64,000 nt of DNA, from NCBI GenBank assembly GCA_037043015.1, contig CM073330.1, positions 8,698,012 to 8,762,011 of the forward strand, read 5' to 3'. Within the stretch, counting starts at the first letter, position 1. Every line of letters begins with the position of its first letter. The notes under the pieces are model-generated. The model made no database searches and was not told the origin of the DNA. It was given only the letters and a program-made list of their open reading frames with translations. This stretch comes from Bryum argenteum (taxonomy: Eukaryota; Streptophyta; Bryopsida; Bryales; Bryaceae). Shown here in pieces: positions 1-64,000 of the stretch. A program made the translations under genes and the position numbers.

Positions 1-466
1 GGCACTGCGCCATTTTTGGCTACTCTACCATAGACCACAACTTGCGACATAAACCCAAAACCCCAAAACTTAAGAGACTTTATTATTAATGTTCAAACGG
101 CGTTTGTTTGTTTGTGTGGGCATATGTTGTAATTAATTGTTTGAATTGGGGGTAAGTTAGTAGGGTGGTATTAAATTCTCCCCTAACTTATTTTTTTGTT
201 TTGTTTTGTTTCTGCCTCCGTCTGCCTTGAAGTTCATTTCACGTCACTTGAATTTACTCACTTCCCCTGACTTGGGCTGTGATTCGAGTGATACTAAACC
301 TTTTTGGGGTTCTCAAAAAATCATGCATGGCAACGGTTGGAACTTCATTGCCTCTTTCTTTCCTTACATGTGAGTGTTTGAATAGGAAAAATGAGAACTT
401 GTGACCTTGAGAGTGATGTTTTTTTTCTTGTTGAATTCTTTTAGAAGTGTAGCTGTTGAAGTATAG
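1..466. other. Intergenic, no feature seen
   Basis: This AT-rich stretch has no open frame with recognisable protein features and no RNA gene that I can see. It ends at the left inverted repeat of the 1.2-kb element that follows. Confidence 0.5.
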
Positions 467-1644
467 TAAGGTAGGAGTGGTGAAAACCGTCTGAATTTCA
501 GCTTTGCATACTTGGAATAGTGGTGTAAAATTTTCATTATTTTTCGATAGTCCGCAAAGCTAGTGCAAATCCATCCCAGAGAAAAAAATATTTTTTGAGT
601 AATCCTATAATTTCCTATGAATTTTTGAATCTGGAGTCTTAGGAGTCCTGCTACCCAAACATAGAGTGCTGGCTTTTTTGCAAGGCTGAACTCTGGAAAC
701 TGTGGATTGAATGTCCCAAAAAAAATCAAAAAGATTCACTAAGGTAGAGGAACCCATAGTCGATATGGTCCCCATGCCCAAGTTGTAGACTCCCCAATTG
801 CCACGGTCTGATTGACCACTTGTCGACATTTGGTTTTGGCAAACAGTGAAAATCATGGCAACTTTTTGTGATTGTGCATGGTGACTTCCTGGTTTAGAAT
901 GGCTGCACTAAATTAAGCAGCAAAATTAGGTGCCATGGTGTGTTGGTTTTCCAACTTCGGACTCTTTGGTTATTGTTAGCCTTGTGCTCGGCTTTAAGCA
1001 TGACCGGCCTCTACTGAATGACGGTATCAACTATTAGTTATGTGGTTAGCTCAATTACATCAGTTTCCATCACGTGAATTAGTGAACTTGTGTTTGTGAA
1101 CTAGTCTTATAGTTATCGGTTACAGGTAAAGCTACATATTGGTAACTAGTCCGGATCAACTGTTCACCTTTTTAATTTGTAGTGATTTCAACTTTGAGAA
1201 AAAAAATTTGGAAAAATGTGCATTCTACCTAAACCTTATTTCCTTATACGAGAAAATTTTCTCCCCATGAGTAATGCAACTTCTACTATGCAAATCGCCT
1301 TAACTTATCGACTACAGGTTCTTCTACCTTACCTGACATAGGAGTTGTCCAAAACCATTCAGTATGCATGGTTGAGCTGAAAATAGTGGACGGTGACAAA
1401 AATCACATGTGCTGACACAATCGTGCATGGTGACATGAAACCGCCATTTCCACCCACAAAGAGTCAATTAATCCACCAAATTCATGGCGTGAACCGACCT
1501 CAAATGTTCCCAAAATCGGCCAATTTACCATGAATTTTTTTAACTTTGGTTTTTTACGAATCACGTCGGACGGTTCTACAAACCCTACCCATAAACGTAC
1601 TGTGCGGTTTTTGGGGCTGGACGGTTTTCACCACTCCTACCTTA
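467..1644. mobile_element. 1.18-kb element bounded by 25-bp perfect inverted repeats
   Basis: Positions 467-491 (starting TAAGGTAGGAGTGGTGAAAA and ending CCGTC) are exactly repeated in inverse orientation at 1620-1644. A perfect 25-bp match 1.1 kb apart in non-coding DNA suggests the ends of a non-autonomous DNA transposon. The interior has no transposase frame, only short unrelated ORFs. I could not define a target-site duplication, so the superfamily and exact ends are open. Confidence 0.55.
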
Positions 1645-1759
1645 GAGTGGTCTAAAATGAATTGTAATAGGATTCTCGTAATCTTCACTTGTGTGTATGT
1701 GATAAATCTTCATTTATATGTGCATACTATTTTCTCCGTGAAATAGTATCATGTACTCA

Positions 1760-1913
1760 CCAAGGTTGTCTTATCAGACAAAACTCCTGTTCATTCTTCA
1801 AACACAATTTAGATGAGATGTACATCTAGGACGTCTTCAATGTATCAAATGTACATCACATCTGAATTGTGTTCGACAAATGAGTAAGAATTTTGTCTGA
1901 TAAGACAACAATG
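1760..1913. mobile_element. Foldback MITE, about 150 bp hairpin
   Basis: The left arm from 1765 (GTTGTCTTATCAGACAAAA) pairs with the right arm ending at 1909 (TTTTGTCTGATAAGACAAC). Imperfect pairing continues almost to the centre near 1835, so nearly the whole element folds into one long hairpin. GTACTCA lies just outside both ends (1753-1759 and 1914-1920) and is a candidate 7-8 bp target duplication, which would fit a hAT-type foldback MITE. Such hairpins can also feed small-RNA production, but nothing here shows that. Confidence 0.6.
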
Positions 1914-1920
1914 GTACTCA

Positions 1921-2719
1921 TTGTAGACATTGGAGGTTGTTACTTTGGGCCTTCATTTTGGGAGTATCTGGATTTGCAACTTCAGAAATTCATATCTCAT
2001 TGTAGAAAGAGTTCAAAAGAGATGATTTCATCATTTTACTAATGTTTCTCATGCACAAAAATTGCTTGGTGGTGGATTTCTTGAGGTGAAAATAGAGGTA
2101 TTATTGAACACCTTACTCCATTAGGTATTTTGATTTCTTAAGGGTGAGTGCTCTAAAATGGAGCTAGTAATAATTATGGAGGACTAGGATTTTTCACGGC
2201 GAGGTACATAATAGCTACTTCACCCAACGGTAGCATGTACTCACGATTGACATTTTAGGATGCCAAATTGGATCATAAAACACTCCACAGATGATAAATC
2301 TACTTTGGCTATCCTTCCACTTACTATGCCCATGTACAAAAATTGCTTACGCTGTCAACTTTAATGGCACGTTTAATTACTTCTAGACTACTTTTAATCC
2401 AGGAGTAACACATCGGAGGCTTCTCCATAACTTTGTAAACAAGATGAAAATTGAACTTGAAAATGTAAATATGGGGTTTCTCTGAAAATATAAAGATACT
2501 CAAATCTCTCAAAGTAGATTTTCAATTAGCATTATAACATTTGTGCAAAATTGAAAAAAACCAAATTCTTTTCCAGTCGAGATTTTATGAATGAGTCTTC
2601 ATTTAGTTGAATGTGACATTTCATTACAGATTTTGAAAGTTGTGCCATTATTGAGCACTCTCCTTAACTTCCTCAATTTTTGCCCAAAACGTCCATCTAT
2701 TACTTAAAAGCATATCTTC
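1921..2719. other. Intergenic, diverged dispersed repeat
   Basis: No gene is seen. Parts of 1930-2160 resemble 6200-6420 (both contain the phrase TTATTGAACACCTTACT), so an old dispersed repeat is likely. No ends or target duplication could be defined. Confidence 0.3.
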
Positions 2720-2723
2720 TTAA

Positions 2724-3331
2724 CCCCTAAATGGTTTGACTCATTTGTAGTAAAATGAATACATCCTCAAAAGCATTGTCATAGGTGGAGGTAAAAGTGT
2801 GTTATCCAAATCTCAACCGTACAATCTTGATGTAGACATATTGAACATCATGTGTGTCAAATTTTGAGTCATGAGGCTTCATAGATTGCGAGATCATAAT
2901 GTATTAATACTCAAAAATGATCACATAATTTCATCATTTTCACTTTAAAGTGAAAATGCTACCATTAGACTTATTGCAATGAAAAAGTCACCAATTAGAA
3001 TGTTGTTCACCTTCATCTCAGTAGCATCCTTGAACAAAAAAAAAACCATGAGAAAAATTTCTTTGTGCAAATAATGGCCCTGCAATGGTGAAAACTGCCC
3101 TAAATTTTACAAAGGAAAAAATGTCTAACACTAGGCTGCTGTCACTGAAATGCATGCCATTGATTCATACTTCATTGTATGGGTCTGAGATTTTTATGAC
3201 ATGAACTAGACTTGATTTGGGACCCAACCCAAGTGATTTCGTCCAAAACGGAGTCCGGATGAAGAAGTTATGGCTCTCCAAAGTTTCTGTCATCCAAAAT
3301 GTCGTTTTTCGACATTCGGCCCGCTTAAGGG
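2724..3331 (+). mobile_element. TTAA-flanked MITE, family A, internally deleted copy (608 bp)
   Basis: The element starts CCCCTAAATGG after TTAA (2720-2723) and ends CGCTTAAGGG before TTAA (3332-3335). It carries the family A core, but about 370 bp is missing from the middle relative to the 970-bp copies. A nearly identical copy lies at 61558, with about 15 differences in 610 bp by eye. A subterminal hairpin, AATGTCGTTTTTCGACATT, lies at 3298-3316. There is no transposase frame. The right end is the uninterrupted version of the site into which another element inserted in the 61.5-kb copy. Confidence 0.8.
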
Positions 3332-3599
3332 TTAAGTTATTTGCTTACATTGTTTTTATGTTGGATTTGACCAAATGTATTAGTATGATGGAACAAGTCC
3401 TTGCCCATGTCCTCCGCACACAGACATTAAAAAGGTCAGATTAAAATTTATAAAATGTATAAAACTCCAAACCTAGGTATTAAAAAAATACAGAGTTGGA
3501 GGATTTTGGTGATGTTGAAATTATGAGATATGCAATCAATATGTAAGTTCCGAGCTTCTCACTTCTCCACGTTGTTTAAGATGTACAACATGTCCTCCG

Positions 3600-3960
3600 T
3601 TCCCGTCTTTTTTATTATCCATGTTTTTTAAGATTTGTAACATGTCCTTCATTCCCTTGTTCCATTTGGTCACAATTCCCTGTCCTCTATTCTCATTTCC
3701 CATTCTCCGTTTTTTTTCTTATTGGTTCTCTACCTCCAAACTCTTGTCCATGGTTCCCATCTTTTGTTCCCACTTCCCCATCCCCAAACTTCCCTTCCTG
3801 ATTTCCATCATTTGTTTTCAGTTCTCATCATTCATTCCTAGTTCCCATTCTTTGTTCCTAGTTCCCATCCTCCGTTCTTAGTTCCTATCATTTGTTCCCC
3901 CTTCCTATATCCTCTCCAATGTTACCTTCATTTCCCCTTCACTTCTTCATTGCTCCCATT
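3600..3960. repeat. C/T-rich low-complexity tract
   Basis: This pyrimidine-rich stretch repeats phrases such as GTTCCCAT and TTCCTAGTTCCCATCC in a loose way. It looks like a decayed simple or tandem repeat. The reading frame across part of it (Phe-, Pro- and Ser-rich) is a by-product of composition. Confidence 0.55.
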
Positions 3961-4373
3961 TTCATGTTTCATATTCTTTGTCCCTTTACCTCCTTGTTAT
4001 ATTCTTAGGATCTAAAAACTCTTAATAACAATCAAAAAGCACTTATAGAAACTCTCCAAATTATTTAGAACGCTTCATAACATATATCCATGACCAAATG
4101 ATGATGACCATGACCATGCATCGCCAAGGACGGACACACAAAACCCTTATCATGTTCTTTTATATATAGAGATACACTATTATATAAAGAAGAATGAAGT
4201 AGTTTATGCTCCTCTTTTGAAAGGCACCACAAGCCTTGGCTTGGTGATTGGAGCTCATGGCCATGGATGAGGAGGATTTGGGTTTTATTGCCCATACTCG
4301 CATAGTGTTCACCATTATAATCCACTAAGTCATGGTGAGGGGTTCTTTGACCTTGTTGTATGGGTATCTTTAA

Positions 4374-5570
4374 CTCCTATACGTCCTTCGGTACTTTAGC
4401 CAAAAAACACATTTTCAAAAAAAGTATCATAGATGGAAAAGAAGATAGGTTATTAAGATCTCAACGGTCCAAACTTGCAATAGACTTGGTGTAGGTCATT
4501 TGAGTCATGATGCCTCATAAATTGGGCAATCGTAAATTACTACAACAATCGAAGATTTACCAACAAAGCTGCTACAATAAGAAGGTCACCAACTAGAAAA
4601 TTGTTCATATTCATCTCAATAATACCCTTGTCTAAGAAAAACAATATCAAATAAATTCTTGTCTCAAATAATAGCCTTGCAATGGTGAAAAATGCCAAAA
4701 TATTTACAAAGGAAAAATAGTCCAAAAGTAAACCCCTTGCACTCAAATCCATGCCTTATCTTCAATACATCTTTGATCGGGTCAAGGTTTCTACCACTAA
4801 AACTAAAATATAATTTGAATCCATTCCAAAAAATAAAGCCAAAATCTAATGGTGGATGAAGGAGATATAGCTCCTCAAAATTCATCTATTTTTTTACTTT
4901 TTCATCTTAGAAACATCATTGTAATTCTAATACATAAAACATCTATGTCAAATATATTCCAACTACAAAGTTGTTGGTATTATCTTAACCCTTAAACGCC
5001 TGATGTCACCCAAGGGGTCATATTCCAATAGAATCTCCTCTGTAGCTCTCAATGTATTCAACGTTTCACTTATATTTTGATGTCAAACCGGTCACCTTCT
5101 TTGATGTCAAACTAGTCACCTTCTTGTGATGCATTCAAGAAGTGAAATTTTAGAATTCAAATCACAATTTGTATGAGTGATTTTGTGCTTTGAAAGGATT
5201 GTGGTAGGTAGGTTGGGGCTGTACATAACCTTGTAGGAGGTTGCAAGCTCATCATTGATTGTATCATTCATGACGCCCAAGTTCAAAAAGTACACTATTC
5301 ATGATGCCCCAAGTCCAAAAAATGTTGTGATCCAATACTAGGCTGCCCAAATCCGTGTAGCTATACGTTTAAGGGTTAAGACCATGATTATGTAAAGAAC
5401 GTTTATGAAAAACTATTTGTGATTTCATATATTTGGCTTGCACTAGTAGAACATGATTCATGCTTGAAAACCCAAAAACAAAAGTTGCCTTAACTAAATT
5501 GAATGTCATATAACTCATACTTTATTGTTTGGAGCTGAAATTCTCACCACACCAAGTAGATTTGATTTGG
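4374..5570 (+). mobile_element. TTAA-flanked MITE, family A, 3' truncated and interrupted
   Basis: The left end follows TTAA at 4370-4373 and reads CTCCTATACGTCC, a mutated form of the family end. Family A sequence runs to 4988, is interrupted by a second element (4989-5375), and resumes at 5380 with CATGATTATGTAAAG. Homology stops near 5570, so the last ~130 bp and the right terminal repeat are gone. It is an old copy, with many differences from the copies at 36.4 and 62.2 kb. Confidence 0.7.
4989..5375. mobile_element. TTAA-flanked MITE, type B (387 bp), nested
   Basis: Perfect inverted ends CCCTTAAACG and CGTTTAAGGG are flanked by TTAA at 4985-4988 and 5376-5379. It sits inside a family A copy. 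At the matching place, the uninterrupted copy at 37.05 kb reads CACCTTAAGATCATGACC, while here TATCTTAA and TTAAGACCATG flank the insert. This filled-site versus empty-site pair shows that TTAA was duplicated on insertion. The interior is unlike family A and has no coding frame. Confidence 0.8.
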
Positions 5571-5656
5571 TATATACTGTAGTATCATATTTATGGCTTC
5601 ATACTTGTTGTTTCACTATACATGGCTTTATGAGTTTGAATGTTAGAGCATTGCCA

Positions 5657-5879
5657 CTACACTAAATTTGATAATTAGTGTTAGATTATTATAAGATTTG
5701 AAAATGCTATAAGTTTTTACTTTTGTTTTAAAAAATTTACCAAGAGCATTGATTCTGATACTATATAAGAACCCCCATCTTGGCCAATATAGTGGATAAA
5801 ATTATTGAACAGCAGTAAAAACTTATAACATGTTTATGTAAATTAGTGTATTTAACACTAATTATCAAATTTAGTGTAG
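5657..5879. mobile_element. MITE with 27-bp perfect inverted repeats
   Basis: Positions 5657-5683 (starting CTACACTAAATTTGATAATT) are exactly repeated in inverse orientation at 5853-5879, giving a 223-bp element with no coding capacity. The ends resemble those of the element at 26898-27320, so they probably belong to one family. A target duplication is not clear. The GAGCATTG phrase beside the left end is common in plant PIF/Harbinger and hAT MITEs, but I do not assign a superfamily. Confidence 0.7.
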
Positions 5880-7373
5880 CTCTCACTTGAAAACAATCGT
5901 CTCGTATGACTTGTGCACAATGCAATCATAACTATGACACACTCCAATCTCTCCAAATACTCATGTAGCCAAATAAACTAGAATTTTGAGCTTGGAGCCA
6001 AGCCTTGTATTTTCAATACTCGTCCAACTTTTACACACTTTTCAACCTCTCAAGAAATTCATTCCGTTATTCCCAATTAACTCCCTCTAAAATGTCATAT
6101 AACCCTTCATAGTAAAGTGGTCTAAAATAGAGTAGAGTCCCACAATCGAACTCTAGTAATCTTTACATAATACCTTCACCATACTACAATAATCAGAGCA
6201 AAAAATTTAGGCTATCAGTTCAGGACCCCATTTTAGGAAAACCTATATACCCAACTTCAAAAATTCATAATGCACCGTTAAAGAGTCCAAAAATAATGAT
6301 TCCACTTGCTCTATCTTTCTCCTAACTTCCCCTACACACGAAGATTGCTTGCACTCATAACATTCTTGTCAAAGTCCAATGCTTAGCTTTGAGTCATTAT
6401 TGAACACCTTACTGGGCAAGGGCATGATATGGGTACCACTAAGACGCGTCTCATTGTGTGTGACCTATGTGTAATTCATTATATATGGGCCAGAGAAACA
6501 CTTTACAATAACAAAAGGAACAAATTCCATGTAAACATTTTATTTTTTAATATTTTAATACTGAAAATGGAGGTACTCATACTGCAATGGGTGATTAGGA
6601 CAGGGGGCAGCAGAAGACACGGGTATTGTGTGGTTGTGAATTCCAAGGCAACAACATTCATATTTCACCTGGTGGTTGTGCAAAATTAAATGAACCCAAA
6701 CGGATGAAACTCTGCCTTGGTTACCGCTCCCTGTTTTTTTCCCCTTGTTCCTTTCCCCTTAATTTACTTTCTCTCATTAAAATTGGTTTCATCACTGGTC
6801 AAATGCCCAGCCAAATGAATAAAATGAAATAAAATCATTGCTTAGAATCAAAGAGGCTTTTTTAGTATGGTGTATGATTGATTTCATCATGAGAATGTCG
6901 CGCGCGGGCGAGATCCATGTGCGGCCACAATCTTGCACGACGTGTACATTTTGGTGTTTTGGTACGGACGTGCTATGAATTTAATCCCGTTCGAAAATCC
7001 GCCCATTGTTATACATCATCACGTCATGATGTTTCATGTGATGGTGACATTGGTGGCTGTTTGTTGTTCTACGTATCAAGTGGGTTTTTTCGAAATTTGA
7101 ATTTTTTCGTAATGATGTTGGCGAAAAACTCGTTCCTCGTATGTGGGTACTTATGGGTCGGTCACTCGGTCCTTTGACTAGATTAGGGTATAATGGCCGT
7201 CGCCCTTCAGTGAACATTACTATACTTTTGACATGGTTTGATTGGTATTTTGAGTATTTTACGGAGACAAATACGTGAGTCCCATGAAATACGTGGTGCA
7301 ATAAAGATTATTAAAAAAAATAATGATAAAGAATAAGATCAATTTTGGAAGGCCTCACAATTGTCAAACACCC
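5880..7373. other. Intergenic, no gene seen
   Basis: AT-rich sequence with only short chance ORFs, none with recognisable motifs. 6090-6420 is a diverged relative of 1930-2160. A short CG-rich patch occurs near 6895-6990, but no gene could be attached to it. Confidence 0.4.
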
Positions 7374-7377
7374 GTAA

Positions 7378-8938
7378 CTCCTAAGTGCGGCAAATGTATA
7401 AAAACAACATTTGGAATGAAAGGCTGAAACTTTGAAGAGCCATGACTTCTTCATTCGAATTCCGTTCTGGACAAGGCTTTGGTCGTGAATGAGGTTTTAG
7501 TTTGGTTTGTAAGAATATTTGACCCATACAATGAAGTATGAATCAATGGCACGCATTTTAGAGATGGTAGTTTTGTGTTCAACCTTTGAAACTTAGGCAT
7601 GTTTTACCATTGCAAATATGTAAAATCCATTTATTTTCCATAGATTTTTTTCATAACTATGATCTTTAGATAATTTTCAAAAACTTTCTCATTGAAGACT
7701 TTACTATTGGCACTAGTTATGCAGTGATGTTTCTACAATGAAAGAAAGTGACAAAGTGGATGATTTTTGAGGAGCTATATTCCCTTCATATACTGCTTTA
7801 GTTCAATTTTGTTTGTTTTTTTTTTTTTTTTTTTTTTTTTTTTGTTAGATTTCAACTTAAATTTAGTTTTTCTTTTGTAGAACCCTTAAATCCACCAAAG
7901 ATGTTAGGGAAGACATGACATGCATTTCTGTGTAAAGGGTCTCATTATGGACATTTTTTCCTTTGTAAATTTGGAGCAGTATTGGCCATTGCAAGGCCAT
8001 TATTTGCGCAAAGATCTAATTTTCACATTCTTTTGTTGTTTCAAGAGGTCATTTAGATTAAGCTAAACAACCTTTTGGCTGGTGACTTTCTCATTGCAAT
8101 AAGTTAATTGGTGGGATTTTCACTTCAAAGTGAAAATGATTATATTTTGCGATAAAATTTTGTGTACTAATACCTTATAATCTTGCAATCTTTGAGACCT
8201 CACAACTCAAATATGGTCAACATGACCTACACTGAGTGTAGTACACAATTGTATGGTTGAAATCTAAATATCTTACTTTCATTTGCACTAATGGCACTCC
8301 AAACACAATGATGTGTTTAGCTTAACCCTTAATTGACATCCTTGTTTTCCACAAATTGGAGAGAAATGCAACCTCATTGTCTTCTGGCCTTATTTCTGCA
8401 CTCAAGGTAAAACAATTTTGAGAATCGGAAACGGTGGTTATCAAGGTAACTTGGTGATGTGACCAATGCAAAAAAGATCGATCACATCGGGTAAAATCTC
8501 AAAAAATGGCACCGTTGAGAAAAAAATGTTTTGGTTGCTGATCATGAGTGAGAAATATTGTATTGCTTTTTTGGTTTTTCCTCCCTTGGGTCATTTTTTT
8601 CTGAAAATTGGCATCATAGAGCACGGTATAGGGATAAAGATGAAGATTTTTTATTATTTTGAAAAAAAATCGTCAAAAAAATAAAAAGAAAGGCCAAGTC
8701 AAAGAGCATTGACCATGGGATCACGTAGCCCCTACAATTTCGCGCGGATCACACAAACCTCAAGAAGGCGATCGGGAAGGAGCATTGGATTCGGAAAAAC
8801 AAAAGAATAGGGGTGCCTTTGGACGAGATTTGCACCCTACCACTCTGTCGGACCCCAAAAGCAAAAACAATGACCTTGGTGACCAGTTTGGCCACCGGTG
8901 ACAATTAAGGGTTAAAAAGACCTTCGAGGATTTAGAGG
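7378..8938 (-). mobile_element. TTAA-flanked MITE, family A, inverted and interrupted
   Basis: This is family A in reverse orientation. The complement of the conserved 3' block (GAGCCATGACTTCTTCATTC) lies near 7438 and the complement of the 5' block near 8245. Both terminal repeats are mutated: CTCCTAAGTGC on the left after GTAA, and GATTTAGAGG on the right before TTAC. A 586-bp element (8326-8911) is inserted just inside the right end. A 29-base T run occurs at about 7815-7843. Confidence 0.7.
8326..8911. mobile_element. TTAA-flanked MITE, type C (586 bp), nested
   Basis: Ends CCCTTAATTG and CAATTAAGGG are flanked by TTAA at 8322-8325 and 8912-8915. Removing the element and one TTAA rejoins the host as TGTTTAGC-TTAA-AAAGACC, which aligns with the expected family A end (TTGGCTAAAAATACC). 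The interior is unlike types A, B and D and has no transposase frame. Confidence 0.75.
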
Positions 8939-8944
8939 TTACAA

Positions 8945-9315
8945 GTGTTTCTTTCTGATACAATGTGCAAAATTTCAAATTTTGAAGTATTTTGGGGATA
9001 AACCATAGGATTCAATACCTACTTGTACACGTATGTGTATCCTAAATCTTAAATTCAAATTCCTTGTCATTTATAAGATCATAGTATTCAAAGTTTGAGA
9101 AAAAGTTTTTTCACTTGTTACAAAATAAGTTTGAAGTATTTCGTGAGCCAAAGCAACCAACTTCAAGAGTAAATTTGAACTAGGCTTTTCAAATACTTAT
9201 TCTTAGGTGAGTTAGGAAAATGATTATATAATTTATACCCTTATACTGTATGACCAGTAAAATCTAAAGAAATGCTTGGTTTTTCACATGAAGGTATGGT
9301 GAATGTCAATTACAA
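8945..9315. repeat. Dispersed repeat shared with 30.6-30.96 kb
   Basis: This interval and 30610-30960 share an ordered series of phrases: TTTTGAAGTAT, ACCATAGGAT, a GTACAC/GTACAAG block, CTTGTTCTTAGGTGAGTTAGGAA-like text and the TTCACATGAAGGTA/TTCATATGGAGGTA pair. The order is conserved over about 350 bp with substantial divergence. No terminal repeats were found, so its class is unknown. Confidence 0.5.
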
Positions 9316-9396
9316 AGGCCACTATTTTACAATTAAAAAGGCATGTAAACCTTATGGCATGACCAAGTGTTCCATACGAATTCAAGGATTGCTTAG

Positions 9397-10365
9397 CCCC
9401 TAGTATACGTCGTTGGGGTATTTTTAGCTAAAAACACAGTTTCAAAAAAGAATCATAGATGAAAACGAACATCAACCATTTAAATCACAAGAGTATAAAT
9501 TTGTGATAGACTTGTTGTAGGTCATCTAAACTGACAGTTGAGTCATAAAACCTCATAGGCCATGAGATCAGAACCTAATAATGCCCAAAATAGGCACCAA
9601 ATTTTCATCATTTGCACTGTGAACTGAAACTAGTACCAACAGACCTATTGCAATGAAAACATTAACAACTAGAAAGTTGTTCAAATTTATCTCATAAACA
9701 CTCTTATACCCAAAAAAATATATATAAAAAAATATCTTGGCCCAAGAGATACCATTGCAAAGGTGAAACTGCCCAAAAGTTTACAAAGAAAAAGAAGTCC
9801 AAAATTGCATTCCTTCCACTCAAATTCATATCTTATCTTCAAAAACCCTTTCATTGGGTCAAGATTTCTGCCACCAAAACTAGACTCTAAAAGAAATCCA
9901 ACCCAAAAAATAATATTGAAATTCAACGTTGGATGAAGGAAATATAGCTCCTCAAAATTCATCCATAATTTCACTTTATTCATTGTACAAATTTCATTGC
10001 AAATCCTATATCAAAACTATTTGGATCAAAATCCTCCAACTACAAGGTTAATGGAATTCATCTTATGATTATGAATATGCACGAAAAATTCATGCAAACT
10101 AATTTTCATTTCACATAATTTCCTTGCAATGGTAAAACATGCCTTATGCTTGAAAACCCAAAAAGTAAGTTGCCTTCACTAAAATGCATGCAATTGATTC
10201 ATACTTCATTTTATGGGTTTGAAATTTTAATCATGCAAACCAAACTTGATTTGAAAACCAACACAAGTGACTTTGTCCAAAACGGACTGTGAACGAAGAA
10301 GTTATGGCTCTTTAAAGTTTTTTCTTACTCAAAATGTTGTTTTTTGACATTTGAGCATTTAGGAG
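9397..10365 (+). mobile_element. TTAA-flanked MITE, family A (969 bp)
   Basis: A full-length but diverged copy. The left end CCCCTAGTATACGTCGTTGG follows TTAG (9393-9396, a mutated TTAA). The right end GAGCATTTAGGAG precedes TTAA at 10366-10369. The complete order of family A internal blocks is present, including the block ending in AAGAAGTTATGGCTCTTTAA near 10300. No coding capacity. Confidence 0.75.
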
Positions 10366-10499
10366 TTAAGAGATAATACTCAAAACCTTAGTAGATTAAA
10401 TTGAAGCTCACTAGGGAGCCGTCATGGGAATTAATCATGAGTTTTCAAAGCCTTATAAGTTGTTAATTAATAAAATATTATTACTCAAAAAGTGTACAA

Positions 10500-10610
10500 A
10501 TTTTTAATTAATTATCACTTTAAAGTGAAAATGCTACTAACGAACCAAATGCAATAAATATATTCCAACTAGAAAGTTATCCACATTCAAATGTTCACCT
10601 TGTTATTCAT
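10500..10610 (+). repeat. Fragment of family A
   Basis: The block around 10505-10600 (ATCACTTTAAAGTGAAAATGC followed by a degenerate TTGCAATGAAA region) matches the internal part of family A at 2940-3010 and 61770-61850. Neither terminal repeat is present, so this is a relic or a piece of a rearranged copy. Confidence 0.5.
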
Positions 10611-10739
10611 AATGTTGTATATCTTGTATGTAAATTATCTAAGATGACTACAAAGTTTGATCTTAAACTTTTTGGCATTGACCACAAGAAGTAAGAAGGT
10701 AGTACTGATGTTAAGGCACATTTAAGTCATTTGAAATAC

Positions 10740-11723
10740 TCAAATCTAGCACCAATATATTCCACCCTATATTTACCAAATAACACATTTTCAAAAAAAG
10801 TGTCAAAGATGAAATTAAAGATAAGCTACTTAAATTTCAACCGTACAAACTTGTAATAAACTCCTTGTAAGTCACTTCGAACACATTTTGAATCATGAGG
10901 TCTGACAAATTACGAGATCAAAACGTATTAGTACTCAAAACATGCTACATAATTTGATCATTTTTACTTCAGAGTGGAAATTCTATCAACAAAGCTACTC
11001 TAATGAAAAATCTCAAATTAAATAGTTGTTCACCTTCAACTCAATATTATCCTTCGGGCAAAATAAACATCAAGACATCTCTTGGCTCATAAAATAGCCT
11101 TGCTATGGTGAAAATTGTCAAAAAAATTCAAAGAGAAAATAGTTCAAATCCACACCCTTTGCATTCCAATCTACGCCTTATCTACAAAACATCTTTGATA
11201 TTGGTCAAAGAATTCTACTAGAGCAACCAGACCTAAAATAGAATCGATCCAAAAAACATGGAATTGAAATTTGACATCGAATGAAGAAGATATAGCTCTT
11301 CAAAAAGTATTCCTTTTTTCACTTCTTTCATTGTGGAAACATTATCACAAATCTAATAACACAAAAGAATTTGGATCAAAAACCTTCCAGCTAGGAAGTT
11401 GATAGATTTCATTGTAAGATCATGATTGTGTAAAAAAATTAAACATGAAGAACTATTTTTAGTTTCACATAATTGGCATGCAATGGTGAAACATGCCTAG
11501 TGTTTGAAAACTCAAAACCAAAAGCTACATTCACTGAAATGCATGCCATTAATTCATACTTTATTTCACGGATTTGCAAACTTTTACCACTAAAACTCTA
11601 CTTGATTTGGGACCCAAATCAAGTGATTTTGTACAAAATGGAGTTTACAGAAGGAGTAATGGTTCTTCAAAGTTTTACCCTTCATCCAAAATGTAGAAAT
11701 ATAACATTGGGGACATTTAGGGG
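10740..11723 (+). mobile_element. TTAA-flanked MITE, family A, degraded 5' end
   Basis: Family A homology is clear from about 10770 (ACACATTTTCAAAAAAAG) to the right end GGACATTTAGGGG followed by TTAG (11724-11727). The left terminal repeat cannot be recognised, so the start is approximate. A short ORF at 11473-11727 lies entirely inside the element and is an accident. Confidence 0.65.
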
Positions 11724-11727
11724 TTAG

Positions 11728-14120
11728 TAAATGATGAAGGTTGTTGTTGGGAAGACAATTGTGGCAATTGTGCATCTTGGATCGGATAAATATCATACCA
11801 TACCCAAATTTGTTTTTTGGTGTGATGTGTTGAAAATGATAAAAATATGCCTATGATTTATTAATAATTCATGTTCATTCTTAAAGCAATCAATACAAAT
11901 GTCACTTCTTTTGAAATTTTATTGATGTACTTGGCTATCCTACACAAGTACCGTGTTGATGAATAAATGCAAGAATTTATTGATTCACTATAACAAACTT
12001 ATAAACAATAATAGGTTGTTTTACTTCACAAAGAAGAATTCCAAATCTATTTGAGGCTGACAGAATTAGAGTGTTTACTCGCTGTAATCTTGAATTTAAA
12101 CTTCAAGGTCATGACACCATCGTCATCACTTTATGTGATTACTAACACACTATTATCAACAAGATCTACGAAACGACTTGGACTACACAAGAGTTGTTGA
12201 TTACCGTAGTGTTATATGAGGATTAGTAGTATTTATCAAAAGTCATCCATTACATTATTTGTCAACTCTTTTAAGATTAGTACTCAATTTTGGATGCCAT
12301 TGCAATCAATGCTCTTTGGAAGTTGCCAAGAGCACCAATTTCAATGAATTCTTTCATTCGAAGGAAGTTTTCATACTCTCACATCTAGTGCTATGTTTTA
12401 AAGATGATGTGTAGCATTTAGTGTTTTGGTTTGCAGTTAACGTTTGTTATACTAATCAACAACTTTTTTGTAGTGATGAGCTCTACAAGTAAGAAGAAGG
12501 AACTATTTATAACTTAAAGGAAGCTCTTTGCAATGACCAAAAATGTTATATGAAATAATATAGTAAAAGAACGTAGGAAACTATATTGTAGAATACTAAA
12601 AGAATGAGTCATGACCATCATAACTTACTATACCTCCAAAGTGGTATACTTATTATTTGAGTCATTAATGAGAAAACATAAAAACAAATGCTCGATTGTA
12701 AGCTTCTCTATCTTATACAATAAGGATTGAGACCTACGCTCTCCTACCATGCTTCTCTACTTATTTGGAAGTTAAAAATGGTGGTTTCACATGTTACACC
12801 ATAGTCTTCAATAATTTATGACTCACAATGTCTAACCCACACTAAGCTCAATATGTGGGCATTAAGTTAGCTAAAGTGCACCCTTCAAAATTCCAACGTA
12901 ATAATCCAAATTCAAAAGTATCTTGTCCTCTAGGTTGTTTAGAGTTGAGTACCATTACTTTTAAAATTTGGGAGGAGTTTGCAGTGGTTTTTGCCAAATA
13001 TTACTTTAAGTGAAGTAATTCCCCCTGCTTATTTTACCAAATTTATGAGTAAAATAAGCAACCTTAGTGTTTTAATATGCAAAAATATTATTTGTGGGCT
13101 CATAGATTTGAGGTGGAAAGTGTTACAATAAACAAATATCACAACATTGTTTGATCATAATTGTCCCACCAATACATTGTCTTCTACCAAAAGCTCTATG
13201 AGTTCACTCAGTCTATTCAAGTGTTGTTGATAATCTTTGAGGAATACTCCTTGAGATACTGTTGTAAAACAACTTATAAGTCTTTTGCCCACCAAATTTG
13301 CTTTTGCTCTTTTCGATGCTACATTAAGATGTCCTTTTAAAAAACTTCTAGTACCAATTTTCTCCATCATGAATGACCTTTAAGAAAATTCAAAAGCGAT
13401 ATGTCATGTGCATTTCTAAGCTTATAAACCTCAATTTGAGAATTATTTTGTAAACTCAACTATATAAGTACCATCATAAATACACAATCAATAACCAAAG
13501 AGTGGGAAGATTCAACTATCTCCCAAAACGGGGATTTGTGGACATGATTTTTTATTTTTCATGAAATCATTTAGGAATATGTAGAGATATATTAAAAGTT
13601 TTTACTAGCATGATAAGTTTTACAAAGTAATCAAAAGGTTTTCAAAATGAGTACAATACAAAATTTTACAAATCGAAAGGTCTAATACAATACATAGCTC
13701 AGAAAACATAAAACTACAATAGAGTTTAACAATATAAATAATGCAATCTACTGGTAGCAAGATTCTTAAAAAACAAACTCGCCTGAAAGCATGAACAAAG
13801 ACAAGACTGGTACAAACGGGATTTGGGGAGAGATACTTATACCATCCCTTGGCGAGCGGTTTGGCTAGGGCGGGCAACCTGCCCCAACGAACTATAGAAA
13901 ATGTTACAAGAACAATTGCAAATACTCTTGAGTATAAGTAGTATATTGAGCTCATCATCTTTTAGGAATCATAGTACAAACTCAACTGACGATTTGCACA
14001 AGATTTTCAACTTGGAAGAATTTCCTACCAAACTTTTGTTTCCTTTATATCACTACTAGAAGAGAGGGGGGGGGGGATACAAAGTTAAATATGTTGTTGT
14101 ATAAACGTTGCTCAAGTTTA
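11728..14120. other. Intergenic, no gene seen
   Basis: AT-rich DNA without recognisable genes. A 71-residue minus-strand frame at 13155-13370 is followed downstream by a purine-rich GCAGGGGGAA-like run near 13022-13030. This could be retrotransposon debris, but no reverse transcriptase, integrase or LTR was recognised, so I do not call it. Confidence 0.4.
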
Positions 14121-14212
14121 GCAACGTTTTGGTACTTGCTCAAGCAAGGTTTTGGTACTTGCTCAAGCAACGTTTTGGTACTTGCTCAAGCAACGTTTTG
14201 GTACTTGCTCAA
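14121..14212. repeat. 23-bp minisatellite, 4 copies
   Basis: Four contiguous copies of GCAACGTTTTGGTACTTGCT-CAA start at 14121, 14144, 14167 and 14190, with one substitution (C to G) in the second. A partial, altered unit follows, and related CAACGTT/GCTCAAG fragments occur just upstream and near 14300. There are no spacers between copies, so this is a simple tandem repeat. Confidence 0.85.
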
Positions 14213-15660
14213 GCAGCATTTTAAACTTCAAATTTACAAAATGATAAATGTTCTTGGTTGATGATTAGGTAGTGTTTCTTATTTTCTTGAGAATGTTGTT
14301 GGAGCAAGTTTTAAGCAACGTTGAGAATATAACGCTGCAAACCTCCCAAATCGTAGTAGTGATTGATGGTTTAAAAAACAGACTAAGTTGAATAATTGTG
14401 TCTCTATTTTTCTCCGTGATTAATCTACTAATATGAAAAAAAAGATTGTGTTCAAGCATACATGGTTGAGTATCCAAACTTGAACTTTGACTTGTCAAAA
14501 ATTCCTATCTATATATCTACATGCCTAGAAACCAATAGTAACTACTTCTAATATTTAAAGTAGACTGAGTACACGTAGATGTGTGTTGGAACGCTATACA
14601 TTTTGTCAAAAGAAATTAATGTAATACCATTGAAAAATCTATAATAATATGCTACATATCATATAAATACAAATAACCTTAATGAATGTATATCCTATAA
14701 CTATCTAAACATAATTAATCAGATGTCCCTATCATTAATAAAAGTAACCTTCACATTTGCATTCTTACCATTCTAGCCTCACGATCTCACACTTCCTGTT
14801 AATTTCATATGAAGAGGATTTAATTTGAGATTCCTATGAGTCCAACTTTTGATTGAGTTACTGAGGATAAGGGTTAAGGTATGAACACCTAAAAACGTTC
14901 ATCCCTCGCTTCTTAGAGCGGGAGAGTGACGGACCCGCACCATAGTGCCCGGGCAGGCTTGGCCGACCCGCTCAGACCCGCAGTTGCTGTAGTCGCCGTC
15001 CGACCTTGGATGCGCCTTCTTGACCCCCAATCGCTGCAGCCGCCGGCCCTCGCAGCTGGCGTAGCAAGCTCGAGCAGGACTAGCCTTTGCCGCCTGCGTA
15101 GAGGCTCCAACTATACCATCTGCCCCACATACCCGTTTGTAAGCCTCAAAAATACTTAAAAACATTGTTTGCCCTTGCGTGAAGGAAGTTTACTAAGAGC
15201 AATATTGAGCTCTCTCCCTTTTCAAAGAGTTCTCTCTTGCATACTCTATTCTTCTCTTCTACTACTTGTACCTTCTTCTCACATCTTGATCAATTGAGTT
15301 AGTCAAGCCTATTGTTCTATTGATGCATTGTGTATTGTAGGAAGTGTTCTTGGTGTCCCATAGTCTGTGGTGAATGATACATAATTTTCTACACTTTTAT
15401 GTGTAAGAATGTAGTGTATTTTTTCTGCCTTTAATTTTTAATTTTTTAATTTTTTTTTTAAATTTTAATTTTTTTAATTTTTTGGGTCATATTGAACATC
15501 GTTGTTATCGATTGCAAAATGAATATGTAAGGCTTAACATTTCAAAGTGACATGAGTACGTAGGATTCAAGAAATAAAAGTGGAGTCAATGAAAATTTAC
15601 ACTTTACTTCATAAATTGCTTCCATTGTTCTAAAGTGCGAGTGTGTACATGCACATGAAA
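14213..15660. other. Intergenic with a GC-rich island and a T-rich tract
   Basis: At 14905-15140 there is a GC-rich patch in AT-rich surroundings that is open in several frames at once, which points to composition and not to coding. 15180-15400 is pyrimidine-rich and leader-like, possibly remains of an LTR or transposon leader. 15418-15482 is a run of T and A. Confidence 0.35.
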
Positions 15661-15667
15661 ATCGTTT

Positions 15668-18600
15668 TTGTATAGGTTTTATAAAGGTTTGGTGTCAAGG
15701 ATGAAGGAAGATCAAGACCATATGGAGGATGAGAATTTCTACTATTCCAATTTTGAGGACAATTTGAGTGAGTTGGTGGGAGTGGAGGAGTTTTCCAAGG
15801 TGTGCATGGAAGATTTTCACACAAATCTTGAAGATTTAACAATCCAAGAAACTTACTTCTTGTCATCTAATGACGAATCAGATATAAAGCAGGAAGAAGA
15901 TGTTGAAGAGATTTCAGACCCTCAAGAGGATTTATTGGTGAATAAGGTGAAGCATTTCAACATTGAAAATCCAACTCCTCATGAGGTGTTTTCACCAATT
16001 TATGAAGACATTTCCATTTATACTTTCCCGAAGTATTTTTACTTCAACCTCTCATCCATCATACTCATGATAAATTGTATTAGAGGTGGATATTTTCCTT
16101 TGTTCGAACAAATTCATGAAGTAAATTTTGTCTGCTCTCAAAAGGTTATGGCGTGACATAATCAACATGAAAACCCGTACAATTGAGAGGTGGAAGAGTT
16201 TGCAAACAAATTGAAAGCTACACAAGTTTTAGGTGTTTTTGTCTTCTCTCCTTTGAGAGGCAACATTGATGAACAAATGCCTTCCATTGAGTATTGGCGT
16301 TTCATTGTGTACAATGTTCATATTAATAAAAATGGGAATCATTTCTCTATGTCTTTGATACAAAATGTCAATCGTACACAATGGAGCACCGATATAAATG
16401 TTGAAGGTATGAAATACTCATTTATAGAAGATTGTGTGAATTCATGTGTTGTTTGCCGCAAAACAAGATTTGGAATGAAGTAATGATAATTCCATTAGAG
16501 AACTCGAATGCAACACTAGATTCTCGTTGCACAAAACACATTGTACTTAGGAAGCCTTATAAATGTCGTGTGCGGGAGACTAAGATGGTGACCTATTACT
16601 AGGGTGGTAACAAGGAACGTCCTCATAGAAAAAGAAGTGATGTAAAATTCAAAGATTCAAAGGATTCTAGAAGAGATCGAACTTCTACATTGTGTAGCGA
16701 TGAGTTTCAATTGAAATTAGTGAAAGCCAAAATTCTAAAATGTTCAAGTAGCTTGGTTCATGCTACAATTTATGTTCATACTACATATAATGAACACAAC
16801 CCGGGATCCGATGCGAATCTTTTCTTCGTACCCATCCATCCCCACGCAATTGCATGGGTTATAGAGAATTTGAAACTCTTGAATTCTATGCGCAAAATGT
16901 AATCAACATCGGTTCACTCGCAAAACACGTTTTTAGAAAGAGTCACGGCTTTAGAGCTTGCAACATATAGAATCTTCATCATCAAAAAGAAAGTGCAAAT
17001 TCTTGCATATTCGTTGAGGATCAATGGTATGTATTTTCTGCATATTTTTGTTTTTGTACATGAGATTTTAAACACAGTTTCAAGTGTAGATAATTTGTTT
17101 TATAATTGATGTTTTTTTTGCGTAAAGTCTTCATAACATATAGTCTGTAGTATATTTATATAATGTAAGCTTTCGATTTTGAGTTATTGTGATTGTATGG
17201 ATTTATTTCATTTTCTAAAGAGAAAAAAATAAATAAATAAATTATGAATGTTTTCATGTTTCAATTTGCATATGCTTAAAAATTATGTGCATGTAGATGC
17301 ACTTCATAAATATCATTGGGATGCCGCCCAAATTCAGATCATAAAACTCCAAGCTCAGGGCTAGGTTCTGTACTACCAACCATACGTGCTCATTGATAAA
17401 TATCATGGGAAGCAACCTTTAGTCGATGTAATACAAGATGACTTCATGAGAACCTTGGCTCAGAAGTTTTTCGGTAACAACTCTTGGGCTTTAGACTCTA
17501 TATTTAAAACCAACCAATATGGTTTAGCATTGTATGTTGCAATTGTGCCTAACTAAGACAGAATGGGGATTCCAGACTTCTATATGTCATGTAGTAGTGT
17601 CATAAAACAAGGTCATGAAAGTATAGCTATAGAAATAGCTTCGACCCATGTTGTAGAGTCTTTTAGAGAAGCTAGGCTTTCTGCTATAATGATTGACAAA
17701 CATAAAGTATCATTGAACATGATTCATAATGTTGTGAACAATGATGTCTTCTGTTGAAGTCATGATGGAGGTATAAGAACCCAAACAGGTAAAGGAGTTT
17801 TACTATGTCACTTTCACGTGATGAGAGCGTGGAGTGAGAACTTGCTTAGCCAGATTTCTAATGAAGACAAGGATAGAGTATGGAGGGCGTTGCAACTGCT
17901 GATGTTGTGTCCAAATGAGAGTTCTTTTGATGAAAACTTGGCTAATTCACTGTCGAATTTTGCAACATATATGAATTTCGGATCAACCGGAATTAATGTG
18001 CCTTCGAGGAGATTATGGCCACGGTTTGGGAGGCTTATTGCATATAGTGGCATGGACACAAGGAATCACGACGAATGTCATTGGGAATTGATTAAGTATA
18101 CCCTCCTCCAAGGGAATGTAAACCGGTATTGAAGACCTATTTGTGGCAATCATTGGAAGCACCAATGATGGCACTCGTTTTACTCAAGCTTCATTGTTGA
18201 GCCCATTTCAAATGACCCAACGGATAAGTAAGTTCCTTACTTTCTTTTGTATTTGTATGATTCATTGTATGAATCCTTCTTGGTATTGTAAGTTGCAAAC
18301 ACATTTTGTACATATTACTAATTTGAATCTTATTTCAGTATTTGTTTGATTTGTAGGTGATTCTGAGCGATTCATTAGAAGAGGTAACAACAAAGCTTAT
18401 CGACATCGCATAAAAGGAGGGGAGAGAATTTTCAGAATTTATCAATCCACCCTATTGAATGTTTTACAGGTGATTGACAAGGAGCATCTCCTATTTCATA
18501 TAAAAAGTGAGACCAATCCTACACTTTGGTATAGTGTCTTTTTGAGAACACACTACTGCAATTGTTTGGCTTGAGACTCTACTTGCAAACACTTACTTGG

Positions 18601-18830
18601 GATGAAATCTATACTTAAGGTATTTGTTGAAGAGCCCAAGGATGTTGTCATTGTGGAAGAACTCGAAGAGCCACGGAGCCCTCTTGCGAGTGTACGATTA
18701 CATGTGTTCACGGAATCTCTCACTCGGTTGCCCAAGCGCATTCACTTCACATTCTGGTACGTCTTTTACCGTGCCTTAGATGCTTATGGGTTCCCGGTAA
18801 ATGATAATTTGGCTTTCAGGTAAGCTAGAG
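15668..18830 (+). pseudogene. Decayed Mutator-like (MULE) transposase with SWIM motif
   Basis: Plus-strand fragments follow the order of a MULE/FAR1-like transposase. An acidic N-terminal part (15668-16156) comes first. A Cys/His/basic stretch at about 16440-16900 resembles the N-terminal DNA-binding region. The core lies at 17292-18132 (including an IDKHK block and a CHFHVMRAW block). Last comes a SWIM-type C-x-C...C-x-H motif at about 18551-18600 (CNC, then CKH). Likely introns lie at about 17027-17297 and 18227-18356. In-frame stops include TAG 17362, TAA 17554, TGA 17755, TGA 18130, and TGA 18572 inside the SWIM motif, so it is not functional as read. MULE transposases move Mutator elements by cut-and-paste. 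I did not find its terminal repeats. Confidence 0.7.
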
Positions 18831-19300
18831 GTGGAAGAATCTATGAAAACATAACTCTTTCTTCTACCCTCCTTAGCCAAATATACCTTGAACTCCGTGC
18901 TTTTAACGTCATGGACCAGGAGCCGCTTGGATTGGTTGCCTTTGGAACTCTCCTTGCGTGACCGCACTAGTACTTTTCCCTTTTGCTTTCTGCCAATTCT
19001 AGTTCGGCCTTCTTCTCTTGTAAATCTTGAATGGCCTTGTACATGATATCCATCTTCTTTCTCTTCTTGGCCTCCTTCTGCCTTCATATCTCCTTCCTAG
19101 ACATCTCGTGATCTCTAGGTGGTCATCAATCAAGCATAAATGTATCTTTATTTCCCGAAGATTGTTTGCTCAACTTTCACCCTCCCATGTTTTCTTCCAA
19201 CTCTTGCAACCATCAATCAAGCATAAATGTATATTTCTTTCCCAAATATTGTTTGCTCAACTTTTGCCCTCCCATGTTTTCTTCCAACTCTTGCAACCAA
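18831..19300 (-). pseudogene. Coiled-coil coding relic with an 87-bp internal duplication
   Basis: Read on the minus strand, one frame gives a Lys/Glu-rich helical stretch (QKEAKKRKKMDIMYKAIQDL, continuing QEKKAELELAESKREK) between stops. This resembles C-terminal coiled coils of NAM-associated or Harbinger-linked plant proteins. The part at higher coordinates is duplicated in tandem, with copies at 19124-19210 and 19211-19297. Frames are broken by stops and shifts. It abuts the MULE relic and could be another transposon-derived gene. The identity is a weak guess. Confidence 0.3.
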
Positions 19301-21286
19301 AACATACCTACGCATATGATTTAAAAAGAGTTGACTTCATTTTTTACAAAAACCGCTACATTCCAAAATAAACACATGCATTTCAGATGTGAAGTTGCCC
19401 CAAGTACGAGACTTTCCTATTCCTATCGTTCACGTTTTCAACATTTTCTACATTCCTCACTACTTTCCTTGTATGCTTCGAAGACAATCTTCTTGATCCT
19501 TCCGTTGGTTTTCCTCGTGAAGTACTTTGCAATCTCCTCCAAAAACTAGATCTTAAACAAATACTCTACCATCTCTAAAAAAACATCATGACTTGCCAAA
19601 AATGGTTGGATTTTCTATGTTCAATCGGCATGAGGCTTTTAAAAAAAGTAAGTCTCCAAATATTATCAGGACTCATACATTAATATCAAATCTTGGATTT
19701 TTTATGAGACAAAGTTGAAACCAGATCTTAACGTTTCTCAGAGACAGAGGAGTACCGTATAGAAGGATGCATCGATCGAAGCAAGAAACCGGTGGTCTGT
19801 TTCTCACTCTCGCCAGCTTCTGCAATGAATCTGTGCAATCTTCGAGTACGTGAGAACGAAACTTGCTAAGGTACTACTCACAGCTGCATTTTCGGGCACA
19901 CGACTTCCTAGAAGCTTGGTCAACAACAAGGAACAGTGATCACAGATTTATGCTGTTGACACTGCAGATCAAGCAGTTGGCCTTCCTTACATTCCGATCT
20001 CTCCCACTTTGAAGATATCTACACCAATTCTGTTGTGATGGTTCATTCTCTCTTCCCGAATGTACTATGCTCAGTCTGCAGTCAGTCGCACTTGCTCCTT
20101 CCGAGATTCGATTGTCAAGTCATTGTCTGCAGCACGACGATCGTTCGTATTCTGTTCTACCGCAGATAATTCATAATACTGTCTGTTGCATGAATGAGAG
20201 AGTATTTCCGATGATAGAGAAATGTGTCATCAATGAATTCTTTATCTAACGTCATCTTCATTTCGTGCCATATCCGATAAAACGAAATGTACCCCAAAAT
20301 ATTCTTCACATTCTCGATGTGACAATATCCTGTATCATTTCGCGTCGACATTAGTATGCCAAACTCTTCATTTAACTTTCACATTCTCCCGAATTGGTGA
20401 GTAATTCATTACCCGTGCGCCATATCAAGTTTGATGATTAGAAATAAGACATGTACCGAAGACGTTTAACCAGTTCCTTTGATCTACGAGCCACGATTTG
20501 GGACATTGACAACTTAGCCGTGCTGCATGCACGATCCGATCAGTTGTGTCACGAGATGCCCGATTGCGAGTCAGGAGACCCTCAAATGACCGCACTCGTG
20601 AAAATGTGTACATATTCGCGAAGCTCGACGTCAATATCGTTACGACCAGTGTACCCAGATGACCTGCCACACTCACTCATTTCATGTGTAGATTTCTTCC
20701 CTACAAAGGAAGTCTGCTGAGATCATCACAATCAGGAAGTTGGTCAAGTACTAAGTTTCTCATGTGAACGATGTTTCAACACCTTGCACGATCAGCATCC
20801 AGACTTGATTAAGAACGGACAAATCTGCCTGCACTGCCCATGTCCACATTCCTGTAATTGCCACACCCCGGTCAGCCTAATTTTCCACATCACTACCAAC
20901 GTTTCTAACCCATTCAATTGTACTACTTCCACCACAACTGCGGTCTTCAGCAAGGGCTGTTGACGTAGAGGTGATAGACAGGTCACAAGAAATCAGAACC
21001 ACAACACATCCAGGCAAGTCGTTTATTGAAGTAATTTCCATGAAAGCACTATGCACAGGAAACATTGATATAAGATAGGTCAAGACACATCATCATCTAA
21101 ACTTGCCACCAAGGCACACGAAAATTCCAAAATACACTCTGATCTACCTGCTGGTTGCCATTAACTCTCATGCAGCACATCATAAGACTGTCCCTTGCAG
21201 ATGGAAAAATAGCAACCTTTACAGATACAATGTCAACGAATACAGTTCGATTCTATACCGAATCCGAAAGACTAGACTGTAATCAT
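19301..21286. other. Region downstream of psaE, no gene seen
   Basis: Composition becomes less AT-rich from about 19.7 kb. Several overlapping short ORFs on both strands show no recognisable motif. The part nearest 21286 should hold the psaE 3' untranslated region and polyadenylation site. I could not pick a single poly(A) signal with confidence. Confidence 0.35.
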
Positions 21287-22259
21287 TTAAGCAGCCGCCT
21301 CCAGCTCATCAATAGCGTAGTTGTTAGTTGAGACTCCGCCGTAGTTGACCTTGTCGAATCTCACCACCACGGGGTACCTCACATTCGGTGACTGCAACCA
21401 AATGAGAGCAAAGAATTAGCCTCAAGGCGTCGTAATATCCAATTCCGTGAAAGTGCGAACAATTGTAGACCTAGAAATCCTAATTCTCCAATCCATGGTA
21501 GCAAAACTCATCTAACGATTATTATCTAACCGCACGCATGAATTACAGTCACACGATCTCTGCAAAATACTCATATACATTTCCCACAGCACGCTCTCTA
21601 AACAAAAACACGAACCGCAAGAAACATAGAACCTAAAATCTGATCTCTTAGAGAGAATTGAAATACAGGTATCAAATTCGGAAGAACAGCACACGAATAT
21701 CTAAATCTTTTGCATTGTGGAAGATCTTTCACAAGCACACTTAGGTTGTAGATAACGCAATGTCTGCACAGAATTTCTTGAGCGACCTCATGTGCATGTT
21801 ACTGCGAGATACATCGCAGGAGGAGAACATGAAAGCACGATCTCTGCAGAATGTGGAGGCTTATCTTTAATCACTCCACATTCTGCATGTTGGCACGAGC
21901 CTCCATTCAAGGGAAGCACGCAGAATGCCGTACAACTGAAGAGGAAGAGACGATGGCGGTACCTGATCGACGGCGACGACCTTGCCGGTGTCGTTGTACC
22001 AGTAAGACTCCCGTCTCAAGATCTTGACGATGGAGCCGCGCTTGGGGCCCTTGGGCTCGGGCTTGGCGGGGGCAGAAGCGGGGGGAGCAGCCTGGGCGGG
22101 GGTCTCCTCGGCTCTGACGACGAGCCTTCCGTTGTTGCGGATGGCAACGAGGTTAACAACAGGCCTGCATTGCACGCGGGTGGAGAACAGAGAGGAGCTC
22201 GCAGCTCCAGACAAGGCAGCCGCGGAGACGGACACGGCAGCACAAGCGGCGGACGCCAT
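21287..22259 (-). CDS. psaE: Photosystem I reaction centre subunit IV, chloroplast precursor
   Basis: PsaE is a small stromal subunit of photosystem I. It helps dock ferredoxin (and FNR) and supports cyclic electron flow. There are two exons: 22259-21963 (99 codons, donor CAG/GTACCG) and 21391-21287 (acceptor TTGCAG), phase 0, giving 133 residues. Residues 1 to about 50 are an Ala/Ser-rich transit peptide ending near VVRAEE. An Ala/Pro linker follows, then the conserved SH3-like fold from [15 protein letters not shown] through TGKVVAVDQ, and in exon 2 [20 protein letters not shown] to the acidic end. The start MASAAC was preferred over an ATG six codons upstream because it gives a normal transit peptide. 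The length and complete fold indicate an intact gene. Confidence 0.95.
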
Positions 22260-23480
22260 CTCTTCAGCAACCAACAACTAGCACCGGACCGGAGGATTGC
22301 GGAGAAGACAGAGAGACGCCGGAAAACTGCGAAGGAGGAAGCTGAAGAAGATTGGGATGCGAGAGATGGCTATGGAGGGCGGGGACTTAACCGGAGCAAA
22401 GTGTGGCGACCACGATGCCTTATCTGGCCGAGCCCCAACCCGCTTATCCATTGGTTGTAAATTGGATAGCCCCGCTAATGTTGTAATCTTGGGCTCTCCG
22501 CCGTCGATTCCCCTTCGGGTCCCCGCGCCGTCGATCCCTCCTATCCACGTGGCCAGCCTGGTCCCACCTTTCCTTCGTCTCTCCCGACTCGAGCCTCCGA
22601 TTGTGCTTTCGGGGATTGTTGGATTGCTCTGCATACTTTACTTTTGATTTTGATTCTACTTTCTGCGAAGATCATGATTGGGGTGCACTCTGTATTTTGC
22701 CATGATTTGAATTCGAGATCGGATTTGGACTCTGCGTCAAGTAACTCCAGCAATTCGGTGCCCGACATTGTTGGATTGTTTCGACGTTGTAGATTGTAAG
22801 CAGCCTCGAAACGCTAACTTTCCTGGCACTGTTTGAGTTACGGATTGAAATTCGGTTCGGATTTGGATTCGATGCTGAAGGATTCTGCCTCGTCGGAACT
22901 TTCAGATATTTTATCGCTGTTTGAGTTACGGGTTGAATCAGGTGTTGTTGAAGCTCTAATGCGATTCGGGTTGATGGCGCCTTTAGGTTTTGAGGCTTTC
23001 GAAGCTTTCAGGTAACCAAATGTAGTTACTCCGATTGGAAGAAGCGAGGTCCTCACAACGATCAGACAAGGTATTATTGATGCGGTTCGGGTGTTAGTTG
23101 ATTACGGCGCCATACCTCGTCAAAGCTTTCAAACCGATCATAGTTCTTGGTACTGTTTGTGATACGGATTGAGCTAGCTCTAATTAAGTGGTTCAGGTTT
23201 CAATTTGAGGATGGCGCCTTCCAAAGTTATGATACTCTGTGCCTCGCCGGGGGCATTCACGTAAGCGACTGCAGTTGCTGCGATTGTAAGTAGGTGTCGT
23301 CGGAGCTTGAATTCGATGAGGTTGTTTTGGTTGCGTATCGACTTCGATGATGTCTTGTGCTTTATCGGATCCTTCAGTAGTCGAATGTAGTTGCTACGAT
23401 TGCAAGGAGGGCTGACTCCGCATCAAATTCGGATACTTCAACACATGTTACTGTACGAAGCTCCTTGTGATTCGACAGAA
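22260..23480. repeat. psaE upstream region with diverged internal repeats
   Basis: 22260-22540 should contain the psaE leader and promoter, but no TATA box could be assigned safely. From about 22720 to 23480 phrases recur in the same order: TGTTTGAGTTACGG(A/G)TTGAA, GATGGCGCCTT, TTTCAGGTAACC/TTCACGTAAGCG, and TGTAGTTGCT(A/G)CGATTG. This suggests three or four old, unequal repeat copies of roughly 180-330 bp. Some junctions look like splice donors (CAGGTAAC), so non-coding exons of a transcript running away from psaE are possible but unproven. Confidence 0.4.
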
Positions 23481-23858
23481 GGAATGTAGCTTTACTGTGT
23501 AATGCGTGTCTGAAATCGGACCATGCAAACTGACTAGTCCTTCTTGATAGTACTCATTCATTACGATTCTGCTTCATCAGCGGATTTCGATTAGGGTTGT
23601 AGAATCCAGGCATCTGAGGAGCGATTGACAAATAGATGGTTGAGGGTTGATTCTTTTCATTTTTGTAATAACATCTACAGACTTATAAGAACTTAGTGTC
23701 AGGGACCTGGGGATCCTGATGAATGTTCATACTTCTTCCGACGGAGGGATTCATGGGTTATTTCTGTACTTAGAAAAACCTCATAATGTGAGTCAATGGG
23801 AGAAGTTTCAGAATGCATAATGATCCTGTGGATGTCAAACATAGCTTGGATGCATTTA

Positions 23859-24295
23859 GGCCAAGTTCAGACTGGGACGTCGAGTGGAGGTGGACAAAAC
23901 TGGATGTCCACCATCTTGTCCATTACATTGTGGAGGGAAATTGCCATGTCATCTATCCTTTTGTTTGTACAGTGAATGGTTTCAGACTGGTTTCAAACTG
24001 CTCTATTGGGCGTCCTGAGACTTTCCTTTTTCTACCCTTGAATTACAAGAAGTAATATACATATGGGTTTGTCCACTCGACATGTTTGGGGTCACCTCCG
24101 GAGGTGACCCCAAACTTGTCGAGTGAACAAGTTCATCGCGTAAAATTTTGGCGGGAGAGGATGCCAACATGGCAAATCCCTCCTGCGGACATCCCTTCAG
24201 TCTGAAAGGGACTTTGGACAAAACCTAGACATTGGCCAATGAGAAGCCAAAGAATTTTGTCCACCTCCACTGGACGTCCCAATCTGAACCGGCCC
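23859..24295. mobile_element. Tourist-like (PIF/Harbinger) foldback MITE, 437 bp
   Basis: The left end GGCCAAGTTCAGACTGGGAC and the right end (complement GGGCCGGTTCAGATTGGGAC) pair over about 45 bp, including a shared GTGGAGGTGGACAAAA block. TTA flanks both sides (23856-23858 and 24296-24298). A 3-bp TTA target with GGCC/GGGCC ends is typical of Tourist-type MITEs. The 80-residue ORF covering its left half is not a gene. Confidence 0.8.
24071..24128. repeat. 58-bp near-perfect palindrome
   Basis: The sequence is symmetrical about CACCTCCGGAGGTG. Arms CACTCGACATGTTTGGGGTC and GACCCCAAACTTGTCGAGTG pair with one mismatch, and pairing continues outward with one more. It lies near the middle of the Tourist-like element and may form a cruciform. 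Confidence 0.9.
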
Positions 24296-24638
24296 TTAGT
24301 CCAGTATGATGAAGTCAGGCTCAGTTTCGGCACATTCTTGCAACAGTCCAACCAAAGGTTCAATCAAAGGTTTGCAATCAAAGGTTCTTGGATTGAAGTT
24401 GGTTTCCAATCGAAGGTTCTTCGATTGAAGTCGGTTTTTGAGAATGGTGGTGGCTATTAGCACTAGGGCCAATTTCCTTGTGAGATCCGTCCCCGTCCCC
24501 ATAAGAGCTTTTGGGTTTGATAAATCCAAGCCATTTCCATGTTCCCCGATTCATGATCTATTTCATGAGATTCTAAAATATGTTACGCCCTTGCCAAGGG
24601 GAAGTGGCAAACCCTTCACTTTTTTATAGAATCCATTA

Positions 24639-24764
24639 TGTAAAATCAGAGCATTTGTCTTCTTGTATGTGATTTCTTAAAAGGGAATGATGTTCATTCT
24701 TGTGAGGAAGCATCATTCTTCTTTAAGAGCGCACTGACTACAAGACAAATGTTTTAATTTTACA
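24639..24764. mobile_element. Small foldback MITE, about 126 bp
   Basis: The left arm TGTAAAATCAGAGCATTTGT pairs with the right arm ending ACAAATGTTTTAATTTTACA, and AAAGGGAATGATG pairs with CATCATTCTTCTTT nearer the centre. Almost the whole element is a hairpin. A target duplication could not be fixed. Confidence 0.6.
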
Positions 24765-24974
24765 ATATAAGTTCAAAAAAGAAGTGAAAGACTTGTCACC
24801 ATTCCTTTGCAAAGTTTGTTAAATATCTATAGATCCTGTGATATTAATCATGGGTTGAGGGGCAACTTTTACAAAGAAAGAGTTAAACCAAGTTGTGGAA
24901 ATAGAAATGTCTTAGAAAATTTTGGATACGCACTACATGAGAAGTCAAGACCGTCATTCTCTTCCAAACTTTAA

Positions 24975-25400
24975 CCCTTAAGCGCCCACAGTGTCGTTTT
25001 TCGACATTTTGGATGTGAGGCTCCGTCTTTGGTGCACAACCCCGCTTTCATCCCATTGATTTTTCATCCGCCATTTTTTTTGCTCAACTCCTTGTTGGGT
25101 TTACTCTACTCCCTCCTTGGATAAATAGTAAAAACCTTGATCCTCAGTTTGTGAGAGTGGGCAAAAGAGATTTTTCATGAAAGTTTTGGTGGTGTGATCT
25201 TCACCCCTTTTTTGCATGGATCTTGAAATCCATACCTCCAAATGGCATGCAACTTGGCGGTCACACTAATTGCCATGCTCCAAAGAAGATCCTACGGTTG
25301 GATTTTCCATTTTCCTCTTTTATTTGTTTTTACGCAGTTTTGAAAAAATCAGCATTATTACCAATTGTTAGGAGCTTTACCCCCCTTGGGCGTTTAGGGG
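24975..25400. mobile_element. TTAA-flanked MITE, type D (426 bp)
   Basis: The left end CCCTTAAGCGCCC follows TTAA (24971-24974). The right end GGGCGTTTAGGGG precedes TTAA (25401-25404). The left subterminal part contains a GTGTCGTTTTTCGACATT hairpin (24991-25008) and ATTTTGGATG, which is the inverse of the family A right end. The rest of the interior is unrelated to family A. A 73-residue ORF over the right half is incidental. Confidence 0.8.
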
Positions 25401-25404
25401 TTAA

Positions 25405-26897
25405 AGCCCAAATGCTGCAATTTTCTGCTCAAAAAACAAAGTAGAACTATGTAGTAAGCGCCAGTTCTCCCATAAGTTCTTAATTACAAAGATTGGGTTG
25501 TTGTACATGTAGACATAGCTCTAAAGCCACAAAACTGGAGCTACTAAAGGTTTAAACTTAAAGTAAGAGTGGAAGTGTTTGTAAGGTGGACAACGGGTAT
25601 TTATAGTTTTCAAGGCTTCATCATTTTCATTAACATCATTTTTATGACTATTCTTACATGGCTCCAAAATAATCATATTAGTCGAACCTTTAGGTAGAAC
25701 ATAGTATTTGGGAAAACCGCCCATGAACAAATGCGGTTTTTGCTTGCTCATTTATTTGGAATGAAACAAAAATGATTACCAATTTTTTTGATTTTGAGGA
25801 TAAGTTCATAGAATTGTGTGGCCTTCAAAAAAACTAAAATTTTAACATTTTTTGGTACTTATTCCAAATTTTTGTATTCTTTAATTAAAATTGATTGTGT
25901 TTTATAAAGCTTCTACAACAATGCAGAGTTTGCATGAAATTGAAGTTGCACTTTATTGATCGTTGTTGATGAGTTTTCTAAAGTTTGCATGAAATTGAAG
26001 TTGCACTTTATTGATCCTTGTCGATGAGTTTTCTAAAGTTTGCATGAAATTGAAGTTGCACTTTATTGATCCTTGTCAATGAGTTCTCTAGAGAAAACCG
26101 ACAAAAGTAAAAGTGATTAACGAAGTTTACTTTTCAAAAATACTACGATATCCTAGAAGCATCCCCAAAGATTGCAAAGAGAGCCTTCAAGAACGTTCTC
26201 AAAGGGTGCTTGCTACTTCTCAAAAACTACAATGAAACTGCTTAAACAGAAAAAAAATACTAACAATCAAATCAAAAGCTAGAAAGGCTTCTAGAAAGGC
26301 TACAAGTATCATATCTCAGTGCTCTAGTCATGCACCCTTGGTGGCCCCGCATCGACCAAACAAGTAGTCCAACGAGCTTGTGTGCTAACAAAACTCCACT
26401 TTGTAAACATGTCGTCTTCCTCATGTCTTTGCGGGGTTAGCTCCTTTAGATCCCTTAGCGGTTGGTTCAAGACTTGTTTCTTACTAGCTCGTCTTTTGCC
26501 CTTACCCTCTTTAGTGGTGACAGCCTCAACCTCTCCCACAAGTCGGTTTGTTGATTGATTGCCTTTCTTCCGTCTTCCTCCTTTGACCTAGGCGAGGCTA
26601 TTTTGTACCAATCTTTGTTCCCCAAAACTATTTCCATGCGATTAATAATCAAATCGGCGACCTAGAATATATTGTTAAACCGCAAAGTCCATAGCACCAC
26701 TCATATTTATTCTAGTCGAAGCTAGCAAGCCACATTCGACCAACCCCAACTATAGTTCTTGTGCATCTTGAATTGGTGGTGTGATTGATTGCTATACCGA
26801 AGAATAGCACTTCTTCGTCGACTGTTGGTCTATTCTTGCTCTTGAGTGTGCATGCAATTCACCACGTAAGTCTCGATTGGCATCTCCACTCTTTTAG
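25405..26897. other. Intergenic, includes a 55-bp tandem repeat
   Basis: The main structure is the triplication at 25927-26090, described separately. A phrase GGGAAAACCGCCCATG near 25715 recurs in inverse orientation near 32670, evidence of another dispersed repeat. Minus-strand frames at 26324-26652 are Lys/Arg/Glu-rich but show no recognised domain. Confidence 0.4.
25927..26090. repeat. 55-bp tandem repeat, 3 copies
   Basis: Copies start at 25927, 25982 and 26037. Each begins AGTTTGCATGAAATTGAAGT and ends near GATGAGTTTTCTA. Only a few substitutions separate them, so the expansion is recent or homogenised. Confidence 0.9.
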
Positions 26898-27320
26898 CTA
26901 CACTAAAAACTACATCTAGTGTTGGATGACAATTGGTGTATTTACCACCATCATGCAGCCAACACTATTAGTCACATTGTGGATAATTAGTGAATTGGGG
27001 GGCCACCATTTCTTTATGGCAACCTCTCTTCTAGCAGCCAAAATTGCAAGCTGCATAATTAATGAAATTTATTCATACTTCATCACTTATCCTCCTCCCT
27101 CAAGGTTTGCTCTCTTATCTAAACTTCCATGGAGGTTGGTTGTCTCCAAATCTAACTCTAAATGTCAATTATTATTTTTTTAAAATCTTTATATTTTACT
27201 ATTGTGCACAATTGGTGTTGCAATTGACAGTTAAGAGTTGCTACAGTTCTACCCTTGTTGACAATTGGTGTTGTTGTTCGTGTTTAGTATTGCCAACACT
27301 AAATATAAATTTTAGTGTAA
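26898..27320. mobile_element. MITE with CTACACTAAA ends, 423 bp
   Basis: The left end CTACACTAAAAACTACATCT-AGTGTTGG is inversely matched by CCAACACTAAATATAAATTT-TAGTGTAA ending at 27320, with several mismatches. The ends resemble the 27-bp perfect repeats of the element at 5657-5879. The interior contains two copies of ACAATTGGTGT. ORFs of 79-96 residues here are chance frames. Confidence 0.6.
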
Positions 27321-28758
27321 TGGGCAGTAGAGTAGTTTGCTCCCATGCTTAGGAGTCAATCAATAATTGGTCGGTGTGTTGCTATTTCTACATCTTCTTC
27401 CAGACTATTGGTCGATCGTTCAGACTTTTCAAGAAGTTCCTCCAAGCCAAAACCAAACAAGAAGTATATCAATGATACCACAAGTATGTGCCTAAGTATC
27501 CCAAGAACAACTTTGGAAGCTTATTTCAAATTTGCAATTGAAATGTACATTTTTAATAAAGCAAAAAGTAGGAGTAGTCAATAATAGGTGGTGTATAAGT
27601 AATTGAAATACATTTAATGATATCACAAAGAGGAATTAGTATTTTATCACAATATTTTAGTACACTCTAATGTCATTCCAACACACTTCACAGTTTTCAA
27701 ATCCAATCATTTTTGAGTTCACACTGAATTGCCAAACTTTTCATAAAAACTCCCTCCAAAGAGGAATTCGTATATGAAGTGTACTTGACTGTACATTATC
27801 TGCAAGAGAAATCAGATCTAATTAGAAACAATAACCAGAAACCTCTAAAACATTACGATTAACAACTACAAGCAAGACCTAAAAATTGCAAATGCAAGGA
27901 AACTGAGAAAAGTAAAGACCGGAGATATTGCTTCGGTTGAGCCACACTCGGCTTCGCAATGTATTATACGTGATGTGGTCGTTCCGCTCAAACAATAGCG
28001 TTTATCGAGCATGAAAAAACAATAATGACAAGAGCGAAACGCAAACGGAGCGGGGGCATGAGGTAGTGCCTGGGAGAGGAGAAAGAAAGGGGATCAAAAC
28101 AACGACTTAGCGATGCAAACTACATAGTTACTGAAGAACTCATTTTTACAAAGAACATTAGTATGAATGTAGTGGAATGTGAAAAACAATTTCAACGAGC
28201 ATGAAAACTACAAAGTCATGAATTTAGTTCAGTTCATTGAGAGCCCTTAGCTCAGCAGCGTTCATGCATTTTAGAGTTCATATTAAATATTAAACGGCTT
28301 CTTCAAGCCCCACATGCTTCAAGCTGTTGCTCACCTTATCTTCTCGTCACCCACCAGGTCCACCGTCTTCCAGAAATCTCTGCGCGATCCTCTTGGCAGC
28401 GTCGCGCGATGTTCCCAGCTTTCCGTCGGCAGCGTGGCGCTGAACAGCAGATGTTCGCAGATGTTCCCAACTCGCCGTTAATTTTCGCATAAGGGAGTGG
28501 TCTGCGGCCGCAGACCTCTGCCCAACTTGGTCTTTTGTGTACCTATATAGCAATGAGCACGTTTCAAGGAAGTCTTTTGTGTCGTAGCATGTCTGTCCCG
28601 AGAGCATCGTCGACAGAATGAAAATTTAAAAACTTGCCTTGGACTCCTACGCATTGAGAAAGTTTTGCAGTCCAGACATGCGCAGGCGCTCGAGCTCGTT
28701 GTAGTCGTACTTCGCACACGCGCAAACATCATCACGAGCTTTCTTGCGTGCAACAAAC
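27321..28758. other. Intergenic, no recognisable gene
   Basis: From about 27.9 kb composition rises in GC. Minus-strand frames at 28347-28786 overlap each other without family motifs. The solo LTR interrupts the same region, so a broken gene here cannot be excluded. Confidence 0.35.
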
Positions 28759-29351
28759 TGTTAAGGGGGTTTTTCTGGAAACACACCCTAACGAGTCTAA
28801 GTTAGCTTCCTACTAGTCGCAGTAACGTTGGGTCAACAAAACTGCTACTAACAAGAAGGGAAGAGAGTTGAATCTACAGACTAGTGAGCATCTACGGGAC
28901 CAGACAGCTTTAGGTCGGGTCTGCTGAACACTAGAGAGAGAGAAAATACACGATTCTCACAAACAGATCAGAGATCCTGCAAACAAAAGTCGGCTAGTCT
29001 ATTCAAACACACACAACGAAAGAACAGAATAGAAGACTATGCAGAACTCCGAGGTTACTGGCAAAGAGGGATAGATTAACTAGCAACAACCCTCACGGAG
29101 AAGAGGGTGGTACATATAGTCGGCTGGGTCTGACTGACTGTCAGATCCAGCTGAGAACAATAGGTCAGCCGACCAGTCTGCCAGGTCGGCCAGAAAGGTC
29201 GGGTGTCCAAAATGAGTCTAAGACTCTAAAAACAACAACTAGAGATCCGACCTGCTAACCCTACCGGGTATCGCCTGCCGGGTCTATACCTGCCGGGTAG
29301 AGACTAGACTAAAAATAGCCTAGCGAATATACTACGAATATTCCGTTAACA
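28759..29351 (-). mobile_element. Solo LTR of a retrotransposon (593 bp)
   Basis: Read on the minus strand, it starts TGTTAACGG and ends CCCCCTTAACA, with the short inverted ends TGTTAA/TTAACA. The 5 bp on each side are identical: CAAAC at 28754-28758 and at 29352-29356. No internal polyprotein, primer-binding site or second LTR is nearby, so this is what remains after recombination between two LTRs. A TATATGTA box near 29115 on the minus strand fits an LTR promoter. The length suits a Copia- or Gypsy-type element; the superfamily cannot be decided. Confidence 0.85.
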
Positions 29352-29356
29352 CAAAC

Positions 29357-30609
29357 GGAAGTGAACGGCCGTCGAAGTTCACGATGATCTTCGCAGGGTG
29401 AAGAAAGCGATCAGAAACTTCAACAACCACGATCAAAGGTGAGTAAGCTTCGAACCCTAAAGCTGAAATAGCAGAACTACATGAAATAACTGTTGCAATG
29501 ATATATTCAAGCTGAGTGATAGGAAGAGGATGGACCCCTCATCCACCTGTGCCTCGCTTCCGGTCTACTTTGGTTCCGAACGTGAATTTCTTGCTGTCCA
29601 AGCTCCTCTCCCGCTCGTTGGCGGCTGCTGTCCATCATTATCCCGCTCAGCATTGCGCTTTGCAAGTCTCGGCTTGGCGGAAGCACTCTCCGCTGGTTGG
29701 GGGTGCTGTCCATCATTCTCCCGCTTAGGTTCGTTCTTTGCCGATATTGCCGATCTGGACTTCGCTCAAGCACGGAGCACTCGTAGGTTTTCAGTTACTG
29801 GTTCGGACTGCTATATTCACTCCAGACTTATGCTCCGCTGTTGTCGGGTATTCAGGTCCAACAGGTTGAACACTCCAGTCTCTGCAAGATATTCTCGTGC
29901 AATTACGTTGATTCTTCAACGGCCTCGAGAATTCAATTGGCTCTAAAACCTAAACCGTGAAAAATAAAAAGCCAATTTCGCAATGACGAAAGAATTTGGT
30001 CTGTGAGGAACGAGCATAAAAACTGTAGTATTAACAGGAACACGTCTAGTGATGCTGGAGAATGATCAAAAAAGTTCAGTTGAATCGAAAGGATTGGTGC
30101 AATGTGGGAATGGCAATGCCGTTCTTCAGACATTTCTTTAAGCACAAGAGTAAAAAATGCACCACCATCGCCGTCAGGTACTGAGCGATCGTGAATTTCA
30201 AAAGACGATGAAACACTTTCACAAATTGCAAAACTGTAGGTCACCTCAAGCACTTGATTGGGACTCTTCAAAATTCTCCCCTAACTTCTGAGCCCGCAGC
30301 TGATTATGCTGGCTTAAGCCCTACCACTGTCGCAACAGAATTCGGTAGGATGAATTATGTGTGGCACTATTTCATCACATTTATTGAGCACTCTACTTTT
30401 TCAGAGTACTTTATTAGACAAGGCACTCCAGACTCGCACGTGCCTATGTTCCCTGTTCTCCATGTTTGTACTTGTTGAGAAATTTTCAAACTCACTTGCA
30501 TGAATAGATATTACAAAGTTCTAACTTCTAAGATTTGGGGCATCATTATCTTAACCTCTAAAGTTTCAAGGCACTATTTGCATGCTTTATCCTAAAAACT
30601 GCCCTCTTT
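29357..30609. other. Intergenic, no recognisable gene
   Basis: Overlapping ORFs of up to 138 residues at 29507-29946 occur on both strands and share a local duplication (GCTGTCCATCATT-CTCCCGCT-like text at about 29623 and 29707). No domain is recognised. A 112-residue minus-strand frame at 29933-30271 likewise has no recognised features. Confidence 0.3.
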
Positions 30610-30960
30610 TAGTGCAAAGTGAGATTTTTCAAATCACAACATATTTTGAAGTATATAACCATAGGATCTGGTACACAACTGTACAAGATCATGTATACCA
30701 AATCTTATACTCAAATTTGTCACCGTTTGTGAGATCATAACGTTTAAAGTTGAAATAAAAGTTTTTTTCTCTTGTAGAATGGGAAAATAGTGTTTTTGGG
30801 GCCCAAAAAACCATTTTTGAATATAAAGTTGACTTGGCACTCTTCGAATTCTTGTTCTTAGGTGAGTTAGGAATGTCTACACAATTTTACCCCATAGGAC
30901 CTATAAAACCTATAGAAATTCTTGATTTTCATATGGAGGTATCTTGAAATTAACCTATAT
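30610..30960. repeat. Second copy of the 350-bp dispersed repeat
   Basis: It matches 8945-9315 in the same orientation through an ordered series of short blocks ending in CTTGTTCTTAGGTGAGTTAG and a TTTTCATATGGAGGTAT block. No terminal structure is seen. Confidence 0.5.
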
Positions 30961-33823
30961 GGGCTAGTGTGAATATAGTGTCCGTTTGACTTACCCTTGA
31001 TGATATGCCCATAGGACATAACAACAGTGGTATAGGACTACTAACCCCTCTCAGGGTGGGCAATGTATAACGAGAAACCAATAAACTGTAAATTGGTTGT
31101 TTGGGTTGTATTCTGTTATATAAAAGTAGGCGGTTAGTTTTGTTGGTCGTCACATTGTTGACATACCATTTTCTTTGGAAAAGACATGTTTGTGTTGTTG
31201 TGGTCCGGTTTGATTCCCGTTGATCTCATTTGAGCATCGTTATTCATAGTTGGTTACATACATGTATCATATATGTGCATTATTACAGGTCTAGGCGCAT
31301 TTGTAGGAATTTCCAAACCTCATCACTTTAGGTTTTATTTGAAGAACAATCAAAGATTTATTCAAACCAAGATATATGCTCGCAATCCAAATTGGGAGCC
31401 CGCGGATGGCTATCAATGCCTCGAATAAATTGCCGAACAAGGTTTAAAACCGAGTTTGTCAAAGTGGAGGAGGCAATCAACAAGAATTGAGAGCACTAGA
31501 GGAATTTATCAGATGGAAAGAACTATGCGTCTTGAAGTTGATGCAGGTTGAGCGTAATCTACAAGCCATTGACAATACCTCTGTGGATTTCCTGAGAAGA
31601 GCAACTTAGAGGTGTGGGAACAATCGAGCTTTTGGCTCGAAAGTATGGAGCCGCCAAACAATGTTGAGAGGGAGGAGAATATGAATGGATTGGAAGCACT
31701 TCAAGTAGGCAAGGGCGGTCCAAATGCATGTGCAATTTTGAAATATCTTCCAGTTGTAGGAGAGAGAACATATTCTAGGCTGAGACTTGACAAACCGCCA
31801 AGACGTGACAAACCGCGGAATAAGAGCTCCAAACCTATAAGGAAACAAAGACATGTTTGTACTGTACATGTTGCATCTTTAACGTCATCGGGGTTGGATA
31901 TTTTGTAGCTATCAAAAGCAGCATTGATGATATAAGGTCGGACATACCTTTTTTTCTAGAAAAGGTGAAGGCTACAAGAAATGTTGCCACACAATTAGGA
32001 TACATGAAGGTAATATGGTATTGGCCCAAACCAACAACTTTACAAGATGATCTGGGCATGTAGACCCATAAATAGAAATTGCCTAAAACGAAGATGGATT
32101 CCTTCGTAGGAGCAGTTGAATTGGATCGACTTGGATACAACAATCACCTCATGGATACCGTCTCCAAAAATCAAGACTTGTATGATTGAAAAGACAATGA
32201 TGCAGAAAGAGATATCAATTCCAAAAGCAATGACGTTTCATTTCTTGGAGCACATGGCAAATCAATCTCAGTCAACATTTGATGAACAAGTGGACAACAA
32301 TGCACTTGCAACAAAAGACAATGATTTCGAGTAGGGGCAAATTAGTATACAAGATGTAGCAGAGGACTATGATTTATATATTTATAGTGGTTGGTTTTCT
32401 TCTAGTCTTATTAGGTATTAATATTCCATTGTGTATTCTACATATATATATGTTTGTGTATATATAAAAATATATAATACAAGATATTTTATTACAATTC
32501 TTTGTTGTAAATGTTTTATATATCACAAGATGTATAAAAGGTTGCAAGTATTATATTTATTCCACGTTACATCAATGAAAAGTGCAGTTTTTATTAATAA
32601 TTTTTTGAAACTTCTATTTTCACAAATATTCATGAGGGAGGGAGCGAGTGCGGTTTTCGAAGGCCATGGGCGGTTTTCCCGAATATTGTGTTGTAGGTAG
32701 TTCCATTTTGTAAGCCTTAGGTATACATCATAAGAATATAAATTTGTAGTTAAAATACAAATTCCGATTTAAATATTGGAATCAAAATACTTCATTTTTG
32801 GCCTTAATTCCTAACGTTAACATATTTGGGTTGGTTCCAACTATATTTGCAACCTAAAAATCTTTCATATATTTGAAACTATCTCCAAATGTTGTCTACA
32901 AGATTTTTAAAATGTCATTTCAAAATGTTCCAAAATTATTCATAAACATTGTTTTAGAATACGTTAATTTCATCTCATTTTCTTTTACTAGATTAGCAAT
33001 TAAATACTCATTAGAAATATTCATTGCATCTATATATACAATTGCTGTAATTAAGAATGCATGAGCATAATAAAAAACCATTCACTTCACAAAGACACCA
33101 TACATTTTTAAGAGTCGATGCACTTAAGTACCTATACATGGACTTTCTCGTGATTTTTTCATTCCAATGAATATGGGAATTCCCAAATCCTAGTTCAATA
33201 TTCGTGTTTTAAGATGCATGTGGAAACAAAATATTACATCTTAAAATGAAAAATTAACAAGACAATGATTTCAACACAAGAAATGATAAACATTGACGGC
33301 AATGGAGACAACTATTGACCCGATGACTTATTGCCACAATATGTACTATATCAAGTGCGTCAAAGAATGGTCACACTCTAAGTAATAATATTATAAACTC
33401 ATTCCTTCATGTGTTTGTGTAAAGACGGTCAATGTTGTTGAATAGTTTATGCAATTAAATTGATGAAAATTTATGAGCAAATTTCATGTACAAATATTCT
33501 TCTTATTATTCGAATATCATATTTTGGATTCATACTTACTTAAATTTACAAGCTTCCCTATATATATCACAAACCATAAATGAGATTTGTATCAAGAAAG
33601 AATTGTAACTACATGGCTACTTCGACAAAATCTAACTTAATTATCTTTAAAAGTACCAAAGTTTTAGAAAGTAAATCAAAAGAAATTTTGATACCCATAC
33701 TTAGACTAACCAAAATTGTGTTGAAAGCAGGTTCATCAAAGTCAAAAGTGTATGATTAATACATTGATTGGTAAAAAAAATAAAAAAAAAAGAAAAAAGA
33801 AAAAAAATCGACACTGAAGTGCC
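30961..33823. other. AT-rich intergenic DNA with possible coding relics
   Basis: Between about 31310 and 32340 the plus strand carries several consecutive stop-interrupted frames, for example residues beginning WEQSSFWLE at 31612. This looks like a decayed gene or transposon, but the family is not recognised. 32430-33820 is very AT-rich with no gene seen and ends in an A-rich tract at 33773-33807. Confidence 0.3.
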
Positions 33824-33826
33824 TAA

Positions 33827-34204
33827 AAGCATGCCCAACCGTGTGCTTCAGGTAGGGCCACTCGGTTGCGTGAAAATATTGCAGGCGCCGCTTGGTCGGG
33901 CATCCCAACACCAGCCTAGGCTAGGAGACAAGGCCAAGAAAAAGGCCTCTCACCAATCATATTTGCTCACAAGATGGTCATAATAGAAATTCTTTTCTGT
34001 CAATAAAGTCTATGCCCTTCCATTGGTTTACAGGAATACTAAAATGTGAATGAACGCCCAGATAACTTGGAGATATGGTGTCTTAGAATTTAGGAGACCT
34101 CAACCCTCTTGACCTGATTACAAGGATAGTGTGTGAGCTGGGGTTCCTCACTCCAGACAAACAAGGCTCCACTCTCAGGACCACAGTGCGGGCTGGGCAT
34201 GCTC
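33827..34204. mobile_element. PIF/Harbinger-like MITE, 378 bp
   Basis: The left end AAGCATGCCCAACC and the complement of the right end GAGCATGCCCAGCC match at 12 of 14 positions. TAA flanks both sides (33824-33826 and 34205-34207). The three-base TAA target with AGCATGCCCA ends fits plant PIF/Harbinger MITEs. It is GC-richer than its surroundings and non-coding. Confidence 0.65.
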
Positions 34205-34369
34205 TAATATGGTCTAGAGCAAATTTCAGCGCGATGAGAGCGTGCTCTTAGTTCCGCGAACCGTTCTCTCCGTGTTCCCAAAGTGTCTCGTCCTGTTCCT
34301 CAGGCTGTTTCGACGCCATGGCCAGGAGAGCTTAAAATTCTTTGCATTGTGCGACGCGATTTCTCGGAT

Positions 34370-34918
34370 TCAAATTCGAACGATTGCATTGAAATAATTG
34401 ATCGAGACAGCCTTTCTCTGACTGTGTGATAACATTTTAGAATTGTGAAGCATGTCTCGTTTGAAAGATACACGGCGCTTTTCCTCTGTTTTTCTTGCGA
34501 AGTCGAGGTAGCGACAGAGATAGTCTGGAGAGAAGAGCGCGAAATTGTTACAGCATATAAGAAGATTTCGGTTGAAGCGAGGGATTAGTGAACAGGTAGT
34601 ATTCTCAGGGTTGTGCATTTGTGGCGACAGCTGTGCAGAAGCTTGAAATCTTGCTCCGCGCTCGAGGAAATTGACTGCAAAAATGAGCAAGTTGTGCGGT
34701 CGTCCTGAAATCACTTTTCCTGTTTCCATGAGCGCGCACTCATGTGTAACTTGATGTCGTCCGAACTGAAAGTTTATCAAGAAAGATTGATCTGACGCGA
34801 TGATTAATGCCTTATCTTTGTCTGTCTGAGGCTCATGAAGTGACTGTCTCAAATCAAGAGTAGGTGGAATCCGATAGAGAACGCGTCGCATTTTGGACGG
34901 GCGCAAGCGATCACTCAT
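34370..34918 (-). CDS. Hypothetical protein, unsupported by family match
   Basis: This is the longest single frame (182 codons) in a stretch with gene-like composition. The predicted protein is basic and shows no signal peptide, membrane segment or motif that I recognise. No in-phase neighbouring exon could be joined with confidence. The start codon is simply the first ATG. It may be a real exon, untranslated sequence, or chance. Confidence 0.2.
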   Translation of the reverse strand: MSDRLRPSKMRRVLYRIPPTLDLRQSLHEPQTDKDKALIIASDQSFLINFQFGRHQVTHECALMETGKVISGRPHNLLIFAVNFLERGARFQASAQLSPQMHNPENTTCSLIPRFNRNLLICCNNFALFSPDYLCRYLDFARKTEEKRRVSFKRDMLHNSKMLSHSQRKAVSINYFNAIVRI

Positions 34919-36381
34919 AATTAAACATGAGCTCGTTCGGTGTCGAGTTTCCTCTTCATGTTCATTAGAGAAAGAAGCCGCGAAAAAAAAAAAGTATAAA
35001 TTATCAAGGAATGAATCTGGAGATTAGAGTTAATAATTTATTGTATATCACTACTGTCGGTGGATGCGTAGTGTGACAATCCGTACGTTGTGGAGGAATG
35101 TCGGCGTTACCGATTCAAAAGATTCTTATCCTTTTCGTACTTTGAAGATCTGATGCAGCATGATCACATTTGGTTGCAGAATAGGACATCCCTGGCCTAA
35201 AGAAGTTCTCTCTAATTTTACAGTAAAGAAATCTGAACAGACGATGTGAGTGCATGAAATACAGTTCCATTTAGTTCTCCCACTTGTTTGCCCCTCGATT
35301 TTGTTACAGTGTACTAGCAGTGCATCGACTTTTCTTAGTCTTTTCACTCCGTTCGAATGCTCACGGTTTGAATTAAAATTGAACTGTAGGCTGTGTACTT
35401 GGAACACACTGATGCAAGTTGTGGAGTTCGTTCACATCAGATGACGTTACAACCTTCCTCGCACAACAATATCCAGAGGTACTTCAATGTTATCTCGTAT
35501 ATATTCTAGTTACGATTTCTCTGCTTAATTTAGCTTATCACCGTGTATGAACAATATGACGAAACAGGTACAAGCTCAACGCCACATTCTCTCTCTCATT
35601 GTTACAGTTTCTTCAATCTAAGCTTACCCTGATATGCTAATGACACCGATCTTCTATCTTGTTGAACGGGCTCTCTCATACAGGTAAATAATGATTTTAG
35701 AACCACAGGAGACGGTTTTAAATTCGTGTTACTTTCAGGTCTTCTATAAAGATAACGAGAAAGGTGATTTGTGCATCATCTTTTTGAACTCTGACAAAAT
35801 ACACTTCTGTACAGATTGTAAGCCGAGGAATTCGGAAGCCTCGGTTGCTGGAAATGGTAGAAGATACTCCTGGTTCATCCTCCAACGAATGTTGTATGCA
35901 TTGGACTCTGTCTAAAGACATTCCTGGTGCAGAAATGATGCTTCCTACTAAGTTAGGTCACCTCAGCTATGAGTCAACCTCGAATCTAACAGCAACCCTC
36001 AAGGCCTTGACTATAAAAGGGCAACGTTGTTGGCACTTTTTGATGACGCTTTAGAATGGAGAATTTGAGCTGACTACAATAATTGCAAAATCATTCTTAA
36101 TGTTACTGAGAATACTAACATATGTAGTGTTTCAATACTTGGTAGTAAAAATGAGGGAAGTATATGTATAATGTTGTCGATTTGGTGAGGTAAGAACATA
36201 CAAAATTTCTATATCTATTGATCTAAAGTTTCTTCTTGCCTCATGTAAGAGGATACTTTTTGACAATTTACTTACATAATCAATAATAATTTTAGGTTTT
36301 TCGCATGAAAGTTTGAGTTTACTAATTTTGACATACAATATCAAAGAAATGCATAGTACATTAGAATCTTCTTCAAGTTAC
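34919..36381. other. Gene-like composition, no model built
   Basis: Several plausible splice signals occur on the plus strand (for example CTCATACAGGTAAATAATG near 35680), and short frames occur on both strands. None resembles a known protein and no consistent exon chain was found. A non-coding transcript or degraded gene is possible. Confidence 0.25.
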
Positions 36382-36385
36382 TTAA

Positions 36386-37359
36386 CCCCTAAACGTCCCA
36401 GCCTATTTTTAGCAGAAAAGCACATATCCATAGAATTCGTCATAGATGAAAATGAAGAGAAGCTATTAAGATCTCAACCGTACAAACTTGTAATAGACTT
36501 ATTGAAGATCATGTGGACCAAAATTTGAGTCATGAGGCCTTATAGATCGGGAGATCATAACATATTAATATCAAAAACAAACTGCAAAATTTCATCATTT
36601 TCACTTTGAGGTGGAAATGCTACCAATATACCTATTGCAATGAAAAAATCACCAACTATAAAGATGTTCACCTTCATCTTAATAAGTCCTTTACCCAACA
36701 AAAATTCATCAAAAAAATTTCTTGGCTCAAATAAAAGCCATGCAATGGTAAAAACTGCCGAAATTTTTACAAAGGAAAAATATTACAAAATTGGACCCTT
36801 TGCATTCAATTTCATGCCTTATCTTCAAAACATCTTCGATCTTGTTGAGGTTTCTACCACTTAGACTAGACTCTAATTGGAGGCTATCCCAAAAAATTAA
36901 GTTGAAATCAACGGTGGATGAGGGAGATATAGCTCCTCAAATATCATCCATTTTCTCACTAATTCTGTTGACAAAACATCATTGCAAATCCAATAGCAAA
37001 ATCATTTGGATCAAAAAATTTCTCACTACAAAGTTGTTAAGAATCACCTTAAGATCATGACCATAAAAAAAAAAAATACATGAAAAACTATTTTTAGTTT
37101 CACATAATTGGCTTGCAATGGTGATACATGCCCCATGCTTGGAAACCCAAAAACAAGAGCTGTCTTCACTAAAGTGCATTCCATTAATTCATAATTTATT
37201 TTATGGGCTTGTAAATTTTACAACACAAACTAGACTTGATTTGGAACCTAATCCAAGTGATTTCATCCAAAACGGACCTCGGATGAAGAAGATATGGCTA
37301 TTCGAAGTTTTTGCCCTCCATCCAAAATGTAGAAAAACGACATTGGGGACGTTTAGGGG
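36386..37359 (+). mobile_element. TTAA-flanked MITE, family A, full length (974 bp)
   Basis: The left end CCCCTAAACGTCCCAG follows TTAA (36382-36385). The right end GGGGACGTTTAGGGG precedes TTAA (37360-37363). With the copy at 62162 it best defines the family: about 13-bp inverted ends, no coding capacity and a fixed order of internal blocks. The subterminal hairpin loop reads GTAGAAAAACGAC here, where other copies have GTCGTTTTTCGAC. Confidence 0.85.
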
Positions 37360-37493
37360 TTAAACATGTAGAGAACCTGATTATTTGTATAGAAATAATT
37401 GAGTATGGTAGTAGATATGGCACTTTCAGAGAGTGTTATTTCAGCTCAAAATTCACAAGAGATAACAATTGAGTCAATAAGTATGATTGTAAA

Positions 37494-37610
37494 GGGAGAG
37501 GCCTCGGCAAGAGGGTCTCCCGTGACGGGAGGGACCCAACCTGCGAAGGCGAAGCTCGAGCTGGGAGGGTCTCGACCGTCAGAGGAGACCCGCTCGCCGA
37601 GGCCTCTCCC
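37494..37610. repeat. GC-rich stem-loop with 27-bp arms
   Basis: Arms at 37494-37520 (GGGAGAGGCCTCGGC...) and 37584-37610 (...GCCGAGGCCTCTCCC) pair with two mismatches around a 63-bp GC-rich loop. The surrounding DNA is AT-rich, and the GC-rich patch continues to about 37760. No gene or transposon boundary was assigned. Confidence 0.8.
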
Positions 37611-37619
37611 GGCGTAAGG

Positions 37620-40074
37620 CCCCATGATGCGCGGGCACGGGCAGCTAATTCCCTGTGAGATATCCTCACCCGGATATTCCCGCAGGAGGTCACCTCCCAA
37701 AAATAAATTCCACTTGGTAGGGCCTCTCGTAAAGGGAGGAAGCGTACAAGTCAATGGCGTCAAAACATCAGCCGCCCTTACGAACTTGAGTTGGATTGAG
37801 CTTTTTCTATTGTTTAAGTAAACTTTATTTGAGTAGTTGAGTGCCCTCAAGGATAGAGTCGAATGTCAAATCGTAGTTTTGCAACATCCTAAAAATGTGT
37901 AACATAACATTCCGGTTAATATTGCACTATTCAACCTCTTTTTCAATGATTATGAATCAAATGTTTATCAATTTTTCAACATATGATGTGTTGATATTTC
38001 AAGTATTTTGATGAGTGAGATTACATCACTGAGAGAATAAGAATCTGCACCACGTGTACAATGCTTTGGTCACTTAGGCGGTTATATAGGGAGAAGAGAA
38101 CAAGGGGATGAGGGGAGGTTTACAAAATGCTGGACTTGGGTTTAAACTTTCACATCGTGGAACAACAATTAGATTTGTGTGTCTAATAGAGTGAGGAATA
38201 TAGAATCTAAAAATTCTCAAGAAGCTCAATGTTAAAAGAAAGAAGAATAAATAAATGTGGTTCAATTTTGCACAATAAATGGCAAGGATTTTGCTCTCGG
38301 TATTATTTCAACACATTGTTGTGTTGAACGGACCAAGGTTATTTACATGTGAAAATAGCAATTTTATTATTCCAATGTTTTAGTATGCCCAGTCATGTGA
38401 TTGTTTGCACATATCAAGATGACATTATTCCATGCATGATTTTGGTGGACACAAATGTGCCATTTTGGCCCACATGCCATTTTAGAGGCAAACTTAGTCA
38501 TGCCTCTAAAAGGCATATTTTTTTAATATCACTCAAGTTCTTTGGAATATCCATTTTATTTTGTAATCTTTGTTGCCTTTGCAAATGTTTTTGAATGTCA
38601 CGAAACGTACCGAAACGTTGATTCCAACTTCGTTGTCGTTAGATTTTCTAAACTACATGGAACATGCTTCAATCGACTCATATCATGAAGGATCTCCCAA
38701 GTCTTGTCCCTCAACTGCATTGAATTGGTTGGAGTGCATTGATACTAATAAATCAAGGAAAACAAAGGAAATTCATCTTGCTCCTTTTACAATTATTTCG
38801 AGTCTGCTATCTTAAGTGGCAGATGAGGTTTTCGTTTCTTGTATATTGCTTTCATGAGCTTCTTGCATCGATTAAAGACTTGCAAGGATGGTGTATTAAC
38901 TTGAGGAATGCTATACAAACAAGTGAAAATTCCCATGTTTCGAAACCTTTTGAGATATTTCAAAATATTTCCAAACACCTCAAAATGTTGAAACGGTGTT
39001 TTGAAAGGCAAGTTGCAACTATGTTTGTAATATTAACCGATGTACATATTGTCACTTGAAATTACCATAGATCATACTACATGACCATTTTTGAGCATGA
39101 AAAGTTTTGATAATTGTCGTTCACAAACATCAAAAGGCGATTTTATAGCAACCCTTCAATAACATTGCTCTTCAATGTTTTTTAATGACCGTTCATAAAC
39201 ATTTGAGGCTCGCAAACGATAAAAACATGATACTTTTTCGTACATTTGGACACCCAAACATTTGTCATTTTTCAGGGTAACGCCATTTTAAGAGGATTGA
39301 GGTTGTATAACATAACCCATTTACTTTTTCAATGGGTTATGTTTACACAACACAAGTATTTTCTACTCCTTGCACACACTATGTATAAATTTAATGAGGA
39401 TAGTTGTAATATAGTTTTCACTAACAATTGTTTAGAATAAGTTATTACTTTACTAATGAGGTTATAGTAAACGTAAAGAAAAAGTTATTGTTAAAATCTC
39501 ATATCATCAACAATTACATCAATAATAAATATAATGTGAATCTTCTACACCTAGGTGATTAAAAATATAAATTTCAATGGCTCTCAAATCTTTCACATAT
39601 AAGTAATTTTAGGAAATCTACTGCCTAGAAAGTAGCTTTAGGATCCGAGTCACCCAAATATTCAAGTCTAATATTATATATTCTCTTAAACGTTCACTAA
39701 ATAACAAACCAAATGTGGTGCACGAAAAAGGTGTATTACAAAGTTAATCATAAAAGTCGTGTGGATCTAGATTGTTGTAAAATATTTGCCCTATTTAGTC
39801 ATATCGTTATAATCTCTCAAATCTCATACTAAATAATAAACAATATATAGCGCAAAGAAAGAGTGTGGAAATACTAAATATTTTGACATGACAACACGGT
39901 AGTGTAATTCCATCGAGCATTCTATTAAAGGATAAACTAGTTAAACATCTATTTTGAAACTAGATAGCTCAAGAAAACTATCACAATATTTGAATTAAAT
40001 ATTTTAGTTCCCTCAAGCTTCTCAACATCATATTTCCTATTCGCCCATATATTCGGTACAACAATCTTGGACCT
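37620..40074. other. AT-rich intergenic DNA with a possible coding relic
   Basis: At about 38570-39060 two adjacent plus-strand frames (with residues NYMEHASIDSYHEG, then FLVYCFHELLASIKDLQGW) look like one protein broken by a frameshift near 38815. The family is not recognised. The rest shows no gene. Confidence 0.25.
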
Positions 40075-40620
40075 TTCAGGTGTAGGATATTTGCTATTGG
40101 CCCAGATTTTGAATTATACATTTGTCAAACCTTGTAAGCGTAGGATATTTATGGTTTGCTTAAATATTTGATACAATGCTATAAAACCTTCTAAGCGTAA
40201 AGTATTCAATGTTTGCCTAGATTTTAAGTGTAACCTTCTTGAACCTTCCACTAACCTTTTGAGCGTAGTATATTCGATATTTGCCCCAATTTTTAATGTA
40301 AGGTTCTCAAACCTTCCGCTAACCCTCTAAGCAACATATCCAATATTCGCCCAGATTTTTAGTGTAACGTTCTCGAACCTTCCACTCACCCTCCACTAAC
40401 CCTCTGAGCAACATATTCGATATTCGCCCAAATTTTTAGTGTAACATTCTTAAACCTTCCTCTAACCTTCTAAGTAGCATATTTGATATTTGCCCAGATG
40501 TTTCGTGTAACATTCTCGAACCTTGCACTAACTTTATGAGTAGCATATTTGATATTCGCCCAAATTTTTAATGTAACATTCTTGAACCTTCCACTAAACA
40601 ACAAGTGAAAATTCAGAATC
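40075..40620. repeat. Degenerate tandem array, about 60-80-bp units
   Basis: Roughly eight diverged units repeat the order GCATATT(C/T)GATATT(C/T)GCCC, then AAATTTTTAGTGTAACATTC, then T(C/T)GAACCTTCCACTAAC. Unit length varies, which suggests old expansion with partial units. Confidence 0.8.
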
Positions 40621-41012
40621 ATAAAAATTCCCCTAAAATCAACTCAACATACCCCTCAACCATTTGAAACTCCAATTTAATAAAAAACACTTTTTGTATG
40701 TGAAGCCATAATATATGGACATGACAATTATAGTGCAATTACATCCAAAAGAAGGACGGTGCGTTAACCTTATGAGAGTAGCATATTCAATACTCGCCCA
40801 AATTTTTTAGTGTAACATTCTCGAACCTTCCACTATACAACAATATTCAAAATCCAAAATCATAAAAACACCTAAAATCAACCCAACATACACATAAACC
40901 ATTTGAAATCCCCAATTTAATAAAAAAACACTTTTTGTATGTGAAGCCAAAATATATGGACATGACAATTATAGTGTAATTCCATCCAAAAGAAGGGCGG
41001 GGTGCGACATGG
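40538..41012. repeat. 238-bp tandem duplication
   Basis: 40538-40775 is repeated at 40776-41012 with few differences. It contains one array unit plus CACTTTTTGTATGTGAAGCC and GACATGACAATTATAGTG. It ends next to the leader of the gene at 41.7 kb, so it may form part of that gene's upstream region. Confidence 0.85.
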
Positions 41013-41701
41013 CCATTTAAGCCGGTGGTAAGCTTACAGACGGGCCAAGGCCATCGCACTAGTGGGAGCGTTGCAACAAAAGCTCAAGCTCTGCTTCTTC
41101 TTCGAGCTTCATCAAACCCTAGCCAAACCCCATACCCCCCACAGCCATTACCACTCCAAGGGAGCTTCCCCGACGCCATAGCCATCGTCACTAAGGCGCA
41201 CTTGCTTTATTATTCTACGGCCGTGACTTCTCGGAGCCGCAATTCCATTCCCGGAGCACGACAAGCGGCAACTCCACTCTCTCTAGCCCCAGGTCAGTAC
41301 AATCATCACTGTAATGGCGTGTATGTTTATCAATTCCCCCCGCCTAGGGTTACATGTCGGTTGCCGTTTTTTTTCTAGCTCCTGATCGTCAATTCGGGAT
41401 CCACGACGATCAGAGAATGGTCCGGGGTTTGAGCTTATGTTCTTAAGCATGAGCTAGTGTCTTATGTTTTTAAAGGGTTTCAGAATTGTCAGCTGAGGAA
41501 TTTTACTTTAAGTGATTACCTAATCTGTGGTGAGCTTTGTTGTGATGATTTTAGGCGGGAGGATGGAAGAAGACTCGGACTGGTTCTATTGTACTCCTTA
41601 GATTGGAGTTTATTAGCAATGATAAGGGTTAGATGATATCATGAGTGAATGATCGAGCTGAAGAAATGAGATAGGACGGTGCGGGATGCCGTAGGGGAGC
41701 A
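41013..41701 (+). promoter_or_regulatory. Probable 5' leader with a leader intron
   Basis: The GC-richer stretch from about 41025 probably is the untranslated first exon of the following gene. A donor CCCCAG/GTCAGTAC lies at 41292/41293 and an acceptor ATTTTAG at 41554, which would remove a 262-bp intron before the start codon at 41702. The frame open through 41025-41378 has no recognisable protein features. No TATA box was assigned. Confidence 0.45.
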
Positions 41702-44700
41702 ATGGCTTCCATACAGAGGTTGGAAACGGCGAATTTGAGTAGTCCTGATGCTGGACTGCATAATGTTGGCTCCCATCGAAATAGCTTTGGTGGCTTGGAG
41801 AAGTCTCAGAGTTTTCGGGAGAGTCATGAAGGTGGTAGGGTGTCGGGGTCTTCGACTTCACATGGTGAGGCTCTCCCTCTTTCGAGAGTGCTCTTCTTGG
41901 AGCCTATTAGCTTGCCGAGTGCCAAGTCTACTGCACAAGTGGAGCTTCGAAGGGCGATGAACGCTGTTAGCGGCGGGCAAATTAGTGAGGATCCTAGCTT
42001 GGGAAACATACAGTCTAAGGCGTTGGACAATTGTAGTACCGAAGAAATCAAACGCGTCAGGGCTGGACTTACGGAAAGCATGAAACGAGCTAGGTACATA
42101 CCTTCAAGCTCTGGAAGCTGCCGAGTTTTGGTTTGTGGATGTTCGAAGGATTCTGTTTGTTAGGGTGATTGAGTAGTAGGAGGTTCTGATGAGTGTCTGT
42201 GAGTTGGCAGGGAACGTGTGCTACACCTTTCGGAGGCGGTGATCAAGGTGGACCGATTTCAGAATGCAATGCAGTCAAGAAAGCGAAACAGAGCGGATAG
42301 TGGTGCACATGAGCGTAGCTCTCATGGGGGTCCAGGTGGTCCAAGAGGTGCAGGAATGGGGCATACGTTGAAGGGCAGTGGTCGTGGTGCTTCAAGTAGT
42401 GGCGAGGCACCAGGGTCGGGTATGGTGTCAAGCATGGGGACACCGAAGGGGGGTGACAAGAGTAAAAGTGGGATGATTAACAAGCGGATGAGGACTTCGT
42501 TGGCTGATGCACGGGTAAGAATGCGCAACCCTGCCTTTTACTTCTAGGGTATCTCGAAGGGAGTACAGTGGTGACGAGTGAGCTCTTTTGCAGCCTGAGG
42601 GGCGGCCGAGCAACTTGAGCGTGCAACGATCTTCAGGGGTGCAAGAACGAGAGCGGGAGAGCCCTCGGCCAAGTGGTGTGGTGAGTTGCTCAGTGGAAGA
42701 GAAAGATAAAGGTAGTGTAGGAGGGAATGTCGGAGTGAGTGAAGGATGGGAGAAGACTAAGTTGAAAGGACGACGGTCAGCTACCGTGAAGGCGGAGGCA
42801 TCATCTGTAGTGAGCAGCATGAACGGTGTGGCTGATGGGGAACGGGAGCAAAAAGGGAGTAGTCAACAGCATCGTGTTGGTGGCGATGGTCGAATACGTC
42901 CGAGCGAGGGCCATGGATTCAGGTGCGTGCTGGCATGCGAATGAATGATTGAGGTGTTCTGAAGTGGATTGGGATAAGAGGGGTTGATGAGTTTGACGCA
43001 ATTCGAATCCTCACAAGGGTTTGTGGAGGCCCACGTGGTGTATCGAATGTGGAGTGGTTTGCGAAGTACATATGCATCAGTGTTGTAGACTGGATGAGTG
43101 GGCCATATGACCAAGGGTGTTTTCATTTGTTGTGGCTGTGAGAATGCGAAGGTAAACTTGGTGGTGTGGTGATATTACAGGTCTGGACCCGTGCATGGTA
43201 GTCTATCTGTGCAGAAAGCGGAATCGGTTGCGTTGACGAACGGGTCAGGGGTAAGGGGAGGGGGCAAAGTGGAGGGGGACGTCGGAGCACAGGCCGTAGG
43301 AAAAGCGGATCGGGCTAATCTATCAGAGCGGGAGCGTGCTAACGGCAAGGGTGTAGCCAAGTACGTATTGTGGATGCTCAGTATGGGTTGTATTGGTGTG
43401 GCATTTGATTTTCAGCTGCGATACGAAGCTGCCCGTATCAGCCACGTCCGGAAGGGTGGATGAATGAATGCTGTGGGGATGTGTGCTTGCAGACCTGTTA
43501 GTCGCGATGATGGACGTGTTCCAAGTGTTGGGATCGTTCCGAAGGCGAAAGGAGCGAGAGCACCACGATCGAGTTTGCCTGGCCAGATGAATCGCTCCTC
43601 ATCGTTCGCGGAGGTGCGGGAGAAGTCGTCAGCGACGAGTCCAGCGAAGGCGCAGGCTCCGTCGGGGCCAATCAATCGGAAGAGGGCTGCCCCATCGCGC
43701 TCATCTTCTCCGCCTGTGGCTTCGTGGGGTAGTTCCCGACCTCAGAAGAAGGCGCGTGCGCGGCGAGCAAACGTGATGCCACCGGTGAGTATTTCGCCAG
43801 CGAAAGAAGACGCAAACGGGGTGGAAGAATTGGGTGCGGTTTCCCGGGAAGGAAGTGGAGGAAGGCAAACGGGTGCGGCTCCAAGCTCGAGGTCAACCCC
43901 GACAGTTATAGGTGGGAACCTGGCAAAGCGAGTGCCGGGTGGGCCAAGCGTCCCTCACAGTAAGGGGCAAACGGAGCGACTGTCTGTTTCTGTCGGGCCT
44001 GCGGTGAGTGAGGTGAGCTTGGAAGAGGGGCAGAATATCAAGGGACGAAGGCGGAAACAAGACGAGGATGAGGGGGAACAGAAAGTGTCAGGCACGAGTG
44101 AGAAGTCCGGAAGTGTACTGGTGACGACCAGCAGAGGGGTTTCGGTAGGAGGGGAAGAGAGTGGAGGAGGGGACGGGGTTAGGCGGCAGGGGCGGACTGG
44201 CAGGGGCCCCGCGACACCGCGGCTTGTGGCGGTGAGCTCTCCAATCGAGAAGGTGGACATTTCACCGGTGAATGCGAAGCCGACAAGAGTTGGAAGAGCG
44301 ACAGTGGAGACGAAATCGGCAGGGTACGTGTTTAAGCATGGTTGGCTGGGTCATAGTGGGTGACAATTTATGTCTGATCACTTATTGATTACGAGAAAGT
44401 TTTTGATATGGTTGTAGTCCTATTCGTGTTCTCGGGTGCAGAGTTGGTCGCCCATCTAAGAATGGCAACAGTGATCGTAAAATGTCAAGCAGACCAAGAC
44501 GCTTGCTGAACGGTAACGGAACCGAGTTTGCTGGTATGCATTTTATCTTTGCCTTATCTTGTTATTGTGCTGAGGCTGATAGTTAAGTAATCTGACTAGA
44601 TTTTTGTTTGCGAGGATATTTTTATTTGCTATCACCTTGTCTTTGTCCGATGGCCTAATTTGTTCTTCGTTCTCTGTTCGATCTTCAGGTGAGGAGGACG

Positions 44701-47700
44701 ATGACCACGAGCAACTTTCGAGAGCAGTTCAGCAAGCAGTTGAATTTAGTGGTGAGACTCTCGTTGGTCGCATGTGTTTCTTTTACATGTTCTAATTCTG
44801 GCGATTCTTGAAGGATCGCGCTGTGACAAGTATCTCCTAGAGCTGGTTTGAGCTTCCAGGGTGTAGAAGCCTAGTTGTTACCTTCATAACTTGTTCCCTC
44901 TTATTTATCGCCTCTATATTACCTGGACAAACGTATTCTCAATTCAAGTTGGCATCTGTGTGCAGCATTGGCGTGCCCTAATAGTTTCTGGAGACAAGTG
45001 GAGCCATTCTTCGCTTATGTTACTGCGGATGACCTTTCTTTTCTTCACAGAAATGTAAGTTTTCTTTCTTGTTTCATGTTATGTATCTACTTCTTCGTTC
45101 TGGGTTGCACTTATAGAGCTGATATGTGGCTATAGACTCTGTTACTGCAATGTTCCAAGTCGACACCTGACTACGTGTACTTCCATAGAACGGTTTCTAA
45201 TGACGAAAACTATGTCCATGTTTATAGATGGCGATGGCGGATGAAATCAACCTCACTTCTCAATATCATAGTGAGGGTGTAGCAGGCAAATCTCCACTCA
45301 CTGGTGACAGGGTCTCAGACAGTGATGAAGTGAAGAACTGGAATAACGTGGGAGAGCAGAGCACGAAAGAAAGGAATTTCAGGAGGGGGAGGGTTGGTGG
45401 AGGTTGGCATGAAAAAGTCTTTCCAATTCCTTTGTCCCAATTACTGCTATCCGCTATCATCAGTGAGGACGACGATCGTCAGAAAGTACTTGATGAGTCA
45501 TGTGCAGACCGAGACTCGGATTCTCCCCTGCATCTGAGTAACCACAGTGAGATGGATTACGATAGAAGGGATGCCGAAGGCGAGTCGGATGTAGATAACT
45601 TGAAACCCGAGTCTGAGTGGTGGAGTCAGGGAACCAAAGAAGGAGTTCATGGCAAAGGCTCTCCTATGTCTGGGAGTCGCCTGGGAGCTGAAGATCAAGG
45701 TAGTTTACTGAGGACGAGAACTTGGCTGTGTTTTCGATTTTGTTGATTATGATTGTGGTGCAATCGCTCATTGGTCCCTGAAATATCGATCTTGTAAATG
45801 TCGGTCTACAATAAATGTCCGAGGAGTGGTGTGGTGACCAGTTCATTGGTGATGTTGCAGATGGAGACGACATTCTTGTTCGTAGCAATGGCCCTCAATC
45901 AGGTGGGGCGGATTTGGCCAACGGCATGGAAGCTCATGTTAGGGGTAGTCAACCGGGATATGGTAGGCAGATGGGAAACGAATTGACTGATTGGGAGGAG
46001 GAATATCGAAGGATGAGCCTGGACGATAGGATACAGTTGGAATTGACCAGCATTGGTTTGCTACCTGGGCAATCGGTATGTGGGCTGATTGTGTGTTTGT
46101 TGATCCGCAAGTGGGTTGCTGGACCTTTTGTAGCGGCTTACTTTTTCGATGTGCATAGTCCATGTTCCGACTAGGCATTTGTTGTCACGACAGCGATAGT
46201 TATGCAACTGGTACATGTTCGGAGACTGTATATTGTGGACGCTAATTCTCCCGTTTTCTTTTTTGTGTGAACGCAGGCTGAGCACCATGAGCAGGAGGTG
46301 GATGATATCGGTGAGGAGTTACGGAGGCTTCAAGCTGAGCATGCTGAGCAAGTAAGATTCAATAAGTGCATGTCTTGCCGGTCATATCCCCATATGTTTC
46401 ATGTGCTTCACACTTTCTGAACTTTTCGTTGCGACAGCAATTCATGACATGTGCGCATGGCGTGCAGGTTTCGAGGAATAAGGAGCTTTTGTGTAGACTT
46501 GAGAGTGCTGTTGTAGAAAATAGGGCGGCCGAAGAAAGGTAAGACCGATTCTCCTTCTTTCCTCTGCACTTGTGCATATATGATGTCGATGCCCACCTGA
46601 GCTGTGTGGTGTATTGAGGAGCAGAATCTATTGTGCAAGAAATAGTCTCGGAATTTCCTTCGGTACGGTACAGTAATTTGTGACTGCTCTTTTGCAGGGC
46701 GCGTGAGAAACTTGCCATGGATAGGCTCATGGAGCTGGCATATAAGAAGAAATCGGTACGTGACTGTGAACAGCCTATGAATGCTATCAAGTTCCCCAGT
46801 GAACGTAGAGCTACTGTCGAGGACGGATTGTCTTCTTAAACCCTCCTTACTACAGATTTGGAGGCAATAATTTTCATGGTTGTTATTGACGATGCTCTGT
46901 TTAACAATGCAGGGAGGTCGTTCTGCGAAGGGAGCTGCTGCTAAGGGAGCAAAATTAGTTGCTCTCGCATTTGCTAAGCGGGTATTGGCAAGAGTTCATG
47001 ATTACGAGGCTGGTCACAGTTGTATAACGGACCCTGCCTTGCGGGATCGTCTTTTCTGTGTTCCTCCTAGTCTAGTAGAATCTACTCCAGACGCTGCCAT
47101 GGACGCTGGTGCTGTTGCAACAACTGCCGAAAGAATGACGTCTCCAACAGGTGCAGTCCCTGACCAGTCCTTTGCTGCTGAATGTTGCAATAGATTGTAA
47201 CTTGGAACGAGCGAACATTTAATGTATAGTAGACATCCCTCCCTGCTTCTAGTAGTTCAGTCATGTTCGCAGTCATCTCACCAGCCTATTCCAGTTCATT
47301 GAAGTGTCTGTCCTAGTGTTCTCGTATGCTTCCTCTTACTGGTTTTGTTGGCTCCACGTTACAGGTGGAGTAACGTTAATAGGAGTGTCTCCTGGTCATC
47401 GTATGGAAGAAGCTGAGAGGTTCGCAATAAACGGACAATCTTCAGCGCTGGACTTCAATCGACTCAGGGACGAGGCATGGCCATCACGAGGCAGGGACCG
47501 GGAGGCGTACTTAGAAGACGTGTCCGGGTATACGAGCACTCGTGATGTAAACACCTTGAGCTCGAATGGCTTAGGTGGAATCAAAGGCAAGCGCAGTGAA
47601 CGAGACAAGGTGCCAGGATTTGCAAGGTCGGGTCCAAGTAATGCCAAGGGAGAGCGGAAGACGAAGACGAAGCCGCGGCAAAAGACGGGACCCGTGATGA

Positions 47701-48023
47701 AGCCAGTGCAGGGCTTAGTGGCGAAGACAGGTGATAATCACAAGGGCAAGTCTTCAAACCAAGAGCCAGGCTATGGTGCAAGGAATAGGAACGAAGCCAT
47801 TCCAGGAGGCTTACCCGTGTTCCAGGACGGAGGAATGCAGGGCTTGACTGACCTGACGGGCCTTCCACTTCCGGGAATGGACGACATGAACTTGGATCAA
47901 GGCGACATTGGCTCGTGGCTCGACTTCAATTTGGAGGGGGAGCAGATGCAAACCACGGATGCCGATGGACTCATGGGACTGGACATTCCCATGGACGACT
48001 TGACCGTATTGATGATGATTTGA
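41702..48023 (+). CDS. Plant-specific nuclear protein, At2g19390/At4g29790 family
   Basis: The function is unknown. The order of motifs matches a plant family described only as uncharacterised or serine/arginine-matrix-like. Exons: 41702-42093, 42211-42514, 42594-42922, 43181-43360, 43493-44323, 44442-44533 (alternative acceptor 44418), 44689-44751, 44966-45054, 45228-45699, 45861-46075, 46277-46351, 46468-46538, 46698-46755, 46913-47150, 47365-48023. Phases close to 1355 residues. Motifs: EEIKRVRAGL (about 115-125), ARERV at the first junction, NKRMRTSLADAR (about 220-232), a long Ser/Arg/Gly/Lys-rich disordered region, CPNSFWRQVEPFF (about 733-745), PLSQLLLSAIISEDD (about 828-842), YRRMSLDDRIQLEL (about 962-976), a coiled coil (about 990-1057), KLVALAFAKRVLAR (about 1070-1083) and a C-terminal MDDL motif. 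Nuclear location is inferred from the basic stretches. Confidence 0.85.
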
Positions 48024-49539
48024 GTTGGCGGGGTGAATTTGTTGCCCTTTATGTACATTGACAGTTGCCCTCAGCACAAAGGGGAAGTCCAGCCAGAAAG
48101 TTGGCGGTCCCTGTTTGCAGGACGATCGAGGTCTGAGGTTAAATAATGGACGTGGTGGCTGGGAAATCAAAAGCTAGCCATCATGTGCTTGTACGTTTAC
48201 AAGGTTGAGCTCGAGTTTTAGGAATTTTTTTCAACAGAACTAGTGATGCAGGTCCATGTACATGAAAACGCATTGGGTTGTGTTTGGACGCAGCCATGTC
48301 ACTGCATGTGGGTTCCTCCACATAGTGGATTACCATCTTGTACCAAAATTTTCTTCAATCATTTCATTCTTCCTCAAACGAGTCTCTTCTTAGCTTCCGA
48401 CTGCTTGACTACCGCTGAAGAAGGACGCTGGACCTCTTCGCTAGGATGCAATCACAGTCTAGAGCCGCGCTGAACTGTTCGTTGATACAAAGCTTTCACT
48501 CTCGAACTAAAGATTGGAGAAGATCTTGATTGAAGGAGCAGTGTGTTACAATGATTTCATTCGTGAACACGACGGCCTGTGGATGGGGGCGTCGTCGAGC
48601 AATCACTCATTCTCGTCTGAAGAATGTTACGCACAAATGTTGTTACGGCAATGGGTCGCAGGTACTTGAATCGAAATGGGGTCTGAATACCGATGCTTCC
48701 ATTCTCGAACTATAGTTGCTTTCATTCTCGAGGAGAGGATCTTGATTGAAGTAGCAGACCTGGACGAGGACTTACGAGCTCCTCTGTAGAGTCTTATGTG
48801 CGTCGGCACAGAATGGAGTTTTTAGGGAGATGGCGCACAGACATTCTTATTGCTGCTGCTGCATGATGGTGAACATGGCAGGAGCTGCTCGTAACTGCTA
48901 GTAGATACAATGCTTTCATTCTCGAACTGAAGACATAAGAGGATCTGTGGATGGGGGCGTTTTCAGTGATCACTCATTCTTGGTTTAAGCAGCAGCGCAG
49001 AACGAGGACTTCCCAGCTATTCTGAAGAATGTTATGTGTGTCGGCATGGAATGGACATTTTAGGGTGATGGCGCACAGACATTCTTTTTGTTGATGGTGA
49101 ACTTGACAGGAGCTACACGAGAGTGCCCGCAACTGCTGGTTGATACTATGCTTTCATTCTCGACTAAAAACATAAGAAGATTCGTGGGCGATTCATTCTT
49201 GTTTGAGGTATCCCGAACTCTCAAATATTGTGGTGCATGAGCAAGTGGAGCATCATATGAGAATGTGCCTAGTGCATCAGGGCAGTGAGGGTAGGGCGAC
49301 ATTGGAAATATCTCGGGGAGTGAGTGTGTTCGACACTGACATGAGAACCAGTGGTGGGGCATGGATGTAAAAGGCACCCGCCAATGTGGATATCGTCATC
49401 CATCCTCTGTGAGTTGTCGTCCTCTGGCTCGTCCTCCTCAGTATCTCTTTCTCTTCGTAGCTCGCTTATCCGATTGTCGCTACTTTGAGCTGAGGAGGAG
49501 GAGGAGCTCATCAGTCGTCTTCGTCATCTCCTTGAAACA
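48024..49539. repeat. Intergenic spacer with diverged direct repeats
   Basis: 48.03-48.25 kb is probably the 3' untranslated region of the preceding gene. From about 48480 to 49190 the phrase GATAC(A/T)ATGCTTTCATTCTCGA recurs about four times, followed by variants of AGATTGGAGAAGATCTTGAT or GTGGATGGGGGCGTT and later GGCGCACAGACATTCTT. These are three to four old repeats of about 200 bp. 49.2-49.54 kb should hold the promoter and leader of the next gene. Confidence 0.55.
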
Positions 49540-51284
49540 ATGGCTGGAACGATGTCCGCGCTTACCAACTGTGGGCTGCACCGGTCTGCCGTGCATCACA
49601 GCCTCGTCAAAGCCGCTACCAATGACGTCCCGGCCTCATCTTCTTCGGTCTCCTTCCCCACCGTCCATTGCTCTTGTAAGTTGCCAGGCCGCGCCTTCTC
49701 CTTGTTCTAAGGGACTAGAACCTTTTCAGATTGGTCAAGCACCCTGAAATTGGGCAATGTGGGCCTATCGCGAGTGTCGTTCTCTACGCGGTCATTGACA
49801 TTGTTGGCTGTTGTGCAATTGAAGAATTGATAGATTTTTAGGAGCGTAGTATCAGACTGCGTAGTATCAGGAGCGTAATCTTAGATCATTATCTCAACGA
49901 TGTTGTGCAGGACATAAGCACTAATTGCAGCAATTTAGGTCGAAATGGACGGGGAGAAGTGATGTAATTGTGGCAGATGTATCAATTGCTGAGGGCCAGA
50001 TCTTTTTAGGAGCTGTGATTTCTAGTGTGCTATACAAGCTATTCATATTGACGAGGTTAATAGAACTGTGTGTGTTGTAGGATACGTGTCTGTTGTGTAA
50101 GGTAGATGCACGTAAAATGATAACTTTTGCTGATGCCCTATTTCCCATGATTAGAATTGTCAAATCTTTACATATTCTTGTAGGAAAGAGGATTCCGGGT
50201 CCGGTCTCTATATAAAAAGTCTCATCTACAATTCGGTCAGAAACTAAATTAGGTCCTCGTACATAACAGAAACTAAATTAGGTGCCTCTACATTACAAAT
50301 TGATGAACAGGTGGCTGCTGCTTCTCTGACCATCAACACTAATCTTCTGAGATGGGGTGTACAGGGGGAGCAAGGGATTCGAAGGAGACGGTCTCGACCT
50401 CAGAAACGTTGAGAAATGCTGCTTGCGGACTATGTTTGTCCCTCACTTTGGCAACCTCATTGCCAGCATTTGCAGCTCAAAACAACCAGGTAAATTTCTT
50501 TCTTTCCATTGACAGGAACAGGACTCTTCCTGCACTTGATCGATAATCCACTGGAGATTCTATCGTAATATTTACAATCATTATCAATTGCAAGAATGTT
50601 GCATTGATTTGGAATGGTGCTGTATGCAACCAGGTGAGGCTACCACCCCTATCCAATGACCCCGATCGCTGCATAAGAGCGTTCACAGGGAACACCATCG
50701 GTCAAGCCAACGGTGTGGCAGACAAGGTTCTGGACCTCCGGAAGTGCGACTTCTCCAATGACATGACCAACTTGAAGGGGAAGACACTGTCGTCTGCCCT
50801 CATGTCAGATGCTAAGTTCGACGGTGCGGATATGACTGAAGTCGTCATGTCCAAGGCTTACGCCGTTGGAGCTAGCTTCAAAGGTACCTGTCCTCATTCC
50901 ATACAAATACCCCCATAACTTTAAGAAAGCATTCAACTCCTGCTAAGATTCTTTCGATCATGTTTAACTTCAGCTTTTCTAGGGTCAAGGGTCATCAAGC
51001 GGTTGAGTTGGCTCTGCACTTAACTTGCGAGCTAACAAAAGGAGGCTAATTTTGCAGGTGCCAATTTCACGAACGCAGTTGTGGACAGAGTTGCATTCGA
51101 CAAGTCGGAGATGCAAGGAGTCCAGTTCATCAACACTGTGTTGTCGGGATCCACCTTCGAAGGGGCCAACCTTGAGGGTGCTTCATTCGAGAACGCTCTT
51201 ATTGGTTATGTAGATATTCAAAAGTTGTGTAAGAATCCTACTCTTCCCGAGGAAAGCAGAATCGACTTGGCTTGCAAGCCTTGA
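49540..51284 (+). CDS. Thylakoid lumenal pentapeptide-repeat protein, TL17.4-like
   Basis: The product is a predicted lumenal protein of chloroplast thylakoids; its role is not known in detail. Exons: 49540-49675, 50365-50489, 50634-50883, 51058-51284. Phases close to 245 residues. Residues 1 to about 45 are a Ser/Thr-rich chloroplast transit peptide. A hydrophobic thylakoid-transfer segment (CGLCLSLTLATSLPAFAA) follows, with cleavage likely after AFA. No twin arginine is seen before it, suggesting the Sec route. The mature part has the TGNTIGQANGV block and then pentapeptide repeats in A-(D/N)-L/F style (KFDGADMTEVV, FKGANFTNAV, FEGANLEGASF) forming a right-handed beta-helix. Two Cys near the C terminus (LCKNP, LACKP) could form a disulfide. 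The family matches Arabidopsis TL17.4 (At5g53490). Confidence 0.9.
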
Positions 51285-51734
51285 TTCAGTGATGTTCTGA
51301 AGGATGTTGGTGTATTAATGTTTTTATAATTTGGCGACAATGCACAAAGGTGTTCAATAAGACCAGAAGCGACTTGTATCCGCTTTGGGGTTTATTTTGC
51401 AGTGTATGATTCTCTTCACGTTACAGGTGCAATGCTTTAACTTATCACTGGGTGTAGTATTAGCTTTTCTGGCTCCCAATGTGTCCCGGACTTATTTTTT
51501 TGTGAAAGCAGAAGGTTTCTTCAGTTTTGGGTGTACAACTTGAGGTGAGTATTTAGTTTAAGATATCACTTCTATTCATAAAGAAAGGGGAAACGTAACA
51601 GAGAAATGAGGAAAAGGCAAAACAATTTCATACGTATTTATTGATTACAAACATTTACTTTGTTCCAACACATTAATCACTTCTTATTACCCGCATGTCT
51701 TATTACCCGCATGTCAGTTCGATTTGTAATGTCA
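51285..51734. other. 3' region of the lumenal protein gene
   Basis: It should contain the 3' untranslated region and polyadenylation site; the AATAAG at about 51356 is one candidate signal. No other feature is seen. Confidence 0.4.
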
Positions 51735-51743
51735 TTATTATGG

Positions 51744-51959
51744 GGCAATGGTTCGTGGCAGCTACCAAGGAGGCACCCTAGAATCCGTGGGGACCTCCCA
51801 AGGCCGTTTTTGATAATTTTTAATTCAAATTTGAGGTCTGCGACCCCAAGTTACCCTTGGAAGCCTACTCCTTGGCATTTAATGTCTATACATCAAAAAA
51901 TTACGGAGCTCATTACCCCTCCTCCATCCTCCTTGGTAGCTGCTACGAACGCTTACCCT
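51744..51959. mobile_element. Mutator-type MITE, about 216 bp
   Basis: The left arm GTTCGTGGCAGCTACCAAGG (51751 on) and the complement of the right arm GTTCGTAGCAGCTACCAAGG match at 22 of 23 positions. Nine bases, TTATTATGG, flank both sides (51735-51743 and 51960-51968), which is the target size of Mutator-like elements. The outermost bases are less well matched, so the ends may be off by one or two. The element lies in the spacer between two convergent genes. The ORF across it is incidental. Confidence 0.75.
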
Positions 51960-52122
51960 TTATTATGGAAGGGAGTAACTTACAAGATTGTTTATATAAA
52001 TCTAGATTTCTTTATTCTTCACTTACAAAGAAGGTTGAATGCATATGAGATCATTTGTTTCTAGCGCAATGAATTCACCACGTCTCTTTATGCTGACTTG
52101 GATTTGAGATATAGCGACGGAT

Positions 52123-52261
52123 ACCACCATGTGGTAAGCAATAGTGGGTGTAACATGGCAAATTGTGTATTGATCCGTATGGGTGATTGAGATGTATGGG
52201 TGATTGAGACCACCATGTGGTAAGCAATAGTGGCGTTGAACAATGGCAAATTGTGTATTGC
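52123..52261. repeat. 86-bp period direct repeat, 2 copies
   Basis: ACCACCATGTGGTAAGCAAT at 52123 recurs at 52209, each followed by AGTGG, a short variable part and GGCAAATTGTGTATTG. A shorter repeat of GTATGGGTGATTGAGA lies between them. Confidence 0.8.
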
Positions 52262-53611
52262 TTTGTAAGAATTGTTGAGACCATTCAAGGGGTTAAAAAT
52301 GGTCCTCTATAATCTTACAACTAAGCGATCCAACACCACTCTCAATGATAATAAGGATTACTCGTTGTATTATAGGCTGCAGCATGTATAAATGCCGAGT
52401 GTTGCATTGATTGTGCACATGTGCATAGATGTATAGATGTTACATAGATAATGTAGTATGTATGAATGCCAAGTGTTGCATTGAGAGTGCACATGCTAGA
52501 TAATGTAGTCTATGAGACAATCTTCTTAATGTAAATGCATTCACAATTGGCTTTGTTGATTTGCCACCATGGGGTGTTTAATAGACAATGGCAAGATGTA
52601 GCCAACTCAATTATGGAGTGGATTACTCAAAGTTTTAGAAAGTTGAATGCTCCTTGATATAAAAAATATACTAAAATGCATTCCCAAAAATTGTGTGTGA
52701 GATTTGAATCTATGTCTAGCTGTAAAGGTGTATAGTGTTTGGTATTTGGAAGACCCTCTAATGCCAACGCAATTGCTTGAATGGTAGACATGAGCAACCA
52801 TAATATATCTAGGATTCCATTTTACAGAAGTTAGCTCGCATGTTTGTCCATATGTAGGGATGTTGATCCTAGCATGTCTCTTACTTTACTGAACTTTTGT
52901 AGTGACATATATGGATTTTGTACGGATGTTTGCTACTTGCTCTTGTATGTGCAATAAAATTAAGGTTTCTTTAATGTCATGCTTAGAAAAACATATCTTT
53001 CTCTTTATGTACTTTGTGCGTCCCTTCTGGACAAGGTCCTTGGCTAGCTTGATAATCACATTAGAATGCTATGGTGAAGCACCTATAAGCGGGCACTACC
53101 CCAAAGCCAGGCATGTCGAATCCTAGCTTCTTTAGCTCACCACCCTTGCATTACCTCATGCATATATGAATAGATAGCTTACTTACGGTTTTTAATTCTA
53201 AATAGCTTATCTTCATTTTCATTTACTTCATTTACTTGGGCTTGCTTACTTCATCTTCATACCGGATTTTAAGGATGACCACTTCATACATATACTGAGT
53301 AGGTTAAGTACATCTGCAATGCATCCTTTATGTACGTTAGCAACTCACTAACACAACCAATTCTAGCATAAGACAGTCATACTACGTAAAGTACCCAACA
53401 ATTTATTACAGTGTCTTATTATAAGACAACTCTTTGTAGGTGCAAAAAGTATGTGATGACAATCAAATACTATAATAATAATGAAATAATTAGACTTCTG
53501 TCAATCGTATGCTTACTTGACAACAACCGATGCGCAAAGACACCAAAGCTCAAGAGATTCAACTCTCAATTAAGAATGTTCGCTCAAATAAAATCCTAGC
53601 ATGCTAAAGCA
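52262..53611. other. Intergenic spacer, no gene seen
   Basis: AT-rich DNA with small local repeats (ATGAATGCCAAGTGTTGCAT-like text at about 52390 and 52460). The part nearest 53611 should carry the 3' end of the ORC3 transcript. Confidence 0.4.
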
Positions 53612-56600
53612 TTAGTTGATGCAAATTCTTTGGGCAAAATCTGGACGTCCTTTCTTTGGCATGCGAAGAAGTCCAGCTATTTGAAGCTCTGTCGCTGCCC
53701 TTGTGAATCGGGCTCTGCAAGTAAAAATGAAGGAATCAAACACATTCTTTCTGTGATGGGGAAAAAAACATCAAAGCAATGAGGATGATGATGAGAACTT
53801 ACTGTGTCATCACCGAGTCGGCAACAGAGGTCTTATCAGCCTTTTTGCCCTTCCCTTTCTTTGCAGCAGGGCAGCATATGCTTACGAATGAATAGTACCA
53901 ATCGTGTACATTAACAAGCTCGTTATGCTCCTGAATCAGTTGATACCTGCACGAGTCAAGCACGCTTGAAAATGTTCTAGAGGAACTTCATTCATTGATA
54001 TGAAGAAAGCCCAATGAGAACGATGAATGTACGAAAAAGTTGCCCCAAGAAACAATTTAGGTCCGAACTCCACAAATCTGAAGTTAACAACCACCTCATT
54101 ACAGTTTATGTTTTTCAAGCAAAAATGTGAGATGACAAACATAGTTGCTTATTATAACAACAAAGGTTATGATCAAGTCCAATAGGTCAATGTAAATGCT
54201 CAGAATGTAAGGTCGACAAAAGAGAAGGATAACTTACGCAAGACAAGTGTCGTGCATTGAGTTAGTCAAGCCACCGTCCTGGTCGCAGCATTCGCACTGC
54301 AAACGGAGCTGGGAACCCAGCAAGTCCAGATGCACCTTCTGACGAGTTGCTCCTGTCATTGCCTGCAAGTGCAATAACAATATACTTAACTCCAACTAAA
54401 CAAGACCCAGCTCATTATCGTGCATACTTACTACACTAGGAATGGTTCAAAATCATAATATCACATATAACTGTTTGTATGAAACACTACCAACGCCATT
54501 ACTCTGCTTCAAAAAACGAAGAATACAATCAAAATTGCTTGTTGATGATTAGTGTGGAGTATCGAAAGACCAGTAGATTGTTGTGGACTGTACTAACTCT
54601 AATCTTCGATGAATTATGAATAGTGTTGCAAGGTAGAAACATTATTCTTCGCTTTTACTGGAGAACAAAGGGTCACAGACTTGGGAGTAGAGGTGAGACC
54701 TGCTTTAAAGATGAGACGTTTCTGAAGCAGATAATCTCGTGAAACGGCACTTCCTCCGTTGGCACTAAGTATTGTCTGCAAGCAAGTGGTCATTCTTAAA
54801 ATCCGGTCATTCCTGTGATTAAAAAACGCTCTGGGTGCCAGAACAGAACTTCAATTGTGAACAAGAGTGATACGTACAGGATAATACGCTCGAACAGGTC
54901 TGCTACTAGCTCGTTCGAAGGATGAGCTTCGCTCCTTGCAATTCCTCCTGAATTTTGCGATGCCAATCTGTACCCACTCAACAAAACTCATCACAAAATG
55001 TCGGCACGCTATCATGAAGCACTGTATTACAGGTTGCCTTAATCTAAGCAATAAGGAAGTTTCCTACTCTCAAATTCATGCACCACATTTTTCAAACCAT
55101 GGCAGTTCAGGTTCATGCATGTTACAAGATAGTAAGATCGGAAGGAATAGGGTATGAAAGAGTCTCTTCTTACCTTCGAAGATCTGAACGACTCATCGGT
55201 TGTTGACTCTGCTGGGCTTCAGAATTCTTCTCCGGAGACTTCAAGATCCTCCTCGAAGGAGTCTTTCCGGGAGACTTGGGAGGTAAGTTCCTCGGAGTCT
55301 TTGCAGGAGACTTGGGAGTCTTTGCAGGAGACTTGGGAGTCTTTGCAGGAGACTTGGGAGTCTTTGCAGGAGATTTCAGCAATTCGACTGAAGCAGCATC
55401 CAAGTCTGAAGCCAAACTTCTCGTGCTAGGACGTCGAGGACTTCCGTAAGGATCTACTACTCTATTCGGACTGCTCGGACTGGCATCCGAAATTGACCTC
55501 TTTGCTGGTGTCAACCTGCTGGACGTTCGCCGAGGACTTTCATTCTTCGATGGAGAAGCCTTGTCAGGTGAGCACTCCATTGGGCTATCAGTATTCTCAG
55601 CTGATGGTCGACGAAGAGGACTCTTCGAAGTATCAGGATGTTGTGAGCTGCTACTCGGAAGAGATGCCGTGAACTTGTTGTATACTGTGCAAACATCTGC
55701 ATGCAACTAAAGATTGACAAAAATCTCTGATAAGAATCACACACCAGAAAATTGCAGAGAAGGTCTTCGCAAAAACTGGAGTCATCATATCGTCTTCTCC
55801 ACAGCCTATGGTATTTGCAGCTAAGAAGGAAGTAGATACCTCGTTGACCGTCGAAGTTAACCTTTTCCATTCTTCTAGGATACTTCTGAGAACTGATGGC
55901 GTCTGTTCTCTGCACACATCAAACAACCAAAAAACTCTTTCTTAGTTATTCGCAAATTTACCTTTTCCACTTACTAAGTTTTACACTAACTCTTAGCTTG
56001 CATGAATTGATAGACGTCAAATTTTTGTTTATGAAGATGATTTGTTATAGCTGAAAGCTCTTTAGAAGAAGACTGCTTAATTAGTGATTCAAGAAACTCC
56101 TGGAAAAGTCATGAGAACTACCTCAGCTTGCAGATAAGATTCTGCCAATTCAAGTTGAGCACACGGGTGCGTGGTTGCTTCTCAGTGTCGGATTCCTTTG
56201 CCGATTGCATAGGACATAGAGCGTGGACGAAAATCTCTAAAAAGTCAACACCTAAATGATCCCCTACTTCTACTGCGCACTGACAAGCATAACGATATCA
56301 TTCGGAAAGAGGTAAGCATTACTTAGTATATCCCAGTAATATCAAAAGTACCAGTTCAATCACAGTCCTCCATATAAATGCAGAGATCTAGCCTATAGGA
56401 TTCGCACCGATTAAGCTAGGAATCAAATCTCTGTACATAAAGTAGAGGGATGATCACCTAGAAGATGGAATGAAGTACATACCAAGAGGGCGACAGTCCA
56501 GAGCTGCTTTTGCTCTTTGAAGCGCCAGAGACAACTAGCAATCTGCTTGCTCATATTCTCAGGAGTAATCTCCACACTGAAAAGTCATCAAGCAGTTAGA

Positions 56601-59600
56601 CCAAAAACATAAAGGTGCATAGAGATGCTTAGTAATCTTAGTCAAAATAACAGCAAGGGGCTCCAATCGTACCCTTCTGCAGATGGAAGTCTGGCCGCAT
56701 ATTCCAGTAACTCAACGGGCAAAGTAGCACATTGCTTTTCCAACTCACCCTGCACTACATCACATTCTACCGTCTTAGTAACAACACACTGGAGTGACAA
56801 AATTCCCAAACACTGAGGTTGTAAATGAGTACTTAGAAGATAGAAAGGCGCACCTGAGACGAGCTCCTCAGAAGCCACTGGCTTACGAAACTCAAAGGCT
56901 CACTGCAGAAATGTTCCATGCACGCTACCTGCACTTCAACCGTGCATCTCCTTAAACAATTCTCCCTCACTTTCTAGATTTCGTGGAAGAAAATGTACCT
57001 CATGTACACATGAAGTTAGAGTGATTGATTTAACGAGATATGGTAAACTTTATGATTAGTTTTATAACTCTTTAAAATTAGTACAACAGTATAGAAACTT
57101 AATCAATTCTTTTCTCATGTAAAGTTGAAGAATACTAATTCCAATGTTGCATGACTTATATGTACGGTTCAAGGACAGGTTACCTTATGTCAGAAGCAAG
57201 ACAAAAGGGGATGGCTCAGCGTTGAAATAGAATGAGGTGGTTTACCTTGAGAGACATCACGAAGGATGAGACGGTGAGATCATATTTTAAGAAGTGCATG
57301 TGCAGATGCTTAGCAACAAGGTGGCTAAGCTCAAAAGCACAAAAAGAGTCCACCAGCACTGCTCGCACTACAGACTCCAGTCTCTCAACAGGCGACTTGA
57401 GAATGAACGCTGTCGCAACCAATCTCCCAAGTGCACTGGACGGTAAAAACCTTTGTAGGTAATCGACAGTCGTCGCAATACCCATAACGAGAACAAGCGG
57501 TAACTCTGCCGACCATTCACTGCAACAACAACCACAACAAAAGAAACAAGCTCAATCACTGAAGAGGTCATAAATCACAGCGTTCGACTTTTTGATATGG
57601 CACTTTCACACAACCTGTTTTTCGAAAGAAGACAGCAAAAGCGAAAAGAGAAGAATGAAATCACCTTCTAGTATGGTCATATGTAAAGCGGGCTTTTAGT
57701 AAAGAAGTACCTTAACAAGATTATAAGCTCTGCAAGTGCTGTAATGCTGCAGCACTCCAAATGCTCCACTATGATCACTAAAGGACGACCGCGGTTGCCT
57801 TCCTCCGAATGCCAGGCCGCAAGAATCTCCATATCTGTTGTCTGATCGATATACACACTAATCAAGCTCACGAAGGAATCACTATTGGTCATAGCATGAA
57901 GGCCCATTTACAGGAGAACGCCATGAAGGACTTAATGAAATTTTGACTACTTCATGGCATGCTCAATTAGCATATTCTTTGACTACCATAGTAGTCATCA
58001 TATGCCTCCTTTTCAGATTCCCATAGTTTAAGGCTCCATATTCAAAAAGGCAAGCTCGACTCACCTCGGGTTGGATCTTTGTAAATTGACGCAACATGCT
58101 GTAGAGAGGTACACCAACGTGACACTTGCTGGGAAAATCAGAAGCAACCAGACGAGCGACATGACAATTCTGTGACTTGAGATGCGTTGATAGCCCGTCA
58201 AATGTGCTCTCATGGTCCGAGGGATCAACGCCACCTGCATCAAAGAAAAACATTGAGCCTCATTCCGTCCGAATAGGATCTTCAACATGTATCAACTCTG
58301 AGTATCAACTAAGAGTCTTAAATATGTATCAAATAATAATTAGCTGCATCTCAAAAACTTATGTGAGTACTGTTTAATTGATTGATTTGATTGTATAGCA
58401 CCCGATAGTAATTGAGCCTCATCCCAGAAGGATAGGATCTTAAACATGTCTCAACTATGAGTATCAACTATATTGTCTCAACTAAGAGTTCCAGATACTT
58501 CAGAGTTAAGCTGCATTTCAAAAACTTATGTAATCCATGGATAGTACTGTTTAATGAAATGATGTGATCGAAATGGTGCTCGAATTGTAAGCTGAGCATC
58601 AAAAGGATGAAAGGAACCTACGACCATTGGATTCGTTAGAACAGAGGAGAGATTCGGGACTAACCGAGAAAGAGCAAGGCTGTGTCAAGCTTCCTGCTGA
58701 ATAAACCTAGGTATGTGGATAACCCCGGCTGGAATTCATCACCGGTCGACCTATACAGTTGCTGTTGAGTATCAGAAAACTGTCGGTCGCGCAACCATTC
58801 ACTGACATCCTTGAAGCTTGATTCATTCTGCTCTTCTATCGTGACCTGTACACGAGAGATTCCAATCCATACGCAAGCCTCCTGAATGAGCATTTTGATC
58901 GCAAGATGGAATGTAGACAGTGAGGCTACAGATCTTCTGTGAATTAACACAATACGATTGCAAAGTCAAGCAGCATTTGTGAAATGCTGAAACCGGCATT
59001 AGACTCTATGATTCAATATTCTTCAATCAAGGATATGTTGATAAAAGTTTATGTAGTGTTTCTAAGCAGTTAAGAATGTAATTATAAATTTCAGAACTGA
59101 CCTGTACCCCATCACTCTACTCCGTGAGGTACATTCTTTTCTATCTAGAAAGTAAGCAAGAATCAGATTGAAAGATTTGAGGAGATGCATTGTGTGCTTT
59201 AGTAATGATACCATACCCGATGAATTGGAAAATTGCACTACATCTTCTAAGCCAACTTGTGAATTAGACAAAATACTATTGTCTACTCTTAAGGCCTCAC
59301 TAGAATTGAACATAAGGGTATTCTTACAGGCAGAGTTCCATCGAGAAGATCGATGACTTCTACTATCAAGTTGAATGTTGTGCTATATAGCAATTCTCTA
59401 ATGGAAATCAGTCGCAAAAATCCTAGCTGAATTAAAGGGGTAAATCGCAGATTGACGAAATTCTAGCATCGAGAAACATTATACACTTCTACTATCAATT
59501 CAAATGCAGTGCTCAATCGAGTTCAAGGTGCAAATGCCGGCAACCTCTATTAAGAATTAAAAACGAAACTCTCATACTCGATGGAATGGAGCAATTAAAG

Positions 59601-60328
59601 ACTTCTAGCATTGAAGAACATCACTCGCTCCTACTATCCAGTAGAATGCAGTGCTCTACATCAGTCACTGGAACTTAAGCTGCAAGTACCAGCAGTTCTC
59701 TACTGAGAATCAGGTACAAAACCCTAGCGATGATACTCATACCCGATGAGTCGCAAATTAAAAGACTTCTAACAATGAAAAACATCACTCACTTCTACTA
59801 TCAAGTGGAATCTAGTGATCTACATCAGTTGATGGAAGTACCAGCAATTCTCTACACAAAACCCTAGCGATGATACTCAAACTCGATAAATTGAAGGGAT
59901 GAATCGCAGATTGAGAGGATCCTAGCATCACTCACTTCTACTATCAAGTGGAAGTGCAGAAGTTAATGGAAATCAAGCTGCAAGCAACATACCCGAATGA
60001 GAGACTGCAATCGGCTCCAAACGACATGGAAAGCATTGTGGCGCCAGAGGCCACAGAGAGGAGGTTCATCAGGGAGGCAGGGAGGAAGAGTGTTGCCGTG
60101 CGTGGGCTCAACATTGGCAGCAGCGCGAGGGGGGCGTCCGGGGGGTTGGCGAGGACCAGGAGGCGGAGCTCCATGCAAAACATAACAAACCTGCTGGCAC
60201 AAGGCAACCAACATTAGAGAATCAACATTTGGATCATCCGTAAGGAAGAAAGTGTGCAGGATATGCACCTGATCGAATGACTCGTCGGTGTCCGGCTCGT
60301 TAGAATCAGGGACTTCCGATGACGCCAT
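53612..60328 (-). CDS. ORC3: Origin recognition complex subunit 3
   Basis: ORC3 is a core subunit of the six-protein complex that binds replication origins in the nucleus and loads MCM2-7. Exons: 60328-60269, 60193-59993, 58845-58665, 58234-58065, 57841-57711, 57519-57246, 56928-56854, 56749-56673, 56576-56483, 56279-56122, 55909-55840, 55706-55174, 54967-54878, 54775-54700, 54362-54238, 53946-53803, 53714-53612. Phases close to 853 residues. Landmarks: [10 protein letters not shown] (about 75-84), DMEILAAWH (about 207-215), [20 protein letters not shown] (about 246-265), VPFHEIICF (about 713-721), NSMHDTCLA (about 764-772), [11 protein letters not shown] (about 780-791), and [21 protein letters not shown] to the end. 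It is longer than plant ORC3 usually is (around 730 residues), mainly because of the Ser/Pro-rich exon at 55706-55174. Confidence 0.92.
55294..55377. repeat. 21-bp coding minisatellite inside ORC3
   Basis: Four tandem copies (plus-strand unit GGAGTCTTTGCAGGAGACTT-G) start at 55294, 55315, 55336 and 55357. On the coding strand each unit encodes seven residues, SPAKTPK. The period is a multiple of three, so copy-number change would keep the frame. Confidence 0.9.
59330..59960. repeat. Diverged direct repeats in ORC3 intron 2
   Basis: The phrases CTTCTACTATCAAGT(G/T)GAAT, CTAGTGATCTACATCAGTTG, AGTACCAGCAATTCTCTAC, AAACCCTAGCGATGATACTC and GATGAATCGCAGATTGA recur three to five times in the same order over about 600 bp. 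This explains much of the length of the 1.15-kb intron 2. No transposon ends were found. Confidence 0.75.
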
Positions 60329-61553
60329 CGTCAATGCAATGCAGTGGCGTTAAATCATATCACATTCTCCATGACTCTCCACGGAAACTCTCTCGTGTCC
60401 CAGAATCGCCCTAAAATGTACAACCATATGCACATTCAATCATTATAACTACTTTCATAAACCCTGATTCCATAAACTCGTGAGCGCAAAAACCATAAAC
60501 CCAGAACCGGAAACAAAATCCTTAAACCCATAGTCGTTAAACAAGCTTTTGATTCTTCTAACCTAATATACCGGAGTTCGCATTCGATAGAAACTTCCCC
60601 ATCTCAGTTAAGCTTAGCATATGTAATTAGGGCAAATGGGTAATGTGCTTGATTCAATGGCGACGGAGTGATCAGTCAGTTAGCAACTTCATCTCTGACT
60701 CTGGAGCTCTTCGATTCATAATCCGTACAATGCCCTCACTCGCTTTGAACGGAGTTCACAAATCACAATCTACAGTTTAACTGGCAATAAGAGTCATCAG
60801 GGCAATTGGGTGATGTACACACTTGATTGTGACAATCATACCGACGATAATAGTGATCCGTCAGATACATGAGGAACTCTCTGTCACTCTGAAGTTTTTT
60901 GTTTCAGAAAACGTCCTTGCCCCGATCGGTCGAAAAAACACGGTTTAAGACTACGTCCCACCTGAGTTCACAAATCACAGTCTAAACTTCCACTCCCAAT
61001 TTTATTAACTCAATCAGGGGCAAAAACAAGCAGTCGATGTACTCGTTCAGGATGCTTTACCCACCCATGATAAGTGATTAGACAGGAGCTTCGTTTGTGA
61101 AATGATTGAAGTTTTTTTCGATGACTTCAATACTTTTGAAGTGAACCCTGAAGGAGAAGCTACCTCTAAGACGGCCATAAGGTAAAGGGACCCATTCCCG
61201 ACCGGGGACCCATAACCGATCAAGCCAAATTCTTAGATTTTGAAAGAACCGATGTACCTCATTTGTATATTTGAGCATGTGATCGACTTTAGGTTCCAAG
61301 CAACTTTTCACTTTAAACAATTATAACTATTTGAATAATGCAGATAAAATCACGAAACTTTTTGCATTCAACAAGAACCTTATGTTTGCAGACATGAAAA
61401 TTTCTAAAAAAAATATATACCTTAATATCATATGCTAAAATCCTTAAGTGGTCGGTTATAGGTGCCTCTACCTTATATGAAGTTTGTGAACAAAGTCTTT
61501 TTGAATTTGATTCTGGAAAATACAATTGTAGATTCTTGTTCAAAATTGTCTAC
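60329..61553. promoter_or_regulatory. ORC3 upstream region
   Basis: The first few hundred bases should contain the ORC3 leader and promoter. A line of similar phrases (CAATTGGGTGATGTACAC at about 60800 and CAAATGGGTAATGTGCTT at about 60635) suggests a short internal duplication. No E2F-type or TATA site was assigned with confidence. Beyond about 61.1 kb no feature is seen until the next transposon. Confidence 0.35.
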
Positions 61554-61557
61554 TTAA

Positions 61558-63141
61558 CCCCTAAATGGTTTGACTCATTTGTAGTAAAATGAACACATCC
61601 TCAAAAGCATTGTCATAGGTGGAGGTAAAAGTGTGTTATCCAAATCTCAACCGTACAATCTTGTCGTAGACATATTGAACATCATGTGGGTCAAATTTTG
61701 AGTCATGAGGCTTCATAGATTGCGAGATCATAATGTATTAATACTCAAAAATGATCACATAATTTCCTCATTTTCACTTTAAAGTGAAAATGCTACCATT
61801 AGACTTATTGCAATGAAAAAGTCACCAATTAGAATGTTGTTCACCTTCATCTCAGTAGCATCCTTGAACAAAAAAAAACCATGAGAAAAATTTCTTTGTG
61901 CAAATTAAGGCCCTGCAATGGTGAAAACTTCCCTAAATTTTACAAAGGAAAAAATGTCTAAAACTAGGCTGCTGTCACTAAAATGCATGCCATTAATTCA
62001 TACTTCATTGTATGGGTCTGAGATTTCTACGACATGAACTAGACTTGATTTGGGACCCAACCCAAGTAATTTCGTCCAAAACGGAGTCCGGATGAAGAAG
62101 TTATGGCTCTCCAAAGTTGCTGTCATCCAAAATGTCGTTTTTCGACATTCGGCCCGCTTAACCCCTAAACGTCCTTGGGGTATTTTTAGCCAAAAACTCA
62201 TTTTCAAAAAATCTGATATAGATGAAAACAAAGATAAGCTATTCAGATCTCAACCGTACAAACTTGTAATAGACTTGTAGTAGATCATGTGGACCAAAAC
62301 TTGACTCATGGGACCTCATAGATTGCGAGATCATAACATATTAGTGCGCAAAACAGGATACAAAATATCATCATTTCCACTTTGAAGTGAAAAATACTAC
62401 CAACATGAAATTTGCAATCAAAAAATCAGCAACTAGAAAGTTGTTCATCTTCATCTCAAAGACACTTTTGTACCAAAAAAATTCATAAAAAAAAAATCTT
62501 GGCTCAAATAGTAGCCTTGTAGTCGTGAAAACTGCCAAAAATTTTACGAAGGAAAAATAGTCCAAATTAGACCCCTCGCACTCAAATCCATGCCTTTTCT
62601 TCAATATACCCTCGATTGGGTCAAGGTTTCTACCACTAAAAATAGACTATAATTGGAATCCATCTCAAAAAATAAAGTCAAAATCTAACGGTGGATGAAG
62701 GAGATCTAGCTCTTCACAAATCATCCATTTTTTCACTTTTTTTCATCGTAGAAACATCATTGCAAAGCCAATACCAAAGTTATCTAAATCAAAAAACTTC
62801 CAACTACAAAGTTGTTGGGATGCATCTAAATATCAAACCTATGAAAAAAAATTCATGAAAAACTATTTTAGATTTCACATAATTGGCTTGCAATGGTAAA
62901 ACATGCCAAATGTTTGAAAACCCAAAAACTAAAGCTGCCTTCACTAAAATCCATGCCATTTATTCATATTTTATTTTATGAGTCTGCAATTTGTACCACA
63001 TAAACTAGACTTGATTTGTGACCTACCCCAAGTGATTTTGTCAAAAACGGAGTTCGGATGAAGAAGTTATGGCTCTTCAAAGTTTCTGCCCTTCATCCAA
63101 AATGTCGTTTTTCGACACTAGGGACGTTTAGGGGTTAAGGG
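61558..63141 (+). mobile_element. TTAA-flanked MITE, internally deleted family A, interrupted
   Basis: The left end CCCCTAAATGG follows TTAA (61554-61557). The right end is now split: CCCGC-TTAA at 62153-62161, and after a nested element TTAA-GGG-TTAA at 63135-63145. Without the insert it is about 607 bp, nearly identical to the copy at 2724-3331. Its outer target duplication is TTAA at 61554-61557 and 63142-63145. It contains the AATGTCGTTTTTCGACATT hairpin at 62131-62149. Confidence 0.85.
62162..63134 (+). mobile_element. TTAA-flanked MITE, family A, full length (973 bp), nested
   Basis: Ends CCCCTAAACGTCCTTGGGG and GGGACGTTTAGGGG are flanked by TTAA at 62158-62161 and 63135-63138. It inserted into the TTAA that is part of the right terminal repeat of the outer element. 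The empty site is visible at 3325-3335 in the sister copy. It is among the best-preserved copies, so it probably moved relatively recently. No coding capacity. Confidence 0.88.
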
Positions 63142-63145
63142 TTAA

Positions 63146-64000
63146 TCTACTCATCAGTTTTTATCAAATTTTTATTGTACAGATCTTGAGATACATTGAG
63201 TCAAAGTTTCAGCCTTTGTAAAACTTTTTCAAACATTTTGACCTCTCTCGTTTAGAGAGCAATGCGATGTTGATTATACATAGGTACGGAAGAGAAATCT
63301 TTAGAATTCTTTTGACAATGTTGCTGAATCCCTTACGTAAATGACCTCTCCATAATATTATAATATTGAGCCTTTTTGTACATTGAAATGACATGGAGCT
63401 ATTTTGGTATTGGATTAGCAAGATGTAAGTCTCAACAAATTGGTGCACAATCACTTATAAAGGCGTAGGTTTCAGCTTTAACCACAAACACTATGCTTCA
63501 AATTTATTCGTATATAAGTCTTGTCCATTTAAGTGATTATATGAAAAATACTTCTATCAAGATATGTAAAGTTTTACATATGTGAATTGAAGGTAATTAC
63601 TGAGAAGTAATAAAGTGTTCGCAATATTGCACTCAAAGTTTTTTAGATTCACGAGTATGAACCACAAATCTATATATTTTGTTTCACAACTCAAAAAAAG
63701 TGCATTGGTATTACTTGATTGCATATCCCCCTACAAGGCTCAACAATGTACAATACACAAAATCCCATCTTCCTTCTCCATAATTCTATTGTCTAGTGGT
63801 TTTTATCTGATTTATAATATTATGGTGCTAGATTTCTTATAGTTGATAAGTAAAATATTTCAAGATGTTTGATTGTAGTAATAAAGTGCTAGTATACATT
63901 TCTTCCATACAATATTTATTTGAGCTAATTTACCTTACAAGAAGGATATTATTGTATGATCCTCAATAACAATCCATGGTTCAATCGAAATATGGTATGT
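63146..64000. other. AT-rich intergenic DNA, no feature seen
   Basis: Only short chance ORFs are present. No repeat seen elsewhere in the window was recognised here. Confidence 0.45.

Follow-up and report, generated by a model that had tools for sequence, protein, structure and literature searches.

TTAA-flanked non-autonomous elements of the moss Bryum argenteum and long elements with the same ends that carry a piggyBac-type transposase

Introduction

What can be discerned about a family of mobile elements from one member that has landed inside another? In a 64,000-bp stretch of the Bryum argenteum genome, here called the window (G000:C10:8698012-8762011, in an assembly of 258.8 Mb and 25 contigs), one of two sister copies of a 608-bp element is split, at a TTAA within its right end, by a second element of 973 bp. 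A preliminary description of this locus, made from the letters alone, took the arrangement as direct evidence of a 4-bp TTAA target duplication and assigned the elements to a MITE family of the piggyBac superfamily. The piggyBac-type transposase is an enzyme class best known from animals, and piggyBac itself is a standard gene-transfer tool derived from them; Sola3 elements also use TTAA. The locus thus raises the question of which superfamily its elements belong to, and of what kind of enzyme has moved them.

Results

The nested insertion is borne out both by direct reading and by alignment, with a TTAA on either side of the 973-bp element (Table 1). After joining of the flanks, the two 608-bp copies are 97.2% identical and differ, besides substitutions and a 1-base gap in an A run, solely by one 977-bp insertion, which consists of the 973-bp element and one extra TTAA; the empty site of the sister copy reads CCCGC-TTAA-GGG-TTAA. 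The outer flanks of the two 608-bp copies differ, so that these are separate insertions; the empty site belongs to a paralogue and does not show the filled locus in its earlier state. For an element originally named a MITE, 973 bp is a considerable length. A second pair of this kind was obtained at another locus (L057), where a 975-bp copy has entered a 608-type element at the TTAA of CACTTTAAAGTG; its empty counterpart is again the window copy 2720-3335, with agreement in 131 of 132 aligned bases. A third pair, weaker on account of its diverged copies, involves the 387-bp element: it interrupts an old 973-type copy at a TTAA that is empty in the 974-bp sibling, and the sequence of the 973-bp copy itself differs at this place.

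The window has four exact CCCCTAAACGTCC ends, which form two facing pairs; with up to two mismatches there are nine matches, against a chance mean of 0.55, a number attained in none of 100 shuffles. The 586-bp element lacks any similarity to the 973 type that BLAST would report. Apart from these elements, the window contains imperfect repeats of about 50-360 bp at 40185-41000, which do not match any of them.

Table 1. Elements, target sites and palindromes of the window, and transposase frames of the long elements L079 and L080 (positions of the frames refer to these loci)
Feature	Position	Strand	Remarks
608-bp non-autonomous element, empty-site sister	2724..3331	+	TTAA flanks 2720-2723, 3332-3335
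19-bp palindrome, 608-bp element right end, bp 16-34, centre bp 25	3298..3316	.	
Old incomplete 973-type copy holding 387-bp element	4370..5570	+	TTAA 4370-4373; right end unrecognisable
387-bp element, CCCTTAAACG ends, nested at TTAA (4985-4988, 5376-5379)	4989..5375	+	Within older copy 4370-5570
586-bp element, CCCTTAATTG ends, TTAA flanks	8326..8911	+	One-sided palindrome centred bp 25
426-bp element, CCCTTAAGCGCCC / CCCCTAAACGCCC ends, TTAA flanks	24975..25400	+	Palindrome centred bp 25 of left end
974-bp sibling of 973-bp element, TTAA flanks	36386..37359	+	Interior TTAA 37049-37052 = empty site for 4989-5375
Second 608-bp copy, split by 973-bp element	61558..63141	+	TTAA flanks 61554-61557, 63142-63145
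TTAA target site duplication, left of 973-bp element	62158..62161	.	
973-bp non-coding non-autonomous element (MITE), inside 608-bp copy	62162..63134	+	Perfect 13-bp terminal inverted repeats CCCCTAAACGTCC
15-bp palindrome TGTCG-N5-CGACA, 973-bp element right end, bp 18-32, centre bp 25	63103..63117	.	
TTAA target site duplication, right of 973-bp element	63135..63138	.	
L079 stop-to-stop frame, 914 aa	1923-4667	minus	PF13843 E 5.1e-77
L080 stop-to-stop frame, 841 aa	1666-4191	plus	PF13843 E 4.1e-77

Which enzyme would act on such ends? The preliminary description had proposed to look for a full-length relative with the same ends and a piggyBac-type transposase, and two such elements were found. 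In the MITE ends compared first, the base next to the 13 bp is C or T; the genome was searched for TTAACCCCTAAACGTCC with A or G in that place. This pattern is present at 54 places, including two facing pairs that span 5.8 and 5.9 kb (L079 and L080). Both elements have TTAACCCCTAAACGTCC at either end, in full agreement with the 13 bp of the MITE ends, and are flanked by TTAA; their surroundings differ, and they are 98.5% and 99.6% identical to one another over blocks of 4954 and 900 bp. An autonomous partner of a different transposase family had been named as an outcome that would speak against the piggyBac assignment. In the long frames between these ends (Table 1), DDE_Tnp_1_7 (PF13843) is the only Pfam family that matches at E up to 0.01.

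Among solved structures, the L080 frame finds only piggyBat (2.8e-30) and piggyBac (2.5e-27) with phmmer, and with a profile built from 27 relatives the match to piggyBac extends over residues 30-593 (E 1.7e-100), nearly the whole of the solved protein. In the profile alignment, the moss IDE, DNYFTS and GVD align with the corresponding motifs of piggyBac, whose catalytic residues are D268, D346 and D447 (PMC7351741). The Cys-rich C-terminal domain aligns to that of piggyBac as well, with C799, C802 and C811 nearly invariant in the 27 sequences. A predicted structure of the L080 protein has a mean pLDDT of 66, its long N-terminal part (residues 1-299) being of low confidence. A second frame lies upstream of the transposase in both elements (L079:4507-5226, 239 aa; L080:633-1607, 324 aa); the 324-aa frame is without a Pfam match at E up to 0.01.

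The transposase has relatives both within the genome and beyond it. Its DNA from L080 yielded 208 candidate places, 40 of which were scored; all 40 match, at 75-100%, and fall into identity classes of 100% (two places), 86-88, 77-78 and 75-76%. A 5.7-kb element, L081, has CCCCTAAAGGCCC at both ends, TTAA flanks and a broken transposase frame; an 887-aa frame is present in L082 and a broken one in L083, each with one end in the fetched stretch. When candidates from the protein database were scored on L080 residues 400-841 (E up to 0.001), 53 of 2079 proved to be relatives, all of them PF13843 and nearly all from metagenome or read-assembly sources, with an identity of 60% for the best long relative and 62% for a short match; no plant is named among the matches listed.

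Does the similarity between MITEs and long elements extend beyond the 13 bp? In 36 end comparisons with 200 shuffles each, the palindromic end of the 973-bp MITE (see below) scored 33 against the 5' end of L080, with a shuffle maximum of 26, and that of its sibling at 36386 scored 31, with shuffles reaching 31. Against L081 and L083, the 973-bp element scored 22 and 20, values that shuffled sequences attain as well. The palindromic end of the 608-bp element had no similarity to the long elements beyond the 13 bp in this shuffle test; its other end scored 26, 26 and 27, where the shuffles reached at most 26, 26 and 25. One wrong-end pairing, of the 36386 palindromic end with the L081 3' end, likewise scored above its shuffle maximum (26 versus 24). 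The direct partner of the 973-bp MITE may thus be another transposase subfamily than those found. We nevertheless regard the family link between MITEs and long elements as firm, judging from the sequence of the ends and from the target.

That the 973-bp MITE and the long elements have so little in common past their 13-bp ends could be accounted for if the MITEs were Sola3-type elements, equally tied to TTAA, which reside beside an unrelated moss piggyBac and share its ends by chance. An identical 13-bp inverted repeat on both ends of a PF13843 element is unexpected by chance, however, and the deviant targets and the bp-25 palindrome described below point to piggyBac. We regard this alternative as very improbable.

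How long is the duplicated target? The length of 4 bp originally given is right, but the nested pair does not suffice to establish it: as TTAA is palindromic, such a pair fits a 4-bp TTAA, a 2-bp TA or a 3-bp duplication equally well, the TA reading implying ends of the form ACCCC..GGGGT. A single filled and empty TTAA site therefore agrees just as well with Tc1/mariner (Stowaway-like) or PIF/Harbinger (Tourist-like) MITEs, which are common classes in plants (PMC12550479) and would duplicate TA or TTA/TAA with a mere preference for TTAA. The decision comes from targets other than TTAA. In 30 loci chosen by a pattern without the flank, a few of which share flanks and so are not independent of one another, the left flank is TTAA in 27, TTAG in two and TTTA in one. 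The right end is recognisable in 29 of the 30, and 24 of these 29 have TTAA on both sides; of the remainder, one (L054) has TTAG on both sides and four have one deviant side, which may simply reflect later mutations.

Genome-wide, TTAG precedes 26 exact 13-bp ends. The far side was inspected for 20 of them (L054 and L035, the latter without a right end, had been seen earlier, and four were left out), and the right end is present in 18. Twelve of these 18 copies have TTAG at the far flank as well, with 12 different outer flanks. In the other six the far flank is TTAA, a pattern that a mutation on one side would produce; one of them reads so if the end is taken as one base shorter, and in another the end is diverged. 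The complete lists of deviant flanks comprise CTAA (18), ATAA (15) and GTAA (5) for the first base and TTAG (26), TTAT (8) and TTAC (3) for the fourth. Pairing the full lists by eye gave ten facing TTAG/CTAA pairs, eight of them among the 12 copies above, and three TTAT/ATAA pairs, all with spans of 970-984 bp; a facing TTAC/GTAA pair is absent from these lists.

As the same four bases flank both sides of the TTAG and TTAT copies, all four have been duplicated. Under a 2-bp TA duplication of the Stowaway kind one side would read TTAA instead, and a 3-bp duplication of the Tourist kind would not extend to the fourth base; with PF13843 as the only match of the long elements that have the same ends, there is next to no room for either class. 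The deviant targets also have a counterpart in piggyBac. In mouse cells about 2% of its insertions are elsewhere than at TTAA, mainly at CTAA/TTAG and ATAA/TTAT (PMC6651600, citing Li et al. 2013), the few non-TTAA sites of PMC6651600 itself being more varied, and rare TTAG and CTAA duplications are given for surveyed animal piggyBac elements (PMC10813416). A TTAA-specific 4-bp duplication is likewise made by the Kolobok superfamily, whose termini are 5'-RR..YY-3' (PMC9587614). Against this, the moss ends are CC..GG and the transposase between the same ends matches piggyBac, so that a Kolobok origin is exceedingly unlikely.

A further feature sets one end of these elements apart from the other. 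Over the first 110-150 bp of each end that were examined, six window elements have, at one end, a palindrome centred on bp 25 with 6-7 of 8 pairs, as compared with 1-4 of 8 at the other end. In none of the six does another centre of this end score higher than bp 25; there are ties at 29.5 (973-bp element), 15.5 (36386) and 24 (387-bp element). At the other ends, palindromes of score 6 occur elsewhere, in the case of the 973-bp element with centres at 23.5, 28.5 and 45; those near bp 46-47 are A/T-rich. TGTCG-like arms are common to four of the six, which are related, while the letters of the 586-bp and 387-bp elements differ. In the long elements the bp-25 score is 6/8 for L081 and 5/8 for L080 and L083, where other centres score higher; the end concerned in these three is the one upstream of the transposase gene.

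Summed over four groups (608, 586, 387 and L081), the score is 26/32 at bp 25, the next-best whole-number centre between 22 and 59 reaching at most 17. Fisher's method gives p = 1.2e-7 for bp 25 over the four groups, which are perhaps not fully independent, given a possible distant relationship between the 608 type and the long elements; without the 608 group, which had suggested the position, p is 6.5e-6, and for 586, 387 and L080 it is 3.4e-5, with single values of 0.0004 to 0.015 and 0.057 for L080. The left end of piggyBac likewise has a palindrome centred on bp 25, lying within bp 17-33, to which a dimer of the C-terminal domains binds (PMC7351741). By analogy, the moss palindrome would be a putative site of the same kind. 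The 5-bp centre of the palindrome, read in the same orientation, is AAAAA in one subfamily and TTTTT in another (63103-63117 and the right end of 36386-37359), as if inverted between symmetric arms.

How widely have these elements spread? The exact 13-bp end occurs 1568 times in the genome, to be read against a high backwards control of 472 matches for this pattern. A lack of TTAA flanks in most copies had been named as a second outcome that would contradict the piggyBac assignment; TTAA adjoins 1405 of the 1568. For the 17-bp pattern of TTAA plus end, the backwards control gave no match genome-wide, and with up to two mismatches there are 19,988 matches as compared with 767 in the control. 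The copy number is likely to be several thousand.

In the fetched loci there are 32 copies of the 973 type with 29 distinct left flanks (8 outer bases), a count in which a shifted duplicate such as L018 may figure once too often. Of these 29, 22 diverge from their majority sequence by 1.8-4.3% and seven by 6.8-8.5%, in a set that was picked by near-exact ends, a choice that favours young copies. Segmental duplication as the main route of spread, suggested by shared flanks in L034/L036, L039/L041/L056 and L029/L030/L038, can hardly be upheld in view of these distinct flanks and of the insertions into other elements that have empty sister sites.

The window also contains an exon, at 21867-22277 (minus), that encodes the photosystem I protein PsaE, with the mosses Ceratodon purpureus (67% identity) and Physcomitrium patens (55%) as the closest named relatives. 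By this one gene, the host would be a moss and no flowering plant. As the element ends lie on many contigs, including the one with PsaE, contamination is unlikely.

Some peculiarities of distribution were seen in passing. On contig C1, exact left ends of the 973 type number 12 in 44.1 Mb, a density about 7 times lower than that of C2 (65 in 34.6 Mb), and C1 may be an unusual chromosome, for example a sex-linked or heterochromatic one. Two such left ends in the same orientation lie 975 bp apart at G000:C2:18754033 and 18755008; they probably represent head-to-tail copies between which there is room for just one TTAA, which would suggest insertion of one copy into the TTAA that flanks the other. 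At L015:6089-7499, one and the same part of the 608-bp element (trimmed query 427-489) is matched repeatedly at intervals of ~190 bp, in what seems to be a tandem satellite containing MITE sequence.

Discussion

What, then, are the elements of this locus? The TTAA target, the CC ends and a PF13843 transposase between the same ends support their placement in the piggyBac superfamily, for which 5'-CC..GG-3' termini are characteristic (PMC10045372). We consider it very highly probable that they are piggyBac MITEs of the moss nuclear genome, moved by the transposases of 5.7-5.9-kb elements of the same family that reside elsewhere in it. A TA or TTA duplication, a Kolobok origin and segmental duplication as the main cause were rejected on account of the two-sided TTAG and TTAT targets, the termini and the differing flanks, respectively.

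Our characterization suggests a scenario in which the transposase core would bind the tip of the element and its C-terminal domains would bind, as a dimer, the palindrome at one end; the element would then be excised and joined to a TTAA, and filling would give the duplication. Going further, we lean, if only by a modest margin of belief, towards a broader view, namely that this land plant has a large, recently active, native piggyBac system of several autonomous subfamilies and of MITE families whose interiors are unrelated and whose end code is shared. In the end code we propose, a tip of CCCYTAA is combined with a palindrome that is centred on bp 25 and confined to one end. If this is true, the reading of one end by the C-terminal dimer would be conserved between plant and animal lineages of piggyBac, and the transposase may still work in plant cells. 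With its many copies, its long transposase frames and its thousands of related ends, the moss genome would provide a piggyBac system native to a plant, and a natural test of which end features matter.

Plant elements have been given the name piggyBac before. A review of angiosperm MITEs has piggyBac among seven superfamilies (PMC10004981), and repeat tables of a fern and of a grass give small piggyBac fractions (PMC6890710, PMC8319324); in the relevant portions of these sources they are labels without a transposase linked to ends. The main text of a MITE survey of 207 plants names neither piggyBac nor TTAA (PMC12550479), and the moss MITEs are possibly a class that has gone unnamed in such surveys. 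Within the open-access literature, with subscription journals and Repbase outside this scope, the portions covered describe no moss piggyBac with matching MITEs; we claim no priority. Both mentions of piggyBac in a paper on the moss N. japonicum turned out to be the word 'piggybacking'. The superfamily as such is known, and what we describe here is another piggyBac member in an unusual host.

Among known systems, Kolobok (PMC9587614) resembles the moss elements in its TTAA 4-bp duplication and differs in its termini and its transposase. piggyBat from Myotis lucifugus (PDB 9c0f; PMC11707139) has a PF13843-type transposase, which is the best single-sequence PDB match of the L080 frame, and imperfect palindromes on its left end only, the first of them just inside a motif at bp 11-16. 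It differs in that motif and palindrome occur three times on this end (PMC11707139), in comparison with the moss ends as examined over 110-150 bp. A close parallel is offered by piggyBac from Trichoplusia ni (PDB 6x67/6x68; PMC7351741), with its TTAA 4-bp duplication, CC..GG ends, DDD transposase with a Cys-rich C-terminal domain, left-end palindrome centred on bp 25 and rare TTAG/CTAA and TTAT/ATAA targets (PMC6651600, citing Li et al. 2013). In piggyBac, however, the palindrome is present at both ends, at different distances (PMC7351741), whereas in the moss it is established at one end. The moss elements are further distinguished by their host, their length of 5.7-5.9 kb, the other letters of their palindromes, the extended N-terminal region of L080 (residues 1-299, of low confidence in the model) and the MITE families that accompany them.
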